From Alcaligenaceae bacterium (GTDB taxonomy: Bacteria; Pseudomonadota; Gammaproteobacteria; Burkholderiales; Burkholderiaceae_B), in assembly GCA_013416435.1 (NCBI GenBank), contig JACCEN010000013.1:124001-188000 (forward strand): a DNA stretch of 64,000 nucleotides, written 5' to 3'. Shown here piece after piece: positions 1 through 64,000 of the stretch; positions within the stretch are counted from its first letter, which is position 1; every line of letters begins with the position of its first letter. Position numbers and translations under genes: made by a program. The notes below the pieces were generated by a model. The model searched no databases. It saw nothing but the letters and a program-made list of their open reading frames with translations, and had not been told where the DNA came from.

Positions 1-784
1 CAGTGGGCGTCGGCGCACGCAGATCCGCCACAAAATCGGCAATGGTGAAGTCCGTCTCGTGGCCAACCCCGCTGATGACCGGGATGGGGCTGGCCGCGAC
101 GCTGCGGGCGAGCGCCTCGTCGTTGAAGCTCCAGAGATCCTCAATGCTGCCCCCGCCGCGCACCAGCAGCAGGACATCTGTCTCGGCCCGCTCGATGGCC
201 AGATTCAGGGCGGCGTTCAGCTTGCCGGCGGCATCGAGCCCTTGCACGGGCGCCGGATACACGATGACCCTGACATGCGGCGCGCGGCGCGCCATGGCCG
301 TCAGCACATCGCGCAAAGCTGCCGCCGCCAGAGACGTCACCACGCCGATGGTGGCCGGCATGGACGGAATGGGCCGCTTGCGCGCAGGATCGAACAGCCC
401 CTCCTGCGCCAGCTTCTCCTTGAGCGCGAGAAAAGCCTCGTGCAGGTCGCCGCGCCCCGCACGGCGCATGCTCTCGACCTGTAATTGGTAGTCCCCTCGA
501 GGCTCGTAGAGCGTTACTGCCGCACGGAACTCGAATTTTTCGCCGGGCTTCGGCACGAATCCCACCGCTTGGCAACGCCCGCGGAACATCACCGCCTTGA
601 CACTCGCCCTTTCATCCTTGATGGAAAAATACCAGTGGCCCGACGCGGCTTGCGTGAAGTTCGAAATCTCTCCGCGCACCCAGATGCGGGAAAAATGCCC
701 CTGCAGCAATTCCCCGACCTGCCGATTCAGCTGGCTGACCGTCAGAACCGCGTCGGACGCGGCCGTCGCCTCCAAGAAACTCAT
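1..784 (-). CDS. xseA: Exodeoxyribonuclease VII large subunit (partial)
   Basis: Large catalytic subunit of exonuclease VII, which with XseB degrades single-stranded DNA in repair. The reading frame starts at an ATG ending at 784, preceded by an AGGAG ribosome-binding site, and runs off the left edge, so about 261 of the usual ~450 residues are seen. The N-terminal OB-fold region ([12 protein letters not shown], then [10 protein letters not shown]) is followed by the start of the catalytic domain ([42 protein letters not shown]), all characteristic of XseA. The gene is divergent from exbB across an AT-rich spacer. Identity is secure; the 3' end is outside the window. Confidence 0.95.
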
Positions 785-1305
785 CGAAACTCCTAGTTTT
801 CTTCTGTGCTGTCCACAGAGAATTTTGATTTGTCAAATCGGCGAAATATCAATCCGATTGAGCGGTCAGCTCAAATTTCGCTTTAATTCAAGAGCACAAC
901 CATTTGATTTAAATAGACTTTTCAAAAATACGGCAATTGATCGCAAATTGACCAACGAACCTCGAGAGCTAGTAAATCGCGCCTGTCCGGCAACTTGTGC
1001 ACAGAATTATCCACAGTTTTTGTGGATACCCTCCGCAAAGCCAGCAAACAAGCCGTTTTCCATACCGATTTCCGGATCAGACATGCCTTTCCGGCGTAGG
1101 CGCTGCCGAATTCGCCATTCCAAGCCGTTGCCGGATGGCGCGATCTGCGTAAGCGATGCTTCTCAATACTTTCCAGCGGGCATTCCGCCAAATGGCCCAC
1201 CCGATGCCGCTTTTCGGCCAAGTGCCATTGAAGAGCCCCATGCTGCGCACTCGATTGTAAAATGCCGGTTTGCCGGACCACACTTTACCCCGAGTGGAGA
1301 CCATC
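785..1305. other. AT-rich intergenic region between xseA and exbB
   Basis: About 520 bases with no convincing gene, clearly more AT-rich (especially 815-1010) than the surrounding coding DNA. It must hold the divergent promoters of xseA and the exbB operon. It also contains DnaA-box-like sequences at 809-817 (7 of 9 matches), 995-1003 (7 of 9), 1007-1015 (9 of 9) and 1021-1029 (8 of 9, opposite strand). No sodB or other small gene is seen here. Confidence 0.6.
1007..1029. promoter_or_regulatory. Inverted pair of DnaA boxes
   Basis: TTATCCACA at 1007-1015 is a perfect consensus DnaA box. TGTGGATAC at 1021-1029 is an 8-of-9 box on the other strand, separated by five bases. Weaker boxes lie at 995-1003 and 809-817. 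DnaA binding is inferred from sequence only. The site could regulate xseA or exbB or titrate DnaA. An origin is less likely because dnaA, dnaN, gyrB, rpmH and parAB are not adjacent. Confidence 0.5.
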
Positions 1306-1911
1306 TTGCTTGAAATCATCCATGCCGCCGGGTGGCCCATCTGGCTGCTCATCGCGACCTCCGTCATCGGGCTTGCGCTCATCATCGAGCGTTTTCTTTC
1401 CTTGCGTGCAAGCAAAATATTCCCGTCGCGGCTTCCAGGACAGGTTCTTGAACTGCTGCGCCAGAAGAACGACAACCCGGAAGCCGTCATCCGGCTGGCC
1501 GGCAATTCGCCGCTGGGCCGCATCCTGGCCGAGGTCCTGATCAATCGGCATGAAAGCCGTCATTACCGGCTGGCGGCGGTCGAGGATGCGGGCAAGGATG
1601 TCGCCCACAGGCTGAACCGCCACCTGCCGGCGCTGGGCACCGTCGCGGTCGTCGCGCCGCTCATGGGCCTGTTCGGCACCGTCGTCGGCATGATCGAAAT
1701 CTTTGCCTCGTACACGCCCGCCGGCGGCGACCCCGCCCAGCTCGCCCGAGGCATATCCATTGCCCTCTACAACACCGGATTCGGGATCATCATCGCCATT
1801 CCCGCCTTGATCCTTCACCGGTATTTCCGCTCCCGGGTAGACCACTTCCTCCATATGATGGAACGCGAAGCCAGCTCGCTGAACCGGCTGATCAGCCGGG
1901 AGGCCGAATGA
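1306..1911 (+). CDS. exbB: ExbB/TolQ-type proton channel protein
   Basis: MotA/TolQ/ExbB-family inner-membrane protein that with ExbD uses the proton gradient to energise TonB (or a Tol-like system). The first membrane helix (GWPIWLLIATSVIGLALIIERF) lies near the N-terminus, and two more helices bracket the conserved segment APLMGLFGTVVGMIEIF. A TTG start at 1306 is preferred: it gives the usual short N-terminus (LLEIIHAAGWP) and has GGAG six bases upstream. In-frame TTG at 1270 and GTG at 1294 are alternatives. The stop overlaps the exbD start (ATGA), so the two are translationally coupled. ExbB versus TolQ rests on context: no tolA, tolB or pal is near. Confidence 0.87.
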   Translation: MLEIIHAAGWPIWLLIATSVIGLALIIERFLSLRASKIFPSRLPGQVLELLRQKNDNPEAVIRLAGNSPLGRILAEVLINRHESRHYRLAAVEDAGKDVAHRLNRHLPALGTVAVVAPLMGLFGTVVGMIEIFASYTPAGGDPAQLARGISIALYNTGFGIIIAIPALILHRYFRSRVDHFLHMMEREASSLNRLISREAE

Positions 1912-2321
1912 ACTTCCGCCGGCACCGATCGGATGACGATCTGGAGATCAATCTGATCCCGCTCATCGATGTGCTGCTGGTGATCCTGATCTTCCTGGCC
2001 GCCACGACTTCTTTCACGCGCTTCCAGCAAATGAAGGTGTCCCTGCCGGAGGCCCGAGCGGACGCACCCGTGGAACCCGAAGCGCTGAACATCGCCATCA
2101 GCCAGGAAGGCTTGTACGCCCTGGACGGGCAGCTTCTGCCCGGCACCACGGCGGGCGACATCGCTCAGGCGCTCGCCACCGCCGCGCACGACAGGCCCGA
2201 CGCGGTCCTGATCATCAATGCAGATGCGCACAGCACCCATGAATCCGTGCTCCGGGTCATGGAGGCCGCCCGGCAAGCGGGAATTTCGCGAGTGAATTTC
2301 GCGACCCGCAGCCCGCAATGA
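1908..2321 (+). CDS. exbD: ExbD/TolR-type biopolymer transport protein
   Basis: 137-residue partner of ExbB: a short cytoplasmic N-terminus, one membrane helix (residues ~15-35, INLIPLIDVLLVILIFLAA, including the conserved Asp of this family's helix) and a periplasmic domain. It couples proton flow to TonB-dependent transport. ATGA overlaps with exbB upstream and lpxK downstream show a tightly packed operon with lipid A genes, the usual arrangement in Bordetella-like genomes. Length and topology fit ExbD. Confidence 0.88.
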   Translation: MNFRRHRSDDDLEINLIPLIDVLLVILIFLAATTSFTRFQQMKVSLPEARADAPVEPEALNIAISQEGLYALDGQLLPGTTAGDIAQALATAAHDRPDAVLIINADAHSTHESVLRVMEAARQAGISRVNFATRSPQ

Positions 2322-3400
2322 AAGCGCCTGCCGCGCTGGTTCGCGGACTGCATTCAGCCTGGCGCAAGAAGGGATGGCTCAGCACGCTTCTGCTGCCGTT
2401 GTCCTGGATCGCCGCCGCGGCGGTCGCGCGCAAGCGCTCGCAATTCGAACACAAGCCCGCGCTCGTCCACCACTGCCGTATTCCCGTCGTCGTCGTCGGG
2501 AACATCTACGTGGGAGGCACGGGCAAGACACCCGTCGTGATCGCTCTTCTCCAGGCCTTGCAGTCCAAAGGCTGGCACCCGGGCGTCGTCAGCCGCGGAT
2601 ACGGCGTCAAGATCGGCGATCGAGCCAGGACGGGCCAAGGCGATCTCGATGCCGGCCAATTCGGCGACGAGCCCGCCCTGATCGCGCGAACAGTCGGCGT
2701 TCCCATCAGCGTGCATCCGGACCGGACCGAAGCGGCAAGACGGCTGCAGCGCGACTTTCCGAAAGTCGACATCATCGTGGCCGACGATGGGCTCCAGCAT
2801 CTTGCCTTGGGCCGCGACCTGGAGATCCTGGTCCAGGACGCCCGGGGCATCGGCAATGGCCGCATGCTGCCGGCGGGCCCGCTACGCGAACCCGCCGAGC
2901 GCCTGCGCTACGTCGATGTCATCGTCACCAACCTGGTCGCCGGCCAGCCGGACCCCGCTCCCATCGATAGTCCGGCCCGACAGGTCCGCATGCGCCTGGA
3001 GCCGGCGAAAGTGGAAAAGCTCGTATCCGGCGAAACCTTGAACTGGGCCGATTGGCTGGCAAAACATGGCAAGGAGCCCGCCGGCGCCGTCGCCGGCATT
3101 GGCCAACCGGCGCGATTTTTCGCCATGCTCAGGCACCACGGCCTGACCTTGAGCCAGACGGCAGGCCTGGACGATCACTACGACTACGCAGAATCGCCCT
3201 TCGAGGCGCTGGCCACGCCCATCGTGCTGACCACGGGCAAAGATGCCGTGAAATGCGCCCGCTTCCAGGACCCTCGCATCTGGGTGGTGCATGCCGAGCC
3301 CCGCTTCTCCGATCCAGGCTGGTTGGATCACGTGCACGAGATGCTCCGCCTGATCGCGCGCCACAAGGCCTCGGTGGTCCCGCGGCGTCGGGGCGATTAA
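2318..3400 (+). CDS. lpxK: Tetraacyldisaccharide 4'-kinase
   Basis: Inner-membrane kinase that phosphorylates the 4' position of the lipid A disaccharide precursor. At 360 residues it is of normal length. It has an N-terminal hydrophobic anchor ([17 protein letters not shown]), a P-loop in [16 protein letters not shown] (residues ~52-68) and the conserved DDGLQH motif around residue 157. Its start overlaps the exbD stop. Position before Trm112 and kdsB places it in an envelope-biogenesis operon. Confidence 0.95.
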
Positions 3401-3435
3401 ACTCATGTTTTATCCGAATACTTCTGGAGCCCGGC

Positions 3436-3648
3436 ATGGAATCCCGCCTGCTTGAAATACTGGTCTGCCCTCTTTGCAAAGGCCCCCTGCAGCACGACCG
3501 CGACCACCACGAACTGATCTGCCGCGCCGACAAGCTGGCCTTCCCGATTCGCGACGGCATCCCGGTCATGCTCGAGAACGAAGCACGCGAGCTCAACCCG
3601 GGCGCCTCGAAGACAACCGCCGCCACTGAGCAACCAGGCCAGGCATGA
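3436..3648 (+). CDS. Trm112/YcaR family small zinc-binding-like protein
   Basis: 70-residue protein beginning [18 protein letters not shown], with a CxxC pair near the N-terminus and a further Cys in the [12 protein letters not shown] segment, followed by IRDGIPVML. This is the UPF0434/Trm112 pattern found between lpxK and kdsB in many proteobacteria. The ATG at 3436 is preferred over an earlier in-frame ATG that would lie inside lpxK. The stop overlaps the kdsB ATG. Bacterial function is poorly defined; eukaryotic Trm112 activates methyltransferases. The C-terminal tail (after ~residue 55) is low-complexity. Confidence 0.88.
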
Positions 3649-4409
3649 GCTTCGTTGCCGTCATTCCCGCTCGCGCAGCCTCCACGCGACTGCCCGACAA
3701 ACCCTTGCTGGACATCGGCGGCAAGCCCATGGTGGTCCGCACGGCCGAACAGGCGGCACGCTCCGGCGCATCGCAAGTCGTTGTCGCAACGGACGACGAA
3801 CGCGTGCTGGCCGCGGTCCGCCGGCATGGCTTCGATGCGCTGATGACTCGCGGCGACCACCCCACCGGCACGGACAGGCTGGCCGAAGTCGTGCAGCAAC
3901 TGTCCCTGGCGCCGGATACCATCGTCGTCAATGTACAGGGCGATGAACCCCTGATCGATCCCCATCACATCGATGACGTCGCAAAGCTGTTGCAGCGGGA
4001 GCCCGGCGCCGCAATCGCAACTTGCGCGACGCCGATCACCGACGCCGCCGTCCTTTTCAATCCCAACGCCGTCAAGGTCGTGTGCTCCGACGCCAACCTG
4101 GCGCTCTATTTTTCGCGCGCGCCCATACCCTGGGCCCGTGATGCGCTAGCCGACGGCAAGCCAAAGCTGGCCGACGGCTTGCCGGCCCTGCATCACATCG
4201 GCCTCTATGCCTACCGCGCACGTTTCCTGTCCTTGTTTCCCACCCTGAAGGCCGGCTCGCTTGAACGATTCGAGTCACTGGAGCAATTGCGTGCCCTGGA
4301 AAATGGCTATAGCATTGCTGTTCACGTCACCACGAGCCATCCCGCCGCCGGAGTGGATACGCAGGAAGACCTGGCCCGCATACGCGAAGTCTTCGCAAAT
4401 CGGTTATAA
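3645..4409 (+). CDS. kdsB: 3-deoxy-manno-octulosonate cytidylyltransferase
   Basis: Activates KDO with CTP to give CMP-KDO for the LPS inner core. 254 residues. It opens with the nucleotidyltransferase signature [27 protein letters not shown]; other family motifs are [32 protein letters not shown] and HHIGLYAYR, and the C-terminal [11 protein letters not shown] is present. The ATG overlaps the Trm112 stop. Together with lpxK it supports a lipopolysaccharide-assembly operon. Confidence 0.96.
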
Positions 4410-4496
4410 ATCCACTTCAAAATCGCCGATTCCGCGCACCGGAGCCTCAGATTCATGCGTGCAGTGCCGTGCAGAAATTGCTGCATTGCGGCATAA

Positions 4497-5192
<696 letters not shown>

Positions 5193-5249
5193 CCTCTTCC
5201 AGCATCAGCACAACGGGCCTCGTGCCCGTTTCTTACTTCGAGACAAGAA

Positions 5250-6008
5250 ATGGATATCAAGAACAAGGTTTTCATCGTAACGGGCGGCGCATCCGGCCTG
5301 GGCGCGGGCACCGCGCGTATGCTGGTGGCCGAAGGCGCCAGAGTCGTGCTGGCCGACCTGCAGGACGAAGCCGGCCAGGCGCTGGCCGCTGAACTCGGGC
5401 AGGTCTACGTGCACTGCGACGTCACGCAGGAAGCGGACGGCAAGGCGGCCGTTGCCGCGGCGCTCGAGCTCGGCCCCCTGTTCGGCCTGGTGAGCTGCGC
5501 CGGCATTGCGCCGGCCTCGCGCACCGTGGGCAAGAACGGCCCGCATGCGCTGGACCTGTTCCAGAAGGTCGTGTCGATCAACCTGATCGGCACCTTCAAC
5601 ATGATAAGGCTTGCGGCGGCCGCCATGAGCGAAAACGAACCCGAACCCACCGGAGAACGGGGTGTACTGATCAACACCGCCTCGGTCGCCGCCTATGACG
5701 GCCAGATCGGCCAGGCCGCCTATTCCGCATCGAAGGGCGGCGTGGTCGGCATGACGCTGCCCATCGCCCGCGACCTCTCCAAGGCGGGCATTCGCTGCGT
5801 CACCATCGCCCCGGGCATCTTCGGCACGCCCATGATCTTCGGCATGCCGCAAGAGGTGCAGGACTCGCTGGCGGCGAGCATTCCCTTCCCGGCCCGGCTC
5901 GGCCGTCCGGAAGACTATGCCAAGCTGGTGCAAAGCATCATCACGAACGAAATGCTCAACGGTGAAACCATCCGCCTGGATGGCGCGATACGCATGGCTC
6001 CAAAATGA
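5250..6008 (+). CDS. SDR-family 3-hydroxyacyl-CoA dehydrogenase-like protein
   Basis: 252-residue short-chain dehydrogenase. It has the N-terminal cofactor motif [10 protein letters not shown] (residues 11-20), an acidic residue after beta-2 (LADLQDE) suggesting NAD(H), the SCAGI (NNAG-equivalent) motif, catalytic Ser in [12 protein letters not shown] and the YxxxK motif YSASK. The APGIFGTPM segment and overall pattern resemble the type II 3-hydroxyacyl-CoA dehydrogenases (HSD17B10-like), so fatty-acid or branched-chain amino acid oxidation is plausible. Substrate is inferred. It stands alone downstream of adk. Confidence 0.8.
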
Positions 6009-6025
6009 TGGGTTCCCAAGAACCT

Positions 6026-6052
6026 GGGGTCAGACCCGGCGGGTCTGACCCC
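6026..6052. repeat. Palindromic repeat, one shortened unit
   Basis: GGGGTCAGACCC, then three centre bases, then GGGTCTGACCCC. This is a 27-bp version of the window-wide palindrome, shortened at its centre. It lies between the SDR gene and murJ. A further CCCCTGACCCC-like fragment follows directly. Confidence 0.9.
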
Positions 6053-6093
6053 ACCCCTGACCCCGTCTCCAGCGTCAACAGACCGCTAGCCCC

Positions 6094-7650
6094 ATGAGCC
6101 TGTTCCGGTCCGCAGCCACCGTCAGCAGCTTTACGCTCTTTTCACGCATCACGGGGCTGATACGCGACATCCTGATCGCCGGCTCCTTCGGCGCCGGACC
6201 ATTGACCGATGCGTTCTGGGTCGCCTTCCGCATTCCCAACCTGTTGCGCAGGCTTTTTGCGGAAGGCGCCTTTTCTCAAGCTTTCGTACCTATTCTGGGC
6301 CAGGCCCGCAACACCCGCTCGCCGGAAGAAGTGCGCGTCCTGCTGGATCGGGTGGCGCTGCTGCTGACCTTCTCGCTGATGCTGGTGACGCTTATCGGCA
6401 TCGTCGCCGCGCCCTGGGTGGTCAGCGCCATGGCCAGCGGCCTGCGCAGCGCCGCCCGCCAGACCGAATTCGAAGCCGCCGTCTGGATGACGCGGCTGAT
6501 GTTTCCCTATATCGTCTGCATGTCCCTGGTGGCACTGGCCTCCGGCGTGCTCAATACCTGGAGCCGGTTCGCGGTTCCAGCGTTCACCCCCGTACTGCTC
6601 AACGTTTCGATGATAGGGGCCAGTCTGTTCCTGGTTCCCTACTTCGAGGTCCCGATCTACGCCCTGGCAGCCGGCGTCATGATAGGGGGCGTGGCCCAGT
6701 TGCTGGTCCAATGGGCCGCGCTCGCGCGGCTGGGCGTGATTCCGCGCTATTCCCCGCGCCTGCGCGAAGCCTGGGCGGATTCCCTGGTTCAACGCATCCT
6801 CCGCCAGATGCTGCCGGCCATTCTGGGTGTATCGGTGGCCCAGCTTTCCCTGCTCATCAATACCAATATCGCCACCTGGCTCACGCCGGGCAGCGTGACC
6901 TGGCTGTCTTTTGCAGACAGGCTGATGGAATTTCCGACGGCGCTGCTGGGTGTTGCGCTGGGAACCGTGCTGCTGCCCAGCCTGTCGGCCGCGCACGCGC
7001 GCCAGGACCACGCCGGCTACAGTGCCTTGCTGGATTGGGGCTTGCGCCTGGTTCTGCTGCTGGGGCTGCCCGCCGCACTGGGCCTTGCCATGCTGGCCGA
7101 CGGCCTGGTCGCCACACTGTTCAACTACGGCGCATTCAGCGGCCATGACGTCGCGCAGACCCGTGTTGCGGTCATGGCGTACTCCGCCGGACTGATCGGA
7201 TTGCTGGCCATCAAGATTCTGGCACCGGGCTTCTATGCCAAGCAGGACATCCGCACCCCGGTCCGGATAGCCATCTTCGTACTGGTCGTCACGCAATTGC
7301 TCAACCTCGTGCTGGTTCCTCTTTTCGCGCACGCCGGGCTGGCGCTATCGATCGGGCTGGGCGCGAGCATCAATGCGCTGTGCCTGGTGGTTCTGCTCGT
7401 GCGCCGGAGGCTGTACACGCCAGCCTCCGGCTGGACGCGATTCCTGTTGCGCGCCCTGCCCGCGCTGGCCGCGCTGGCCGCACTGCTCTGGTATGCCGAC
7501 CATCGCCTGGACTGGATCGCCCTGGGCGCGCACCCGGGGCATCGGGCAGCCTGGCTGGCCGGAGTCGTCGCGGCAAGCGGCGCCGTCTATTTTTCGATGC
7601 TCTTGCTATGCGGTTTTCGCCTACAAGACTTTACACGCCGAGGCAAATAA
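6094..7650 (+). CDS. murJ: Lipid II flippase MurJ
   Basis: Polytopic inner-membrane protein of the MOP superfamily (518 residues, ~13-14 hydrophobic helices) that flips lipid II for peptidoglycan synthesis. N-terminal signature residues GLIRDILIAGSFGAG, TDAFWVAFRIPNLLRR and LFAEGAFSQAFVPI are the MurJ/MviN hallmarks. Position just before rpsT is conserved in Betaproteobacteria. Confidence 0.96.
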   Translation: MSLFRSAATVSSFTLFSRITGLIRDILIAGSFGAGPLTDAFWVAFRIPNLLRRLFAEGAFSQAFVPILGQARNTRSPEEVRVLLDRVALLLTFSLMLVTLIGIVAAPWVVSAMASGLRSAARQTEFEAAVWMTRLMFPYIVCMSLVALASGVLNTWSRFAVPAFTPVLLNVSMIGASLFLVPYFEVPIYALAAGVMIGGVAQLLVQWAALARLGVIPRYSPRLREAWADSLVQRILRQMLPAILGVSVAQLSLLINTNIATWLTPGSVTWLSFADRLMEFPTALLGVALGTVLLPSLSAAHARQDHAGYSALLDWGLRLVLLLGLPAALGLAMLADGLVATLFNYGAFSGHDVAQTRVAVMAYSAGLIGLLAIKILAPGFYAKQDIRTPVRIAIFVLVVTQLLNLVLVPLFAHAGLALSIGLGASINALCLVVLLVRRRLYTPASGWTRFLLRALPALAALAALLWYADHRLDWIALGAHPGHRAAWLAGVVAASGAVYFSMLLLCGFRLQDFTRRGK

Positions 7651-7712
7651 GCTAGAATAGCTGTCTTTGCCGAATAAACTTTACAGTCTAATCAGACACA
7701 CGGGATACGCAA

Positions 7713-7976
7713 ATGGCCAATTCCGCCCAAGCACGTAAACGCGCTCGCCAATCGGTTGAGCGCAACAAACATAATTCCAGCCTGCGCTCCATGCTACGCA
7801 CGTCGATCAAACGCGTGCGCCAAGCCATCGAAGCCGGCGACAAGGCAGCTGCTACCGAAGTTTTCCAGAAAACAACGAGCATTATTGATCGCGTTGCCGA
7901 CAAGAACATCATTCACAAGAACAAGGCTGCCCGTCATAAAAGCCGCCTTGCTGCTGCTGTCAAAGCACTAGCCTGA
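7713..7976 (+). CDS. rpsT: 30S ribosomal protein S20
   Basis: 87-residue, Lys/Arg/Ala-rich protein beginning [13 protein letters not shown], the invariant S20 start, with [16 protein letters not shown] towards the C-terminus. It binds 16S rRNA in the small subunit. A hairpin followed by a T-run lies just downstream, so the transcript ends before the repeat cluster. Confidence 0.97.
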
Positions 7977-8002
7977 TTGCTGTAATGGTTTAAACGGCAT
8001 CA

Positions 8003-8018
8003 CCGGACGTACGTCCGG
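8003..8018. other. Perfect 16-bp palindrome after rpsT
   Basis: CCGGACGTACGTCCGG, an uninterrupted palindrome between the rpsT stop codon and its terminator. It could be an operator or a cruciform/RNA structure; no function is assigned. Confidence 0.5.
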
Positions 8019-8021
8019 CGT

Positions 8022-8049
8022 AAAAAAGGACGCTTCGGCGTCCTTTTTT
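8022..8049 (+). terminator. Rho-independent terminator of rpsT
   Basis: An A-tract and GGACGC, a TTCG tetraloop, then GCGTCC and a run of six T: a stable GC stem with a U-tract, 45 bases after the rpsT stop. The symmetric A and T tracts mean it could also act on the minus strand. Confidence 0.92.
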
Positions 8050-8057
8050 ATTGTGGC

Positions 8058-8177
8058 GGGGTCAGACCCTGTACAGGGTCTGACCCCTGGTTTCTGAGGC
8101 GGGCTGAGGTCAGACCCCATGCGGGGTCTGACCCCGTACTTTTGCGCTAGGGTCAGACCCCGGATGGGGTCTGACCC
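8058..8177. repeat. Cluster of three palindromic repeats
   Basis: Units at 8058-8087, 8108-8135 and 8150-8177, each with arms close to GGGGTCAGACCCC and GGGGTCTGACCCC. Centres differ (TGTA, ATGC, CGGAT-like). The outer base pairs of the second and third units are trimmed. The cluster lies between the rpsT terminator and the dehydrogenase gene. No T-run follows any unit, so these are not typical intrinsic terminators. Confidence 0.93.
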
Positions 8178-8275
8178 TTGTTCCTTTGGGGCCGGCTCCC
8201 CTCCGAGGTCCGACCCACCCCTTCCCTTTTTGGGTATAGTTGCAGCTTGCATCCTCCCCCATTACAGAGGCACCA

Positions 8276-9235
8276 ATGACAATACAAAAACCCGCCCTTC
8301 TGCAACTGCTGCCGTTTTCGATTCCCGAGGCCGGAGACCGGCTAAGAGCCCACTTCGACGTCATCGAGGCCTGGACCTCGCCTGACCGGGAGACGGCGAT
8401 CTCGGGGCGGGAAAACGACATACTCGCCATGACGACGAGCGCCCTCACTACGACGCCTGCGGCCCTCATCGACCGCATGCCCAATCTGCGGGCCATCTGC
8501 AGCTTCGGCGTCGGCTACGATTCCATCGACGTCAAGCATGCGCAGCAGAAAGGCATACAAGTCAGCAATACGCCCGATATTTTGAATGACTGCGTCGCCG
8601 ACATCGCCTTCGGCCTGCTTCTGGCCGCCGCGCGACGGCTGGGCCATGGCGATCGATATGTACGGAACGGCCTATGGGGCGGCGACACGGCCTTTCCGCT
8701 CGGTGTCCGGGTCAGCGGCAAGAAGCTGGGCATCGTCGGCCTCGGACGCATTGGGGCCGCCATTGCACGCCGGGCCGGCGGCTTCGACATGGAAGTGCGC
8801 TACCATAATCGCAATCCGCGCCCCGACTCCCTCTTGGTGTACGAACCCTCGCTGCTGGAACTGGCCCGCTGGTCGGACTTTCTCGTAATCGCCACGGTCG
8901 GCGGGCCCAGCACCCGCCATATGATCAACAAGGAAGTGCTCGAAGCACTGGGGCCCAAGGGCATCATCGTGAACATCGCCCGGGGCTCCGTCATAGATGA
9001 GGCGGCGCTGGTCGAGGCCCTGGTGGCCGGCAGGCTGGGCGGTGCCGGCCTCGATGTCTACGAGGACGAGCCGCGCGTGCCCGATGCGCTCAAGGCCCTG
9101 GACAACGTCGTATTGGTACCCCATATCGCCAGCGCAACCGCTGAAACGCGGCAGGCCATGGCTGAACTGGTACTGAAGAATGTCGAGGCTTTTGCGACTC
9201 AGGGCACGGTTCTGACCGCTGTGCCGCCGCTATAG
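8276..9235 (+). CDS. D-2-hydroxyacid dehydrogenase (glyoxylate/hydroxypyruvate reductase-like)
   Basis: 319-residue NAD(P)-dependent oxidoreductase that would reduce a 2-oxoacid such as glyoxylate or hydroxypyruvate. It has the dinucleotide fold LGIVGLGRIGAAIARR, catalytic Arg in VNIARGSVIDE, Glu in DVYEDEPRVP and His in VPHIASAT. An ATG at 8276 preceded by AGAGG is chosen over an upstream in-frame start, because the N-terminus MTIQKPALLQLLP matches the family's first beta strand. Exact substrate is not determinable. Confidence 0.88.
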   Translation: MTIQKPALLQLLPFSIPEAGDRLRAHFDVIEAWTSPDRETAISGRENDILAMTTSALTTTPAALIDRMPNLRAICSFGVGYDSIDVKHAQQKGIQVSNTPDILNDCVADIAFGLLLAAARRLGHGDRYVRNGLWGGDTAFPLGVRVSGKKLGIVGLGRIGAAIARRAGGFDMEVRYHNRNPRPDSLLVYEPSLLELARWSDFLVIATVGGPSTRHMINKEVLEALGPKGIIVNIARGSVIDEAALVEALVAGRLGGAGLDVYEDEPRVPDALKALDNVVLVPHIASATAETRQAMAELVLKNVEAFATQGTVLTAVPPL

Positions 9236-9263
9236 CGCGGGGCTGTAAAAAGCAACCGCCCGG

Positions 9264-9572
9264 TCAAGGGCGGCTGGGGATGGTGGCTTCCTGTTCGGAC
9301 ACCTTGAGATCATTGTCCTGGGCGAAGCTGCACACGAACTTGAAAGCGAGGGGCTCCAGTTCGCGCAGGCGCTTGTCGACCACCACACAGCGCACGCCAT
9401 CCAGCACGACCGGCACGACATAAGGAGAATAAGTGAGAGGCCCGCCCACCGATCCGGCGGGCCTGAACTGCGACATCACGCCTGCCAGGCGCTCGGCCCA
9501 GTCGCTGGGGCGAAATCTTTGACCATCCTGGGTGATGCCATGAATAATTAACTGCTGCACAAGTTGCGTCAT
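9264..9572 (-). CDS. DUF3579 family protein
   Basis: 102-residue soluble protein (MTQLVQQLIIHGITQDGQRFRPSDWAERL at the start, VVDKRLRELEPLAFKFVCSFAQDNDL near the end). It matches the DUF3579 family that sits beside argF in Bordetella and Burkholderia relatives. Function is unknown; no catalytic motif is visible. It is divergent from argF. Confidence 0.75.
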   Translation of the reverse strand: MTQLVQQLIIHGITQDGQRFRPSDWAERLAGVMSQFRPAGSVGGPLTYSPYVVPVVLDGVRCVVVDKRLRELEPLAFKFVCSFAQDNDLKVSEQEATIPSRP

Positions 9573-9725
9573 AACCTTCCACAGACTAACCGTGGCCAGT
9601 GCCGGCCACTAAACTTTACCTGCGCCGCGAATTGTATATGATACCCACCTGTACCGTCTTGGCACGGCGATTTTGCCGACCGCCGGACGGCGGGGTAAGA
9701 TGGCTCTTTTGAAACAAGGCTTACT

Positions 9726-10664
9726 ATGTCTGACGCCACGACGCATACAGGTCCACTACGGCATTTTCTGCAGTTTCGCGATTTATCGAAAACCGAGATT
9801 CAGTACGTCCTGGATCGCGCGCGACTGATCAAAAGCAAATTCAAACGATACGAAGCGCACCATACGCTGCATGACCGCAACCTGGCCATGGTATTTGAAA
9901 AGGCCAGTACGCGTACGCGGGTTTCGTTCGAGGCGGGCATGTATCAACTTGGCGGCTCTGTCATACATCTTACCACTGGGGACTCCCAACTCGGTCGATC
10001 CGAGCCCATCGAAGACACGGCGCGCGTCATTTCGCGCATGGTGGACCTGGTCATGATCCGCACTTTCGAGCAAACGCGCATCGAACGTTTTGCCGCGCAT
10101 TCGCGAGTGCCCGTCATCAATGGCCTGACCAACGAATTCCATCCTTGCCAGATTCTGGCGGATATCTTCACCTTCATCGAACACCGCGGCCCCATCGAAG
10201 GCAAGACCGTCGCCTGGATCGGCGACGCCAACAACATGGCGTACACCTGGCTGCAAGCGGCCGAACTGCTGGGCTTCCGGCTGCATGTCTCCGCGCCCAC
10301 CGGCTATCGGCTCGAAGCCGAACGCATCGGGCAGCCTTCCAGCAGCGTGCTGCAGGAATTCTCCGATCCCATGGAGGCCTGCCAAGGCGCCCATCTGGTA
10401 ACGACCGACGTCTGGACGAGCATGGGGTACGAAGCCGAGAACGAAGAGCGCCGCAAGGCTTTTGCAGACTGGTGCGTAGACGCGGACATGATGGCGGTCG
10501 CCGACCCGTCCGCCATCTTCATGCATTGCCTGCCGGCACACCGCGGCGAAGAAGTCACCGGCGAAGTGATCGACGGCCCGCAAAGCGTAGTCTGGGATGA
10601 GGCTGAAAACCGGCTACATGTGCAGAAAGCCCTGATGGAGTTCCTGCTGCTCGGGCAGATGTAG
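9726..10664 (+). CDS. argF: Ornithine carbamoyltransferase
   Basis: Forms citrulline from ornithine and carbamoyl phosphate in arginine synthesis. 312 residues. It has the carbamoyl-phosphate motif STRTR (residues 61-65), NEFHPCQILAD, the ornithine-side SMG loop (DVWTSMGYE) and the HCLPAHRG motif (Cys near 265). Convergent with argG, with three palindromic repeats between them. Confidence 0.96.
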   Translation: MSDATTHTGPLRHFLQFRDLSKTEIQYVLDRARLIKSKFKRYEAHHTLHDRNLAMVFEKASTRTRVSFEAGMYQLGGSVIHLTTGDSQLGRSEPIEDTARVISRMVDLVMIRTFEQTRIERFAAHSRVPVINGLTNEFHPCQILADIFTFIEHRGPIEGKTVAWIGDANNMAYTWLQAAELLGFRLHVSAPTGYRLEAERIGQPSSSVLQEFSDPMEACQGAHLVTTDVWTSMGYEAENEERRKAFADWCVDADMMAVADPSAIFMHCLPAHRGEEVTGEVIDGPQSVVWDEAENRLHVQKALMEFLLLGQM

Positions 10665-10674
10665 ACAGCGAGAT

Positions 10675-10783
10675 GGGGACAGACCCCATGCGGGGTCTGT
10701 CCCCGAAACATCAAAGGGTCAGACCCCATGCGAGGTCTGACCCCGAAGCATCAAAGGGTCAGACCCCGCATGGGGTCTGACCC
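10675..10783. repeat. Cluster of three palindromic repeats between argF and argG
   Basis: Units at 10675-10704, 10716-10744 and 10756-10783, at a 40-41 bp period with nearly identical spacers (GAAACATCAAA and GAAGCATCAAA), so spacer and unit were duplicated together. The first unit reads GGGGACAGACCCC / GGGGTCTGTCCCC: the T-to-A change in the left arm is matched by A-to-T in the right arm, keeping the palindrome. The cluster sits between convergent genes. Confidence 0.95.
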
Positions 10784-10789
10784 TAACAA

Positions 10790-12124
<1,335 letters not shown>

Positions 12125-12158
12125 CTAAGGCCTTGGGAATGAATTCGTATAACCCCTC

Positions 12159-12164
12159 ATTATA
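12159..12164 (-). promoter_or_regulatory. Putative -10 element of argG
   Basis: Reads TATAAT on the minus strand, about 40 bases upstream of the argG ATG. No good -35 hexamer at 16-18 bp spacing is apparent, so the promoter call is tentative. Confidence 0.4.
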
Positions 12165-12191
12165 TCCCGGCCGGCCGCAGCAACCGACGGA

Positions 12192-12539
12192 TCAATCGCG
12201 CTCGGAAACCCTGCGCGGCGAATCCGCATCACTCAGCTTGTAGCCGTCGGCAACATAGCCCGGACCCTTCATCAGCACGATCAGCACCGCCCCCGTCGTG
12301 ACCGCGAACACCGCGTTGAAAAACAGCATGCCGGTGCCGAAGGCGAACATGTCCACGCGCTCGATGAGCGCCTGGGCCGCGAGCGGATTGCGGTCCCAGT
12401 CGATGAGCCGCACGACGACCGATGGCAACGCAATCATCAGGCCGCCGAAGAAAATGACCCACGGCATTTTCCGCAGGATCGTGCGCTCCATGCCCGGAGG
12501 CTCCTTCCTGTACCCAGGCAATCGGTTCAGGATAGACAT
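12192..12539 (-). CDS. Small membrane protein of unknown function
   Basis: 115 residues beginning MSILNRLPGYRKEPPG, with an AAGGGG ribosome-binding site before the ATG at 12539. Two hydrophobic helices are visible: IFFGGLMIALPSVVV (residues ~28-43) and MLFFNAVFAVTTGAVLIVLM (residues ~70-90), with charged ends. The C-terminus is polar (KLSDADSPRRVSERD). I do not recognise a named family. It lies upstream of argG and divergent from the tRNA. Confidence 0.7.
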   Translation of the reverse strand: MSILNRLPGYRKEPPGMERTILRKMPWVIFFGGLMIALPSVVVRLIDWDRNPLAAQALIERVDMFAFGTGMLFFNAVFAVTTGAVLIVLMKGPGYVADGYKLSDADSPRRVSERD

Positions 12540-12790
12540 GGCAAACCCCTTGTATGCAATTAGACGACTACCAAGCAGCATATGGTATTCCCACAAGCCG
12601 ACCGCTGCCGGAAAGTCCCTGATCGCAGCATGCACGGCGCCTGTTGGCCGAGCGTACGCTTCGATGCGGAATGCTCTCCCTGTTGGTTGCCGGCGACGGT
12701 CCGGTAGGCGATGGCGCCGGCGGCCGTTCGCAAGCATGCCGGCCCCGCCGCCAGGCTTGCAAAACCAAAGCAAACCGTCCTGCAAACTGA

Positions 12791-12796
12791 TAAAAT
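12791..12796 (+). promoter_or_regulatory. Putative -10 element of the tRNA-Ala gene
   Basis: TAAAAT, 12 bases before the first tRNA base, at the right distance for a transcript starting just upstream of the tRNA. No strong -35 partner is clear. Confidence 0.35.
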
Positions 12797-12808
12797 AAGC
12801 CCTGCGAT

Positions 12809-12884
12809 GGGGGAGTAGCTCAGCTGGGAGAGCGCTGCGTTCGCAATGCAGAGGTCGGGAGTTCGATCCTCCTCTTCTCCACCA
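12809..12884 (+). tRNA. tRNA-Ala (anticodon CGC)
   Basis: A 76-base cloverleaf with encoded CCA. The seven-pair acceptor stem has GGGGGAG pairing with CUUCUCC, including the G3:U70 wobble that specifies alanine. U8 and A9 are followed by the D arm GCUC/GAGC. The anticodon loop UUCGCAA has anticodon CGC at 12842-12844, and the T arm contains UUCGAUC. It reads the GCG codon. A hairpin terminator follows. Confidence 0.95.
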
Positions 12885-12889
12885 TTCAC

Positions 12890-12924
12890 AACGCCTGACC
12901 ACTCTTGGTTGGGCGTTTTTGTTT
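12890..12924 (+). terminator. Terminator after tRNA-Ala
   Basis: Stem AACGCC...GGCGTT with inner ACCA/TGGT pairs, followed by a TTTTTGTTT tract, six bases after the tRNA CCA end. It fits an intrinsic terminator for the tRNA transcript. Confidence 0.85.
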
Positions 12925-13239
12925 GCGCAGCGCTAACTGACGTGGAGTTCGGGTAATGCAGTGCGGGCCGCTCCGATACACAGCGGCCAAGCCGACGAAC
13001 GCGCCTCGGGATCTGAAGGTGGGAAAGCATTGGTTCTGACCGAGCGCACGGAACACCTCAACGACCTCAAACCTGCGTCACTCATTTTGCACGGTCGCAT
13101 GTCAAAAAACAGCGCGCAGCGCTGGTAGGGACTCTACAATAATACGCTGGACGCCTGCAGAGGGTCACGCCAGCAAGGTTACCACGCCGTGGGATACAAG
13201 ATAGACTCTTTGGATCTCCAGTAGGCACTCGTAGGCGCC
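12925..13239. other. Non-coding stretch between tRNA-Ala and the toxin-antitoxin pair
   Basis: About 315 bases with no credible gene, repeat or riboswitch. It may be decayed DNA left by insertion next to the tRNA, but no integrase fragment or direct repeat of the tRNA 3' end was recognised. Confidence 0.4.
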
Positions 13240-13560
13240 TTACAGCACTGCCTCCAGCCCTTTGCGTTCGATGATATTGAGAAGCTTCAAGGATGAACCG
13301 CTCGGCTTCTTGTCGCCCACTTCCCACTTTTGCACCGTGGACAAACTGATATTAAGCACAGCGGCAAAGACAGCCTGGCTGAGATTCGCCTGTTCGCGCA
13401 ATGATTTGATTTGCTGCGGCGGCATCTCGTGGACACCGAGATGACACAGCGCATCAAACTCGCCCATGCGCCGTTTGCTGATGAGCCCGGCACCATGCAG
13501 CCCACGCGCGGTTTCATGTATCTCGTCCAGGATGCGGCTTTTACGTTTGGTCGTTGTCAT
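13240..13560 (-). CDS. HigA-like antitoxin, XRE family
   Basis: 106-residue DNA-binding antitoxin. The C-terminal half is a helix-turn-helix (IKSLREQANLSQAVFAAVLNISLSTVQKWEVGDKKPSGSSLKLLNII), with the MPPQQIK and WE.G.KKPSG residues typical of HigA/RelB-type XRE antitoxins. The ATG at 13560 (MTTTKRKSRIL) is chosen. The toxin gene upstream overlaps by 20 bases. It should neutralise the toxin and autorepress the operon. Confidence 0.85.
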   Translation of the reverse strand: MTTTKRKSRILDEIHETARGLHGAGLISKRRMGEFDALCHLGVHEMPPQQIKSLREQANLSQAVFAAVLNISLSTVQKWEVGDKKPSGSSLKLLNIIERKGLEAVL

Positions 13561-13927
13561 TGCATACCTGCACGATCTCACCCGCCGCCAAGGCAACGGC
13601 CAGGTGTTGGTCATCGAACGCCAGAAGCTCCTTCGCCATCTCTTGAAATATCTTCAACTCGTCCTTGTCAATATTGACGCGCTCGTTCTTGCTGAATCCG
13701 TAAAGAAAAAACCAGCGGCCTGCGAATTTCGTGGCTACGATAGTTCGCGCCCCACCTCGCTTGCCTTGACCGGGCACCGAAACCCGCTTCTTCACCACAT
13801 GACCGCCCAGGTTAGCGTCGACAAGCCCCTGAGCCCTCTCAGAGATGGCGTGACGCAAAACCTCGTCTGTCAGGCCGGCCTTCCGCATCCAACGGGTAAA
13901 CGTGCGAGTACGGAACGCTCTGTTCAT
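13541..13927 (-). CDS. HigB/RelE-type toxin
   Basis: 128-residue protein with conserved core VKKRVSVPGQGKRGGARTIVA, then RWFFLYGFSKNERVNI and ELKIFQEMAKELL. This is the pattern of the type II RelE/HigB toxins (PF06296-like) that act as ribosome-dependent mRNA endonucleases. The gene precedes and overlaps its antitoxin, the toxin-first order typical of higBA. It is located about 0.7 kb after a tRNA gene. Confidence 0.85.
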   Translation of the reverse strand: MNRAFRTRTFTRWMRKAGLTDEVLRHAISERAQGLVDANLGGHVVKKRVSVPGQGKRGGARTIVATKFAGRWFFLYGFSKNERVNIDKDELKIFQEMAKELLAFDDQHLAVALAAGEIVQVCNDNDQT

Positions 13928-13999
13928 TCAAGAATCATACCACCAGGTGCAATAAAAACCAATATCTTGCGGAACAAATCATTCAAGCCAAGGACAAAA

Positions 14000-14566
14000 T
14001 TAGACCAGCCACTTGCCGTCACGCACATTCTGCAGCCACAGCGCGCAGCTTAATGATTTAGCGTCGGTGATGCCGCCGTCGCGGCAGGCTTCGATGACTC
14101 GCTCTACCGCCATGACTTCGACATTCAGGAATTCATCTTCATCCGGACTGGACTCGCCGGCGGTCAGCTCCGTAGCGAAATAGATGTGGATGATCTCGTC
14201 CGAGTAACCGACCGCCAAATGCATTTCCCCTGCAGCGGTCCAGCGACCGGCGGTGTATCCGGTCTCTTCCAGCAGTTCTCGCTGCGCACACGCAAGCGGT
14301 GTTTCGCCGGGATCCAGCTTGCCCGCGGGAAACTCGACGATCACGCGCTGTACAGGGTATCGATACTGGCGCACCATGACGACATAATCGTCGTCGAACA
14401 AGGCGATGACGACCACCGCGCCGGGATGCACGATATATTCGCGGGTGCCTTGGTGGCCATTGGGCAGCCGCACCGTATCGCGCCTGACCTTGAGAAAACT
14501 GCCATCGTAGACCGATACGCTATCGATCGGCGTTTCGATGATGTCCGAATCGCGCTGCAACGCCAT
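14000..14566 (-). CDS. Nudix hydrolase, ADP-ribose pyrophosphatase type
   Basis: 188 residues. The Nudix box GKLDPGETPLACAQ followed by RELLEETGY matches Gx5Ex7REUxEExGU. The preceding VEFPAGKLD and the N-terminal VYDGSFLKVRRDTVRLPNG pattern resemble NudF-type ADP-sugar pyrophosphatases. It would hydrolyse ADP-ribose or a related nucleoside diphosphate to AMP plus sugar phosphate using Mg2+. Exact substrate is inferred. Confidence 0.9.
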   Translation of the reverse strand: MALQRDSDIIETPIDSVSVYDGSFLKVRRDTVRLPNGHQGTREYIVHPGAVVVIALFDDDYVVMVRQYRYPVQRVIVEFPAGKLDPGETPLACAQRELLEETGYTAGRWTAAGEMHLAVGYSDEIIHIYFATELTAGESSPDEDEFLNVEVMAVERVIEACRDGGITDAKSLSCALWLQNVRDGKWLV

Positions 14567-14611
14567 AAGCTCATGATCCTGTAGGGTCGGAATAATGAAT
14601 CATATCCCGCC

Positions 14612-14920
14612 ATGAAACCAATGAACCAGGATTTGCTGCAGGCATATGCGAACGCGCTTTACCGGGTCGACGGTATCCTGGATTTCAGGATCGGTAAGCA
14701 TAGCAAGCAGCTTGAACACTTGCATGCGGCCCGCGGGGCCGCGCATAGCCATTTCATCACGGCTTTCAATCCGGCAAGCAGGCGTTTGCCCGCCGAGGAG
14801 AATGCTGCGCGCCATGACGAATTGGGAAAAAAGCTTGATGCCCTCGGGGTGGCAAAAGTCGCCGCCGCCGGCCTGAACCATGCGCCGTGTGCGACAACCC
14901 TAGATGCGACCCATCAATAG
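14612..14920 (+). CDS. DUF3293-like protein, probably 3'-truncated
   Basis: 102 residues. LLQAYANALYRV, FRIGKHSKQLEHLH, HFITAFNPASRRLPAEENAARHDELGKKLDALG matches the N-terminal two-thirds of DUF3293 proteins. The family normally continues with a W.PEPS-type segment and a GQNA motif (~130 residues); here the frame ends in an unrelated tail (AGLNHAPCATTLDATHQ), so the 3' part seems lost. The stop lies within the neighbouring DUF3309 gene on the other strand. Function unknown. Confidence 0.55.
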   Translation: MKPMNQDLLQAYANALYRVDGILDFRIGKHSKQLEHLHAARGAAHSHFITAFNPASRRLPAEENAARHDELGKKLDALGVAKVAAAGLNHAPCATTLDATHQ

Positions 14921-15058
14921 CAGGACAAGCAGTATGATCAATACCAGGCCGAGGCCGCCGCTCGGCGCATACCCCCACGACCTGCTATACGGCCAACTAG
15001 GGATAGCGCCGATCAGCAGCAGTATCACGACGATCAATAAAATTGTGCCCAAGGTCAT
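14900..15058 (-). CDS. DUF3309 family small membrane protein
   Basis: 52 residues, almost entirely two hydrophobic segments: MTLGTILLIVVILLLIGAIP and LGLVLIILLVLLLMGRI, joined by SWPYSRSWGYAPSGG. This is the DUF3309 signature. A GGAGG site precedes the ATG at 15058. These proteins are often stress-associated in Proteobacteria, but their function is unknown. Confidence 0.82.
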   Translation of the reverse strand: MTLGTILLIVVILLLIGAIPSWPYSRSWGYAPSGGLGLVLIILLVLLLMGRI

Positions 15059-15344
15059 AGTCGCCTCCAATGGTGAATCCGTCGCGATAGCGTTAGCAAA
15101 CGCCGTGCCTTGGCACTGAAAGCCCTTATTTTGTATCCGCCGATTTCGGGGCACAAAAGGATGTCGATGTCCTTAAGGGCTTTCCCCAGCTCACATGTTT
15201 AAAATTTTAAAAGTTATAATATATGTTCACATATATGTAACATTCCTTTCTAAACCTACATTCATCTACACCTTTCTCTCTCAAAAAAAATAGAGTCTTG
15301 CTGGCAGGCTTGCCCGCTTACTCGCCGCAACAGGGAGTCCATGC

Positions 15345-16106
15345 ATGGTGTATATCGTCATCATCGAGCCGCACCCGCTGCTCCGGCTAGGCTTGTCTAC
15401 GCTCATGGCGTGCCTGACCTCAGCCGACCATATCAAGACGCAGGATTATGACGATTTGTACCAAAGCCCGCCTCACTCCGGCCAGACAGACGTGGTGCTA
15501 TTGGCGGCACACCCTCATGAACGTATTAATCTCTTGATACAGGCGGCCCGCCGCGCACATGCTCCCAGGCGCATGGTGCTGATGTCCGAAGCGGTTTCTC
15601 CCCCTCCTTCCTGGACCAACCTTCCCTCCTTTGTTGTCGGCTATGTGTCCACGATGGCCGACGCCGAAACCATCCTGGCCTCGATCCGTTCGCTGATCAA
15701 CTATAAAAGCAATGTTCGAGCGTCCACGCTGCCAGCGTTCAACGAAAGCCGGGCCGACGCTCCCGCCGGCAGTTTTCCGCTCAATCGGTCCTACCGGGTA
15801 TCGGCTGCCAGCATCATGCCGGCACTGCAACTGGAGGTCGATGAGGCCCGGCTGCTCGGGCTCAGTTCGCGGCAATACGACGTCCTGGTTCTTCTGGCTC
15901 AGGGCTATCCCATCAAACTGATCAGCCGCCAATTGAACATCTCGGTCGCGACGACAAAAGGCTATCTCGAATCCATTTACCAGCGATTCGGTGTCCACAA
16001 TCGCAGCGAAGCAGTCTTCGTCGCCTTGGCACAAGGCGCAAAGCTGGCGATGTCCGGCTCAAGCGACAATGATCGCTTGCTCGCCTCCGCCGCGCGTCTT
16101 TCCTGA
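15345..16106 (+). CDS. LuxR/NarL-type regulator with a degenerate receiver domain
   Basis: 253 residues. The N-terminal domain (YIVIIEPHPLLRLGLSTLM) aligns with response-regulator receivers, but the acidic pocket Asp is replaced (EPHP, normally EDHP-like) and the phospho-acceptor position reads VVLLAAHP instead of VLLD, so phosphorylation looks impossible. The C-terminal LuxR helix-turn-helix is intact: LSSRQYDVLVLLAQGYPIKLISRQLNISVATTKGYLESIYQRFGVHNRSEAV. It lies just upstream of the Sia-like operon and may control it. The promoter region before it (15190-15300) is very AT-rich. Confidence 0.82.
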   Translation: MVYIVIIEPHPLLRLGLSTLMACLTSADHIKTQDYDDLYQSPPHSGQTDVVLLAAHPHERINLLIQAARRAHAPRRMVLMSEAVSPPPSWTNLPSFVVGYVSTMADAETILASIRSLINYKSNVRASTLPAFNESRADAPAGSFPLNRSYRVSAASIMPALQLEVDEARLLGLSSRQYDVLVLLAQGYPIKLISRQLNISVATTKGYLESIYQRFGVHNRSEAVFVALAQGAKLAMSGSSDNDRLLASAARLS

Positions 16107-16130
16107 ATTCCCGTCACACAGCTACGAAAC

Positions 16131-16208
16131 GGCGGACCGCCATGGTCCGCCTATGGACGGCCATTGGGCTTCAGCCCAATGGCCGGGGCCGCAGCCATGG
16201 CCCCGGCC
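16131..16208. other. Array of three strong hairpins
   Basis: Hairpin 1 (16131-16151) pairs GGCGGACC with GGTCCGCC. Hairpin 2 (16159-16184) has a perfect 11-bp stem GGCCATTGGGC with a TTCA loop. Hairpin 3 (16181-16208) has a perfect 10-bp stem GGCCGGGGCC with an 8-base loop. Hairpins 2 and 3 share four bases, so they are mutually exclusive. There is no T-run. They sit in the ~290-base gap between the LuxR gene and the siaA-like gene and could be a transcription attenuator, an mRNA stabiliser or a small RNA. Confidence 0.6.
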
Positions 16209-16399
16209 ACGATTCCGTCGTCCTTGAAAGCGGCGTCTTCTTCGCCACTTACTTTCTGGATTGTCCCCGGTAGCGGGCAAAGTCGTCACAATGTCACAGA
16301 AAAGTAACGATACGTGAATACCATGAAGCATTCCCTTCGGAAGCGCATGGAAGCCTAGCCTCCGCATCTGCGTGCTTTCGCTGTGCAGAGACTGTCACC

Positions 16400-17632
16400 G
16401 TGACCGACCCATTCAACGTATCGCCCGCATCAATTCCCGCCATGCAGCGCCCCACCGCGCAATTGCTGGTCACCCAGGCGCCGGCCATCCGCTCCGATGA
16501 AACCAATGCCGAGGTGCTGGAGATATTCGGCCGCCATCGCGAACTGGTCAGCCTGCCTGTGCTGGAAAATGGCTCTCCCATCGGGTTGATCAGCCGCAAC
16601 ATCTTCATGTCGCAGATGTCCCGGCCCTATTACCGCGAGCTGTACGAAAAGAAAAGCTGCATCGCCTTCATGGACAAATCGCCGCTGATCGTCGATGTCG
16701 GGATGCCCATCGAGACGCTTGCCGCGCGCGCCGTCGAATCCGGCGACAAGACGCTCGCCGACGGCTTTCTGATCGTGGACGACGGCCAGTTCGTGGGCGT
16801 GGGCGCCGGCCTGGACTTGATGCACGTGCTGGTCGAACTGCAGAGAGAGAAAAACCGCCAGGTGATGCAGAGCATCGATTATGCCAGCACCATACAGCGT
16901 GCCATGCTCAGCGAGTCTCTGGCCGCCATCCAGGCCACATTGCGCGACGTCGGCATCGTATGGGAGCCCCGCGATGTCATCGGGGGAGATTTCTACCATT
17001 TCCAGCGCTATGGCGATGGCTGGTTCGCCGCCATAGCGGACTGTACAGGCCATGGCGTTCCCGGCGCCTTCCTGACGCTGATTGCTTCTTCGTCCTTGAC
17101 CCATGCCCTGGACCGATACGGACCTCGCGATCCCGCCTTGCTGATGTCTGAAGTCAGCCGCGGCATGAAACTGGCGCTCGGGCAGCACTCCGCCACGCGG
17201 CATGCCGATTCGAACGACGGCATGGACGCCGTCTTCCTGTGGTTCGACGACGCCAAGCTGGCGCTGACCAGCGCCCATGCCAAGATGCCGCTGTTCGTGC
17301 TGTTGCCCGGCCAGGACGCCGTGCAGTCCATCGAAGGCGAGCGCATCGGCATCGGTTATGCCGACACGCCGGCCGACATGTTCTGGAAGAACCGCAATAC
17401 ACAGCTTGCCCGCGGCGCGATCGTGTGCTGCTTTACCGACGGGCTGATCGACCAGATCGGCGGGCCGAAGAATATCGCTTACGGCAAGAAGCGGCTGCGC
17501 CTGGCCTTGCAGCGGCATCGCGCCCTGCCCATATCGGAGCTGACAGGGCTGCTGATGGAAGACTTCCACGCCTACCAGGGTGCGCAGATGCGCCGGGATG
17601 ACCTTACCCTACTGAGTTTCCGCCTTGATTGA
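16400..17632 (+). CDS. SiaA-like PP2C/SpoIIE phosphatase with CBS-like N-terminus
   Basis: 410 residues. Residues ~15-150 look like a pair of CBS-type modules (LPVLENGSPIGLISRNIF and ADGFLIVDDGQFVGVG). The C-terminal half is a SpoIIE-type PP2C serine/threonine phosphatase with metal-binding motifs DVIGGDFYHF, ADCTGHGVPGAFLT, CFTDGLIDQIGG and RRDDLTLL. In the known Pseudomonas SiaABCD pathway SiaA dephosphorylates SiaC. Pseudomonas SiaA has a membrane sensor; this one has no membrane segment and may sense a cytoplasmic ligand. GTG start at 16400. First gene of a six-gene run. Confidence 0.85.
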   Translation: MTDPFNVSPASIPAMQRPTAQLLVTQAPAIRSDETNAEVLEIFGRHRELVSLPVLENGSPIGLISRNIFMSQMSRPYYRELYEKKSCIAFMDKSPLIVDVGMPIETLAARAVESGDKTLADGFLIVDDGQFVGVGAGLDLMHVLVELQREKNRQVMQSIDYASTIQRAMLSESLAAIQATLRDVGIVWEPRDVIGGDFYHFQRYGDGWFAAIADCTGHGVPGAFLTLIASSSLTHALDRYGPRDPALLMSEVSRGMKLALGQHSATRHADSNDGMDAVFLWFDDAKLALTSAHAKMPLFVLLPGQDAVQSIEGERIGIGYADTPADMFWKNRNTQLARGAIVCCFTDGLIDQIGGPKNIAYGKKRLRLALQRHRALPISELTGLLMEDFHAYQGAQMRRDDLTLLSFRLD

Positions 17633-17642
17633 ATCATCGACC

Positions 17643-18236
17643 ATGAGCTTTCCCTCTTTGAGAAGCAATGAGAACCACAGCCTGCATTGGCGAATATTCT
17701 GCCAGTGGGCCAGCAAGCGCGAAGTGATCCTCTATTACGAAGGCTACTTCTCGCAGAACATCATCGCGGCCGTCGCCGACGCGGTGAAGATGCGTATCGA
17801 GCACGTCGGTGCGGGCGGCGTCACGCGGCGCAAGCTGTTCTCGGCATTCATCGAAATGACGCAGAACATCATCCATTACTCGGTGGATGCCTATACTTGC
17901 TGCGAAGGCCCGGCCGACTTCGACAAAGAAGTACGGCACGGCTCGATCTGCATCTCGACGGAAGCGGGCCGCTATCATCTGCATTGCGCCAACCCCGTGC
18001 ATATCGACGTTGCAGAGCAGTTACGCGAGAAACTGGAACACTTGCACACGCTGACCATCGACGACATCAAGCGGGAGTACAAGCAGACCTTGCGCGCGGA
18101 AACCGCGCCGGACAGCAAAGGGGCAGGCCTGGGTTTGCTGACCGTGGCACGTGACGCCAGCGAACCACTGGAGTTCGAGTTCGTACCGATAGCAGGCAGC
18201 GAGAATGTCCTCTTCCACCTGAAGGCCACCATCTGA
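17643..18236 (+). CDS. SiaB-like kinase (DUF6272 family)
   Basis: 197 residues starting at ATG 17643; an in-frame TTG at 17625 would overlap the previous gene. It resembles the GHKL-type protein SiaB: an N-box-like FIEMTQNIIHYS and a glycine-rich DSKGAGLGLLTVAR motif. In the characterised Pseudomonas system SiaB phosphorylates the conserved Thr of SiaC, opposing SiaA. Gene order phosphatase-kinase-SiaC-SiaD is preserved here, which supports the assignment. Confidence 0.85.
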   Translation: MSFPSLRSNENHSLHWRIFCQWASKREVILYYEGYFSQNIIAAVADAVKMRIEHVGAGGVTRRKLFSAFIEMTQNIIHYSVDAYTCCEGPADFDKEVRHGSICISTEAGRYHLHCANPVHIDVAEQLREKLEHLHTLTIDDIKREYKQTLRAETAPDSKGAGLGLLTVARDASEPLEFEFVPIAGSENVLFHLKATI

Positions 18237-18285
18237 ATACCGGACGCGTTCCGACTGTACCGGGCACCATCTTGAAAGCATCACT

Positions 18286-18675
18286 ATGACCAATATATTC
18301 ATTCCGGCCAGCGCAAGCTCCCCTGAAGTCGACTTCCGATTCGACGAGCGGCAACTGTCGCTCAAGGGGGAGGCCTATCCCGAGAACGCCGCCCTGTTCT
18401 GGGGCGAAATCATCACGGCCCTGCGGCATTTCATCGAGCGCGACACAGCGCAAGAACCCATCGTCGTGAATGTTTCGCTGGCCTATTTCAACAGCTCCAG
18501 CACCAAGATGCTGTTCTCGCTTTTCAGTGCCTTGAACGAGAAAGCGGCAAGCGGCACACACGTCATCCTGAACTGGTTCTACGATGAGGAAGACGACACC
18601 ATTTACGAATTCGGCCAGGAACTGCGCGAAGACTTCACCGATCTGATCTTCCGGGATCACGCGGTACAGAACTGA
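18286..18675 (+). CDS. SiaC-like phosphorylation-switch protein (DUF1987)
   Basis: 129 residues with the DUF1987 core: FRFDERQLSLKGEAYPENAALFW, then LAYFNSSSTKMLFSLF. Thr73 in the SSSTK motif corresponds to the phospho-Thr of SiaC. In Pseudomonas, unphosphorylated SiaC binds and activates the diguanylate cyclase SiaD. The stop overlaps the next gene's start (TGATG), so switch and cyclase are probably made in equal amounts. Confidence 0.88.
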   Translation: MTNIFIPASASSPEVDFRFDERQLSLKGEAYPENAALFWGEIITALRHFIERDTAQEPIVVNVSLAYFNSSSTKMLFSLFSALNEKAASGTHVILNWFYDEEDDTIYEFGQELREDFTDLIFRDHAVQN

Positions 18676-19379
18676 TGGTGGACACGGATCTCTTCGAGGC
18701 CGAGATGGCTGCGCTGGCACAGGCTCAGGCCGTCGTGGCGACAACCGGCCTTGAGGCCGGACAATACCGGCGGGCGCTGGAGGAGCTGATGCAACACTAC
18801 CATCGGCTCATGCGTGAAACCCACCGCCTGATCCGGCATGGCGACCGCAGCGAGGCCGAGCTGAATGCCGTGAATGCCAAACTGCAGCGCTTGAGCGCCG
18901 AGCTGGACTACAAAGCGCGCCACGATAACCTGACCGGCACGCTGAACCGGGGCGCCGTCTTCGAGCAGGCACAGCGCTATCTGCGGAACGTTCCGCTTTC
19001 GGTGGTGATACTGGACATCGATTTCTTCAAGCGCATCAACGATACGTTCGGCCATCCCACGGGCGATGCCGTCATCTGCGAACTGGTCGAACGGCTGTCC
19101 GCCACTCTGGCCGGCCGAGGCGAAATCGGCCGCGTGGGGGGCGAGGAATTCACCATACTGCTGCCGGACACGGCACTGCAAGCCTCCGTGGCCATTGCGG
19201 AATCGATCCGCCAGCGCATTGCCGAGCAAGCTTTTTCCTGTCTGCCCTCGCATCGGGTCACCGCCAGTTTCGGCGTCAGCTGGAACGCACCGGGCACCGA
19301 TTTCGAGGCAGCCTATTCCCATACCGACGCAGCGCTCTATCGTGCCAAGAGCCAGGGCCGCAACCGGGTCGCCTTCTGA
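18675..19379 (+). CDS. SiaD-like diguanylate cyclase
   Basis: 234 residues: a helical, coiled-coil-prone N-terminus (residues ~1-75, the SiaC-binding region in SiaD) and a GGDEF domain with [14 protein letters not shown] and active-site GRVGGEEF (GGEEF variant, catalytically competent in the family). The usual RxxD inhibitory site just before GGEEF is not evident (RGEI). It makes cyclic di-GMP and should be controlled by the SiaC-like protein encoded immediately upstream. Confidence 0.9.
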   Translation: MVDTDLFEAEMAALAQAQAVVATTGLEAGQYRRALEELMQHYHRLMRETHRLIRHGDRSEAELNAVNAKLQRLSAELDYKARHDNLTGTLNRGAVFEQAQRYLRNVPLSVVILDIDFFKRINDTFGHPTGDAVICELVERLSATLAGRGEIGRVGGEEFTILLPDTALQASVAIAESIRQRIAEQAFSCLPSHRVTASFGVSWNAPGTDFEAAYSHTDAALYRAKSQGRNRVAF

Positions 19380-19395
19380 GATAATCGAATCCATA

Positions 19396-20910
19396 ATGGA
19401 TTGCTACCATCTGCCGGTTTCGGCCATCAGTCACTTGATCACCCAGCCCATCGGCAGGCTGGGCTTCGTGTTCACGCCTGGCGAACATGCCCTGCCTTAC
19501 ACGGCGCTGGACTACTTCGACCATTCATTGCGCCGCTCGAACCGGCTGCTTCTGGAAACCGAAGCCACCTATGAGCTCATCGGCCCGGAGGGCAGGCTGG
19601 CATCGCAAGCCGCGGAGCGTAAAGCGGGGTTCATCGCCGAGCTTCCCGACGGCCCGCTCAAGCGCGCGCTGTCCGATCTTTCGCCGCTGCGCCGTTTGCT
19701 GCCCATTGGGTCCGGCGAGATGCAGCACGCCGTCCTGGCGCTCGTCGACGACCAGGAAAAAACCCATTGCCGGGCCTATTTGCTTTTCCTGTCCGACCGG
19801 GGCGGACACTCCGCCGCGCTGGCCCGGTTGCAAGGCATAAAAGGCTACGATGCGTCGCTGGACGCGCTGCGCGGCCGCATCCAGGAACTGGGGGGCAGCG
19901 GATTCGACATCGACGCGCTATACGACAAGTTCTTTCCCGCAGCGGCTGCCGACGAGGCATCGCCCGGGGTTAAGATTGGCATCGATGCGAGCGCCTTCGA
20001 TGCGGCAAATAGAATCATATCGACCCATATTCCGATGGCGCGCGCGAACGAGCACGGCATCATTGCGGACTACGACACCGAATTCCTGCACGACTACCGC
20101 GTTCATTTGCGCAAGATCCGCTCCGTCCTGAGCCTGTTCCAAGGCATATACAGCGATATCCAGGCAAGCCGCCTGAAATCCTCGTTCGCCACGATCATGG
20201 CTCGCACGAACCGGCTGCGGGACCTGGACGTCCAGTTGCAGCAAAGGCAAGCCTGCCATGATCTTGTCCCCAAAAGCCTGCACCATGGCCTGGACGCTCT
20301 GTACGGCTTGCTGGCCGACCAAAGGACGGCCGAACAGGCCAAGCTGTCGCGCTATCTGCGCAGCCGGCGCTACAAGCAGGAAATAGCGGGCCTGGCGGCG
20401 CTCTTTGCCCGTCCCCAAAACCTGAAGCATGGACGGAATGCGCATCTGCCGGCTCACGACTATGCCTGCAGACTGATCTGGAAACGCTATCGCAAGGTGT
20501 GCAGGATCGCTTCTGGAATCGACGCCGGCACACCCGACGCCGAGGTCCACGCACTGCGCATTGAATGCAAGAAGCTGCGCTATCTCATGGAGTTCTTCGA
20601 GCCGGTGTTTCCGCCGGCTCCGTTCAAGAGCCTGCTCAAGCCGCTGAAGAGCCTGCAGCAGAACCTTGGCCTGTTCAACGATTATTCCGTGCAGCAGGCA
20701 AGCCTGCAGGCGACATTGCGCGGGCTCTCCGGCGGCATGGGCGCTTCCAGCCTTGAAATCGCCCAGAGCGTCGGAGCGCTGACCGCCGTATTGCATGCCC
20801 GCCAACTCGAGGAACGGTCGAAAGTCGTGAAAAGCTTTGCCCAGTTCAACAGCCCGCAAACGCAACAAACCTTCAGCCGCCTCTTTCAGGAAGGAGACAA
20901 GCCGTCATGA
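19396..20910 (+). CDS. CHAD domain-containing protein
   Basis: 504 residues from ATG 19396, 16 bases after the cyclase. Residues ~210-480 are an alpha-helical CHAD domain with conserved basic/His positions (FLHDYRVHLRKIRSVLSLF, ATIMARTNRLRDLDVQL, EVHALRIECKKLRYLMEFF, LKSLQQNLGLFNDYSVQ). CHAD domains bind inorganic polyphosphate. The N-terminal ~200 residues are not recognised; no CYTH motif is visible. The stop overlaps the ParA gene start. Association with a Sia-type operon is inferred from spacing. Confidence 0.85.
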   Translation: MDCYHLPVSAISHLITQPIGRLGFVFTPGEHALPYTALDYFDHSLRRSNRLLLETEATYELIGPEGRLASQAAERKAGFIAELPDGPLKRALSDLSPLRRLLPIGSGEMQHAVLALVDDQEKTHCRAYLLFLSDRGGHSAALARLQGIKGYDASLDALRGRIQELGGSGFDIDALYDKFFPAAAADEASPGVKIGIDASAFDAANRIISTHIPMARANEHGIIADYDTEFLHDYRVHLRKIRSVLSLFQGIYSDIQASRLKSSFATIMARTNRLRDLDVQLQQRQACHDLVPKSLHHGLDALYGLLADQRTAEQAKLSRYLRSRRYKQEIAGLAALFARPQNLKHGRNAHLPAHDYACRLIWKRYRKVCRIASGIDAGTPDAEVHALRIECKKLRYLMEFFEPVFPPAPFKSLLKPLKSLQQNLGLFNDYSVQQASLQATLRGLSGGMGASSLEIAQSVGALTAVLHARQLEERSKVVKSFAQFNSPQTQQTFSRLFQEGDKPS

Positions 20911-21659
20911 AGATCATCGCCTGCTATTCAAACAAGGGAGGGGTCGGGAAAACGGCTGCGTCCGTCAACCTGGCCTATGCGATCGCCGCGGCGGGAAATC
21001 GAACGCTGCTGTGCGACCTCGACCCCCAAGGCGCATCTGGCTTTTATTTCCGGGTGAAACCCTCGAAGAAACTGGAGGAAACGGCATTCTTCAAGGACGT
21101 CGAAAAATTCACCGGCGCGATACGCGGCAGCGACTTCGAAAACCTGGACGTCCTGCCCGCCAACATGAGCTTCCGGGATTTCGACGTGTTCCTGTCACGG
21201 ATGCGCAATAGCCGCTCTCGCTTGACGAAATCGCTCAAAGCGGTGGAGAAGGATTACGACGTGGTCGTGCTCGATTGCCCGCCGACGATATCCACGCTTT
21301 CTGAAAACGTGTTCCGTTCCGCCGACGCCATCGTGGTACCGGTGATCCCCACGACGCTTTCAGAGCGCACATTCGAGCAACTGCTGGAATTCTTCAAGAA
21401 GAACAAGCTCCCCGCCCAGAAGATCCATGGCTTTTTCTCGATGGTGCAGAACGTCAAGAAACTCCACCTTGAAACCATGGATGCCATGAGCGCGGCATTC
21501 AAGAAGCGCTTCATGCGCACGCATATCCCGTTCGCTTCCGACGTCGAGCGCATGGGCATTCATCGGGCTCCCGTCATGGTCACCGCGCCCGGCAGCCCCG
21601 CCGGCAAGGCCTATCAGGCGCTCAGTGAGGAAGTCCTGGGAAGAATCGCGAAGGGGTGA
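20907..21659 (+). CDS. ParA-family ATPase
   Basis: 250 residues of the MinD/ParA deviant Walker family: KGGVGKTAASVNLAYA (residues 10-25), CDLDPQGAS, and VVLDCPPTISTLSENVF for the Walker A', A-prime and B regions. No ParB or parS-like gene is near, so chromosome partition is unlikely; orphan ParA proteins often position protein complexes or polyphosphate/chemoreceptor clusters. ATGA overlap with the CHAD gene suggests joint function. Last gene of the operon. Confidence 0.87.
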   Translation: MKIIACYSNKGGVGKTAASVNLAYAIAAAGNRTLLCDLDPQGASGFYFRVKPSKKLEETAFFKDVEKFTGAIRGSDFENLDVLPANMSFRDFDVFLSRMRNSRSRLTKSLKAVEKDYDVVVLDCPPTISTLSENVFRSADAIVVPVIPTTLSERTFEQLLEFFKKNKLPAQKIHGFFSMVQNVKKLHLETMDAMSAAFKKRFMRTHIPFASDVERMGIHRAPVMVTAPGSPAGKAYQALSEEVLGRIAKG

Positions 21660-21677
21660 AAGACAAAGCGGCCGGCG

Positions 21678-21704
21678 ATCAACGATACGTTCGGCCACCC
21701 CACG
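21678..21704 (+). other. 27-bp fragment matching the siaD-like GGDEF coding sequence
   Basis: These bases are identical at 26 of 27 positions to 19035-19061 inside the GGDEF gene (the INDTFGHPT codons). They lie in non-coding DNA just after the ParA stop. The likely origin is a leftover from a lost cyclase gene or a small duplication. Confidence 0.6.
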
Positions 21705-21763
21705 CTTGAAAACGCTACAACCGAGTTCCCGTCGGCGTGCCGGATCTTTTCATGGGCTCAAAA

Positions 21764-22465
21764 TTACAGCGAGGCGCCGCCACAGATCAAGAAGTTCTGG
21801 CCGGTGATGGCGGCTGCTGGAGGCGATAATAAATATGCGACCAGGCTCGCGACTTCATCGGGCTCAACCAGACGCCCGATGGGCGGCACGACTGGCACGC
21901 TGTCGGCTCGCGAAGGGAGACCAAGCATCGGCGTTGCAGTAGCGCCCGGCGATATGACGTTGATCGTGACGCCCTGGGCGGCGACCTCCGCCGCCCAACT
22001 ACGGGCCAACGCAATCAATGCCGCCTTGGTGGCGGCATACTGACTGCGACCGGGAAATCCCGTAGCCACCCGACTGCCCAACAGTACGACACGGCCTGAT
22101 CCCCGAGCGGCCATACGCGGTACCAGGATATCGGTCATGCAGCTGGCAGCCTGGACATGAAGCCGCCACATCGCTGCCCCATCATCCAATGATAATCGGC
22201 CAACCTCGCCGGTGCGCAGAACGCCCGCTGCATGAACCAGAGCATCGGGCGTAACATCCAGAGGCGCCAGCGCCTCGAGGCATTGCTGGACGCTGAAGAG
22301 ATCGGCAGTCACGGACGTGAACTTCGGGTCGGATAACACGGATGGAGCCAGATCCACGCCCGTCACCCGCCAGCCGCCCGCCAGCAGGTTGCGCGCGATG
22401 GCCAGACCGATGCCGCTGCTGGTCCCGGTCACCAACGCATGCCTAGCCGCGCGCTCAGTTGGCAT
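21764..22465 (-). CDS. Short-chain dehydrogenase/reductase
   Basis: 233 residues from ATG 22465 (MPTERAARHALVTGTSSGIG). Cofactor motif TGTSSGIGLA, HAAG (NNAG-equivalent), Ser in LLGSRVATGFPG, YxxxK as YAATK, and a C-terminal GQNFLICGG typical of 3-oxoacyl-ACP-reductase-like SDRs. The start overlaps the end of the TctC-type gene by 11 bases, so it is the last gene of the dapA-like/tctC/SDR operon. Substrate unknown; probably acts on a product of the aldolase. Confidence 0.82.
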   Translation of the reverse strand: MPTERAARHALVTGTSSGIGLAIARNLLAGGWRVTGVDLAPSVLSDPKFTSVTADLFSVQQCLEALAPLDVTPDALVHAAGVLRTGEVGRLSLDDGAAMWRLHVQAASCMTDILVPRMAARGSGRVVLLGSRVATGFPGRSQYAATKAALIALARSWAAEVAAQGVTINVISPGATATPMLGLPSRADSVPVVPPIGRLVEPDEVASLVAYLLSPPAAAITGQNFLICGGASL

Positions 22466-23429
22466 TGATATTCCCTTCTTGGATGATTTTCCGCATGAGT
22501 TCAGTCTCATTTCGTTGAAAGCGACGAAAATCTTCGATGTTGCCCGCATCGACCAACAGGCCTTGTTCGTTCAGCTTAGGTTTGAGTTTGTCGAGGGCCT
22601 TGTTTATTTCAGCATTCAGCTGCTGAGCGACTCCCTCCGGTGTTCCTTTTGGCGCCCATACACCATACCAACTGTAAAACTCATAACCCGGGATGGTTTC
22701 CGCTACAGTCGGTACCTCTGGAAGATTGGCTGCGCGCTGAGAGGAAGTAACCGCCACCACTTTCAACATACCGCTCTTGTAATAACTGTATGAACCCAGT
22801 ATGGGATCGATGAAACCGTGGATTCGCCCTCCCACCAGATCTTGCAGAGCGGGCGCCGTTCCCTTATAGGGAACGATCATATAGTCCAGATTGCCAGAAC
22901 GGCGCAGTAGCTCTGTTGCCAGATGACCGGCCGACCCTGTCGATCCGACGGCGAAAGTCATCTCGCCCGGCTTCATTCGAGCGTACTCGAGCAACGATTT
23001 CACGTCCTTGATCGGCAAGTCCTTATTGATGGATACGGAAAGCGGTGCCTTGGCAACCATGGCTATCGGCATGAAATCCTCATCAGCCTTGTAGGGCACG
23101 GAGCTCATGGTCATGGGTGCGCTGATGAAGGTTGACGCATTGAACAACAGAGTGTGGCCGTCGGCTTGGGCGCGAGCAACCGCATGGGCGCCGATTGTGC
23201 CATTGCCACCCGACCGGTTCTCCACGACGAACGACTGACCCATTTGGTCCGAAAGTTCCTGCGCCAGCAGGCGGCCTACCGTATCGAGTGTGCCTCCCGG
23301 AGGAAAAGGAATGATGAATCGCACAGAACTGGCCGGATAGTTTTCAGCCAGCACGGGCGACATGGCGGTACATGAAAGCAATACGCCTGCGGCGAGCATC
23401 TTGACGATTTGATACTTTTTCATCTGCAT
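22455..23429 (-). CDS. Bug/TctC-family periplasmic substrate-binding protein
   Basis: 324 residues. Signal peptide MQMKKYQIVKMLAAGVLLS to ~residue 28 (PVLAENYP), then the Bug-family core: VRFIIPFPPGGTLDTVGRLLA, VVENRSGGNGTIGA, YKGTAPALQDLVGGRI and AVTSSQRAANLPEVPTVAE. Such proteins bind small carboxylates and are very numerous in Bordetella-like genomes. An AAGGAG site precedes the ATG at 23429. No tctA/tctB permease is adjacent. Confidence 0.92.
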   Translation of the reverse strand: MQMKKYQIVKMLAAGVLLSCTAMSPVLAENYPASSVRFIIPFPPGGTLDTVGRLLAQELSDQMGQSFVVENRSGGNGTIGAHAVARAQADGHTLLFNASTFISAPMTMSSVPYKADEDFMPIAMVAKAPLSVSINKDLPIKDVKSLLEYARMKPGEMTFAVGSTGSAGHLATELLRRSGNLDYMIVPYKGTAPALQDLVGGRIHGFIDPILGSYSYYKSGMLKVVAVTSSQRAANLPEVPTVAETIPGYEFYSWYGVWAPKGTPEGVAQQLNAEINKALDKLKPKLNEQGLLVDAGNIEDFRRFQRNETELMRKIIQEGNINAN

Positions 23430-23487
23430 AATGAATGTCTCCTTGTTGTCTGGGCACCGTTGCCCGTCTCGTTCAACCACATGCAAT

Positions 23488-24429
23488 TCATCTGCGCAAC
23501 AAATCGGCCTGGTCGAGCGCCTGCCTGAGTGCGTCGAGTTCGGAGTCATCGGGCGCCTCCGTGGGCGCACGCACCGTGTAGTCATCCAGCACCCCGGCGA
23601 GATACATGCCGGCCTTCATCCGTGCATGCGCTTCCCCCGTGGGTTCCCCGCCTCCGTACACGGCATCCTTCAGTGGAGTAATCATTGCCTGTATCGCGAT
23701 GGCTTTGTTGAGATCGCCCGCTCTGACAGCGTTCCACAGGTCGATGATCAGTTGCGGAATGAACGTGGCAAAACCCACGAGCGCGCCGTCTACGCCCTGC
23801 ACCATGGAGGCAAGCAGGTACTCATCATGGCAAGTCAGTATGGCTTTGCTGGCATCGGCCTCCCGAATGGCCCGGATATCGCGCGCGTACTTGTTCATAT
23901 CGCGTTGTCCGACCTTGAAAGCCTGCACATAGGGCAGCCTGGCCAAGTCTGCCAGCAAGGCCGAGGAATAGGATGCGCGAGTCCAGGCTGGATACACGTG
24001 GCAGATCAGATCGAGCTCAGGCGTCGCATGATGCACCGCCTCGAAATACTGGATAGCATGGCTGTGTGTACACCCGAACCTTAACCAATGATGAGGAGGC
24101 ATGATGTCCAACCCCGTTGCTCCCGCATCGCGCGCGGCTTTTGCATGCTCGGCTGCATCCTTCAAACCTTCACAAACAATCGAGGAGATGACTGGCACAC
24201 GGTCGCCTATGGCGCCGACTACGATTTCCGTGACCCTGGCCCTTTCCTTAGGGGTCAATGAGAAAACCTCGCCGGTATGGCCGTTCGTCATCACGGCCAC
24301 TACTCCCTCGTGTCCGGCCAGCCATTCAGCAAGCCGGCCTAAGGCAGCGACGTCAATTTGATGGTCCGCAGTGAACGGACAGGAGATGGCCGGAATGATT
24401 CCCGAGTACTTGTTATCTACCGCTGTCAT
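23488..24429 (-). CDS. Dihydrodipicolinate synthase-family aldolase/lyase
   Basis: 313 residues, class I aldolase TIM barrel. GHTGEVFSLTPKER stands for the GTTGE motif, HVYPAW carries the conserved Tyr region, and FKVGQRD holds the Schiff-base Lys. The C-terminal extension (GEPTGEAHARMKAG...) and the company of a Bug protein, an SDR and LysR point to a catabolic 2-keto acid lyase rather than lysine biosynthesis. First gene of the operon; divergent from the LysR gene. Confidence 0.87.
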   Translation of the reverse strand: MTAVDNKYSGIIPAISCPFTADHQIDVAALGRLAEWLAGHEGVVAVMTNGHTGEVFSLTPKERARVTEIVVGAIGDRVPVISSIVCEGLKDAAEHAKAARDAGATGLDIMPPHHWLRFGCTHSHAIQYFEAVHHATPELDLICHVYPAWTRASYSSALLADLARLPYVQAFKVGQRDMNKYARDIRAIREADASKAILTCHDEYLLASMVQGVDGALVGFATFIPQLIIDLWNAVRAGDLNKAIAIQAMITPLKDAVYGGGEPTGEAHARMKAGMYLAGVLDDYTVRAPTEAPDDSELDALRQALDQADLLRR

Positions 24430-24551
24430 GTGCTTATCCTGATTCGATTGTGGTTCATGGAAACTTGAATGCTTGCGGTATGATGTCTCGGAGCTATAAA
24501 CGGGTCCAATACTGGATTCGCATACAACTATTCACTGAATGAACCGCTTCC

Positions 24552-25508
24552 ATGGGACCTGGGAATCGCCCGCTCGATCTGGAGTGGCTGGAAGACTTTC
24601 TTGCACTGGCGGAAGTGGGCAATTTCTCGCGGGCCGCGCAAGCCCGCGCCATTGCCCAACCTGCCTTCAGTCGCCATATTCGTGCCTTGGAGGAATGGGT
24701 TGGCGTCGCACTGATCGACCGCAGCGCCCAGCCAGCGGCACTGACGCCGGCTGGCGAATGCTTTCAACCATTGATTGAAACCTTACTGGCCAATCTGCAA
24801 GCTGCCCGTATCAAAGCCAGGGCGGCGCATGATATGGCTGCGGTGGGGCTTCGTATTGCCGCGACTAATGCGTTGTCATTGACCGTGTTTCCGCGCTGGC
24901 TTTCAGGGATGGAGTCGCAGCTGCGGTTGGGGTCCATCCTGACGATGTCCGACAGCCTGAATGCATGCGAAGACCTTATGCTTCAGCGACGAGTGCAGTT
25001 TGTCCTGTGCCACGGCCATGCCGAAGCGCCCAACCGGCTGGATGAACTCAGGTACCCTTGGCTGCAACTTGGCCGTGATGTCTTGATTCCTGTCAGTGTG
25101 CCTGCCCATCCCGATCGTCCACAGTCACCCATGCATTGCATCGCCTCGAACAACCATGTTCCGATCCTCGTATATGGTGGAACATCGGGGCTAGGCCGCA
25201 TCATGCGGACATGCCTTCGCCATCGCATTCCTGAGCCCGAGGCGGGAACAGGCAAGGGATTCGTGACGGTTTTCACGGGACAGTACGCGGTGCTCCTGAA
25301 AACCATGGCCTTGGACGGACGCGGTATCGCTTGGCTGCCGCAATCACTGATCCTAGAAGAACTAGGCAGCGGAAAACTGGTGAGGGCGGCAGAATCGGAA
25401 TGGGATGTGCCGGTGGAGATCCGCTTCTACCGCCAACATGCCGCCATGACGGAAACGGCGGAGTCTCTATGGGCGATCAGTGGTTCGACTTGTACTGCAA
25501 TTACATAA
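24552..25508 (+). CDS. LysR-family transcriptional regulator
   Basis: 318 residues. N-terminal winged helix (LDLEWLEDFLALAEVGNFSRAA, AQPAFSRHIRALEEWVG, LTPAGE; residues ~8-70) followed by a two-lobed effector domain. It is transcribed divergently from the aldolase-Bug-SDR operon, the classic arrangement for the operon's regulator. The 122-base shared spacer should hold its binding site. Effector unknown. Confidence 0.92.
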   Translation: MGPGNRPLDLEWLEDFLALAEVGNFSRAAQARAIAQPAFSRHIRALEEWVGVALIDRSAQPAALTPAGECFQPLIETLLANLQAARIKARAAHDMAAVGLRIAATNALSLTVFPRWLSGMESQLRLGSILTMSDSLNACEDLMLQRRVQFVLCHGHAEAPNRLDELRYPWLQLGRDVLIPVSVPAHPDRPQSPMHCIASNNHVPILVYGGTSGLGRIMRTCLRHRIPEPEAGTGKGFVTVFTGQYAVLLKTMALDGRGIAWLPQSLILEELGSGKLVRAAESEWDVPVEIRFYRQHAAMTETAESLWAISGSTCTAIT

Positions 25509-25520
25509 GTACGGGCCAAC

Positions 25521-26057
25521 CTACCACATCAGGTCATCCGGAATCTTGTAATCCGCATAGGGATCGTTTTCATCGGTCTGCGTAGTCGGCTTCTTCACGC
25601 GAACCACCAGCGACGGATCCCGCTCGGCGATTTTTTCGGCCACTACCTTGGGGACCAGCTCCGTCGTGTCCTCCAGCTTGACGATCACGAGCTGCCCAGC
25701 CGCCAATTGCGCGCGCACGGCCGCCGAGACGTGGATGCGCTCGATCTTCGTACCATAAGTGAAGTTGTAAGCGATATCGCCGCCGCCTTTGCTTTGCCTG
25801 CTTTGCTGCACCATCTGCACAATCTGCGCGGCGATGGCCTTTCTCCGGGCTTCCGCTTCACGCTGCGCATTGAGCTCGCGCGTCTGCTCTCGGTGCTTCT
25901 GCTGCGCGGCCAGGGCGGCCAAGCGCGCCTCGTCCGCCGTCTGGGTGCCGCTGCGGCGATCGATTTTGTTCTGCCTGCTTTTGTCCTGATTGATCCGTTT
26001 GGCCTTCTTCTGATCCGCCAAGCCGGCCTTCAGGAGCTGTTCTTGCAACGAAACCAT
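25521..26057 (-). CDS. DUF2058 family protein (YaiL-like)
   Basis: 178 residues starting MVSLQEQLLKAGLADQKKAKRI, then a highly charged Lys/Arg/Gln-rich helical stretch (residues ~20-95) and a compact C-terminal domain (IAYNFTYGTKIERIHVSAAVRAQLAAGQLVIV, VVAEKIAERDPSLVV). This is the DUF2058/YaiL pattern, described as nucleoprotein or polynucleotide-associated, with no proven biochemical role. Convergent with the LysR gene. Confidence 0.85.
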   Translation of the reverse strand: MVSLQEQLLKAGLADQKKAKRINQDKSRQNKIDRRSGTQTADEARLAALAAQQKHREQTRELNAQREAEARRKAIAAQIVQMVQQSRQSKGGGDIAYNFTYGTKIERIHVSAAVRAQLAAGQLVIVKLEDTTELVPKVVAEKIAERDPSLVVRVKKPTTQTDENDPYADYKIPDDLMW

Positions 26058-26117
26058 ATTAACGCTCCATAAACAACGTCAGCCAATGTCAGCTGAAATC
26101 GCGACTTGCCGCTACGG

Positions 26118-26681
26118 TCACCCGCGCCAGGTCCGCACCCTGCCCGTATCCACATGCACGAAATCGCTGCCGGGATAATAGCCCACGCCTCCCGCCTTGA
26201 GCTCGAGCGCCGCATCGCGCAGTTCCTTGAGCGGGACACCCGGTATGCGCAGGTCGACCGCCTTGCCGTCCATGTGCAGGCTGTGCCTGGCCACGCCGCC
26301 GCCCCGGGTGGTGCGCAGGCGTTCGTTCGTGTGCGGCGACCGATAGCCTGAAATGATCTGGTACGGCGCCCTGGCCTTCAACGACACGCGCAGCGCATGC
26401 ATGATGTCGTAAAGACCGGGGTCCATGCTGCCGATCAGGCCGGAATAATGATCGCGCAGGAAATGATTGAGATCCGTCATCGCTTGCGGCACATACCGGC
26501 TGCCCACCGCATACGTCAGCTCGATCTTTTCCCGGGTGTGCGTATGATCCATGGCCAGTTCGCGCGCGGATGGCGAGCCCAGCGAAATGGCTTTGGAGAC
26601 CATGGGGAAAGCGCCCAGCAGGGTCGCGCCCGAGGCGCTCGTCAGAAAGCGCCTGCGGGCAAAGTCAGTCTTGAGTGTCAT
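26118..26681 (-). CDS. YcbK/MepK-like murein endopeptidase (DUF882)
   Basis: 187 residues. Tat-like signal RRRFLTSASGATLLGAF at the start, then an M15A/DUF882 metallopeptidase domain: ISGYRSPHTNERLR, zinc ligands in RHSLHMDGKAVDLRI and in DFVHVDTGRVRTW. In E. coli the relative MepK cleaves 3-3 (LD) cross-links in peptidoglycan. Its ATG overlaps the stop of the upstream LD-transpeptidase gene, which makes exactly that bond type, so the pair is functionally coherent. Confidence 0.9.
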   Translation of the reverse strand: MTLKTDFARRRFLTSASGATLLGAFPMVSKAISLGSPSARELAMDHTHTREKIELTYAVGSRYVPQAMTDLNHFLRDHYSGLIGSMDPGLYDIMHALRVSLKARAPYQIISGYRSPHTNERLRTTRGGGVARHSLHMDGKAVDLRIPGVPLKELRDAALELKAGGVGYYPGSDFVHVDTGRVRTWRG

Positions 26682-28279
26682 GATTGGATCGGACGCGCGC
26701 TGCGCAGGGCCTGCTCCAGCCGCGCATCCTGCTGATATATATCTGGAAAAAAATAGACTTTACCACCATCTTTGACGACGGCGGTACTGTAGGCGATCAG
26801 GACGGGTATGGGCTCGTCCAGTCGCAGCGTGCTCGACTTGCCCCTCGCCATGGCTTGGCGAATGCGCTCGGCCGTCCATTCGGGCTTGTTCTGCAAGACG
26901 AACCGGGCCAGCTCGACAGGCGACTCGATGCGTATGCAGCCGTGGCTGAAATCCCGCCGCACCCGTGAAAACAGTTCGGGCGCGGGCGTATGGTGAAGAA
27001 AGATGTTCTGGTCGTTGGGGAGAATGAACTTGATGTCGCCCAGGGCGTTGCGCGGCCCCGGCCGTTGCCGGATGCGCCAGTCTCCTCTTTGCACCGCGTC
27101 GATCGCCTCGCCCGTCAAAGAATCGACCACGGCCCCATCACGGGTAACGAACTCGAATCCCTGCTGCGTGAAATAAGCCGGATCGCGGCGCAGGCGAGGC
27201 AAGGTCTCGCGCCGAGCAATCGATGAAGGCACATTCCAGTATGGGCTGAACTCGATGGAGCGCATGTCCTCCAGGAAAATCGGGGTACGCGTGTCCAGCG
27301 CACGCCCCACCACGACCCGCATCTCCAGGCCCAGGTCGATTTCCTCTCCGCGCAACGCGTAGGCGCGCAATACGAACTCCGGAACGTTCACCACGATCAT
27401 GCGGGGTGCATGCAGCAAGGGCGTCCAGCGCAAGCGCTCCAGAGTCAGTGCCATTTGCTGAACCCGCTGCGCCGGCGTGACATTCAATGCCGCCAATGTC
27501 GCGGCACCGAGCACGCCGTCGGGCTCCAGGCCATGTCGCGTCTGGAAGCGCCGCATGCCTTCCACCAGCATGCCTTCGTACACGTCTCCTGGAAGCGCCG
27601 CCACCGACAAGTCGCCGAGCGCGGCAAGGCGCAATGCGAGCAGCGGCAGGCCATCGTAGGCCTGCCCCGGCTTCAAAGAACGCGCCGGCAGCGGCGGCAG
27701 GGGTTCCTGCCATGCGGGATGACTCCCCATGGCACGATATGCGTTCATTGCCGATCGGATCGCCGCATACATGGGAACCCGCGGCTCGGCGCTGTTCAAT
27801 GCCTCGGCAAGACGTCCCGAACGGCGGGCTTCCATGACATAAGCGCGCGCATCGAACCGGCTCGGCGGCGGCGCCTTGAACCGATGCTTCAAGACTTCGG
27901 GGCTCAAGCGCCCGTGTGTGAGGTCGGTCAGGTATCGTTCCAGCGCCGATGTCAGTTCGTCATCCAGCCGCAGTAGGAAATCAGATGCCGACGACGCGCC
28001 TTGCGACGCATTCCTGTATGCCTGCGCGAGCTCGGCGGCCCGATAGTCCCGAGGATTCAAGCCTTGCGATTCCGCGTCGGCCAATACATCGATCGCAACC
28101 CGCGCATCAGTCGTCGGCATGGTGCCCATGAACCATGAAGGCATGGGAGCCGGCTCCATGGCGGGCGATTCAATGGCGGGCACGGCGGGCTCGTTGGCGG
28201 AAAACGCAAGTGCAGGATATGAGATCGCGCAAATGGCCAGCACACCGCCCAGCAGGAAGGACAAACAGGATTTCTTCAT
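26678..28279 (-). CDS. L,D-transpeptidase (YcbB/LdtD-like)
   Basis: 533 residues from ATG 28279 (MKKSCLSFLLGGVLAICAIS signal peptide). A scaffold region precedes a peptidoglycan-binding repeat (MRRFQTRHGLEPDGVLGAATLAALN) and a C-terminal YkuD catalytic domain with RDFSHGCIRIESPVELA, where Cys is the nucleophile. It forms 3-3 cross-links in peptidoglycan. A longer frame from 28405 would place a Fur-box-like sequence and no signal peptide at its start, so the shorter form is preferred. Operon with the MepK-like gene. Confidence 0.93.
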   Translation of the reverse strand: MKKSCLSFLLGGVLAICAISYPALAFSANEPAVPAIESPAMEPAPMPSWFMGTMPTTDARVAIDVLADAESQGLNPRDYRAAELAQAYRNASQGASSASDFLLRLDDELTSALERYLTDLTHGRLSPEVLKHRFKAPPPSRFDARAYVMEARRSGRLAEALNSAEPRVPMYAAIRSAMNAYRAMGSHPAWQEPLPPLPARSLKPGQAYDGLPLLALRLAALGDLSVAALPGDVYEGMLVEGMRRFQTRHGLEPDGVLGAATLAALNVTPAQRVQQMALTLERLRWTPLLHAPRMIVVNVPEFVLRAYALRGEEIDLGLEMRVVVGRALDTRTPIFLEDMRSIEFSPYWNVPSSIARRETLPRLRRDPAYFTQQGFEFVTRDGAVVDSLTGEAIDAVQRGDWRIRQRPGPRNALGDIKFILPNDQNIFLHHTPAPELFSRVRRDFSHGCIRIESPVELARFVLQNKPEWTAERIRQAMARGKSSTLRLDEPIPVLIAYSTAVVKDGGKVYFFPDIYQQDARLEQALRSARPIQS

Positions 28280-28383
28280 AGGATTTCCGAAGAATGGGCT
28301 GTCTTCATTGTCCCATAAGCGCGCGAATGGACTCCGGCGGTGGCTGCGGAACCAGGCCGAGGATACGAAATCGTGTTTGCTGG

Positions 28384-28402
28384 GATAATAATGATTCTCG
28401 TT
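28384..28402. promoter_or_regulatory. Putative Fur box
   Basis: GATAATAATGATTCTCGTT matches the 19-bp Fur consensus at about 12 of 19 positions and has the GAGAATCATTATT core common in Fur sites. It lies between the LD-transpeptidase start and the enterochelin-esterase remnant, which as an iron-acquisition gene is the likely target. Confidence 0.6.
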
Positions 28403-28419
28403 CATAAATACCTTGTAAA

Positions 28420-29863
28420 ATGAATCGTTGTTTTTTCTGGCTGGCGTCGGTGGTTTTGCTGTTGCATCCGCCCCACCTTTCCGCTGCCGACGCTCCCTCC
28501 CTCCTCAAGCCGGGCCAGACCGTCTCGATGTCTTTGCCTCACGGCCAAGGCGCCGCCCTCTTCCAACCGCAGTCGCAGGTGGGCGACTATGTGCAGGGGG
28601 AAATCAATCTGCTCGCGGGCAGGCTGACGCTGGACCTGATCGGCGCGGACGGCAGGCACAAGCGGCGATTCGTCGAGGGCTTCGGCGGGAAGGCGCAGTT
28701 CCGCTTCGTTGCCGATGACGGCGACGCCCGCTTGCAGGTCATTGCGGATGAAATCGATGCGGATTTCGAGCTTTCCGTTACGCACGGCCCCGGCACGCAC
28801 GAGCCGCCGGCGGCCACGCGTCCAGCATTGTCGAGCCCCAGACTGCGCGATCTCGCGCGCCAACTGGAACTGGGCACCGGCACGGAAGCGTTCTGGAAAG
28901 AAATGGCCAGACAGGGCACGCCCCTGATCGAAGACAGACCGGATGGAAAAAAGCTGATGACGTTCCTGTTCAGGGGCGCGCGCCGCAACGCCAGAATCAT
29001 GGGCGCGCCCAGCAACGACCATGAGCCCATGATGCGGCTGGAAGGCAGCGACGTCTGGTACAGAACATTCATCGTGCCCGCCGACACGCGGCTTTCGTAT
29101 CGCATCGCGCCCGATATTCCGGAGCCGCCTGGTTCTTCGCGCGAAAGGCGTCTGGCCATACTCGCAACGGCTCAGGCCGATCCGCTGAACCGCCATTCCT
29201 GGCCGGCGGATGCATGTCTTCGATCCCGAGCGCGACGACAATATATTGATGATCGTGTTCGACGCGGACGAATACCTGGACAAAGTCCAGATGCCGCGCA
29301 TCCTCGACAACATGATCGCATCAGGCGCCATTCCGCCGGTGACGGCCGCCTTCGTGCATAACATGGACGCTCTTTCGCGCGGCCGGGAGTTGCCCGCAAA
29401 TCCCGACTTCGCCGACTTCCTGGCGCTGGAGCTTTTGCCCCGCCTTTTGCGCGACACAGGCCTGCAGGCCGATGCGCGGCGCACCGTGCTGGCCGGCTCC
29501 AGCTACGGCGGGCTGGCCGCCGTCAGCGCCGTGCTCCGCCATCCCGCCAAATTCGGTAATGCGCTGAGCATGTCCGGTTCCTTCTGGTGGCACCCATCGG
29601 GCACTCCGGCGTCCCACGAGGAATTCATTGCAAGGAAAATCGCCCTTGGCTCGGAGCTGAACACGCGGTTCTTCCTGTCGGCGGGCTTGTTTGAAGAGGG
29701 GCGCGACGGCCATGCCGGCATTCTCAGGCCCAACCGCCATCTGCGCGATGTGCTGCAGGCACGCGGGGCAACCGTATTCCATCGCGAATATGCCGGCGGA
29801 CATGATTACCTGGTGTGGCGCGGAGCCATTTCCGACGGATTGCTGGCCTTGTTCGGCCGTTGA
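28420..29863 (+). pseudogene. Enterochelin esterase-like protein, broken by an internal deletion/frameshift
   Basis: Two halves of one Fes/IroD-type esterase in different frames. 28420 to ~29200 gives a signal peptide and the N-terminal enterochelin-esterase domain (MTFLFRGARRNARIMG, MMRLEGSDVWYRTF, ATAQADPLNRHSW). About 29210-29863 gives the alpha/beta-hydrolase part (ILMIVFDADEYL, nucleophile GSSYGG, SGSFWW, catalytic His in GGHDYLVW). The segment that normally joins them (roughly 50 residues, recalled from the family) is missing and the frame shifts by one. The second half has its own ATG at 29210 and all catalytic residues, so residual function cannot be excluded. Preceded by a Fur box. 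Confidence 0.8.
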
Positions 29864-30750
29864 ATCCCCGACTCGGCGCCGGCTTGCACGGATTCATCGC
29901 CACGCGCATGCGATCCATGCTTGGAGGCGTAGGTCCAGGTGAACTCCGCCCCCAGCAGGAAAATCTGCGATGCGTAGTACACCCAGATCAGCACGACCAC
30001 GAGCGAGCCGGCCGCCGTAAGAGAAGAGATGGACGCGCTCTTGCCCACATACAGGCCGATCAGCACCTTGCCGATTTCAAACAGGACCGCCGTGACGAAT
30101 GCACCGGTCCATACATCGCGCCAGGCGATGCGCACTTGAGGCATGAATTTGAAAATGGCGGCGAACATCACGGTCATCATCGCTATGGACGCCGCTGTGT
30201 TCAAGGCCTGCAGCATCAATTCCCAGCCAGGCAGCAGGCCTACGCCCCAGCGGCCCAATGCGCCGAAGAACGCGCTGACGATCAAAGAGACCAGCAGCAG
30301 GAAGGCCAGTCCCAGCACGAGGCCAAAAGAAAGCAGACGCGCGCGGACGGTATTCCAGATACCAGACACTTTTTCCCGCGCCGACACTTTCCAGATGCGA
30401 TCAAGAGCCCGCTGCAGTTCAGCGAAGACGGTCGTTGCGCCAACCACCAACACCACCAGGCTGATGAGAGTGGCGATGGCCCCTTGCTTGGGCTCGTCAG
30501 CACCTTTCAATAGCGTTTCCACCCCCTGGGCACCGTCCCGTCCAACCAGTTCGCTGACTTGATTCATGATCTCGCCGCGCACGGCGTCTTCGCCCCAGAC
30601 GGCACCCGCCACCGCAATCACGATCAGCAGCAAAGGGGCGAGCGAGAAAACCGTATAGAAAGCGACCGACGCGCCCATGCTCGGCGCATCATCATCGATC
30701 CACGCGGTGACCGAGTCCTTGATAAGATCAAAGAATTGCTTGAATCGCAT
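29806..30750 (-). CDS. YihY/BrkB-family inner membrane protein
   Basis: 314 residues with six predicted membrane helices. Family motifs DDAPSMGASVAFYTVFSLAPLLLI, AELQRALDRIWKV, FKFMPQVRIAWRDVWTGAFVTAVLFEIGK and VLIWVYYASQIFLLGAEFTW are clear. Function unsettled; earlier called ribonuclease BN in error. The hydrophilic C-terminal tail (~40 residues) overlaps the 3' end of the esterase remnant by 58 bases on the opposite strand. Confidence 0.9.
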   Translation of the reverse strand: MRFKQFFDLIKDSVTAWIDDDAPSMGASVAFYTVFSLAPLLLIVIAVAGAVWGEDAVRGEIMNQVSELVGRDGAQGVETLLKGADEPKQGAIATLISLVVLVVGATTVFAELQRALDRIWKVSAREKVSGIWNTVRARLLSFGLVLGLAFLLLVSLIVSAFFGALGRWGVGLLPGWELMLQALNTAASIAMMTVMFAAIFKFMPQVRIAWRDVWTGAFVTAVLFEIGKVLIGLYVGKSASISSLTAAGSLVVVLIWVYYASQIFLLGAEFTWTYASKHGSHARGDESVQAGAESGIQRPNKASNPSEMAPRHTR

Positions 30751-30800
30751 CGGCAGCTCCCGTTGTTGTTGCCGACCCCAGCATTTATCATGCCATCACC

Positions 30801-31349
30801 ATGCACTCATTGATCATGCAAGAAAACCCAAGGCTGGCGATCCAGCCGCTGAACAGCACCGCGTTCTCCGACTACGGCTGGATGCTGGGCAAGCCCTTTC
30901 CGGAAGACGGCGATGTGCCGCGCTATCGCAATGACGCCACGGACTTCTGGCAGGAGCATGTCTTCGATACCGGCCCCGGTGGCGAACATGAAGTGCTTTG
31001 GGTCAATTATCGCAGCGCAAGCCCGCTGGTGAACAGCCTGGAAAAGCATTTGATCACGCAGCAGGCGATCATCCCGCTCACCGGCGAACTCATCCAGGTG
31101 GTGGCGGCCAGCGGCTCCGACGGCGGCCCAGACCTTTCCTCCATCGCCGCATTCAGCATAATCCCCGGTCAAGGCATATGCATGCGCCCGGGCTGCTGGC
31201 ACGCTACGCGGGTGCGGCATGGCGGGGTATGCGGCGTGATGCTCACCCGCCGCTCCACCACGGCGGACCTCATCGGCCATTTGCAGCATGGAGATCCGAT
31301 GCAGGAATCCGCCATATCGGCCGTAACGGATATCGTGCTGGCGATTTAG
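30801..31349 (+). CDS. allA: Ureidoglycolate lyase
   Basis: 182 residues of the AllA family: LAIQPLNSTAFSDYGWML at the start, WVNYRSASPLVNSLEKHLITQQAIIPLTG, and IIPGQGICMRPGCWHATR at the cupin-like metal-free active site. It splits ureidoglycolate to glyoxylate and urea in allantoin use. A second ATG at 30816 is a possible start. A sodium/solute symporter lies convergently downstream, but no other allantoin gene is seen. Three palindromic repeats follow. Confidence 0.85.
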   Translation: MHSLIMQENPRLAIQPLNSTAFSDYGWMLGKPFPEDGDVPRYRNDATDFWQEHVFDTGPGGEHEVLWVNYRSASPLVNSLEKHLITQQAIIPLTGELIQVVAASGSDGGPDLSSIAAFSIIPGQGICMRPGCWHATRVRHGGVCGVMLTRRSTTADLIGHLQHGDPMQESAISAVTDIVLAI

Positions 31350-31359
31350 CCGGGCGGAA

Positions 31360-31489
31360 GGGGTCAGACCCCATGCGGGGTCTGACCCCGGCAATGGAAG
31401 GAAGGAGCCAGACCCCAGACGGGGTCTGACCCCCTGAAGCCAAACGAGCACGACAGAATGGGGTCAGACCCCATGCGGGGTCTGACCCC
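31360..31489. repeat. Cluster of three palindromic repeats
   Basis: Units at 31360-31389, 31404-31433 and 31460-31489 between convergent genes. The second is the most diverged (left arm GGAGCCAGACCCC). The spacers after units 2 and 3 share an AAACGAGC motif, pointing to duplication of unit plus flank; the last copy of that flank belongs to the end of the 43-aa gene. Confidence 0.93.
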
Positions 31490-31494
31490 TCAAG

Positions 31495-31626
31495 TCAAAC
31501 GAGCTTGTCGTCGTTCTTGGCCGCATTCCGCATATCGCGCGCGACGCCGGCGACGAGCACGATCAGCACGGCGGCGGCAATGATGGGCCAGACCAGGACA
31601 TAAGCGGTCAAAGCGGTAATACTCAT
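31495..31626 (-). CDS. Putative transporter small subunit, 43 aa
   Basis: Starts MSITALTAYVLVWPIIAAAV with one membrane helix (residues ~5-27), then a charged tail RDMRNAAKNDDKLV. AGAGGA lies ahead of the ATG at 31626. It is directly upstream on the + map but downstream in transcription of the SSS symporter, 17 bases after its stop. Small single-helix partners of this type are annotated beside such symporters; I recognise the pattern but not a proven function. Confidence 0.75.
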   Translation of the reverse strand: MSITALTAYVLVWPIIAAAVLIVLVAGVARDMRNAAKNDDKLV

Positions 31627-31643
31627 TTCTGCATCCTCTCTTA

Positions 31644-33263
31644 TCAACGTGTGTGGAACGCGACCACGCGTTTGCCGATCAGGTCAAAATCGAAGCTTTC
31701 GTGCGCCCTCAGGCTAAGGCCGATGCATACGACCGCGCTCGACCCATAGGCAACCAACGAGCTCATCAACACGGGATAGTCGCGTAAAAAGCCCACCGCG
31801 TAAGGAGCAAGCACGACCATGGTGACTGCACCCAGCAGCAAGCCGGCCTTCTTGCCCAGCAGCCCGAAAGCCATCAGGCCGATCACGACGCCGCCGCCTA
31901 TCGAAGCAAGCAGTTCCAGTGGAACGGCCATTACGCCGTTCAAATCGACCAGTTGGAAACGGGTAGCGACGAACATGGCGAAAGCGGCCAGCACGGATAG
32001 CGTGAACGCGCGGTTATCGACGCGGTTCCAGTACAGGCTTACGATGACGGGAAAAACGATTGCTCCCCATAATGCGCCGACGAACACCAGCATGGAAAGA
32101 ATGTCCAGCTTCAATGTGGCGAACATGATGCCCAAAGCAGTGGCGACGATCATCGTGGCACGGCCCACCCACAGCATGGTTTTGGGTTTAGGCTTGCCGC
32201 GAGCCAGATTCTTGCCGTAGACGTCGGTCATGAAAATGGACGAAAGCGCCGCCAGGTCCGAATCCGCAGTCGACGACAACGAGCCGACAACCAGAATGAA
32301 AAACAGGCAAACCAGCACCGGCGACAGATACGTGGCCGCCATCTGGGGGATCAGGTTGTTCAGATCGCCGTTCAGTGGCTGCACGCCGGCCAGCACCGCC
32401 AGCAAGCCCAGCATGCCAAGACCGATCACGATGGAACCGTAGCCGATGGTGGCGGTGATGAAGGTAGGCTTGATCAAGTCTTCACGCACGGCGAACAGGC
32501 GCTGCGCAATGGTCTGGTTGCCTATGGCATAGGCCAGCACCGCCACGAAATATGGCGCCCCCTGTTCCAGTATCGCCTTCTTGGAAAAGAAATCCGCCTG
32601 GTCGCTGGTGAGCCGCGGCAGGCCGCTGACGAATAGCTCGGGGCCGCCCAGCTTGAAGAAGATCACGGGAATGATGATGACGGCCGCCAGTATCATCGCG
32701 ACGAGCTGGGCGAAGTCCGTCAGCACCGATGCACGGAACCCCGACCACAAGGTGTACGAAAGCACGCCCAAGGCCACAATGAGCACGCCCTGGTTGAAGG
32801 AAAGCGGCGACAGCATGGAAACCAGAGCGCCCGCCGCCGTGAAATTGACCATGAGGCTGATCACGCTGCCCAGGACATTTGAGACGGCCAGTATCATCTG
32901 GCTGGATCGACCGTGGCGGGCATGCATGATTTCCGCCAGCGTATGCGCATTGGGGGCCACCTCGCGAAACCGGCGCCCGAAGGGGTAGATGAACAAAATC
33001 ATCAGCGCCCCCCACATGCCGTAATGCAGTGCGCCGGACAGTCCATATTTGTAGCCCGAGCTGGCCGCCGCATAAAAAGAGGCCGCCCAGACCCAGGTAG
33101 CGGTCATGCTGGCGGCCGACATGCCAAATCCTATGGCACCGTTTGATGTCATGTATCCGTCTGCGTTTTCATTTTTTTTGCTGATCTTCAATGTCATCAG
33201 AAACGACAGGCCGTAGAAGCCGAACAGCAACAGCAGAACTGTAGAAAGAGACAGTTGGCTCAT
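31644..33263 (-). CDS. Sodium:solute symporter family transporter
   Basis: 539 residues, ~13 membrane helices, SSS family (PutP/PanF/DUR3 fold). ATG at 33263 (MSQLSLSTVLLLLFGFYGLSF) with GGAGGA upstream; a longer in-frame start adds a non-membrane leader without support. Features include SMTATWVWAASFYAAASSGYKYG, NAHTLAEIMHARHG, YTLWSGFRASVLTDFAQL and VGSLSSTADSDLAALSS (Na+-site region). The nearby ureidoglycolate lyase suggests a purine/allantoin/urea-related substrate; this is inference. Confidence 0.9.
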   Translation of the reverse strand: MSQLSLSTVLLLLFGFYGLSFLMTLKISKKNENADGYMTSNGAIGFGMSAASMTATWVWAASFYAAASSGYKYGLSGALHYGMWGALMILFIYPFGRRFREVAPNAHTLAEIMHARHGRSSQMILAVSNVLGSVISLMVNFTAAGALVSMLSPLSFNQGVLIVALGVLSYTLWSGFRASVLTDFAQLVAMILAAVIIIPVIFFKLGGPELFVSGLPRLTSDQADFFSKKAILEQGAPYFVAVLAYAIGNQTIAQRLFAVREDLIKPTFITATIGYGSIVIGLGMLGLLAVLAGVQPLNGDLNNLIPQMAATYLSPVLVCLFFILVVGSLSSTADSDLAALSSIFMTDVYGKNLARGKPKPKTMLWVGRATMIVATALGIMFATLKLDILSMLVFVGALWGAIVFPVIVSLYWNRVDNRAFTLSVLAAFAMFVATRFQLVDLNGVMAVPLELLASIGGGVVIGLMAFGLLGKKAGLLLGAVTMVVLAPYAVGFLRDYPVLMSSLVAYGSSAVVCIGLSLRAHESFDFDLIGKRVVAFHTR

Positions 33264-33615
33264 TCTTCCTCCAATGCACATCGCGTGCGTCGCGAGCACG
33301 ACGCGTAACCCGAGCTAAGCGGGTATTTTGCGATGGATAAATGTCAGTCCGTGACCACAGGGAAAGCTGCGGAAGAGCGGCAAGCAAGTGCCGCGGGACT
33401 ATCGACAAACAAGGCTGAAATGATCGAAACAGAGGCTCATGTATTGCCTATGCACCATCGCAGGCAATACAGCTATTTCGTCAGCCACGACCCCGGACGA
33501 GGCCGGGAATTTTGATACCGAAAGACGCGGGAGCGCCCTTTGGGAAGACTGTATGATAGCAAACCGACCCGGGTCGTGTAAATGACCCCTGGAAGCCGGC
33601 AGGGGCAGCCGCAAG
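33264..33615. other. Intergenic region between the SSS symporter and the SoxYZ gene
   Basis: About 350 bases without a gene. It contains the symporter promoter on the minus strand, a 12-bp palindrome CGACCCGGGTCG at 33565-33576, and a hairpin CCCCTG/CAGGGG at 33586-33605 (8-base loop) just after the SoxYZ-like stop, which may help end that transcript although no T-run follows. Confidence 0.45.
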
Positions 33616-34428
33616 TTAAATACTAGCCTTGAATTCCGCGTTGCGGCCGGCGTCTTCGAACCAGGCAAAGCGTAGGTCGCCGCCTTGCGGCGGGCTTGCG
33701 GTAAATCGCAAATATGGATTTGCCGCCAGCGACCGGTAGTACTTGGCCTTGACCAGCGGGCGCCCGCCAAGCGTTGCCTCGAACGCATCGATGATGCGCA
33801 AAGGCGGTGTGTCGCCGCTGGCGTTCGTCGCCAAGCCAGTATCCATGGGGTGATTGATCATGGTCAGAAACTCACCCGGTGTGCCTGGCTTCCACCCCTT
33901 GGGCAGCCGCACACGCGCCTGCATTTCCGCTGCGCGATCCACCTGCCCCGTCGGTGCCATGCAGCCGCTGGTCGTGACACGAACCGCGCGCTCCGCCACC
34001 ACCACGCGCCCGTCTTCGGTGGTGGCGACGACCACGACCGATTGCGATTCACTGAGGCGGATGCGCGTGGCCAGTTTGATCAACCCGGCATCCTCGCCGA
34101 ATTCGTACGATGCGACTTCGGGTGTCGGATTGCGGGTCGCATACACGTCGAGCGACCGGATGCTGCGGCCTTGTCCCTCTAGCGCGGACTCTATCGATAG
34201 CGGCACCGAAGATCCGTCCTCGGCCACCAGCGGCAGTTCCAGCTTGATGCCCTCGCCCGTCACCGGACGATCGCCGATCTTCTTGCGCACGGCATCGAGC
34301 TTGTGCGCCTCTTGAGCCCAAGCGCACCATGGGATCACCGTGGCAGCCGTACCGGCCAAGGCTGCAAGCATGGCCCTGCGCCGCAATGGAGATGAGAGTC
34401 CGGAAGAAGATGCTGAAAAATATGTCAT
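33616..34428 (-). CDS. Fused SoxY-SoxZ sulfur carrier protein
   Basis: 270 residues. Twin-arginine-like leader SPLRRRAMLAALAGTAATVIPW, SoxY domain (residues ~45-158) ending VRVTTSGCMAPTG, where Cys156 is the sulfur-carrying residue, and a SoxZ domain (residues ~165-270: AEMQARVRLPKGWKPG, TMINHPMDTG, KAKYYRSLAANPYLRF). In stand-alone SoxY the Cys is in a C-terminal GGCGG; here it is a linker between the domains. ATG at 34428 overlaps the transporter stop (ATGA). Periplasmic carrier of sulfur intermediates. Confidence 0.85.
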   Translation of the reverse strand: MTYFSASSSGLSSPLRRRAMLAALAGTAATVIPWCAWAQEAHKLDAVRKKIGDRPVTGEGIKLELPLVAEDGSSVPLSIESALEGQGRSIRSLDVYATRNPTPEVASYEFGEDAGLIKLATRIRLSESQSVVVVATTEDGRVVVAERAVRVTTSGCMAPTGQVDRAAEMQARVRLPKGWKPGTPGEFLTMINHPMDTGLATNASGDTPPLRIIDAFEATLGGRPLVKAKYYRSLAANPYLRFTASPPQGGDLRFAWFEDAGRNAEFKASI

Positions 34429-35453
34429 GCCTGCAATGATGTAGAGTGATGCGCGGCACGCAGCGTCGCAAGCCACGCGCCGGCGACGATCGCCGCACTG
34501 GCGATCATGGATCCGTATGCCAGCGTGGTCAAGCCTGTCAGGCCCTGCCCGATGGAGCAGCCCAGCGCAAGCGCGCCGCCGATTCCCATCAAGGCGCCGC
34601 CGGACAAATAGCGCAGCATTTGCCGCGGCGACTCAAAGCCTTGCAGGCGATACTGTCCTCGCAGTACGGACGAAACGGCCGAACCCGCCAACACGCCCAG
34701 CACGATCGCGACGCTAAAACTCAGGCTGGCGCCCGTCGCGATCATCGCGTAGTGGATCGTCTCGCCAATGGGGGCGACAAAGGTAAGCGATGCAAGCGGC
34801 ACTGGGTCGAAGTCGTCGGCGCCCAGCCTGCCGGTCGCCCACCAACCCGAGACCACCAAGCCTCCGATCACGGCGCCGCCCGCGAGGTCGATCCTTCCGT
34901 ATTTCCAGCTTTCCCGGCGGAAAGCAAAGACGAGCAACACCAAGGCCAGCAGCGCGACCACGACATGTCGCGGCATGCCGTCCGGCACGGCGATGCCGGC
35001 CGGGCTCAGCAGGCTCGACTCCGAAAGCAGTACGCGCAGCGGCGCGATGACGCCGGTCAAGGCCATATAGGCCGCAATGCCCAGGCAGATCAGCACCATG
35101 AAGGACCGAAGATTGCCCTGCCCCAGCAGCACCAGGGCTCGCGCGCCGCAGCCGTTTGAGAGCACCATGCCATAGCCGAACATGAGCCCGCCCAGCGGCA
35201 GCAACAACCAGGAAAACGCGGGCGCCATATAGAGCGACCGGCCGATATCGACCCAACCCGCCAGGACCATGAGATGTGTGCCGAGCAGCGCAACTGCCAG
35301 GGCGACGGCGAACGCCTGAAGCTTGTACCCCTTGCTTTGGCCCCATTGCTCCTGCAAGCCGCGGTGCAGGCAGAACCCGGTGATCTGCCCCGTTACGCCG
35401 AAGGCCATGCCTATGGCAAGGCCGGCCCAGAGCACGAGTTCAACGTTCGACAT
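34425..35453 (-). CDS. YeeE/YedE family (TsuA-like) sulfur-compound transporter
   Basis: 342 residues, ~9 membrane helices. Conserved Cys motifs are present in GFCLHRGLQ, LSNGCGARALVLLGQGNLRS and LGCSIGQGLTG, as in thiosulfate importers such as TsuA. Located between the flavocytochrome c genes and the SoxYZ fusion, all on one strand and tightly packed, so it likely moves thiosulfate or a related sulfur species across the inner membrane. Confidence 0.87.
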   Translation of the reverse strand: MSNVELVLWAGLAIGMAFGVTGQITGFCLHRGLQEQWGQSKGYKLQAFAVALAVALLGTHLMVLAGWVDIGRSLYMAPAFSWLLLPLGGLMFGYGMVLSNGCGARALVLLGQGNLRSFMVLICLGIAAYMALTGVIAPLRVLLSESSLLSPAGIAVPDGMPRHVVVALLALVLLVFAFRRESWKYGRIDLAGGAVIGGLVVSGWWATGRLGADDFDPVPLASLTFVAPIGETIHYAMIATGASLSFSVAIVLGVLAGSAVSSVLRGQYRLQGFESPRQMLRYLSGGALMGIGGALALGCSIGQGLTGLTTLAYGSMIASAAIVAGAWLATLRAAHHSTSLQA

Positions 35454-35501
35454 AATTTTCCTGCTTCCGTTGTGCGCCCAGGGGCCTGGCCAACCCGGCG
35501 G

Positions 35502-36803
35502 TCAGGCGCGCGTTCCCCATGTGTCCAGCGCAATGGCGTTATACCACGCGACGCCATAGTCGGCCTCAAGCTTGCGGAACTCGGCGCTCGCCTCTTTGGG
35601 GCTGACACCGCCGGAGTCCTTGACTTCGATAAGCTTGCCGTCTTCCACGCCGTACACGCCGGCTACCGAAATGCCATAGTCAGGTGCGATGAGGCTGTAG
35701 CAGGTATTGGAAAACGAGGCCGCCGCGGGCGCTTTGCCGGCCAGGGCACTTACGATGGCGGCCGCGGCCACCTTGCCCTGCGCATTCGCGCAAAACCCCG
35801 ACTTGGGCATGGGTGCGGCAATGCTTGCGTCGCCGACCACATAGACATCGGGAACCAGCGAGGACTCGAAGCTTTCGGGCTTGACCGGCACCCAGCCGCT
35901 TTCGTTGGTGACGCCGGCAAGCTCGGCGATCGCACCCGCCTTCTGAGGCGGCACGATATTCAGCACGTCCGCTACATGCGACTGGCCGAACTCGGTTTCC
36001 ACCGCGCGCTTGGCGGCGTCCACCCGTACGACCTTGCCGTCCTTGGACATAGGAACCCATTCGATCATGTCGCCGTAGAAGCGCTTCCAGCCGTCCTGAA
36101 AAAGGCCTTGCTTGGAAAAAGCGTCTTTTGCATCCAGGACGATGATTTTGGACTTGGGTTTATGTGTCTTGAAGTAATGGGCAACCATGCTGACCCGCTC
36201 GTACGGCCCGGGAGGGCAGCGGAAAGGATTGGGCGGCGCCGCCAGAATGAAGACCCCGCCATCGGGCATGGCTTCCAGTTGATGTTTGAGCAGCGTCGAC
36301 TGCGCTCCGGCCTTCCATGCATGCGGGGCCAGCCTGGACGCCGCCTCGTCGTAGCCCTCGATGGCTCCCCAGCGAAAATCGATGCCGGGAGAAAGCACCA
36401 GCTTGTCGTAGGCGAGCGTTTGACCGCCTGCAAGGCTGACTTTGCGCGCACCGGCATCGACACCCGTGGCGAAGTCGTGGATCACCTCGACGCCCAGTCC
36501 GCGCAGTTCATCGAATCCATGGGCCTGGGCCTCGAATGTGCGCAGGCCGCCGAAATAAAGGTTGGTGAAGGGACAGGTAACGTAGCGCTTCAGCGGTTCC
36601 ACCAGCGTTACTTCGATGGCAGGGTTGCGGCGCTTGATGTATTTGGCGGCCGTCGCGCCCCCGAACCCGCCGCCGATCACGACGACGCGACCGGCCGAGG
36701 CCCGAACATAAGAAGGAAGGGACAGAAGGACGGCACTCGCGGCGGTTGCCTTGCCGACCGACTTCAGCCACTGGCGACGGGATGCTTGTACGGAGTTGCT
36801 CAT
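35502..36803 (-). CDS. Flavocytochrome c sulfide dehydrogenase, flavoprotein subunit
   Basis: 433 residues. Tat signal ASRRQWLKSVGKATAAS, FAD-binding VVVIGGGFGGATAAKYI (residues ~40-56), redox Cys in RYVTCPFTNLYFGG and FRCPPGPYERV, second nucleotide motif VPDVYVVGDAS, and C-terminal SNTCYSLIAPDYGISVAGVY typical of FccB/SoxF. It oxidises sulfide in the periplasm and passes electrons to the cytochrome subunit encoded just upstream (ATGA overlap). Confidence 0.92.
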   Translation of the reverse strand: MSNSVQASRRQWLKSVGKATAASAVLLSLPSYVRASAGRVVVIGGGFGGATAAKYIKRRNPAIEVTLVEPLKRYVTCPFTNLYFGGLRTFEAQAHGFDELRGLGVEVIHDFATGVDAGARKVSLAGGQTLAYDKLVLSPGIDFRWGAIEGYDEAASRLAPHAWKAGAQSTLLKHQLEAMPDGGVFILAAPPNPFRCPPGPYERVSMVAHYFKTHKPKSKIIVLDAKDAFSKQGLFQDGWKRFYGDMIEWVPMSKDGKVVRVDAAKRAVETEFGQSHVADVLNIVPPQKAGAIAELAGVTNESGWVPVKPESFESSLVPDVYVVGDASIAAPMPKSGFCANAQGKVAAAAIVSALAGKAPAAASFSNTCYSLIAPDYGISVAGVYGVEDGKLIEVKDSGGVSPKEASAEFRKLEADYGVAWYNAIALDTWGTRA

Positions 36804-37162
36804 TTCGATGGGTCCTTTTTGCTGTCTTGCCCTGGAATTTCTGCAAAATGCTTGGCCAGCGCGTGGATTTGTTCTTCGCTGTAGCCTTTTGCCAGCCGGT
36901 TCATGATGGTCGTGCCCGCGGGCGGCGCATCGGACCGGAACGCGATGAGCTGCGAGCGGAGGATGCTTTCGGGTCGGCCCGCGATCGACGGAATGCCGCC
37001 CGGCGACCGCCCATCCGTGCCATGGCAATTTGCACAGGACGCAGCGATGATGGATACGTCAAACGTGGACTGAGCCGCGGCGGCGGACGGCAAAAGCGCC
37101 GGACCCGCCAGCGTAGCGGCCCACAGCGCGCTGGACGATGCCAGCCTCTGAGCAATGTGCAT
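36800..37162 (-). CDS. c-type cytochrome, partner of the sulfide dehydrogenase
   Basis: 120 residues from ATG 37162, with GGGGGAAT upstream. Signal peptide to about residue 31 (PSAAAAQ), one haem-binding motif CANCH, then GTDGRSPGGIPSIAGRP and a Met-containing TTIMNRLAKGYSEEQIHALAKHFA that supplies the sixth ligand. Single-haem class I cytochrome equivalent to half of FccA. First gene of the sulfur operon. Confidence 0.9.
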   Translation of the reverse strand: MHIAQRLASSSALWAATLAGPALLPSAAAAQSTFDVSIIAASCANCHGTDGRSPGGIPSIAGRPESILRSQLIAFRSDAPPAGTTIMNRLAKGYSEEQIHALAKHFAEIPGQDSKKDPSK

Positions 37163-37262
37163 GATTCCCCCTGTAACCTTATGTGCATAGATGATGGACG
37201 GAATGGTAGCCATGCCCTTCATTTCTTCAAAAGACCTTTTTTGCCTTTGCATATAACCAGGA

Positions 37263-37380
37263 GGGGTCAGACCCCCGTGAACAGACGCACCGCGGTGGGG
37301 TCAGACCCCCTACGGGGTCTGACCCCAGGTCTTGCAGGCCTTGTGAAACAGGGGTCGGACCCCGTACGGGGTCCGACCCC
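37263..37380. repeat. Palindromic repeat cluster: one half unit and two full units
   Basis: A lone left arm at 37263-37275, a full unit at 37297-37326 and a full unit at 37351-37380. The last reads GGGGTCGGACCCC / GGGGTCCGACCCC, with both arms changed so that pairing is kept. Unusually the cluster lies between divergently transcribed genes, so it is between their promoters. Confidence 0.93.
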
Positions 37381-37476
37381 ATGCGCAACAGTGGTATAGC
37401 CTTCGTCAACCGCCGCATCCCGCATAATGGCCACATTGCCCGACGAAGCGAAGGGCATCCTGTTGCAAGGTGATGA

Positions 37477-38658
37477 ATGGAAACGGAATCCACAGGCCCC
37501 CATGAACCAGTATTGACGGCGGATTGGGATCCGCGATCGGAAGCGGTGCTGAGCGATCAGATCGCCGCATTCGACCAGATGCGCAGCCGCTGCCCTGTTG
37601 CAAGAAGCCAGTACGGATACGCCAGCGTGTTCCGGCACGGCGATGTCCTGCGAGCCTTGCTGGATCACGAAACGTTCAGCAGCGCCGTCTCGCGCTTTCC
37701 CTCCGTGCCCAACGGCATGGATCCACCCGAGCATACCGAATTCCGCCGCATCATCGACCCATATTTCAGTCCTGCGCGCGTGGCGGAGCTCGAGCCCCAC
37801 TGTCGACGCATCGCGTCGGACCTGGTCGCCATGATGCCGGACGGCGCCGAAGTCGACTGGATGGAAGATTTCGCCCAGGTTTTTGCCTTGCAAGTGCAAT
37901 GCGCGTTTCTTGGATGGCCCTCTTCCCTGCACGAGCCCCTGCGGCAATGGACGCGCAAGAACCATCACGCCACGCTTGCGCGCAACGACGCAGCCATGGG
38001 CGCGGTGGCCATGGAGTTCGACGGCTACATCAGGGATCTGCTTGCCATCCGCCGCGCCGCCGGAAACAACGCACCGGACGATGCCACCACCCGCCTTCTG
38101 CGAGAAACCGTTCACGGACGCCGGCTCACGGAAGAAGAGATCGTCAGCATCCTGCGCAACTGGACCGTGGGCGAACTGGCCACCATCTCCGCATCGGTCG
38201 GTATCCTGACCCATTATCTGGCGACGCACGAAGCCCTGCAGCAAACGCTGCGGCAGCAACCCGGGCTGCTGCCGGCCGCCATTGATGAAATTCTGCGGAT
38301 ACACCCGCCGCTCATCATGAATCGCCGCATCGCGACACGCGATGTGCACATTGCGGGCACCTTGATCGCGCAGGGCGAACGCCTGGCGCTGCTCTGGGCG
38401 TCCGCCAATCGTGATGAAAGGGTCTTTGGAGATCCGGATGAGTTCCGGCTGGACCGGGACCCCGCCTTGAATCTTTTGTATGGCGCGGGCATACACGTCT
38501 GTCCGGGCGCGCCTCTGGCGCGGGCCGAGCTTCGCATCGTGCTGGAAGAACTGTTGACCTCCACACGCAATATTGCCCTTGGGAAGCGCCTGGCCCCGGT
38601 CAAGGCTTTTTATCCCGGCAGCGGATATTCGCAATTGCCCATTGCCATCAAGCGATGA
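37477..38658 (+). CDS. Cytochrome P450
   Basis: 393 residues, soluble bacterial class. I-helix motif VGELATISA (A/GGxxT-like), ExxR as DEILRIHPP, and haem-binding loop YGAGIHVCPGAPLAR with Cys342 as the iron ligand. PPEHTEFRRIIDPYFSP is the usual C-helix region. No ferredoxin or reductase gene is adjacent, so redox partners come from elsewhere. Substrate unknown; no biosynthetic cluster is visible. Confidence 0.93.
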   Translation: METESTGPHEPVLTADWDPRSEAVLSDQIAAFDQMRSRCPVARSQYGYASVFRHGDVLRALLDHETFSSAVSRFPSVPNGMDPPEHTEFRRIIDPYFSPARVAELEPHCRRIASDLVAMMPDGAEVDWMEDFAQVFALQVQCAFLGWPSSLHEPLRQWTRKNHHATLARNDAAMGAVAMEFDGYIRDLLAIRRAAGNNAPDDATTRLLRETVHGRRLTEEEIVSILRNWTVGELATISASVGILTHYLATHEALQQTLRQQPGLLPAAIDEILRIHPPLIMNRRIATRDVHIAGTLIAQGERLALLWASANRDERVFGDPDEFRLDRDPALNLLYGAGIHVCPGAPLARAELRIVLEELLTSTRNIALGKRLAPVKAFYPGSGYSQLPIAIKR

Positions 38659-38673
38659 GACCGGCCGGGATCG

Positions 38674-39387
38674 CTACTGCGCGGTTCCACGCCGATAGAC
38701 CAGCATGCGTCCCTTGTAGTCGCGCCGCCCCAGCCCTTCCGGCCGCCGGCCCAGCCGGGTTTCGCTGACGAGTTCAAAACCATATGCCGCCATTTCCCGT
38801 GTAAATGCCGGCCTGTGGCCGCGATCAGGGTCCACCAGCCAGACTTCCGCATCGGGCAGAGCATGGTCGTCGATGAAGAAGGCCAGCGCCTGCGGCGCAT
38901 CGCGGTCGTATAGCAGGTCGCTGCCCACGATGAGATCGTATCGGGCGGACAAGAGATCCGCGCCTGTGTCTTCGCTACACGGCCGATGCGCGATGCCCCA
39001 TTGGCCATGCCGGTATTTCAAGGGCGCCAAGCCATTCAGCCCGGCATTGTCGTCGAGGAAGCGGCGGGCAAGGGGATGGCGATCGCTTGCGGTGATACGC
39101 GCACCGCGGCGATGCGCGACCAGGCTGGCCAAGCCGAGCCCGCAACCGATTTCGAGGATGCGCTCGCGATGGCAGACCGGACGGCGGGCCAACTGCGCGG
39201 CCAGCTGGACGCCGGAGGGCCACACCATTCCGAATAAAGGCCAGGATGCGGAACATATGCCAAGGCGTGCCGCAGCGCCATGAGGATCGTAATACTGGTG
39301 CCGGTCAAGCAGCGACCGTATCGCCAAGCCTTCGCCTTCCGCAATGGAAACATACTGCAACTTGGTGCCAAATCCGTTCATCATCAT
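38674..39387 (-). CDS. SAM-dependent methyltransferase (lysine methyltransferase-like)
   Basis: 237 residues. Class I SAM-binding motif RILEIGCGLGLASLVAHRRGA, acidic motif TASDRHPLARRFLDDN, and YDLIVGSDLLYD, where the DLLY-type post-II motif resembles METTL21/PF10294-type protein lysine methyltransferases. GMVWPSGVQLA is also typical of that group. Convergent with the P450. Target unknown. Confidence 0.8.
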   Translation of the reverse strand: MMMNGFGTKLQYVSIAEGEGLAIRSLLDRHQYYDPHGAAARLGICSASWPLFGMVWPSGVQLAAQLARRPVCHRERILEIGCGLGLASLVAHRRGARITASDRHPLARRFLDDNAGLNGLAPLKYRHGQWGIAHRPCSEDTGADLLSARYDLIVGSDLLYDRDAPQALAFFIDDHALPDAEVWLVDPDRGHRPAFTREMAAYGFELVSETRLGRRPEGLGRRDYKGRMLVYRRGTAQ

Positions 39388-39595
39388 TTAAACACCATTT
39401 ATTTTCAGACAAATACACTAGATCCGGCCAGTATGCCTCAATTGCATGCGCAAGGCCATCTGCCGGCCCTCGCATGGCGGACAACCACACTGCGCATGGG
39501 GTTCCCAAATGGATTTCGCCGGCGGCTACCTATAATCAAAACGCCTCATCGCATGCTCAGGCATGCCTCACACGTACCGCAAAAAGGAATCCATC

Positions 39596-39868
39596 GTGGC
39601 CGAACCGTCCATTCCCGTTCTTTCGCAGACCGCCTACCCTTTCGACGCCCGGGGTGTCGCCAAGCGCTTCCGCCATGCCGCCATATTCGGCGCGCTGTCG
39701 GCCTTGCAGCCCGGCGAGACCATGCGCTTTTGCAATGATCACGACCCTTTGCCTCTCCTGCAGCAACTGCAAGGCTATTTTGGCGACGATGTCCGGATCG
39801 AATACGTGTCGCGCGAACCCGGCGAAATCGTGATCGACTTTCACGTCGTGGCGGACAGCCGCGCCTGA
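39596..39868 (+). CDS. DUF2249 protein, first of a pair
   Basis: 90 residues from GTG 39596, which has AAGGA at the right distance; an upstream ATG at 39563 would place that site inside the gene. LSQTAYPFDARGVAKRFRHAAIFGALSALQPGETMRFCNDHDPLPLLQQLQGYF is the DUF2249 (TusA-like fold) pattern with the conserved FCNDHDP segment. The family often neighbours nitrate/nitrite/NO genes. Function unknown. Confidence 0.82.
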   Translation: MAEPSIPVLSQTAYPFDARGVAKRFRHAAIFGALSALQPGETMRFCNDHDPLPLLQQLQGYFGDDVRIEYVSREPGEIVIDFHVVADSRA

Positions 39869-39873
39869 CACGC

Positions 39874-40134
39874 ATGAACACCGGCCTGTCCCCTGCCGGC
39901 GCCACGGACCTCGTGCTGGATGTCCGTGGTCTCATGCCTCCGGAGCCCCTTGAGCGCGTGCTGGACGCGCTCGCAACGCTTCCGCCCTCGAAGCGCCTGC
40001 TGATGGTCATCGACCGCGAACCTCGCCCGCTATACGGGATTCTGCGGCAGAACGGCTTCCTGCACGCTTGCACCGCGCGTACCGACGCCGCGTTCGAAAT
40101 CCTGATCTGGAAGGGTCCGGACCCGTCGGTTTGA
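39874..40134 (+). CDS. DUF2249 protein, second of a pair
   Basis: 86 residues: LVLDVRGLMPPEPLERVLDALATLP, RLLMVIDREPRPLYGILRQNGF. Same small TusA-like fold as the preceding protein, five bases away, so likely a tandem pair acting together. The DHxP position of the family is represented by DREPRPL. Function unknown. Confidence 0.78.
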   Translation: MNTGLSPAGATDLVLDVRGLMPPEPLERVLDALATLPPSKRLLMVIDREPRPLYGILRQNGFLHACTARTDAAFEILIWKGPDPSV

Positions 40135-40150
40135 TGCCCTGGGATGTCCC

Positions 40151-40207
40151 GGGGTCAGACCCCGTACGGATGCCCCTGGGGTCAGACCCCGTACGGGGTC
40201 TGACCCC
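40151..40207. repeat. Palindromic repeats: one truncated, one full
   Basis: 40151-40168 is a left arm plus centre (GGGGTCAGACCCCGTACGG) that breaks off. 40178-40207 is a complete, perfect 30-bp palindrome with centre GTAC. They lie between the DUF2249 pair and the binding-protein gene. Confidence 0.93.
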
Positions 40208-40328
40208 CACTCCACCGATTAAAAATACGCCCTCTTCATAACAAATGAATAATAGGGTGTTATGGCCCTTGTTTCCGGTTTAAAATCGGCCAAGCCATTA
40301 CATAAAGACACATGGGGTTACATTCCAG

Positions 40329-41252
40329 ATGTCGACGCCCTTGCCGACCGCTTTGATGTCATTCGCGCTCGCCTTTCTTCGGCTGCGCGCCGGCGTCTTG
40401 TTCGCCTGCGGCGCTTTCATGCTGCTGCACGCCACAGCAAGCGCCGCCGGTTTCGTGGTTCAGAACGAAGGCCATCTGCAACATGCGCGGGCACTGGTCC
40501 GCGCCGCCATGGAGGCAGGCGGGATGCAGGCCGATTTCGTGGATGCGCCGGCGGGCAATGAAAAACGCAATGTCCATATGATCAGTTCCGGCCACACCCA
40601 CGTCGACATGATGCCGGCGACCCCGGCACGCCTGAAGCTCGTGAAAGAAGGCAAGCTGCGCATGATTCCCGTGCCGCTCGACCGCGGGCTGCTGGGTTAT
40701 CGCATCAATCTGCTGCTGGAATCCCAGGAGCACACGCTGGCAAACGTGAAGACCGCTGCAGATCTGCGGGCATACTCGATGGGACAGAACGTGGGGTGGA
40801 TGGACGTCGAAATCTACCGGGCGGCGGGCATTCCGACGAAAGAGATCAAGAACTGGGCCAATGGAGAATTCGCTGTGCAGATGGAGGCCGGCTTCGTCGA
40901 CCTCTTTCCGCTGGGCCTGGAAGAGACCCTTACATATTTCCTTCCGCACTTCCGGAAGAAATACCCACAGCTCACGACGGACCCCTACATACTCGTTCGT
41001 TACCCCTGGTTCCGTTTCGCATGGGTATCTCCGAAACCCGAGGCGGATGCGCTGTACGAGGCATTGCAAAAGGGCTTCGACGTCCTCATCCAAAACGGCA
41101 GCTTCCTCAAGATCTGGGCGCAATACCGCAAGCCGCCACCCGACAGCGCCTTCCTTCAACGCACCATCATCGACATAGACAACCCATTCTACGGTTATGA
41201 TCTGGTGCCCGCCCGCTATCGGCATCTACTCTACAGGCAGGTATCACAATGA
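40329..41252 (+). CDS. Periplasmic substrate-binding-like protein
   Basis: 307 residues. Hydrophobic leader ending near HATASAAGF (~residue 41), then a two-lobed type II binding-protein fold resembling family 3 solute receptors (VDMMPATPARLKLVKEGKLRMIPVPLDRGLLGYRINLLL). No permease or ATPase gene follows. Instead the stop overlaps the start of a membrane diguanylate cyclase (ATGA), so it may be a ligand sensor that signals to that enzyme. Confidence 0.75.
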   Translation: MSTPLPTALMSFALAFLRLRAGVLFACGAFMLLHATASAAGFVVQNEGHLQHARALVRAAMEAGGMQADFVDAPAGNEKRNVHMISSGHTHVDMMPATPARLKLVKEGKLRMIPVPLDRGLLGYRINLLLESQEHTLANVKTAADLRAYSMGQNVGWMDVEIYRAAGIPTKEIKNWANGEFAVQMEAGFVDLFPLGLEETLTYFLPHFRKKYPQLTTDPYILVRYPWFRFAWVSPKPEADALYEALQKGFDVLIQNGSFLKIWAQYRKPPPDSAFLQRTIIDIDNPFYGYDLVPARYRHLLYRQVSQ

Positions 41253-43003
41253 ACCGCGCCAAGGATTCCGTCGTCAAGCCGCGCAGGCGATCGCTGTACC
41301 GCCAGTTCATCAGTTCCCTGTTCATTCCCTTCGTGCTGGTGTTCCTGCTTGCGGGCGCCGGTACCGTGCTGATCGGCTACCATGCCCAGCGCGTCAAGCT
41401 GGAGTCCGAGCGCACCGAACTCATGAGCGTCTATGCCCGCTCTTTGGTCAAGCCGCTTTGGGATTGCGACACGGCAACGCTGAACGGCATCGTCAACGCA
41501 CTGGCCTACCAGCAAGGGGTCGCGGACGTTCAACTGCTCGACGCCTGTTCCGGGCAAACCATCGCCGCAGGATCTAACGCCGGGCAACCCGATCTCACGC
41601 CGCCTTACCGACAGCTCATTTACCATAAAGACAGCGGAGGCCGCAGCTTTCAAGTGGGCGAACTGGTCGCACGTTTCAGCCGGATCTCCATCTGGACGGC
41701 TGCCGTGGATCTCTTATGGCGCTACCTGGTGCTGTTCGTCGCCATGTTCACCGTTCTGCTCGTGGGAACCTTGCTGGTGTTTCGCCGGGTGGTCGACCAG
41801 CCGCTGGCCCGCTTTCGCAACGCCATCAATATGGAAACCGAATCGCGCGACACCATCCAGCGGCTGCGGAACCTTCCCACTGAAAGGCAGAACGATGAGT
41901 TGGGCGACGTCATGGCAGCCTATGGCGGCTTGATGATGGAGCTCGATTCCCGCTACAAGCGCCAGCAGACGCTGGCGCAGTGTGCGAGCGAATTGCTGGC
42001 CACCTCCTCGCAGGACGCCTCCCCCCTCATCGACGTGCTGGAGCGCGTCCGTATCACGATGGATGCCGACAGGCTTTACCTGGCCGAAAACGATATCAAC
42101 GAGGCCGGCGAGTTCTACCTGAACTACACGTTCCTGGCTGGTCGTCCGTTCGGCCCCGGCTCCAGCCCGGCCGATTTCGAGGAGCACCCCGAGGAAACGC
42201 ACTGGGCCGGGCAGTTCAAGGAAAGACGGCCAGTGACCGGTACCATCGCCCAGTTTCCAATGTCGGATCAACAAGCCCTGCGGCGGCGCGGCGTGCGCAG
42301 CCTGGCCGCTTTTCCCGTGTGGGGCCATAGTCACTGGTATGGATTCATTTGCGTGGAAGACCTGGAGGACGACCGGGACTGGTCCGCCAGCGAAAAGACT
42401 TTCCTGCAAACCGTGGCGGACATGATCGGCGCCTTTCTCGAAAATGCCAACCGCCAGCAACAGCTCGCCACGGTCATCGACAGGCTCCGGGAAAATGAAA
42501 AGACCCTGATGCGGATCGCACGCCGTGACCCGCTCACCGGTCTCGGAAACCGGATCGTGCTGGACGAAGAGCTGGAACGCGCCGTATTGCGCGCGCAGCG
42601 CTTGTCGCTGCATGGATATGTACTGCTGATAGACCTGAATCATTTCAAGCCCATCAATGACACCTATGGCCATTCCGTCGGAGACCAGGTACTGCGGATA
42701 ACGGCACAGCGCCTGCTGGACTGCGTGCGCCGCACGGATACCGTCGTCCGCCTGGGGGGCGACGAATTCGTCATCATCGTAGAGGGCTCAAAGGAACGGC
42801 CCAATCTGACGGCGCTCACCGCCAAGCTGACCGCCAGCCTCTCCCGGCTTCAATACCACGACGGACACACCATGGCCGTAGGCGCCTGTATCGGAGCGGC
42901 ATGCTTTCCGGACGACGGCACCTCCAGCGACACACTGCTGGCCCAGGCGGACAAGGACATGTACTTGAAGAAGACCCTTAGCGGCCAAGGCAGGCAGGCC
43001 TGA
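41249..43003 (+). CDS. Membrane-bound GAF-GGDEF diguanylate cyclase
   Basis: 584 residues. Two membrane helices (residues ~18-40 and ~150-172) flank a ~105-residue periplasmic region. A HAMP-like segment and a GAF-like domain (residues ~240-400) follow, then GGDEF with DLNHFKPINDTYGH and RLGGDEFVII. RRTD five residues before GGDEF fits an inhibitory I-site. It makes cyclic di-GMP, probably responding to the overlapping upstream binding protein. Confidence 0.9.
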   Translation: MNRAKDSVVKPRRRSLYRQFISSLFIPFVLVFLLAGAGTVLIGYHAQRVKLESERTELMSVYARSLVKPLWDCDTATLNGIVNALAYQQGVADVQLLDACSGQTIAAGSNAGQPDLTPPYRQLIYHKDSGGRSFQVGELVARFSRISIWTAAVDLLWRYLVLFVAMFTVLLVGTLLVFRRVVDQPLARFRNAINMETESRDTIQRLRNLPTERQNDELGDVMAAYGGLMMELDSRYKRQQTLAQCASELLATSSQDASPLIDVLERVRITMDADRLYLAENDINEAGEFYLNYTFLAGRPFGPGSSPADFEEHPEETHWAGQFKERRPVTGTIAQFPMSDQQALRRRGVRSLAAFPVWGHSHWYGFICVEDLEDDRDWSASEKTFLQTVADMIGAFLENANRQQQLATVIDRLRENEKTLMRIARRDPLTGLGNRIVLDEELERAVLRAQRLSLHGYVLLIDLNHFKPINDTYGHSVGDQVLRITAQRLLDCVRRTDTVVRLGGDEFVIIVEGSKERPNLTALTAKLTASLSRLQYHDGHTMAVGACIGAACFPDDGTSSDTLLAQADKDMYLKKTLSGQGRQA

Positions 43004-43098
43004 GGCCGTCTCGGGCGCTGTTAGCGCCGGGGCATTCACATTCGTGCAACACATCGCCTCCATACTGCTGGCTCCTTGCAACAGACCGGAGCGACAGC

Positions 43099-45042
43099 AT
43101 GCACGATCACCCAGAACTCGACACGGAAGACATTCCGACCAATACCTCCGACAACGAACATTTTCAGCAAGTCGTCGAGCGCAGCGTGAGCCGCCGCCGC
43201 TTCCTGAAATCAGGAATCGGCCTTTCCGCCGCGATGTTCCTGGCCAACCCGCTGGGCGCGCGCACCGCAACCGCCGCGGCGGCAGGCAACACGGCGGCCG
43301 CTTTGCTCGGTTTCAAGGCCATCCCCATTTCAACGGACGATGCGATCAAGATCGCCCCGGGCTATACCGCAACGGTCTTCGCTCCTTGGGGCACGCCACT
43401 GTTCGCCGGCGACCCCTCCTGGAAAGCCGATGCGAGCGACGACGCGGCGGCACAGGCCAGGCAAGTGGGCGACAACCATGACGGCATACATTTCTTTCCG
43501 ATCGACGGCAGCAGCAACGAAGGCCTGCTCGTGATGAACCACGAATACACGACCGTGGACAAAAACCGCTACGTATGGCTGTTCGGTGCCGCGGGCGGCG
43601 AAGCCCTGAATGCCGACAAGGCGGCCAAGGCGATGAATGCCCATGGCGTCTCCGTCATGCACATTGCCCGCAATGCGACAGGCAAATGGGAAATCAAGCT
43701 CGATTCGCGCTATAACCGCCGCATCACCGCGCAAAGCCCGATGGAGCTGACCGGACCGGCCGCCGGCCATGACCTGCTCAAGACCCGCGACGACCCGACC
43801 GGAACGAAAGTGCTGGGCACCTTCAATAACTGCGGGAACGGTTGGACACCTTGGAACACCTACCTGACCTGTGAGGAAAATTTCAATAATTATTTCGGCA
43901 CCGCCTCGGGCACGGACAGCCGCGATGCGGCGCAAAAGCGCTATGGGCTTTCCGCCGGACGCAGCGAATATGGCTGGGAGCAGTTTGTCGACCGCTTCGA
44001 TTACGCCAAAGTCCCGAATGAATCCAACCGCCATGGCTGGATAGTCGAAATCGACCCCTTCGATCCCGATTCCGTTCCGCGCAAACGTACCGCTCTAGGG
44101 CGCATCAAGCACGAGAACGCCGCGTATACGCTGACCGCCGACAAGCGCATCGTGGTCTACATGGGCGACGATCAGCGGGACGACTATGTCTACAAATTCG
44201 TTTCGGACGGCGCCTACCAAGAGAACGGCGACAATTCCAGGCTGCTTGATGCCGGCAAGCTTTTCGTCGCGAAGTTCAACGATGGTGCGACGAGCGGCGA
44301 CTTCATGGGCGATGGCGAATGGATTCTTCTGGACAAGGCAGCCAACGCCACACTCGCCGCCGATCCGCGCTTTGCCAGCCAGGCCGAAGTACTGATCCAC
44401 ACCCGTCTTGCGGCGGATGCCGTCGGCGCCACGAAGATGGACCGTCCCGAATGGGTCAGCGTGCATCCGGGCAGCGGCGAAGTCTACGTCACCCTGACCA
44501 ACAATGATAAGCGCAGCGGCACGGACGACGCGAATCCCCGCGAGAAGAATATCTACGGCCAGATATTGCGCTGGCGCGAATCCGGCGCGGACGCCGCCGC
44601 GACGCGCTTCGAATGGGACGTTTTCGTGCTGGCCGGCAATCCGGTGAAATACGCCGACCGCAAGGACTTGAAATCGGGATCCAGCAACATCACTGTGGAC
44701 AACACCTTCAACAGCCCCGACGGACTTGCATTCGACCGCGATGGACGCCTGTGGATACAAACCGACGGCAAGTACAGCAACAGCGGCGATTATGAAGGCC
44801 AGGGCAACAACCAGATGCTCTGCGCAGATCCCGTCAGCAAGGAGATCCGCCGCTTCCTGGTCGGACCCAAGGAGTGCGAAGTCACCGGCATCGCCTTTAC
44901 GCCCGACAGCAAGACCCTGTTCATCAACGTACAGCACCCTGGCGAAGCCGGCGACAGCCATTGGCCCGACGGCGGTTCATCCATACCGCGCTCTGCAACC
45001 CTGATCATCACCAAGGACGACGGCGGCGTGATCGGCACCTAG
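43099..45042 (+). CDS. PhoX-family alkaline phosphatase
   Basis: 647 residues. Tat signal SRRRFLKSGIGLSAAMFLA (twin Arg near residues 32-34) and the DUF839/PhoX beta-propeller: GDNHDGIHFFPIDG, LLVMNHEYTT, GTFNNCGNGWTPWNTYLTCEENFNNYFG, RHGWIVEIDPFDP, and C-terminal NVQHPGEAGDSHWPDGG. Periplasmic Ca2+/Fe-dependent phosphomonoesterase used for phosphate scavenging. A Na/Pi cotransporter lies 3 kb downstream. Confidence 0.93.
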   Translation: MHDHPELDTEDIPTNTSDNEHFQQVVERSVSRRRFLKSGIGLSAAMFLANPLGARTATAAAAGNTAAALLGFKAIPISTDDAIKIAPGYTATVFAPWGTPLFAGDPSWKADASDDAAAQARQVGDNHDGIHFFPIDGSSNEGLLVMNHEYTTVDKNRYVWLFGAAGGEALNADKAAKAMNAHGVSVMHIARNATGKWEIKLDSRYNRRITAQSPMELTGPAAGHDLLKTRDDPTGTKVLGTFNNCGNGWTPWNTYLTCEENFNNYFGTASGTDSRDAAQKRYGLSAGRSEYGWEQFVDRFDYAKVPNESNRHGWIVEIDPFDPDSVPRKRTALGRIKHENAAYTLTADKRIVVYMGDDQRDDYVYKFVSDGAYQENGDNSRLLDAGKLFVAKFNDGATSGDFMGDGEWILLDKAANATLAADPRFASQAEVLIHTRLAADAVGATKMDRPEWVSVHPGSGEVYVTLTNNDKRSGTDDANPREKNIYGQILRWRESGADAAATRFEWDVFVLAGNPVKYADRKDLKSGSSNITVDNTFNSPDGLAFDRDGRLWIQTDGKYSNSGDYEGQGNNQMLCADPVSKEIRRFLVGPKECEVTGIAFTPDSKTLFINVQHPGEAGDSHWPDGGSSIPRSATLIITKDDGGVIGT

Positions 45043-45049
45043 CGGTGTT

Positions 45050-45079
45050 GGGGTCAGACCCCGTACGGGGTCTGACCCC
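45050..45079. repeat. Palindromic repeat, one perfect unit
   Basis: Perfect 30-bp palindrome with centre GTAC, eight bases after the PhoX stop and about 50 bases ahead of the MFS gene start. Confidence 0.95.
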
Positions 45080-45128
45080 TTCAACCTATGTCAGAATACT
45101 GGTCTTTACCTGCCCAGAATTGTGCATC

Positions 45129-46334
45129 GTGGCGACCAGCGACTCTTCATTCAGCCTTCGGAAAATTGCCGTAGCGGCCTTCGGGCCCACCGCCCTGTTC
45201 GGGCTTGCCGAAGGAGCCATCTTTCCGGTCATTGCGCTCAGCGCCCGCGACCTGGGCGCTTCGGTGGCCGCATCGGGCCTTATCGTTGCGCTGATCGGCG
45301 TCGGGTCGCTGCTGAGCAACATACCCGCCTCCATCCTGACCGCCCGCCACGGCGAGCGGCGCGCCATGACCGCAGCGGCGGGACTGATGATCATTGCACT
45401 GATATTGTGCGTGCTGGCAAGTTCGGCATGGATGCTGGCAGCAGGCGTGTTCATGATCGGCATATCGCAGTCCATCTTCATGCTGGCGCGCCAGACCTAC
45501 CTGACGGAAGCCGTGCCCATCACCATGCGGGCCCGGGCAATGTCCTCGCTCGGCGGCGCAATGCGCGTCGGCATGTTCCTGGGTCCCTTCGTCGGGGCCG
45601 GACTCATGCATTTCATGGGCCTGCCGGGCGCCTATATCATCGCCATCATAGCGGCGGCGGCGGCGGGGGGGCTGTCGCTGGGCATTCCCGATCTCACCGT
45701 TCGCACGCCTCCGGACAAACCCGGCAACGCCACGCATACGCAGCAAACCGCCGTTCGCGCCGGGACCATCATCCGGGATCATCGCGGCGCGTTCCTGACG
45801 CTGGGCACGGGCTGCATGCTGCTTGCCGCGGTGCGTTCCTGCCGCCAGATCATCATTCCCTTGTGGGCCAGCCACATCGGGCTCGACCCCGCAACCACTG
45901 CGATCGTCTACGGGGCCATGGGCGCCATAGACATGCTGCTGTTCTATCCTTCCGGCTATGTCATGGACCGGCACGGCCGCCGCTGGGTGGCCTTGCCGTC
46001 GATGATCATCATGGGCGCATCGTTGCTGCTCATGCCCTTGTCGGCAAGCCTGATTGGATTTATCATCATCACGCTGATTCTGGGACTGGGCAACGGCGTA
46101 GGTTCGGGGCTGATCATGACCATCGGTGCAGACGCATCCCCCAAGAACGGGCGTACGCATTTCCTGGGCATATGGCGCTTCATCACCGATCTTGGCGCCT
46201 GCGGAGGGCCCCTGGTGCTTTCGGGCGTCGCCGCGCTTGCCACGCTGGGGGCGGGTATTGCCAGCATCGGCGGGCTGGGCTTGTTGGCCGCAGTGTTCTT
46301 TTGGCGATGGCTGCCAGGCAAAGCAGAACAATAA
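45129..46334 (+). CDS. MFS transporter
   Basis: 401 residues, 12 predicted membrane helices. Loop motifs LTARHGERRAMTAA after helix 2 and GYVMDRHGRRWVALPSM after helix 8 are the usual MFS signature. No good ATG exists between the repeat and the first helix, so a GTG at 45129 (VATSDSSFSLRK) is chosen; TTG 45120 is an alternative. Substrate unknown; likely a drug/metabolite exporter. Confidence 0.82.
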   Translation: MATSDSSFSLRKIAVAAFGPTALFGLAEGAIFPVIALSARDLGASVAASGLIVALIGVGSLLSNIPASILTARHGERRAMTAAAGLMIIALILCVLASSAWMLAAGVFMIGISQSIFMLARQTYLTEAVPITMRARAMSSLGGAMRVGMFLGPFVGAGLMHFMGLPGAYIIAIIAAAAAGGLSLGIPDLTVRTPPDKPGNATHTQQTAVRAGTIIRDHRGAFLTLGTGCMLLAAVRSCRQIIIPLWASHIGLDPATTAIVYGAMGAIDMLLFYPSGYVMDRHGRRWVALPSMIIMGASLLLMPLSASLIGFIIITLILGLGNGVGSGLIMTIGADASPKNGRTHFLGIWRFITDLGACGGPLVLSGVAALATLGAGIASIGGLGLLAAVFFWRWLPGKAEQ

Positions 46335-46356
46335 CGCTTGAAACCGGAGACCACCC

Positions 46357-46818
46357 ATGCGCTTCATCCTTTGTACCGCCGCCACACTGGCGCTCGCCGC
46401 GTGTGCCGGCCCTGGCAAGGACACCTACGAAACCACCTGCCACAAGACCTCCACCGAAGAAGTGGCCGGCCTGTTCGACACATGGAACGCCACACTGCAA
46501 ACGGGCGATCCGAAGAAAGTAGCAACGCTTTATGCGGCGGACGCCGTCCTCCTTCCCACCTTGTCCAACTCCCCTCGCCTGTCTAAGGCCGACAAGATGG
46601 ATTACTTCGAGTACTTCCTTCAGCAACGCCCGCGCGGGTCAATCGACCAGCGCAACATCCTTCTGGGCTGCAACACCGCCATCGACACCGGCCTGTACAC
46701 CTTCGCTTTCGGCGACGGCAGCACGGCCAAAGCCCGCTACACCTATACCTACCGGTGGTCCGGCGACAAGTGGCTCATTACCAGCCATCATTCGTCGCTG
46801 CTTCCCGAACCTCGGTAA
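46357..46818 (+). CDS. Lipoprotein with SnoaL/CaMKII-association-like domain
   Basis: 153 residues. Lipobox-type signal MRFILCTAATLALAACAG with Cys at residue 16. The mature part (EEVAGLFDTWNATLQTGDPKKVATLYAADAVLLPTLS, YTYTYRWSGDKWLITSHHSSLLP) is a cone-shaped alpha+beta barrel of the DUF4440/SgcJ/CaMKII-AD group. No catalytic function can be assigned. It follows the MFS gene by 22 bases and may be co-transcribed. Confidence 0.78.
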   Translation: MRFILCTAATLALAACAGPGKDTYETTCHKTSTEEVAGLFDTWNATLQTGDPKKVATLYAADAVLLPTLSNSPRLSKADKMDYFEYFLQQRPRGSIDQRNILLGCNTAIDTGLYTFAFGDGSTAKARYTYTYRWSGDKWLITSHHSSLLPEPR

Positions 46819-46828
46819 ACGGCTCGGG

Positions 46829-46908
46829 GGGGTCAGACCCCGTACGGGGTCTGACCCCAATATTAATGAAACCGAGTCCAGGGTCAGACCCCATGCGGGG
46901 TCTGACCC
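46829..46908. repeat. Two palindromic repeats
   Basis: Units at 46829-46858 (centre GTAC, perfect) and 46881-46908 (centre ATGC, outermost base pair missing on both ends), separated by 22 AT-rich bases. Confidence 0.94.
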
Positions 46909-47095
46909 TCGCCAGCAGGCGGATCAGCCGACCGCTCGCCTTCAAAACGATACAAGAAAGGCAAAGTTTCCGTCACATTTGTGTCAAAACGTGCGAGAAT
47001 CCCCCCATTCGCCTCTGCCCGGCAGGCGCAAATGAGGCGATCATTTCGTTAAACTGATCTTTCATCGTATAACTATATGTAAACGTGAATCCTTC

Positions 47096-48283
47096 ATGAT
47101 TCAGAGCACTTCCCTTGCTTCCGCAATTCTCACGCTGGCGACGCCTACGCTGACCCTGATATTTGCGTCGAGCTTCTTGTGGCTCTGGAAATATCAGCAT
47201 CGCTCGCGCTACCTGCTTTTTCTAGCCGGCGCCTATCTTTGTTTTGTCCTGGGCGCTGCCACCCAGATATCCAAGATTCCCTCCGGCACGGCGCCCAACG
47301 CTGTCGTCTCGACGCTTTTTTACACACTGAGCACGCTCATGCTCATGGAAGGCATGCTGCGAAGGATCGGCGAAGGGCTGGAAATAGGCCTGCATGCAGC
47401 CATCTTCACGACGCTCGTCGGCGGCATCGCTTATTTCAGCTATGTGGATGGCAATCTTGTCGCCCGCATCCTGATCAATAACTTCGGCACCGGAGCGGCC
47501 CTGCTTTTCATCATGCCCAGGCTGAAGCCCTTGCGTAACGCAAACGGCATCAACGTCCTGTTGTACTGGGTGTATCTGGCGTTCGCCCTCAGCTTCTTCC
47601 TGCGCACCGCGCTCACAGTCAATGTGCACCCCTTCGGTCCTTCCGACAAATTCGCTCATTCCGCCTTCTGGATCATGCTGCAGTTCAGCATGCTGTTCTT
47701 CGCGGTGCTGCTGACCCTCGTGCTCCTGGTGGCCAGCATGATCGACCGGATCGACCGCCTGCGCAGCGAACGCGACGTCGACCCTCTGACCGGACTCTTG
47801 AATCGCCGCGGCTTCAACGATCATGTGCATGCCAAGATGGCACGTTTGCCCAAGGGCGCATCGGTCAGTCTCATTGTGTGCGATCTCGACCATTTCAAGC
47901 GCATCAACGATACCTTCGGCCATCCAGCGGGCGACGTCGTCCTGCAAGAGTTCGGAGGCATCGTGCTGAGCGCGATCCGCAAGGGGGATGTGGCGGGTCG
48001 CGTGGGCGGCGAAGAGTTCGTCGTACTGCTGCCGGACGCAGACTACGCCGGCGCGACCGACCTGGCGGAGCGCATGCGCGTCAAGCTGATGGACCATCCT
48101 TTCAGCAGCCTGCCGGCCTCCTACTCCGTCACCGGCAGTTTCGGCGTCGCGGTCCTGCGTCCGGGCGAGTCCGTCGATGAGCTGCTCGAACGCGCCGACC
48201 GCATGCTATACGCCGCCAAGAGCGAAGGAAGAAATCGCGTCGTCCATGTCGGCCGGCACGCCGGCTCCGCCAACGGCGCCTGA
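47096..48283 (+). CDS. Membrane-anchored diguanylate cyclase
   Basis: 395 residues. Six to seven hydrophobic helices occupy residues ~1-215, then a coiled linker and a GGDEF domain with [14 protein letters not shown] and [13 protein letters not shown] (GGEEF near residue 303). No I-site RxxD is obvious before it ([10 protein letters not shown] places R and D differently). The sensory part is an unclassified membrane domain. Makes cyclic di-GMP; third GGDEF protein in the window. Confidence 0.9.
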
Positions 48284-48347
48284 CGGTCCCGCTAGCCACT
48301 ACACTCTCACTTCCTCCGTTTTTACCGATACTTCGTAGATTCCCATT

Positions 48348-49943
48348 ATGCTGAATGTGCTGTTTCCATTCATCGGCGGCATAGGCCTGTTCCTGATCGG
48401 CATGATGCTGCTGTCCAGCGGCCTCGTGGCCTTCGCCGGCGGCGCGCTCCAAAAGGCCTTGATCAGGTTCACCGGCACTCCCTGGAAAGCGTTTGCCTCG
48501 GGCGCCTTCATTACCGCGCTGGCGCAATCCTCCACCGCCACGACGGTAACGCTGATCGGCTTCGTCAGTGCGGGCCTGATCACATTCGCACAAGCCATCG
48601 GCGTGGTAATCGGCGCGAGCCTGGGCAATACCGCGACCGGATGGATCGTCGCAGGCCTGGGATTGAAAATCAATCTGGGTTTCTATACGATGCCTTTCAT
48701 CGGCGCCGGTGCGCTGCTCAAGCTGCTGGTGCCCGGACGATGGGGCGAACTGGGCACCGCAATCGCCGGATTCGGCATCTTGTTTCTGGGGCTCAATACC
48801 ATGCAGGACGGCATGCAGGGGCTGTCGGGCATGCTAGACCTGGCCCGGCTGCCTTCTGGCGGATTCGTGGCCAGCCTGCTGATCATGCTCATCGGCCTCG
48901 TCATGACCGCCATACTCCAATCGTCGACGGCCGCCATCGCCACGACGCTGACCGCGCTGCATGCCGGAGCAATCAACTTCGATCAGGCTGCCGCCGTCGT
49001 GGTGGGCGCGTCCGTCGGCACCACGCTGACCAGCGCACTGGCCACCATAGGCGGAACAATCTACGCCAAACGCACGGCCCTGGCCTACATCCTGTTCAAC
49101 CTTGGGGCCGGTCTCATCGCGGTCCTGCTTCTTCCAGCCTTGCTGTACGCGGCTCAAAGCATAGACCGGCAGTTGGGTTTCTCGGCGGGCGCCCTTGGTC
49201 TGGCCGCTTTTCATTCCCTGTTCATCGGCCTTGGCGTCGTGCTGTTCATGCCGTTCATCACGCAATTTGCCCAAACGATCGCACGCATGCTGCCTGAGCG
49301 CGAGGAGGACCTTGCGCGGCACCTGGACGCTACCTTGCTCAACGTGCCCGAGGTCGCGCTGGGCGCTTCCCATCGCGCCCTGCGGGAAATCACCGGGCGG
49401 GTCTTCCTGGCGTACCAACGGGTCCTCGCCATGAACAGGCCCGCCGGACTGAAACACGAACTGCCGCGCATCCGTATGGCGCTGGAGCAGGCTTTCGATT
49501 TCGTCACGCGCATTCCGGCGGGTGCCGGCGACGACAAGCTGAACGAGCGCAGGGTGGCGCAACTGCATGCCATCGATCACCTGATGCGGCTGTGCAGCCG
49601 CTTGAACGAGCCGGTCGCCGAGCAGGCAGACTTCGGCGATCCGGCGCTCGGCCCCGCCACGAAGCAATGCCGCGACATGCTCGCCCTCGCGGGCGAAGGC
49701 CTGGCGGGCCGCGCCGAGCCCGGGTGGCTGGGTCAGGTCAGCCGCGACGCCCAAGCGCTATCGGAGCGCTCGCGGCAGGTGCGGCACGACATCCTGCAAG
49801 AGGCCGGCCCGGGCCGGCATAGCGCCGCCGAGGCCCTGCTCAAAGCCGACGCGTTCCGCTGGCTCGAGCGCGGTGCCGGCCACGTCTGGCGCATCAGCCA
49901 CTATGCCGCGGCCGATATGGAGCCCGAAGGCGATTCGAAATGA
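48348..49943 (+). CDS. Na/Pi cotransporter family protein
   Basis: 531 residues. Two inverted repeats of the NptA/PNaS type each carry QSSTA (LAQSSTATTVTLIG at ~residue 60; LQSSTAAIATTLTALHAGAI at ~190), with ~9 membrane helices to residue ~320. The rest is a helical cytoplasmic PhoU-like domain. Likely imports or exports phosphate with Na+. Fits with PhoX upstream. Confidence 0.92.
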   Translation: MLNVLFPFIGGIGLFLIGMMLLSSGLVAFAGGALQKALIRFTGTPWKAFASGAFITALAQSSTATTVTLIGFVSAGLITFAQAIGVVIGASLGNTATGWIVAGLGLKINLGFYTMPFIGAGALLKLLVPGRWGELGTAIAGFGILFLGLNTMQDGMQGLSGMLDLARLPSGGFVASLLIMLIGLVMTAILQSSTAAIATTLTALHAGAINFDQAAAVVVGASVGTTLTSALATIGGTIYAKRTALAYILFNLGAGLIAVLLLPALLYAAQSIDRQLGFSAGALGLAAFHSLFIGLGVVLFMPFITQFAQTIARMLPEREEDLARHLDATLLNVPEVALGASHRALREITGRVFLAYQRVLAMNRPAGLKHELPRIRMALEQAFDFVTRIPAGAGDDKLNERRVAQLHAIDHLMRLCSRLNEPVAEQADFGDPALGPATKQCRDMLALAGEGLAGRAEPGWLGQVSRDAQALSERSRQVRHDILQEAGPGRHSAAEALLKADAFRWLERGAGHVWRISHYAAADMEPEGDSK

Positions 49944-49949
49944 CGCCCG

Positions 49950-51263
49950 TTACGCGGAAGCCGGCCGCAGCAAGCCCAGATGGCCTCGCAGGCTGCGGGC
50001 CTCGTACTCCCGGCGAAACAGGCCCCGGGCCTGGAGGATGGGGATGACGGAATCGACGAAATCATCGAGGCTGTCTGGCAATGCGGGCGGCATCAGGTTG
50101 AATCCGTCAGCACCCTCGTTCAGGAACCAGCGCTCCATTTCATCGGCAATTTCATCCGGCGTGCCCACCATGGTGCAATGGCCCCCTCCCGCAGCCAGGC
50201 GTCCCAGCAGCTGCCTGACTGTCGGCTGCTCGGTTTCGATGATGCGCAGGACCGTCGCGTAGCGCCCTTTCGGGCCGGTGAAGTCCTCCAGCGCCGGCAG
50301 GTCGGGAACCGGCGCGTCCAGTTCCCAGCCCATGCAATTTTGCCCGACATAAAGGCCGAGCTGGCGCAAGGCATCTTCAGGCGGAAGCAGCTCATCGAGT
50401 TCGCGCTGCTTGCGCCGGGCTTCGGCGGCGGTGGACGCCACATAGGTCACCAGACCCGGCATGATGGGGACCGGATCCTGCCGGCCCGCTTCCCTGACAC
50501 GGTGCTTGATGTCCCGGTAGTAGGCTTGCGCCGAGGGCAGATCGTAGGCGACGGCGTAGATGGCCTCCGCGTAGCGCGCGGCGAGGTCACGCCCCTGACC
50601 CGAGGCGCCGGCCTGAAACATGACCGGATGTCCCTGCGGCGGCCGCGGCACGGTCAAGGGACCATCCACGAGAAAATGTTCGCCCTGGTGTTGGATCGCA
50701 TGAACCTTGTCCGGATCGGCATAACGGCCCTGACGGTCGCGCAGCAGCGCTTCATCCGCCCAGGAATCCCACAGGCCGAGGACGACATTCACGAACTCCT
50801 CGGCGCGCCGGTAGCGCCAATCGTGATCCGGCATGGCTTCGTATCCATGGTTGCGTGCCTCCGAATCAAACATGGAGGTGACGACATTCCACCCGATCCG
50901 GCCGCCCGAAAGATGATCGAGTGAAGCCAGCATGCGCGCCGCATGAAATGGTGTGTAGAACGTGCTGGAGACCGTGCTGATGAACCCGATACGCTCGGTG
51001 GCACGGCTAAGCGCCGCGATCGTTGTCAATGGCTCCAGGAACCATTTTGGTCCGTCCGCCAGGTTGTCGGCCGATTGACCGTCGGCAAAGAACACCGCGT
51101 CCAGCTTCCCGCGCTCGGCCGTGCGGGCCAATTGTTCGTAGTAGCCGATATCCCCGAGCCTGCCCACAGAGGAATAAGGATGGCGCCAGGCGGCCCGGTG
51201 ATGGCCGCAAGCGAACAGAAACAGATTGATGTGCATGGCGCGCCGGCCCGCAGTGGATTGCAT
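49950..51263 (-). CDS. LLM-class flavin monooxygenase (NtaA/SnaA/DszA type)
   Basis: 437 residues from ATG 51263 with AAGGTGG upstream; an in-frame GTG at 51272 is weaker. Family features: MHINLFLFACGHHRAAWRHP, GKLDAVFFADGQSADN, LEPLTTIAALSRATERIGFISTVSSTFYTPFHAAR, LSGGRIGWNVVTS and VMFQAGASGQGRDLAARYAE. It uses FMNH2 from a separate reductase to oxygenate an organic N- or S-compound. Nine to ten bases after the SDR gene and under the same TPP riboswitch, so a role linked to thiamine or its breakdown products is inferred. Confidence 0.9.
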   Translation of the reverse strand: MQSTAGRRAMHINLFLFACGHHRAAWRHPYSSVGRLGDIGYYEQLARTAERGKLDAVFFADGQSADNLADGPKWFLEPLTTIAALSRATERIGFISTVSSTFYTPFHAARMLASLDHLSGGRIGWNVVTSMFDSEARNHGYEAMPDHDWRYRRAEEFVNVVLGLWDSWADEALLRDRQGRYADPDKVHAIQHQGEHFLVDGPLTVPRPPQGHPVMFQAGASGQGRDLAARYAEAIYAVAYDLPSAQAYYRDIKHRVREAGRQDPVPIMPGLVTYVASTAAEARRKQRELDELLPPEDALRQLGLYVGQNCMGWELDAPVPDLPALEDFTGPKGRYATVLRIIETEQPTVRQLLGRLAAGGGHCTMVGTPDEIADEMERWFLNEGADGFNLMPPALPDSLDDFVDSVIPILQARGLFRREYEARSLRGHLGLLRPASA

Positions 51264-51273
51264 GGTGTCCACC

Positions 51274-52056
51274 TTAGTTCTTGACCAGGCCGCCGTCGAC
51301 GACCAGGTTTTGTCCGGTCACCGAGCGAGACCAGGGGGAAGCGAAAAACAGGGCCGCGTCGGCAAATTCGGCGGGTGTGGTCACGCGGCGCAGCGGCGTG
51401 CCGGCCGCGATCATGTCGAACACCTCTGGTGGCGTGGCGGCGGATGCGTCGGTCGTGCGCAAAAGCCCGCCGGACAGCATGTTCACCGTGATTCCCTTGG
51501 GCCCAAGGTCGTTTGCAAGCGTGCGTGTAAAGGCCAGCAAGGCGGCCTTGGCGGCCGTGTAGTCGTGGTAGGGAACGACGGGATTCTGGAACAAGTTCGT
51601 GCCTATGTTGACGATGCGACCGAAACCGCGCTCCGACATGTCCGGAAGCGCCGCCTGCATTGTATTCAAGGCGCCCTTGACGATGCCTTCGAATTGCTGG
51701 CTCATGGCGCCCCAGGACAGCGTGTCCGCATGAGGGCGGGCGTCGCCGTTGAACGCGAAGGCGGGAAGCGCGTTATTGACCACCGTGGTGACGCCCGAGC
51801 CGAAATGTCGCCGCGCCCGGGCGAACATTTCGTGCACGGCCTGTGCGTCGGCCACGTCGGCCTGCAGGGCGATCGCCCTGTCCGGGGCGGTCTGCGCCAT
51901 TGCCCGCGCCTGGTCTGCACTGTGCAAATAATTGACGACGACGCGAGCGCCCTGTGCAAGAAAGGCGCGCGTCAGATGTTCGCCCAGTCCGCGGCCGCCG
52001 CCGGTGACCAGCACGATCTGTTCATTGATGGGAAGTGCGATGCCGCTGTCGGCCAT
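51274..52056 (-). CDS. SDR oxidoreductase under a TPP riboswitch
   Basis: 260 residues, 3-oxoacyl-ACP-reductase-like SDR. Cofactor motif VTGGGRGLGEHL, VNNALPAFAF (NNAG variant with Ala-Leu), catalytic YxxxK as YTAAK within HDYTAAKAALLAFTR, C-terminal TGQNLVVDGGLV. The usual catalytic Ser position reads NIGTNLFQNP, with Thr in place of Ser. First gene of the operon; a TPP aptamer and a hairpin covering the ribosome-binding site precede it. Substrate unknown. Confidence 0.87.
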   Translation of the reverse strand: MADSGIALPINEQIVLVTGGGRGLGEHLTRAFLAQGARVVVNYLHSADQARAMAQTAPDRAIALQADVADAQAVHEMFARARRHFGSGVTTVVNNALPAFAFNGDARPHADTLSWGAMSQQFEGIVKGALNTMQAALPDMSERGFGRIVNIGTNLFQNPVVPYHDYTAAKAALLAFTRTLANDLGPKGITVNMLSGGLLRTTDASAATPPEVFDMIAAGTPLRRVTTPAEFADAALFFASPWSRSVTGQNLVVDGGLVKN

Positions 52057-52090
52057 GATTCACCTTTTCAAAAAAGCGAAGGTGATTCAT
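52055..52090 (-). promoter_or_regulatory. Hairpin masking the SDR gene ribosome-binding site
   Basis: On the minus strand ATGAATCACCTT and AAGGTGAATCAT pair at 11 of 12 positions, enclosing AAGGTG (the ribosome-binding site) and part of the start codon. It is downstream of the TPP aptamer and is a plausible translational expression platform. Confidence 0.6.
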
Positions 52091-52107
52091 GCGATTGCGG
52101 TGCATGG

Positions 52108-52190
52108 ATGGACATCCCTTCGCCAGTATTAGCTGGAGCAGGTTCGACGGGTTTCATCTCAGCCCCTGAAGGCACCCCGTGTCGTGGGGC
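52108..52190 (-). promoter_or_regulatory. TPP riboswitch upstream of the SDR-LLM operon
   Basis: The minus strand shows the conserved thi-box order: GGGGTGCC, GGGCTGAGA, ACCCG, GAACCTG, TAATACTGGCGAAGGGA. GACA at the 5' end and TGTC at the 3' end can form P1. The match to the THI element is close throughout. Thiamine pyrophosphate should lower expression of the downstream operon. Confidence 0.95.
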
Positions 52191-52234
52191 AAACCATAGC
52201 ACAGAAGCGCCGCCGGCGACAGAGGCTTTGGCGG

Positions 52235-52308
52235 GGGGTCAGACCCCATGCGGGGTCTGACCCCGGGGAAAATTGGCTGGGGTCAGACCCCGCATGGGGT
52301 CTGACCCC
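52235..52308. repeat. Two palindromic repeats between divergent TPP riboswitches
   Basis: Units at 52235-52264 (centre ATGC) and 52279-52308 (centre GCAT), i.e. the same unit in opposite orientations of its asymmetric centre. The right unit ends six bases before a TTGACC -35 element. Confidence 0.95.
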
Positions 52309-52314
52309 TCCCTC

Positions 52315-52343
52315 TTGACCCGGCGCCCAAGGCGCTTTAAGCT
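52315..52343 (+). promoter_or_regulatory. Putative promoter of the riboswitch-controlled transporter
   Basis: TTGACC (52315-52320), 17-base spacer, TAAGCT (52338-52343). The predicted start is close to the 5' end of the TPP aptamer. The -35 is good, the -10 weak. Confidence 0.45.
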
Positions 52344-52353
52344 TTGCGCTTTG

Positions 52354-52445
52354 TTCCTGGGGGAGCCCATTTCGGGCTGAGACTCTGCAGATGGCTGCGG
52401 TAACCCTTTGAACCTGATCCGGGTCATACCGGCGTAGGGATGGAA
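52354..52445 (+). promoter_or_regulatory. TPP riboswitch upstream of the SSS transporter
   Basis: Conserved order GGGGGAGCCC, GGGCTGAGA, TAACCC, GAACCTGATCCGGGTCATACC, GGCGTAGGGATGG. TTCC (52354-52357) and GGAA (52442-52445) form P1. The ATG follows one base after P1, so the aptamer's own conserved GTAGGGA doubles as the ribosome-binding site: TPP binding would directly hide it. Confidence 0.96.
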
Positions 52446-52446
52446 A

Positions 52447-53895
52447 ATGTTCAGCACATCGATCACGATATTGTGCCTGCTGCTGTTTGCGGCGGCCTTC
52501 ACCATTTCAGGCGTTCTGTACGCAAGAAGCGAACGCGGCAGCCTCGAAGACTACGTCATCGCGCGCAATAGCCAGAGCACGACGGCCACCATGCTGACCT
52601 TGCTGGCGACCTCGCTGGGCGGATGGATACTTTTTTCTCCCGCCCAGGCGGCGACATGGGGCGGACTGGCGGCCGTCATCGGCTATGCGCTGGGTGCGGT
52701 TTCGCCCCGTATCCTCATGATCCCGTTGGGCCGTCGGATGCGCGAGCTTATCCCGCAAGGCCATACGCTCACGGAATTCGTCGTGCTGCGCTATGGACGC
52801 GCCATGTATCTGCTGACGCTGCTGATCATGCTCTTCTACATGTTCATCGCGCTCACGGCGGAAATCACGGCAATCGCGAAGCTGGTCACACTGCTGGCGC
52901 CCGTGCCGCTGTGGGTTACCGCCACGATCGTCATGATCTCCACCCTGATCTACACCGCATATGGCGGGCTGCGCGCCTCCATCGTGACCGACAAAGTCCA
53001 GATGGCCGTCATCGTGCCCCTGCTCTTGATCCTGCTGGTGCTGGGCTGGCGCGCCATCGGCGGCATAGAGCCCACGGTCCAGGGCCTGCAGGACCATGCC
53101 CCCCAGCTGCTGAGCCTGACCGACCCCGTGGGCATCAAGGCCGGCTTGACCTTCTTCGTCGCCATCCTGCTGACCGGCCTGTTCCACCAAGGCAATTGGC
53201 AACGGGTCTATTCCGCGCAGGATAACCGCAGCATGCGCCGCGGCTTCCTGCTGGCCGGGGTCCTGGTCGGCCCCATCATCTTCATGATGGGACTCTTCGG
53301 CCTGGCCTTCACCGGCCTCGGGCAAGGCGGCGACAGCTCCATCGCCTTGTTCGCCGTCATCATGCCGCAGGTGCCCGCATGGTTCGCCGTGTCGCTCATC
53401 CCTCTGGGCCTCGCACTGGTCATGAGCACGGCGGACACCGTGATCAGCGCGGTTTCCAGCCTGATCGCCGTCGACGTTCGCCGCATCGCGCCGCATGTCT
53501 CCAGGCCCGCCTTAATGCGTCTTTCGCGCTGGTTGGTTTTCCTGCTGGCGATCCCCGTGATCATTGCCGCGGCGCAGGGATACAGCGTGCTCTATCTGTT
53601 CCTGCTGGCCGACCTGCTATGCTGCGCGGCGGCCTTTCCGGTGTTCTTCGGCCTTTTCAATCCCAGGCACAACGGCCGGATCGCTTTCGCGAGCACGGCC
53701 TGCGGTCTGTTGGCCGGACTGGCGCTCTTTCCCGCGCCGGGCGACCGGCCGGAATATTTGCTGGAGTCTTTCCTGCTTGCCGTCTTCGTTCCGGCCATTG
53801 TCACCCTGGTTTCGCTACGCCTGCTGCGCACGGCGGCCGAGTTCGACTTCGGCCGCCTGAACACGGCAGTGCGCAGCCTGGATGAGCAAAAATAG
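52447..53895 (+). CDS. SSS-family transporter, probably for thiamine or a precursor (ThiV-like)
   Basis: 482 residues, ~13 membrane helices of the sodium:solute symporter family: SLEDYVIARNSQSTTATMLTLLATSLGGWILFSPAQAATWGG, QGHTLTEFVVLRYGRAMYLL, TAYGGLRASIVTDKVQMAVIV and LALVMSTADTVISAVSSLIAVDV (Na+-site region). The start codon directly follows a TPP riboswitch, so import of thiamine, HMP or thiazole is inferred; ThiV is the predicted SSS-type thiamine transporter known from comparative genomics. Confidence 0.85.
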   Translation: MFSTSITILCLLLFAAAFTISGVLYARSERGSLEDYVIARNSQSTTATMLTLLATSLGGWILFSPAQAATWGGLAAVIGYALGAVSPRILMIPLGRRMRELIPQGHTLTEFVVLRYGRAMYLLTLLIMLFYMFIALTAEITAIAKLVTLLAPVPLWVTATIVMISTLIYTAYGGLRASIVTDKVQMAVIVPLLLILLVLGWRAIGGIEPTVQGLQDHAPQLLSLTDPVGIKAGLTFFVAILLTGLFHQGNWQRVYSAQDNRSMRRGFLLAGVLVGPIIFMMGLFGLAFTGLGQGGDSSIALFAVIMPQVPAWFAVSLIPLGLALVMSTADTVISAVSSLIAVDVRRIAPHVSRPALMRLSRWLVFLLAIPVIIAAAQGYSVLYLFLLADLLCCAAAFPVFFGLFNPRHNGRIAFASTACGLLAGLALFPAPGDRPEYLLESFLLAVFVPAIVTLVSLRLLRTAAEFDFGRLNTAVRSLDEQK

Positions 53896-53909
53896 AGCTA
53901 TCCAGACGG

Positions 53910-54338
53910 CTAGCGGTACCAGACCGTCACGCTGCCCTTGATGAAAAGCGGCTGAGCGAGCGGGCCCCTGCCCTGGACCGTATGGACGAGGTAAAAAGGC
54001 CGGCTAGGATCCAGGCCGTTGAAGTCCTTGCTTCGCACACCCGCAGCGACGATCGGCACGCAGCGCTGGGTGCCGTTCCAGCAAAGTTTGCTATGAACCA
54101 ACACGCCGCCGTGGAACTCGCGTGTCGCATAGACCGCGGTGATGGCCGTGCCGGGTTTCGGGTCGCCACCAGGGCGGCTCGCGATCGGCGCGTACCGGAC
54201 CATGACCGGGCGGCCCGCATGGTTGATGGCGGCGCTGATCTTCTCCTGAGTCCAGGCGGTGTCGCCCGCGTGCGCAGCCATGCATGCGCCAAGCGCACCT
54301 ACGGCCGCGGCATGTTGAAGTAAGGTCCGGTATTTCAT
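53910..54338 (-). CDS. FlhE-like exported protein
   Basis: 142 residues from ATG 54338. Signal peptide (LLQHAAAVGALGACMAAHAG), then a small beta-rich domain: GTAITAVYATREFHGGVLVHSKLCWNGTQRCVPIV, FYLVHTVQGRGPLAQPLFIKGSVTVWYR. The paired Cys, the GRGPL..PLF segment and the terminal V.V.YR resemble FlhE, a periplasmic flagellar accessory. No flagellar gene is near. No clear ribosome-binding site; other in-frame ATG at 54350. Confidence 0.5.
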   Translation of the reverse strand: MKYRTLLQHAAAVGALGACMAAHAGDTAWTQEKISAAINHAGRPVMVRYAPIASRPGGDPKPGTAITAVYATREFHGGVLVHSKLCWNGTQRCVPIVAAGVRSKDFNGLDPSRPFYLVHTVQGRGPLAQPLFIKGSVTVWYR

Positions 54339-54467
54339 GAGTGACAGCATAACCGAAGCCGTGGGGAAGCACTCCACTCCGACGCTGCGCAAAAAAAGGT
54401 CCGCGAGCCCGAGGAAGAGCCGGCGGACCAAGCAACCCGGCACAGAGGCCGGGCAGCACTGGCTTGT

Positions 54468-54632
54468 TTATCGCTTGCGGAACAGGCCGCTCAATATGGC
54501 GAGCACCGCGAGTACGATGAAGATGTAGAACAGGATCTGGGCGATCGATGCGGCGCCTGCGGCAATGCCCCCGAAACCCAGAAATGCGGCAATGATCGCA
54601 ATCACGAAAAATACAACGGCGTAGTAAAGCAT
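54468..54632 (-). CDS. DUF1328 (YtjA-family) small membrane protein
   Basis: 54 residues: [54 protein letters not shown], two membrane helices. This is the DUF1328/UPF0391 signature. An AGGAGAATGCC site precedes the ATG. Often stress-induced together with CsbD-like proteins, as here. Function unknown. Confidence 0.9.
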
Positions 54633-54695
54633 GGCATTCTCCTTTTTTCGACTTATCCAACCAGCATGCCCGGAACGTGTATTCGGATGCCGCCG

Positions 54696-54896
54696 CTATC
54701 GGTTCTTATCGAAGAATTCCTTTACTTCACGTTCGGCCTCTTCGCGTGTACGGCCATAGCGCTCTTGCACCAGGCCCGCAAGTTGTTGAGCATTGCCATT
54801 GATGCGGGTCAACTCATCGTCGGTGATATCGCCCCACACGGCCTTCGCCTTACCGGACAATTGCTTCCATTGACCTTCGATAGTATCTTTGTTCAT
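54696..54896 (-). CDS. CsbD-family stress protein
   Basis: 66 residues, MNKDTIEGQWKQLSGKAKAVWG, DDELTRINGNAQQLAGLVQERYGRTREEAEREV: the CsbD fold signature. Small, hydrophilic, helical; usually induced by general stress. A GGAGCAAGACG site lies upstream. Adjacent to and co-oriented with the DUF1328 gene. Confidence 0.93.
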   Translation of the reverse strand: MNKDTIEGQWKQLSGKAKAVWGDITDDELTRINGNAQQLAGLVQERYGRTREEAEREVKEFFDKNR

Positions 54897-55136
54897 CGTC
54901 TTGCTCCTTGTTTTCCGGCGGCCGGAGAAGCCCCGCCGCCTTCCTTAAGCTGCCCGCTCACGAAAGCAGTCGGGCTTGCCATTACCGTAAACGATCCTTG
55001 AAAGCGTAATCCGCACAAAAACCGAACAAATGTAACAAGAAGAGCGGCATGGCATTGAAAGTCGTCCGCTTCGCAACATATGCTTAACAAAGAGCGGTGG
55101 TCGCAACCGCCTCCAGGCGCGCTCGATGCTGGTAAA

Positions 55137-55152
55137 CTGTACAAAAATACAG
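55137..55152. promoter_or_regulatory. LexA (SOS) box
   Basis: CTGTACAAAAATACAG, i.e. CTGT-N8-ACAG, a perfect LexA half-site pair of the proteobacterial type. It lies 16 bases upstream of the chosen start of the FAN1-like nuclease gene, where repressor would block the operon. Confidence 0.8.
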
Positions 55153-55167
55153 TGCAATGCGCCTTTC

Positions 55168-56838
55168 ATGCCCCCCGCTACCCCATTACCCAATCCGTTT
55201 TACTACCTGGATAATTTCGAGTTCGTCCTGGACTGGCTGCGCGCGCGCTATCCCGACCTGCTGTCGCCCGACGAACATGGATTCATGCGGGAATTTGCCT
55301 GTCTTCCGCGCCCTTCCCGCGCCCTGCTCGTCCGCATGGTCATGCGCAAAGGCCGGCTTTTCCGAGCCGACAGGCTGGCGTATCCTGAAATCGGAGATCC
55401 CGTGGCGGCGTCCGCCCCGCTCATCTCCGCCGGCTGGGTCGAACATGATCCGGCCGTCCGCATCGACGAGCTTTTCGGCTTGTACACCCGCGCCGAATTG
55501 ACGCCCACCTTCGGCGCCCAGCTCGCCTCGGCGGGTCTGGCGCGCGCCGCGAAACAGGCGCAGATGGATCATCTGCTGGCTCGATGCCCTGAAACGCAAC
55601 CCGTTTCGCTATGGTTCGGCGCAGAACGGGAAAACCCGGCATATCGCCTCCAGATCACGGATCTTTGCGACCGGTACCGCCTGATGTTCTTCGGTAACCT
55701 CAGGCAGGACTGGACGGAATTCATCCTGGCGGAGCTGGGCCTTTATGTGTACGAGCAGGTCGACTTCCCCCCGTCCTCCCGCGCTTTCCAGCTGCGCACC
55801 GACATCGACGACTACCTGGGCCTGCATCGTTGTACGGAACTGCTGGAGACAGACGCCGAAGACGATGCCGTGAATGAAGCCATGGCGGCCATACCCGCAT
55901 CCCCGTTCCAGAATCCCTGGCTGGAGTCACGGCGCGCCAGGCTGCTGTTCCGTGCCGGCCGGCACCATGAGCGGCGGCATCAATGGGATGCGGCCGCGTC
56001 CTGCTATGAACGCAGCAGCCATGCCGAAGCCCGCGCCCGCCATGTGCGCGTGCTCGAGCGCCAGGCGCGTTTCAAGGACGCCACGCGCCTGGCGCTCGAC
56101 GCCCTGGCTGCGCCCGCCGACGAAGCGGAAATACAGCAATTGCAGCGCATGCTGCCCAGGCTGCTGCGCCGCTGCGGCATGCCGCCGGACCAGCCTGCCG
56201 CCCGGCTCGAAGTGGAACGCCTGGATCTCACGCTGGCACAAGGGCCTTGTCCATCCCGGGTCGAGGCCGAGGTCCTGCAGCACCTGTGGCAAGATGACGC
56301 ACCGGTGTTCTATGTGGAAAACAGCCTGGTCAATGGCCTCTTCGGCCTGCTGTGCTGGGAGGCGGTCTTCGCCCCGGTTCCCGCCGCATTCTTCCATCCT
56401 TTTCAGGCCGCTCCGGCCGATTTGTTGCGCCCCGGCTTCCATGTCCGGCGGAAGGCGCTGTTTGATGCCTGTTTCTCTCAGCTCGACGACGGACGCTATC
56501 GGGACACCATACGCAAGAACTTTCGGGACAAGGCAGGCGTGCAATGCAGCTTCCTGAACTGGCAGGCCCTGGATGAAGCCTTGATGGAGCTTGCCCTGGC
56601 TTGCATACCCCCGGAACATCTAAGCCGGCTGTTCAACCGCCTTCTCGGAGACATCCGCGGCAATCGCTCGGGACTGCCCGACCTGATCCAGTTCTGGCCG
56701 GCCGAGCAGCGCTATCGCATGATAGAAGTGAAAGGCCCGGGCGACCGCCTGCAGGACAACCAACGACGCTGGATCGCCTATTGCCGCGAACACGGTATCC
56801 CGGTCAGTGTCTGCCACGTGCGGCGTCCCGCATCGTGA
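55168..56838 (+). CDS. FAN1-like VRR-NUC structure-specific nuclease
   Basis: 556 residues from ATG 55168, which is downstream of the LexA box; an earlier ATG at 55126 would overlap it. The N-terminal part contains the FAN1-type SAP-like region and a helical repeat section (residues ~250-370, WLESRRARLLFRAGRHHERRHQWDAAASCYERSS). The C-terminal VRR-NUC domain has GNRSGLPDLIQFWP and YRMIEVKGPGDRLQDNQRRW, where PD...ExK are the catalytic residues. Bacterial FAN1 cuts branched DNA and acts in interstrand cross-link repair. GTGA overlap with the helicase gene. Confidence 0.9.
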   Translation: MPPATPLPNPFYYLDNFEFVLDWLRARYPDLLSPDEHGFMREFACLPRPSRALLVRMVMRKGRLFRADRLAYPEIGDPVAASAPLISAGWVEHDPAVRIDELFGLYTRAELTPTFGAQLASAGLARAAKQAQMDHLLARCPETQPVSLWFGAERENPAYRLQITDLCDRYRLMFFGNLRQDWTEFILAELGLYVYEQVDFPPSSRAFQLRTDIDDYLGLHRCTELLETDAEDDAVNEAMAAIPASPFQNPWLESRRARLLFRAGRHHERRHQWDAAASCYERSSHAEARARHVRVLERQARFKDATRLALDALAAPADEAEIQQLQRMLPRLLRRCGMPPDQPAARLEVERLDLTLAQGPCPSRVEAEVLQHLWQDDAPVFYVENSLVNGLFGLLCWEAVFAPVPAAFFHPFQAAPADLLRPGFHVRRKALFDACFSQLDDGRYRDTIRKNFRDKAGVQCSFLNWQALDEALMELALACIPPEHLSRLFNRLLGDIRGNRSGLPDLIQFWPAEQRYRMIEVKGPGDRLQDNQRRWIAYCREHGIPVSVCHVRRPAS

Positions 56839-59165
56839 ATCACGTCGTCGCTGTGCGTGCACTGTGCGAGTTCGGCGCCCGGACAGGCGACCTGGACTTG
56901 CGTTTCACGCCGGGCACCACCGCTCAGGAAGGCATCGAAGGCCACGCGCTCATCCGCACGCGCCGGGCGGCAGGCTACGAATCCGAGATCGGTCTATCCG
57001 GCGAATTCAAGACGCTACGAGTACGCGGACGCGCCGACGGCTACGATCCCGCGGAAAACCGGCTGGAGGAGATCAAGACCTGCCGCGGCCGGGCGGAGTC
57101 GATACCGGACAACCAGAAAGCGCTGCACTGGGCGCAGGCCAAGACCTATGCCCACCTGCTGTGCCGACAGCGCGGGCTCGACCGCATACACGTCGCGCTC
57201 GTGTATTTCGACGTCGACGAAGGACGGGAATCGATGCTGGTCGAGGACTGCGCCGCGCCGGCCCTCGAACTCGCCTTCCTGGCGCTCTGCGAGCGTTATC
57301 TCGCCTGGGCCGAACAGGAACAACGACATCGGCAATCGCGGGATCAGGCATGCCAAGCCATGGCCTTTCCCCATGCCGGCTTTCGTGCGGGCCAGCGCAC
57401 GCTCGCGGAATCCGTCTACAAAGCAAGCTGCCAGAGGCGCCAACTGATCGCCCAGGCGCCCACCGGCATCGGCAAGACCGTGGGCACGCTGTTTCCCATG
57501 CTCAAGGCCGCCCCACGCGAGCAACTCGACAAGATACTCTTTCTGACCGCCAAGACATCCGGCCGCCGGCTCGCGCTCGACGCCCTGGCGCTCCTGGCCC
57601 CGGACGATTCCGCTTCGAACACCATCGGACCGCGTGTCCTGGAACTGACCGCTCGCGAAAAGACCTGCGAATACCCTGACTTGCAGTGCCATGGCGAATC
57701 CTGCCCCCTGGCTCGCGGTTTCTACGACAAGCTGCCCCATGCCCGCCACGACGCCGTGAACGCCTCCGGAATCCTGGACCAGCGCAGGTTGCGCGACATC
57801 GCCTTGCGGCATGAGCTGTGTCCGTACTGGCTGGGCCAGGAACTGGCCAAGTGGTGCGACGTCATCGTGGGCGATTACAACTATTATTTCGATACCAGCG
57901 CACTGCTGTACAGCCTGGGCCAAGAGAGGCAATGGCGTACCGCCTTGCTGGTCGACGAGGCCCACAATCTGCTGGAACGCGCGCGCAGCATGTATAGCGC
58001 GGAACTCTGCGAAGCGGACATCATTGCGGCCAGGCCGGCGGCGCCGCCGGCGATGAGAAAGCGGCTCGACGCCTTGTTGCGCGCCTGGCGCAAGGCATTC
58101 CAGGACCAGCCCCAGGCTTATTGCGCATACGAAGAGCCCCCCGCCGGCCTGCTGCCCATGCTGCAGCGCGCCGGCGTCGCCATGGCCGAGCACTTCACCC
58201 AGGCGGCGGTGGCCCCTCACCCCGACCTGCAGTCCCTGCATTTTCTGGTTCAGCACTTCCTGAAGCTCTCGGAGTCTTTCGGGCCCCATTCCATCTACGA
58301 CTTGACGCTGTCGCCCGCCCAAGGCGGCCGGAACCATTCCGTGGATCGCCGCTTGTGCCTGAGGAACATGATCCCGGCTCCGCACCTGCAAGAGCGTTTT
58401 GCCGCCGGCCACGGCTGTGTGCTGTTTTCCGCAACCCTGACGCCCTGGCACTTCTATCGCGACACGCTGGGCCTGCCTGCAGACACCGCCTACGTGAACG
58501 TCGCCGCTCCTTTCCATGCCGAACAGCTGGACGTGCGCATCGCGGGCCATATCTCGACCCGCTACGCCGACCGCGAACGCTCGGCCGGCCCCATTGTGCA
58601 GTTGATGGCGCAACAGTACCGGCAGCGCCCGGGGAACTACCTGAGCTACTTCAGCAGCTTCGATTACCTGGAACGATGCGCGCAAGCCTTCATGCTCAGT
58701 CATCCGGACATCCCCGTCTGGACACAATCGCGCCGCATGAGCGAAACCGACCGTGCCGACTTCCTCGCCCGGTTCACGCCGGAGGGCACGGGAATCGGCT
58801 TTGCCGTACTGGGCGGCGCCTTGTCGGAGGGCATAGACTTGCCGGGCACTCGGCTCATCGGCGCCTTCGTGTCCACGCTGGGACTGCCGCAAGTGAATCC
58901 CGTGAACGAACAGCGCATGCGGTGCATGGAGCAGGTCTTCGGCAAGCGAGTCGCCTACGACTACGCCTATTTATATCCCGGCCTGCAGAAAGTCGTGCAG
59001 GCCGCGGGACGGGTGATCCGCTCTCCGACGGACCAGGGCGTCCTCCATCTCATCGACGACCGCTATCTGCAAACCCGCATACGCAGTCTGCTGCCCGACT
59101 GGTGGCAGGTGGATTATGATGGCGCTACAAAAAACCAGACCCACGAACGAGGCGACACAGTCTGA
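56835..59165 (+). CDS. PD-(D/E)xK nuclease-XPD/DinG-type helicase fusion
   Basis: 776 residues from GTG 56835 (overlapping the FAN1 stop). Residues ~1-140 hold a RecB/Cas4-like nuclease (GRADGYDP and LEEIKTCRG). The rest is a superfamily 2 helicase: Walker A APTGIGKT (~208-215), DEAH in LLVDEAHNL (~373), CVLFSATLTPWHF, and motif VI QAAGRVIRS. Cysteines in KTCEYPDLQCHGESC and HELCPYW fit the XPD/DinG iron-sulfur cluster. Works with the FAN1-like protein in DNA-damage repair; SOS-controlled by inference. Confidence 0.9.
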   Translation: MNHVVAVRALCEFGARTGDLDLRFTPGTTAQEGIEGHALIRTRRAAGYESEIGLSGEFKTLRVRGRADGYDPAENRLEEIKTCRGRAESIPDNQKALHWAQAKTYAHLLCRQRGLDRIHVALVYFDVDEGRESMLVEDCAAPALELAFLALCERYLAWAEQEQRHRQSRDQACQAMAFPHAGFRAGQRTLAESVYKASCQRRQLIAQAPTGIGKTVGTLFPMLKAAPREQLDKILFLTAKTSGRRLALDALALLAPDDSASNTIGPRVLELTAREKTCEYPDLQCHGESCPLARGFYDKLPHARHDAVNASGILDQRRLRDIALRHELCPYWLGQELAKWCDVIVGDYNYYFDTSALLYSLGQERQWRTALLVDEAHNLLERARSMYSAELCEADIIAARPAAPPAMRKRLDALLRAWRKAFQDQPQAYCAYEEPPAGLLPMLQRAGVAMAEHFTQAAVAPHPDLQSLHFLVQHFLKLSESFGPHSIYDLTLSPAQGGRNHSVDRRLCLRNMIPAPHLQERFAAGHGCVLFSATLTPWHFYRDTLGLPADTAYVNVAAPFHAEQLDVRIAGHISTRYADRERSAGPIVQLMAQQYRQRPGNYLSYFSSFDYLERCAQAFMLSHPDIPVWTQSRRMSETDRADFLARFTPEGTGIGFAVLGGALSEGIDLPGTRLIGAFVSTLGLPQVNPVNEQRMRCMEQVFGKRVAYDYAYLYPGLQKVVQAAGRVIRSPTDQGVLHLIDDRYLQTRIRSLLPDWWQVDYDGATKNQTHERGDTV

Positions 59166-60331
59166 TGAATCCGGCGATCATACCCTGGGCCCTTTCGGGC
59201 GGCGCGGCCGTGGCGGTGGGGTTCGCGCGCTTCGGCTACGCGCTGATCCTGCCGGCCATGAAGACCGATCTGGATCTCAATTACGCGCAAGCGGGCTGGC
59301 TCAATACCGCCAACGCGCTGGGCTACCTGCTGGGGTCGCTGCTCACCATTTATCTGGTTGGCCGCCTGGGCAACAAGCGGCTGTTTCTGGGCGGTCTGGC
59401 GGTCACCACGCTTTCGCTGCTGGCCAGCGGCCTGACCCGCGACTTCGAACTCCTGACCGCCTTTCGCTTTCTGTCGGGATTCGGCGCGGCGGGAGCCTTC
59501 ATCTGCGGCGGCGTGCTGTCCGGCGTGGTCGGCACGCGGGCCATCGTGATTTTCTTCAGCGGCGGCGGCATCGGCATGCTGTTCACCGGAGCGCTCCTCC
59601 CCTGGCTGTTCGACTTCGCCGGACCCGCGGCCTGGACCTGGGCCTGGATCGCGTGCGGCGCAGTCTGCATTCCCCTGTCAGTGGCCGCGATCGCCGCCAT
59701 GCGGGACATCGTCGAACCGTCGGTGTCGGGCGGTTCGGCAAAATGGCCGCTGCGGCCCTGCGTTCCAGAGCTCGCCGGATATTTTCTGTTCGGCCTGGGC
59801 TATATCGCCTATATGACTTTCATCGTCGCCTGGTTGCGCCAGAGCGCGATCCAGACGCTGCCGCTCGCGGCCACGACCTCCATCATGTGGAGCATCCTGG
59901 GCATCATGACTTTGCTGGCGCCGATCCTGTGGAAACGGCTGTTCAATGGCAGGGCGGACGGGCTGCCCATGGCGGCCTCGATGCTGGTGCTGGCAGCCGG
60001 CGCCGCCCTGCCGCTGGGGATGCCCAATATCGCAGGAATCTGGTTGTCGGCGGCGCTTGTCGGATCCAGCGTGTTCATGGTGCCCTCGGCCGCCACGGGC
60101 TTCGTCAAGACCAATCTTCCCAAACCCGCCTGGGGCGGCGCACTGGCCGTCGTCACCAGCCTCTTCGCCATCGGACAAACCATAGGCCCGGTCGCCGCCG
60201 GCTGGATCAGCGACCGATTCGGCTCGCTTTCAACCGGCCTGGCCGTTTCCGCAGCCATCCTCGTCCTGGGCGCTCTCATTGCGCTGATGCAGAAACCGCT
60301 TGAAGGGGTCAGACCCCACCAGGGGGTCTGA
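59165..60331 (+). CDS. YbfB/YjiJ-family MFS transporter with a repeat-derived C-terminus
   Basis: 388 residues, 12 helices. Starts MNPAIIPWALSGGAAVAVGFARFGYALILPAM, the YbfB/YjiJ pattern, with GRLGNKRLFLGG after helix 2. One-base overlap with the helicase stop, so probably in the same transcript. The last residues (EGVRPHQGV) and the stop codon are encoded by a palindromic repeat at 60305-60335, so the natural terminus was replaced or extended by the repeat. Confidence 0.88.
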   Translation: MNPAIIPWALSGGAAVAVGFARFGYALILPAMKTDLDLNYAQAGWLNTANALGYLLGSLLTIYLVGRLGNKRLFLGGLAVTTLSLLASGLTRDFELLTAFRFLSGFGAAGAFICGGVLSGVVGTRAIVIFFSGGGIGMLFTGALLPWLFDFAGPAAWTWAWIACGAVCIPLSVAAIAAMRDIVEPSVSGGSAKWPLRPCVPELAGYFLFGLGYIAYMTFIVAWLRQSAIQTLPLAATTSIMWSILGIMTLLAPILWKRLFNGRADGLPMAASMLVLAAGAALPLGMPNIAGIWLSAALVGSSVFMVPSAATGFVKTNLPKPAWGGALAVVTSLFAIGQTIGPVAAGWISDRFGSLSTGLAVSAAILVLGALIALMQKPLEGVRPHQGV

Positions 60332-60335
60332 CCCC
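60305..60335. repeat. Palindromic repeat overlapping the MFS stop codon
   Basis: GGGGTCAGACCCC, centre ACCAG, GGGGTCTGACCCC. The TGA of the right arm is the stop codon of the MFS gene. Only repeat with a five-base centre of this type. Lies between convergent genes. Confidence 0.93.
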
Positions 60336-60343
60336 GAGACCCC

Positions 60344-61549
60344 TCACGCCGGAACGAGATCATGCATAGGACGCACCGTCGGCGGCGCGACGGCGGCCAG
60401 GACGGGGCGGATGCCCGTCAGCATGTACTCGATGAGCTCGCGCACCGGGCGGATGGCGTTGCCGAAAGGCAATTTTTCGGAGCCGCGGAAAAAGAGTCCG
60501 CGCTTGATGTCGCCGGCCAGGGCAAATGCCAGGCGGGTATCGATGCAGAACTGGCCATGCTTGGCGATGCCGTCGCGCAGTCCGCAAGAAACCAGGCAAT
60601 CGAAACCCACGGTGCACGGGCGCTGCTTGGCGGCGCGCTGGAGTTTTTCTTCCTTTTCGAGATAGGCTTCCAGCCATGGCGTGCGCACGGCGCGTGCAGG
60701 CAGGCCGGCGACGCTCATGAAAGTCACGATGTCTTCGGGCCTGGCCTCGACCAGCACTTTCTTGAAGTTGGGATGGGCATCGCCTTCCTCCGTCACCGCG
60801 AAAGGCGAGCCCAGCTGCACGGCATTGGCGCCCATGCCAAGCAGTTGTTTTACCTGCTCGTGGCTATGTATGCCGCCACCCGTAATCAGCGGAATGCTTT
60901 CCTTTTCCAGGTCAAGATCCTTGAACAGCTGGCGTGTGCCTTCCAGCACATTGGAAAAGGCGAAATTCGGATTATCCACCGCATCGGCCGTGGGGGCGCC
61001 CAGATGGCCTGCCGCGTATTTCGGATTTTCGATCACGATGGCATCAGGCAGGCGGTTCTTGCGCATCCACTTCTTCAGTATCAGGCTGATGCCGCGAACA
61101 TCGGACAGAATGGGCACAATGGCAACCTTGGGGAAATCGGCGGTGAGCTCTGGCAGGTCAAGCGGCAGCCCCGCGCCAACGACGACCGCGTCCGCCCCGC
61201 TTTCGCACGACTGGCGCACATAAGACGCGTATTCGGAAACCGCGCGCATCACATTGACGGCGACAAATCCTTTCCCTTCCGCCATTTCCTTCGCGGCCTT
61301 CACTTCCCGATCGAGCGCGATGAGATTGGTCTTGTCGATAAGCGCCCGGTCGCGCGAACGGCCGGTCTCCACCATGAGGTCGGGATGGTGGCGACGCAGG
61401 TCGACGCTCGAAATAGTGCCCATGGCGCCAAGCGAGGCCACCGTGCCGGCCAAGCGATGGGCGGACACGCCGACGCCCATTCCTCCTTGTACAATGGGCA
61501 ACAGAGATTTTCCCTTGAGCTTGAGTCTTTCTAGTACGGTGTGCAACAC
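60344..61549 (-). CDS. Nitronate monooxygenase-like flavin enzyme
   Basis: 401 residues, TIM-barrel FMN enzyme of the NMO/2-nitropropane dioxygenase family (longer FabK-like group). PIVQGGMGVGVSAHRLAGTVASLGAMG at the start, GADAVVVGAGLPLDLPE, PLITGGGIHSHEQVKQLLGMGANAVQLGSPFAVTEEG. Possible role in detoxifying nitronates or another enone reduction. The C-terminal Cys pair (CTVGFDCLVSCGLRDG) is unusual for short NMOs. Convergent with the MFS gene. Confidence 0.85.
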   Translation of the reverse strand: MLHTVLERLKLKGKSLLPIVQGGMGVGVSAHRLAGTVASLGAMGTISSVDLRRHHPDLMVETGRSRDRALIDKTNLIALDREVKAAKEMAEGKGFVAVNVMRAVSEYASYVRQSCESGADAVVVGAGLPLDLPELTADFPKVAIVPILSDVRGISLILKKWMRKNRLPDAIVIENPKYAAGHLGAPTADAVDNPNFAFSNVLEGTRQLFKDLDLEKESIPLITGGGIHSHEQVKQLLGMGANAVQLGSPFAVTEEGDAHPNFKKVLVEARPEDIVTFMSVAGLPARAVRTPWLEAYLEKEEKLQRAAKQRPCTVGFDCLVSCGLRDGIAKHGQFCIDTRLAFALAGDIKRGLFFRGSEKLPFGNAIRPVRELIEYMLTGIRPVLAAVAPPTVRPMHDLVPA

Positions 61550-61658
61550 AATCGATGTCCTTGGTAATGATTGACGGCTTGACGCCTAGCGGACACTATG
61601 CAGCCATAATGCATGCGATTCCTTAATAAATGTCAAGGTTCATGCGCTTTGGTGGAAG

Positions 61659-61743
61659 GGGGTCAGACCCCGAACGGGGTCTGACCCCAAACAACAACAA
61701 TGGCGAGGCGGCGGGGGTCAGACCCCGAACGGGGTCTGACCCC
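61659..61743. repeat. Two palindromic repeats
   Basis: Units at 61659-61688 and 61714-61743, both with centre GAAC, so one is probably a recent copy of the other. They lie between divergent genes (NMO-like and the NnrS-like gene). Confidence 0.94.
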
Positions 61744-61867
61744 AAAACTCCACCTGCCATGGGGTTATTCGCACCAGGCTCGGCAACGGCATATATGTTC
61801 ACGTCAGCGGACCGGCACGCCCCATCCACGGCCGCTACTGACCAACCCTCGGAATCGGCAAGAATCT

Positions 61868-63217
61868 ATGCAGCGCGCATTATCCTTCAACAGCTCACCC
61901 CGCTTGGGCGTCCCCTTGCGCTTTCTCATCAACACCCCTCTGTTCGTTTTACTGGCGGCCCTGCTCCTGCTGTGGGCCGGTCCCAGCGCGCTGGGCTCAC
62001 GATGGACCGGCCATGCGCTCGCCCTGACCCATTTGTTCACGCTGGGGGTTCTGGCCAGCGCGATGATCGGCGCCATGATGCAGATCCTGCCGGTGGCGAC
62101 CGGCATCAACATGCTGGCGCCGCGCGCCACCTCCATCGCAACGCACCTTTTATTGACAGTCGGCACACTTGGCCTGGCCGCGGGTTTCCTGACGGTCAAC
62201 CCCGCCCTCTTTCAGCTCGCGATCCTGCTTCTGGGCGGCGCCTTCGCCTGGTTATTGATATCAGGGTTCTGTGGACTGTGGCGCGACCGCCGCCAGGCGA
62301 CCAAGGGCTCGACCGAGATACTGGTGGCGACCCGCCTTGCCCTGGCCGCCTTGCTGGTCACCGTCGTCATGGGCCTGCTGCTGGCGGCCAGCTTCGTCTG
62401 GCCCCTGCCCGTCTCGCGCCTGTTCACCGACCTGCATAGCGCCTGGGGCCTGCTCGGGTGGGTCGGGCTACTGGTCATGGGCATGTCTTATCAGGTGATT
62501 CCCATGTTCCAGGTGACGGAACTGTACCCCAAGGTACTCACACGCTGGCTTGCAATCGTCGTGTTCGTCTTGCTGCTTGCCTTCGGCGCCAACCTGCTGC
62601 GCGATCCGCTTGGCGGCGTCGAGATCGGCTACACGCTGGCCATTCTGCTGTTGCTTGCCTACGGCGCCTATGCCTACGCCACCTTCCGTTTGCTGTGGAA
62701 CCGGAAACGTCCGCAGGCCGATACGACCACCCGATTCTGGCATACCGCGGTCTTCTGCCTGGCCGCGTGCATCCCGGTATGGCTGGCGCAAATCATCATG
62801 GACGCCGACCGCGCCGTGACGCTGGGCGTGCTCTTCATCGTGGGCTTTGCCTGGAGCGCCGTCAACGGCATGCTGTACAAGATCCTGCCTTTCCTGCTTT
62901 GGTACAACGCTCAGCGGGATCTGGATGTGGCCCTGCGCGAAGTGCCCAAGGTCAAGCAGATTCTGCCCGACGATATGGCGGCACGCCAGTATTGGGTCCA
63001 CTTGGCGGCGGTCGCAATGCTCGTGGCCGCGAGCCTGTGGCCCGCCGATTTCACGCGGCCCGCCGCCCTGCTGCTGGCCGTGTCGGCGCTGTGGCTGGCG
63101 GCGAACATGGCGCGCGCGCTGCTTTTCTACCGGCGCGCGCTCAAGAATATTGCCTGCGCCTTGGCGGTTCATCACGGCCAAGGGGTCGGACCCCATGCGG
63201 GGTCCGACCCCAGCTAA
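61868..63217 (+). CDS. NnrS-like polytopic membrane protein with a repeat-derived tail
   Basis: 449 residues from ATG 61868; ~12 membrane helices. Conserved His in LTHLFTLGVLASAMIGAMMQILPVATG, DLHSAWGLLGWVGLLVMGMSYQVIPMF and FWHTAVF recall haem-copper-oxidase-I-like and NnrS proteins of nitric oxide/denitrification contexts. The C-terminal GVGPHAGSDPS is translated from a whole palindromic repeat (63182-63211) before the stop. A CRP/FNR regulator is convergent downstream. Function unproven. Confidence 0.72.
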   Translation: MQRALSFNSSPRLGVPLRFLINTPLFVLLAALLLLWAGPSALGSRWTGHALALTHLFTLGVLASAMIGAMMQILPVATGINMLAPRATSIATHLLLTVGTLGLAAGFLTVNPALFQLAILLLGGAFAWLLISGFCGLWRDRRQATKGSTEILVATRLALAALLVTVVMGLLLAASFVWPLPVSRLFTDLHSAWGLLGWVGLLVMGMSYQVIPMFQVTELYPKVLTRWLAIVVFVLLLAFGANLLRDPLGGVEIGYTLAILLLLAYGAYAYATFRLLWNRKRPQADTTTRFWHTAVFCLAACIPVWLAQIIMDADRAVTLGVLFIVGFAWSAVNGMLYKILPFLLWYNAQRDLDVALREVPKVKQILPDDMAARQYWVHLAAVAMLVAASLWPADFTRPAALLLAVSALWLAANMARALLFYRRALKNIACALAVHHGQGVGPHAGSDPS

Positions 63218-63313
63218 TTCGGAACGATGGGGTCAGACCCCGTACGGGGTCTGACCCCGGCCCTGATCTCGGTTGACTGCAAGGGGGTCAGACCCCGCAT
63301 GGGGTCTGACCCC
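63182..63313. repeat. Cluster of three palindromic repeats
   Basis: Units at 63182-63211 (arms GGGGTCGGACCCC / GGGGTCCGACCCC, a compensated variant that is also translated), 63229-63258 (perfect, centre GTAC) and 63284-63313 (centre GCAT). They fill the gap between the convergent NnrS-like and CRP/FNR genes. Confidence 0.95.
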
Positions 63314-63325
63314 GACTGACGTCGG

Positions 63326-64000
63326 CTAATCCTGATAGGCTCTCAGCCTGGCGGCGTTCATGATGGTGATTTCGCGGCCATTGACCTCGATGAGCCCGTG
63401 CGCGGCCAAATCGTGCAGGATGCGGGAAAAATGCTCGGGCGTCAGGTTCAGGCGCGAAGCAATGACGGTCTTGCTGGTCGATAGCCTGAACCGGTGCCCA
63501 TCTTCGCATTGCTGGTCCTTCAGCAGGTAGCCGATGACACGCTGGGTGCCCGAACGCAAGGAATAGGCCTCGACATCTCCCATGAGTGAGTGCAGGCGCT
63601 GGCTCAGGCTGGCCAGCATTTTGCGGGCAAAGCCGGGCTGCCGTTCGATGCCGCTGAACACCACTTCCTTGCCGACATGCAGCAACATGGTGTCGGCGAG
63701 CGCCTGAGCGGAAACGATGTAGTCCTTTTCCATGAACATCAAGGCTTCGCCAAAGCTGTCGCCGGGACCGATGATGCGCACCACTTTTTCATCGCCGCCG
63801 GGCGATACGAACATGAGCTTGATCTGCCCGTAGACGACGGCATGCAGGCCAAGGCAGGGCTCGCCCCGGCGGAACAGCATGTCGCCGCGCGCGATCTGGA
63901 CCTCGGCCGTGCCGGAAGCCAGGGTGTCGAGCTCCGGCCCGGACAGCCCCGAGAACAAAGGCAATCTTGCCAAAAAATCCTGAGTCCGTGCCTTGCCTGT
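63326..64000 (-). CDS. CRP/FNR-family transcriptional regulator (partial)
   Basis: 224 residues visible; the frame is still open at the window edge, so the N-terminus is missing. cAMP-type sensor domain (FRRGEPCLGLHAVVYGQIKLMFVSPGGDEKVVRIIGPGDSFGE), a dimer helix (FARKMLASLSQRLHSLMGDVEAYSL) and a winged helix with STSKTVIASRLNLTPEHFSRILHDL; ExxSR in the recognition helix suggests FNR-type TTGAT-like sites. No Fe-S Cys is visible in the part seen. With NnrS-like and DUF2249 neighbours it may respond to oxygen or NO (Dnr-like); inference. Confidence 0.88.
   Translation of the reverse strand, partial: TGKARTQDFLARLPLFSGLSGPELDTLASGTAEVQIARGDMLFRRGEPCLGLHAVVYGQIKLMFVSPGGDEKVVRIIGPGDSFGEALMFMEKDYIVSAQALADTMLLHVGKEVVFSGIERQPGFARKMLASLSQRLHSLMGDVEAYSLRSGTQRVIGYLLKDQQCEDGHRFRLSTSKTVIASRLNLTPEHFSRILHDLAAHGLIEVNGREITIMNAARLRAYQD

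Follow-up and report, generated by a model that had tools for sequence, protein, structure and literature searches.

Salvage of base-degraded thiamine, as described in the literature (PMC5635689, PMC10470507), consists of import by ThiXYZ, deformylation by YlmB and deamination by TenA to yield HMP. The locus analysed here resembles that system in that the pyrimidine half of the vitamin would be recovered as HMP, but the known route is hydrolytic and uses ABC import, whereas the locus encodes a flavin monooxygenase, a reductase and a sodium:solute symporter (SSS) family transporter, and neither TenA nor YlmB is encoded within it. One genome of the same family (L121) carries an ABC-transporter-tenA operon behind a TPP riboswitch. 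A second related system is ThiV of SAR11, an HMP symporter of the SSS family that is governed by a TPP riboswitch and is a candidate for direct HMP uptake (PMC11452348); it has the SSS superfamily (PF00474) and the riboswitch class in common with the locus transporter, a likeness at superfamily level, whereas the locus transporter is accompanied by two enzymes. In searches of the open-licence PMC literature, no description was found of a short-chain dehydrogenase/reductase (SDR) and LLM-class monooxygenase pair under TPP control.

Rfam covariance searching (RF00059, gathering score 54.3 bits) of the window, that is, the whole 64-kb stretch of DNA analysed, detected exactly two TPP riboswitches, and these are divergent. 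The aptamer preceding the SDR-LLM operon (52098–52189, minus strand; 67 bits, E 5.7e-11, full-length match to model positions 1–105) was recovered also in a whole-genome RF00059 search, and the one preceding the SSS transporter (52349–52457, plus strand) scored 75.9 bits (E 3.6e-13). The original prediction of two divergent TPP riboswitches in front of these genes was therefore upheld, and by the covariance-score check it had proposed, both aptamers being above the gathering score; the sites it gave (52354–52445 and 52108–52190) were right, with bounds up to 12 bases off those of Rfam. A chance match is ruled out by the Rfam scores, the whole-genome search and the family-wide association described below. 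A third, weaker TPP riboswitch in the same genome (47.6 bits) precedes thiC.

Both aptamers are predicted from their sequences to repress the downstream genes upon TPP binding. Because an AGGGA motif (52436–52440) lies inside the plus-strand aptamer, just 5′ of the transporter ATG at 52447, the bound ligand could directly mask the transporter's ribosome site. On the SDR side, predicted folds give a hairpin (52054–52092, minus strand) in which the ribosome-site region of the SDR gene (AAAAGGTG) is paired and which extends as far as its start codon, and this is the probable expression platform (fold z -1.65, with 14 of 200 shuffles equally stable); 28 of 30 leaders from relatives were foldable, with mixed ribosome-site pairing. 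In the stretch separating the divergent riboswitches (52235–52308, no strand assigned) lie two hairpins of GGGGTCAGACCCC type, which belong to a repeat scattered over the window and are probably incidental. The single terminator-like site (52328–52346, plus strand) is no more than expected by chance, and a promoter scan of the region gave none at its threshold.

The SDR (260 aa; 51274–52056, minus strand) matched PF13561 and NF006393 (432.6 bits against a cut-off of 292), and its YxxxK catalytic pair, Y166/K170, is invariant in 16 aligned sequences. NF006393 (PRK08642) is named 3-oxoacyl-ACP reductase, an activity that appears unlikely for the SDR in this context. The LLM-class flavin-dependent monooxygenase of the NtaA/DszA group (49950–51263, minus strand; TIGR03860, 530.3 bits against 279.7) is taken to start at position 51263, at an ATG preceded by AAGGTGG; this gene therefore falls outside the interval (51274–53895) originally assigned to the arrangement, which does contain the SDR and transporter genes. 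The transporter (482 aa; 52447–53895, plus strand) matched PF00474 (81.2 bits against 22.8) and did not reach the cut-offs for PanF (74 against 328.05 bits) or PutP (43.6 against 515.5 bits), every other NCBIfam model that matched it also scoring under its own cut-off. The identities first proposed for the three proteins thus agree with profile matches over the cut-offs.

Equivalog cut-offs were likewise not reached by the LLM protein for SfnG (92 against 382.95 bits), alkanesulfonate monooxygenase (63.9 against 518.2 bits) or RutA (55 against 498.3 bits). Its AlphaFold model (pLDDT 76.7) had BdsA (5xkc, TM 0.84) and CmoJ (6ask) as top PDB matches, and the structure neighbours in the fold search, BdsA, CmoJ and NTA monooxygenase, were 35–39% identical to it; these enzymes carry out oxidation at a carbon adjacent to sulfur or nitrogen. 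BdsA/DszA, CmoJ (YtnJ) and the NTA/EDTA monooxygenases are thus its nearest sequences and folds, and to our knowledge none of them is linked to thiamine or a TPP riboswitch. In a phylogenetic tree the TPP-linked LLM clade was split from two outgroup sequences with 100/100 support.

Among 151 genomes sampled from the family, 47 carried an LLM ortholog (at least 70% identity), and a listed TPP riboswitch lay 199–948 nt upstream of it in all 47. The divergent riboswitch pair was present in 39 of these carriers, and in seven the transporter-side riboswitch alone was listed. The transporter occurred in 46 of the 151 genomes, all among the 47 carriers. Other listed LLM homologs in the family sample (41–51% identity) had no riboswitch within 4 kb (0/60). 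In a wider set of 81 loci from alpha-, beta- and gammaproteobacteria and Actinomycetota, the SDR was directly upstream of the LLM gene in 75, with a same-strand riboswitch no more than 250 nt from the SDR in 67 of these adjacent pairs (including 26/28 actinobacterial loci); a riboswitch was present somewhere in 79 of the 81 loci, and the Rfam gathering score was reached in 11 of 13 tested. The riboswitch-SDR-LLM association is conserved across two phyla, so that the conservation check suggested with the original prediction did not refute it, and a local oddity of one genome is ruled out, since family carriers and wider loci share the arrangement. In a phylum sample of 398 genomes, the LLM protein (E 1e-130) was found in only two, that of the window and another from a different family, so the module is rare outside its hot spots.

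The SDR alone is not diagnostic and was rejected as a marker of the module, since no riboswitch was seen at eight loci with close SDR homologs (64–70% identity in those aligned; gene neighbours viewed for six of the eight). Four genomes from a single genus carry an SDR of 71–73% identity next to a GntR-type regulator and not next to the LLM gene. The SDR-LLM pair is found on plasmids in Pseudochrobactrum and Rhodococcus.

The statement that no known thiamine-synthesis gene is present holds for the locus and not for the genome, which encodes ThiC, behind the third riboswitch, and ThiG. Among 75 genomes with the pair (25 drawn from the 47 family carriers and 50 from the 80 named genomes of the wider-locus set), ThiG was found in 71 and ThiC in 49; 23 lacked ThiC alone, one (a MAG) lacked ThiG alone and three lacked both. 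With the family sample restricted to genomes of 90% or higher completeness and 1.5 Mb or more, ThiC was absent from 14 of 43 LLM carriers against six of 90 non-carriers (Fisher p 2e-4, relatedness not corrected). ThiC-less carriers were seen in Alcaligenaceae, Marinobacter, Marinomonas, Kocuria and Rhodococcus, and in 16 of 17 ThiC-less LLM genomes the locus's own two riboswitches were the only ones detected. Like the riboswitches, the operon and its cross-phylum association, this loss of ThiC with ThiG kept is a computed result, and it makes the pyrimidine moiety, HMP, the most likely product of the module. The general idea that a compound related to thiamine is taken up and processed oxidatively is supported in kind, given the riboswitch-SDR-LLM arrangement in two phyla and a transporter confined to LLM genomes (46/46) in the family sample; for the moiety, first left open, the loss of ThiC with ThiG kept points to the pyrimidine side. 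Replacement of TenA by the pair is unsupported, since TenA showed no exclusion (17/47 genomes with LLM, 44/104 without).

A second type of TPP-riboswitch operon, found in at least seven family genomes, resembles the locus in riboswitch class, in a related SDR (44–47% identity to the locus SDR) and in a dedicated importer; it differs in encoding LuxE and LuxC, by which an aldehyde would be formed from a carboxylate, and in ABC transport, in place of a monooxygenase and SSS transport. The order LuxE, LuxC, permease, NMT1 protein, SDR was kept in all seven operons, four having an ATPase gene within (Pfam searches covered six proteins from one operon and two from another). As LuxE/LuxC proteins convert a carboxylate to an aldehyde, the related SDR fits an aldehyde-to-alcohol step. 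These operons were met through SDR matches and the riboswitch sample, so that seven is a minimum. A LuxE survey at E 1e-20 picked up six genomes besides these and missed all seven operons; the two TPP-linked LuxE proteins tested score more weakly (2e-17 and 1.6e-15), and the survey is therefore uninformative on operon frequency.

Taken together, we favour, with somewhat better than even confidence, a TPP-controlled salvage supplying the pyrimidine moiety of thiamine. At low TPP both riboswitches would permit expression, and the SSS symporter would import a compound bearing a 4-amino-2-methylpyrimidine-5-methylene unit. With O2 and FMNH2, the latter supplied by a flavin reductase encoded elsewhere, the LLM enzyme would oxidise the 5-CH2 carbon beside its nitrogen (or other) substituent in this thiamine-derived compound, setting free the 5-formyl pyrimidine, which the SDR would reduce with NAD(P)H to HMP for phosphorylation by ThiD and joining to the thiazole by ThiE. 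We infer the import, the aldehyde intermediate, the enzyme order and the flavin reductase, and the LLM-aldehyde-SDR chemistry in this exact form is offered tentatively. The module itself is real and widely conserved, and is probably a new oxidative form of thiamine-precursor salvage.

The same chemistry could have the vitamin itself as substrate: LLM would cut imported intact thiamine at the methylene bridge to give the 5-formyl pyrimidine and hydroxyethylthiazole, SDR would convert the former to HMP, and thiamine phosphate would be rebuilt, bypassing a thiamine kinase presumed to be missing. In Pseudarthrobacter a single riboswitch heads thiM-thiE-SDR-LLM, an operon covering rebuilding from both halves, and three Pseudochrobactrum genomes keep the pair while missing both ThiC and ThiG, so that a whole-thiamine role is possible there. 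Rhodococcus ruber ZM07 is reported to be a thiamine auxotroph able to grow with added thiamine (PMC10269752), and a different R. ruber has the pair and ThiG with no ThiC found, which also fits. Breaking the intact vitamin would be costly, however, and in 43 of the 47 family carriers, as in the window's genome, no thiazole kinase ThiM was found (ThiM is rare family-wide, 12/151 genomes), and in those carriers the thiazole half would go to waste; we consider this substrate unlikely.

Four further explanations appear less probable still. In the first, the pair would stand in for ThiC altogether as a second, flavin-monooxygenase-based route to HMP in bacteria, with a common pyrimidine of the cell or the environment as its oxidised starting material and not just the breakdown products of thiamine; ThiC loss in many carriers across two phyla would then be possible because the pair replaces it, but 30 of the 47 LLM-bearing family genomes, the window's included, retain ThiC, so that simple replacement of ThiC does not describe the module, and we give this little credence. 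Equally improbable is thiazole-side salvage, in which the pair would turn an oxidised or N-alkylated thiazole (e.g. of the thiazole acetic acid or aldehyde series) into hydroxyethylthiazole: the thiM-thiE genes adjoining the pair in Pseudarthrobacter and the ThiG gene downstream of SDR-LLM in two Marinobacter loci could speak for it, but the lack of a ThiM match to use the product in the window's genome and 43/47 family carriers, and the retention of ThiG in 71/75 carriers when ThiC was not found in 26/75, disfavour thiazole as the product. A role in detoxifying or clearing damaged thiamine or an antimetabolite of thiamine, with no supply function, would explain co-regulation if damage matters when TPP is scarce, and is in keeping with the plasmid location of the pair in Pseudochrobactrum and Rhodococcus and the frequent role of LLM enzymes in xenobiotic breakdown; it predicts neither ThiC loss in carriers nor the importer's company in 46/47 family carriers, and its probability is small. 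Finally, the riboswitch link could be a leftover or a matter of convenience, and the pair could scavenge sulfur or nitrogen in general with no connection to thiamine, as the C-S and C-N cleaving members of the large LLM family might suggest; this is already disfavoured and very improbable given a gene order and riboswitch common to two phyla and absent (0/60) from the other listed LLM homologs in the family sample.

Under the favoured reading, pyrimidine salvage, the pair and its importer probably allow pyrimidine recovery from compounds otherwise unusable to the cells. A candidate function is thereby offered for two proteins whose present labels say no more than '3-oxoacyl-ACP reductase' and 'LLM class flavin-dependent oxidoreductase'. 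Bacteria without ThiC are usually classed as simple auxotrophs for HMP or thiamine. Should the pair yield HMP from substrates outside the reach of TenA, this classification would fall short for carriers in the groups named above, and the traffic of vitamin B1 in communities would have an oxidative branch absent from the usual gene lists.

An Rfam covariance search of the window revealed two TPP riboswitches, both above the gathering score and arranged back to back, bearing out the original prediction that divergent riboswitches precede an SDR-LLM pair and an SSS transporter. The minus-strand riboswitch (52098-52189) lies ahead of the SDR gene (51274-52056, minus strand), followed by the LLM gene (49950-51263, minus strand; its presumed start is the ATG at 51263, preceded by AAGGTGG), while the plus-strand riboswitch (52349-52457) lies ahead of the SSS transporter gene (52447-53895, plus strand). 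The next long ORF beyond LLM (48348-49943) is on the opposite strand, so the operon consists of the two genes SDR and LLM. Two hairpins of the REP-like repeat family GGGGTCAGACCCC are located between the riboswitches (52235-52308), and the window has 26 more copies; the motif matches exactly 30 times in 64 kb, chiefly as hairpin pairs, and not once in 100 shuffles. A third riboswitch of this 4.4 Mb, 55-contig genome precedes ThiC (G000:C35:230515-230612, locus L003), scoring 47.6 bits, under the Rfam cut-off. Of the 131 family genomes in which a TPP riboswitch was matched, 48 had no match above that cut-off, so the default threshold may miss genuine TPP riboswitches in the family.

Both leaders suggest translational control with TPP as repressor: the final part of the plus-strand aptamer contains AGGGA (52436-52440) ahead of the transporter ATG (52447), so that TPP binding could itself mask the ribosome site, and between the minus-strand aptamer and SDR a predicted hairpin pairs AAAAGGTG and extends to the ATG. 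The minus-strand leader fold was somewhat more stable than shuffled sequences (z -1.65); the plus-strand fold was no more stable than its shuffles. Folds predicted for 28 of 30 leaders from relatives gave a mixed picture of ribosome-site pairing.

The association of riboswitch and LLM is kept elsewhere. LLM orthologs (identity of at least 70%) were present in 47 of 151 family genomes, the next homologs listed being at most 51% identical, and all 47 had a TPP riboswitch listed 199-948 nt upstream, whereas none of 60 lower homologs in the sample had one listed within 4 kb. Relative to LLM, the riboswitch was on the same strand in 40 genomes, on the opposite, transporter side in 46 and on both in 39; among the riboswitches listed, seven genomes had the transporter-side copy only, and at four such loci an Rfam search at E 0.1 found no second riboswitch. 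The SSS transporter occurred in 46 family genomes, every one among the 47, and in one (G092) SDR, LLM and SSS are consecutive on one strand behind a single riboswitch.

Beyond the family, 81 loci were compared (the best 80 of 508 from the 84,980 species genomes scanned, plus one from a phylum sample). SDR was immediately upstream of LLM in 75, the remaining six being Achromobacter, and 67 of these 75 had a same-strand riboswitch within 250 nt ahead of SDR. The eight exceptions comprised five Achromobacter loci with a riboswitch at the transporter side only, an Azoarcus MAG locus without any riboswitch, a contig beginning 20 nt ahead of SDR, and Pseudarthrobacter (L184:2641-6380), where a TPP riboswitch is followed by thiM, thiE, SDR and LLM in a row. 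Rfam confirmed the riboswitch in 11 of 13 loci submitted. The transporter was present in 43 of the 81 loci (riboswitch ahead by the positional rule in 41, overlapping the transporter in one more) and was not found in any of the 28 actinobacterial loci, all of which had the pair and 26 the riboswitch. A Rhodococcus sp. DMU1 plasmid copy (62% identity) kept SDR, LLM and riboswitch; two plasmid LLM homologs at 51% had neither riboswitch nor adjoining SDR. In a tree of 50 LLMs, where Pusillimonas and other Alcaligenaceae were the closest named organisms to the window's protein, the TPP-linked clade stood apart from these two homologs (support 100/100), and within it 30 proteobacterial rows formed one group with moderate support (81/93). 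Judging from this topology, the link between riboswitch and pair is either old or was transferred as a unit.

ThiC (pyrimidine side) and ThiG (thiazole side) were sought in 75 carriers of the pair (25 of the 47 family genomes and 50 of 80 named genomes). ThiG was found in 71 and ThiC in 49; ThiC alone was missing in 23, including Marinomonas algarum, two of three Marinobacter, nine Rhodococcus and two of four Kocuria, and ThiG alone in one, the Azoarcus MAG. Within the family, ThiC was missing from 17 of 47 LLM genomes against 17 of 104 others; once genomes less than 90% complete or under 1.5 Mb were removed, it was missing from 14 of 43 with LLM and from 6 of 90 without it (Fisher p 2e-4, uncorrected for kinship). 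By hand count, in 16 of the 17 ThiC-less LLM genomes both riboswitches detected belong to the SDR-LLM/SSS locus. The thiazole kinase ThiM, present in 12 of 151 family genomes, was not found in the window's genome nor in 43 of the 47. TenA and LLM were not mutually exclusive (TenA in 17 of 47 with LLM, 44 of 104 without). Retention of ThiG, loss of ThiC and absence of ThiM thus point to the pyrimidine half of thiamine as what the module most likely supplies. Three Pseudochrobactrum carriers in which neither ThiC nor ThiG was found, two Marinobacter loci with ThiG downstream of SDR-LLM, and the ThiM-ThiE genes adjoining the pair in Pseudarthrobacter count against this reading, however, and intact thiamine may instead be the substrate.

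If the pyrimidine is the product, a route can be proposed. The closest structures to LLM are BdsA, CmoJ and NTA monooxygenase, and enzymes of this group oxidise the carbon adjoining S or N; applied to the pyrimidine 5-methylene, such oxidation would yield the 5-aldehyde, which the SDR, whose YxxxK pair is intact, would convert to HMP. A second TPP-riboswitch operon, in seven family genomes (loci L094, L095, L096, L097, L098, L123 and L125), encodes LuxE, LuxC, an ABC permease, an NMT1-type binding protein and an SDR, with the ATPase present in four of the seven; the SDR shares its NCBIfam family with that of the window (44-47% identity). Since LuxE and LuxC convert a carboxylate to an aldehyde, this SDR would likewise finish with the alcohol, which fits, as independent support, an aldehyde-to-alcohol role; the operon is possibly a carboxylate-to-alcohol salvage path for a thiamine precursor.

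Genome G054 has a lone SDR behind a riboswitch. At locus L099 (5003-5931) an SDR of 70% identity stands alone behind a TPP riboswitch, a close LLM not being found in that genome, and within a single genus (g4) an SDR of 71-73% identity adjoins a GntR-type regulator, not LLM, in four genomes (L101, L102, L104, L113). Further TPP-riboswitch targets sampled in the family, identified partly by eye, were thiC, thiM, thiD, a CytX-like permease (TIGR02358, 243 bits, under the cut-off of 310) and ThiXYZ-type ABC-transporter operons, one with TenA; given this company of thiamine genes, a role for the pair unrelated to thiamine is unlikely.

In SAR11 the likely HMP importer is ThiV, an SSS transporter controlled by a TPP riboswitch (PMC11452348). 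Pyrimidine salvage as described in PMC5635689 and PMC10470507 is hydrolytic, whereas the route proposed here would employ a flavin monooxygenase and an SDR. The main text of a TPP regulon survey (PMC3766115) does not contain the words 'monooxygenase' or 'oxidoreductase', and no description of an SDR-LLM pair under TPP control was found in a library of open-licence papers. The TPP-controlled SDR-LLM pair therefore probably represents a new form of thiamine-precursor salvage.
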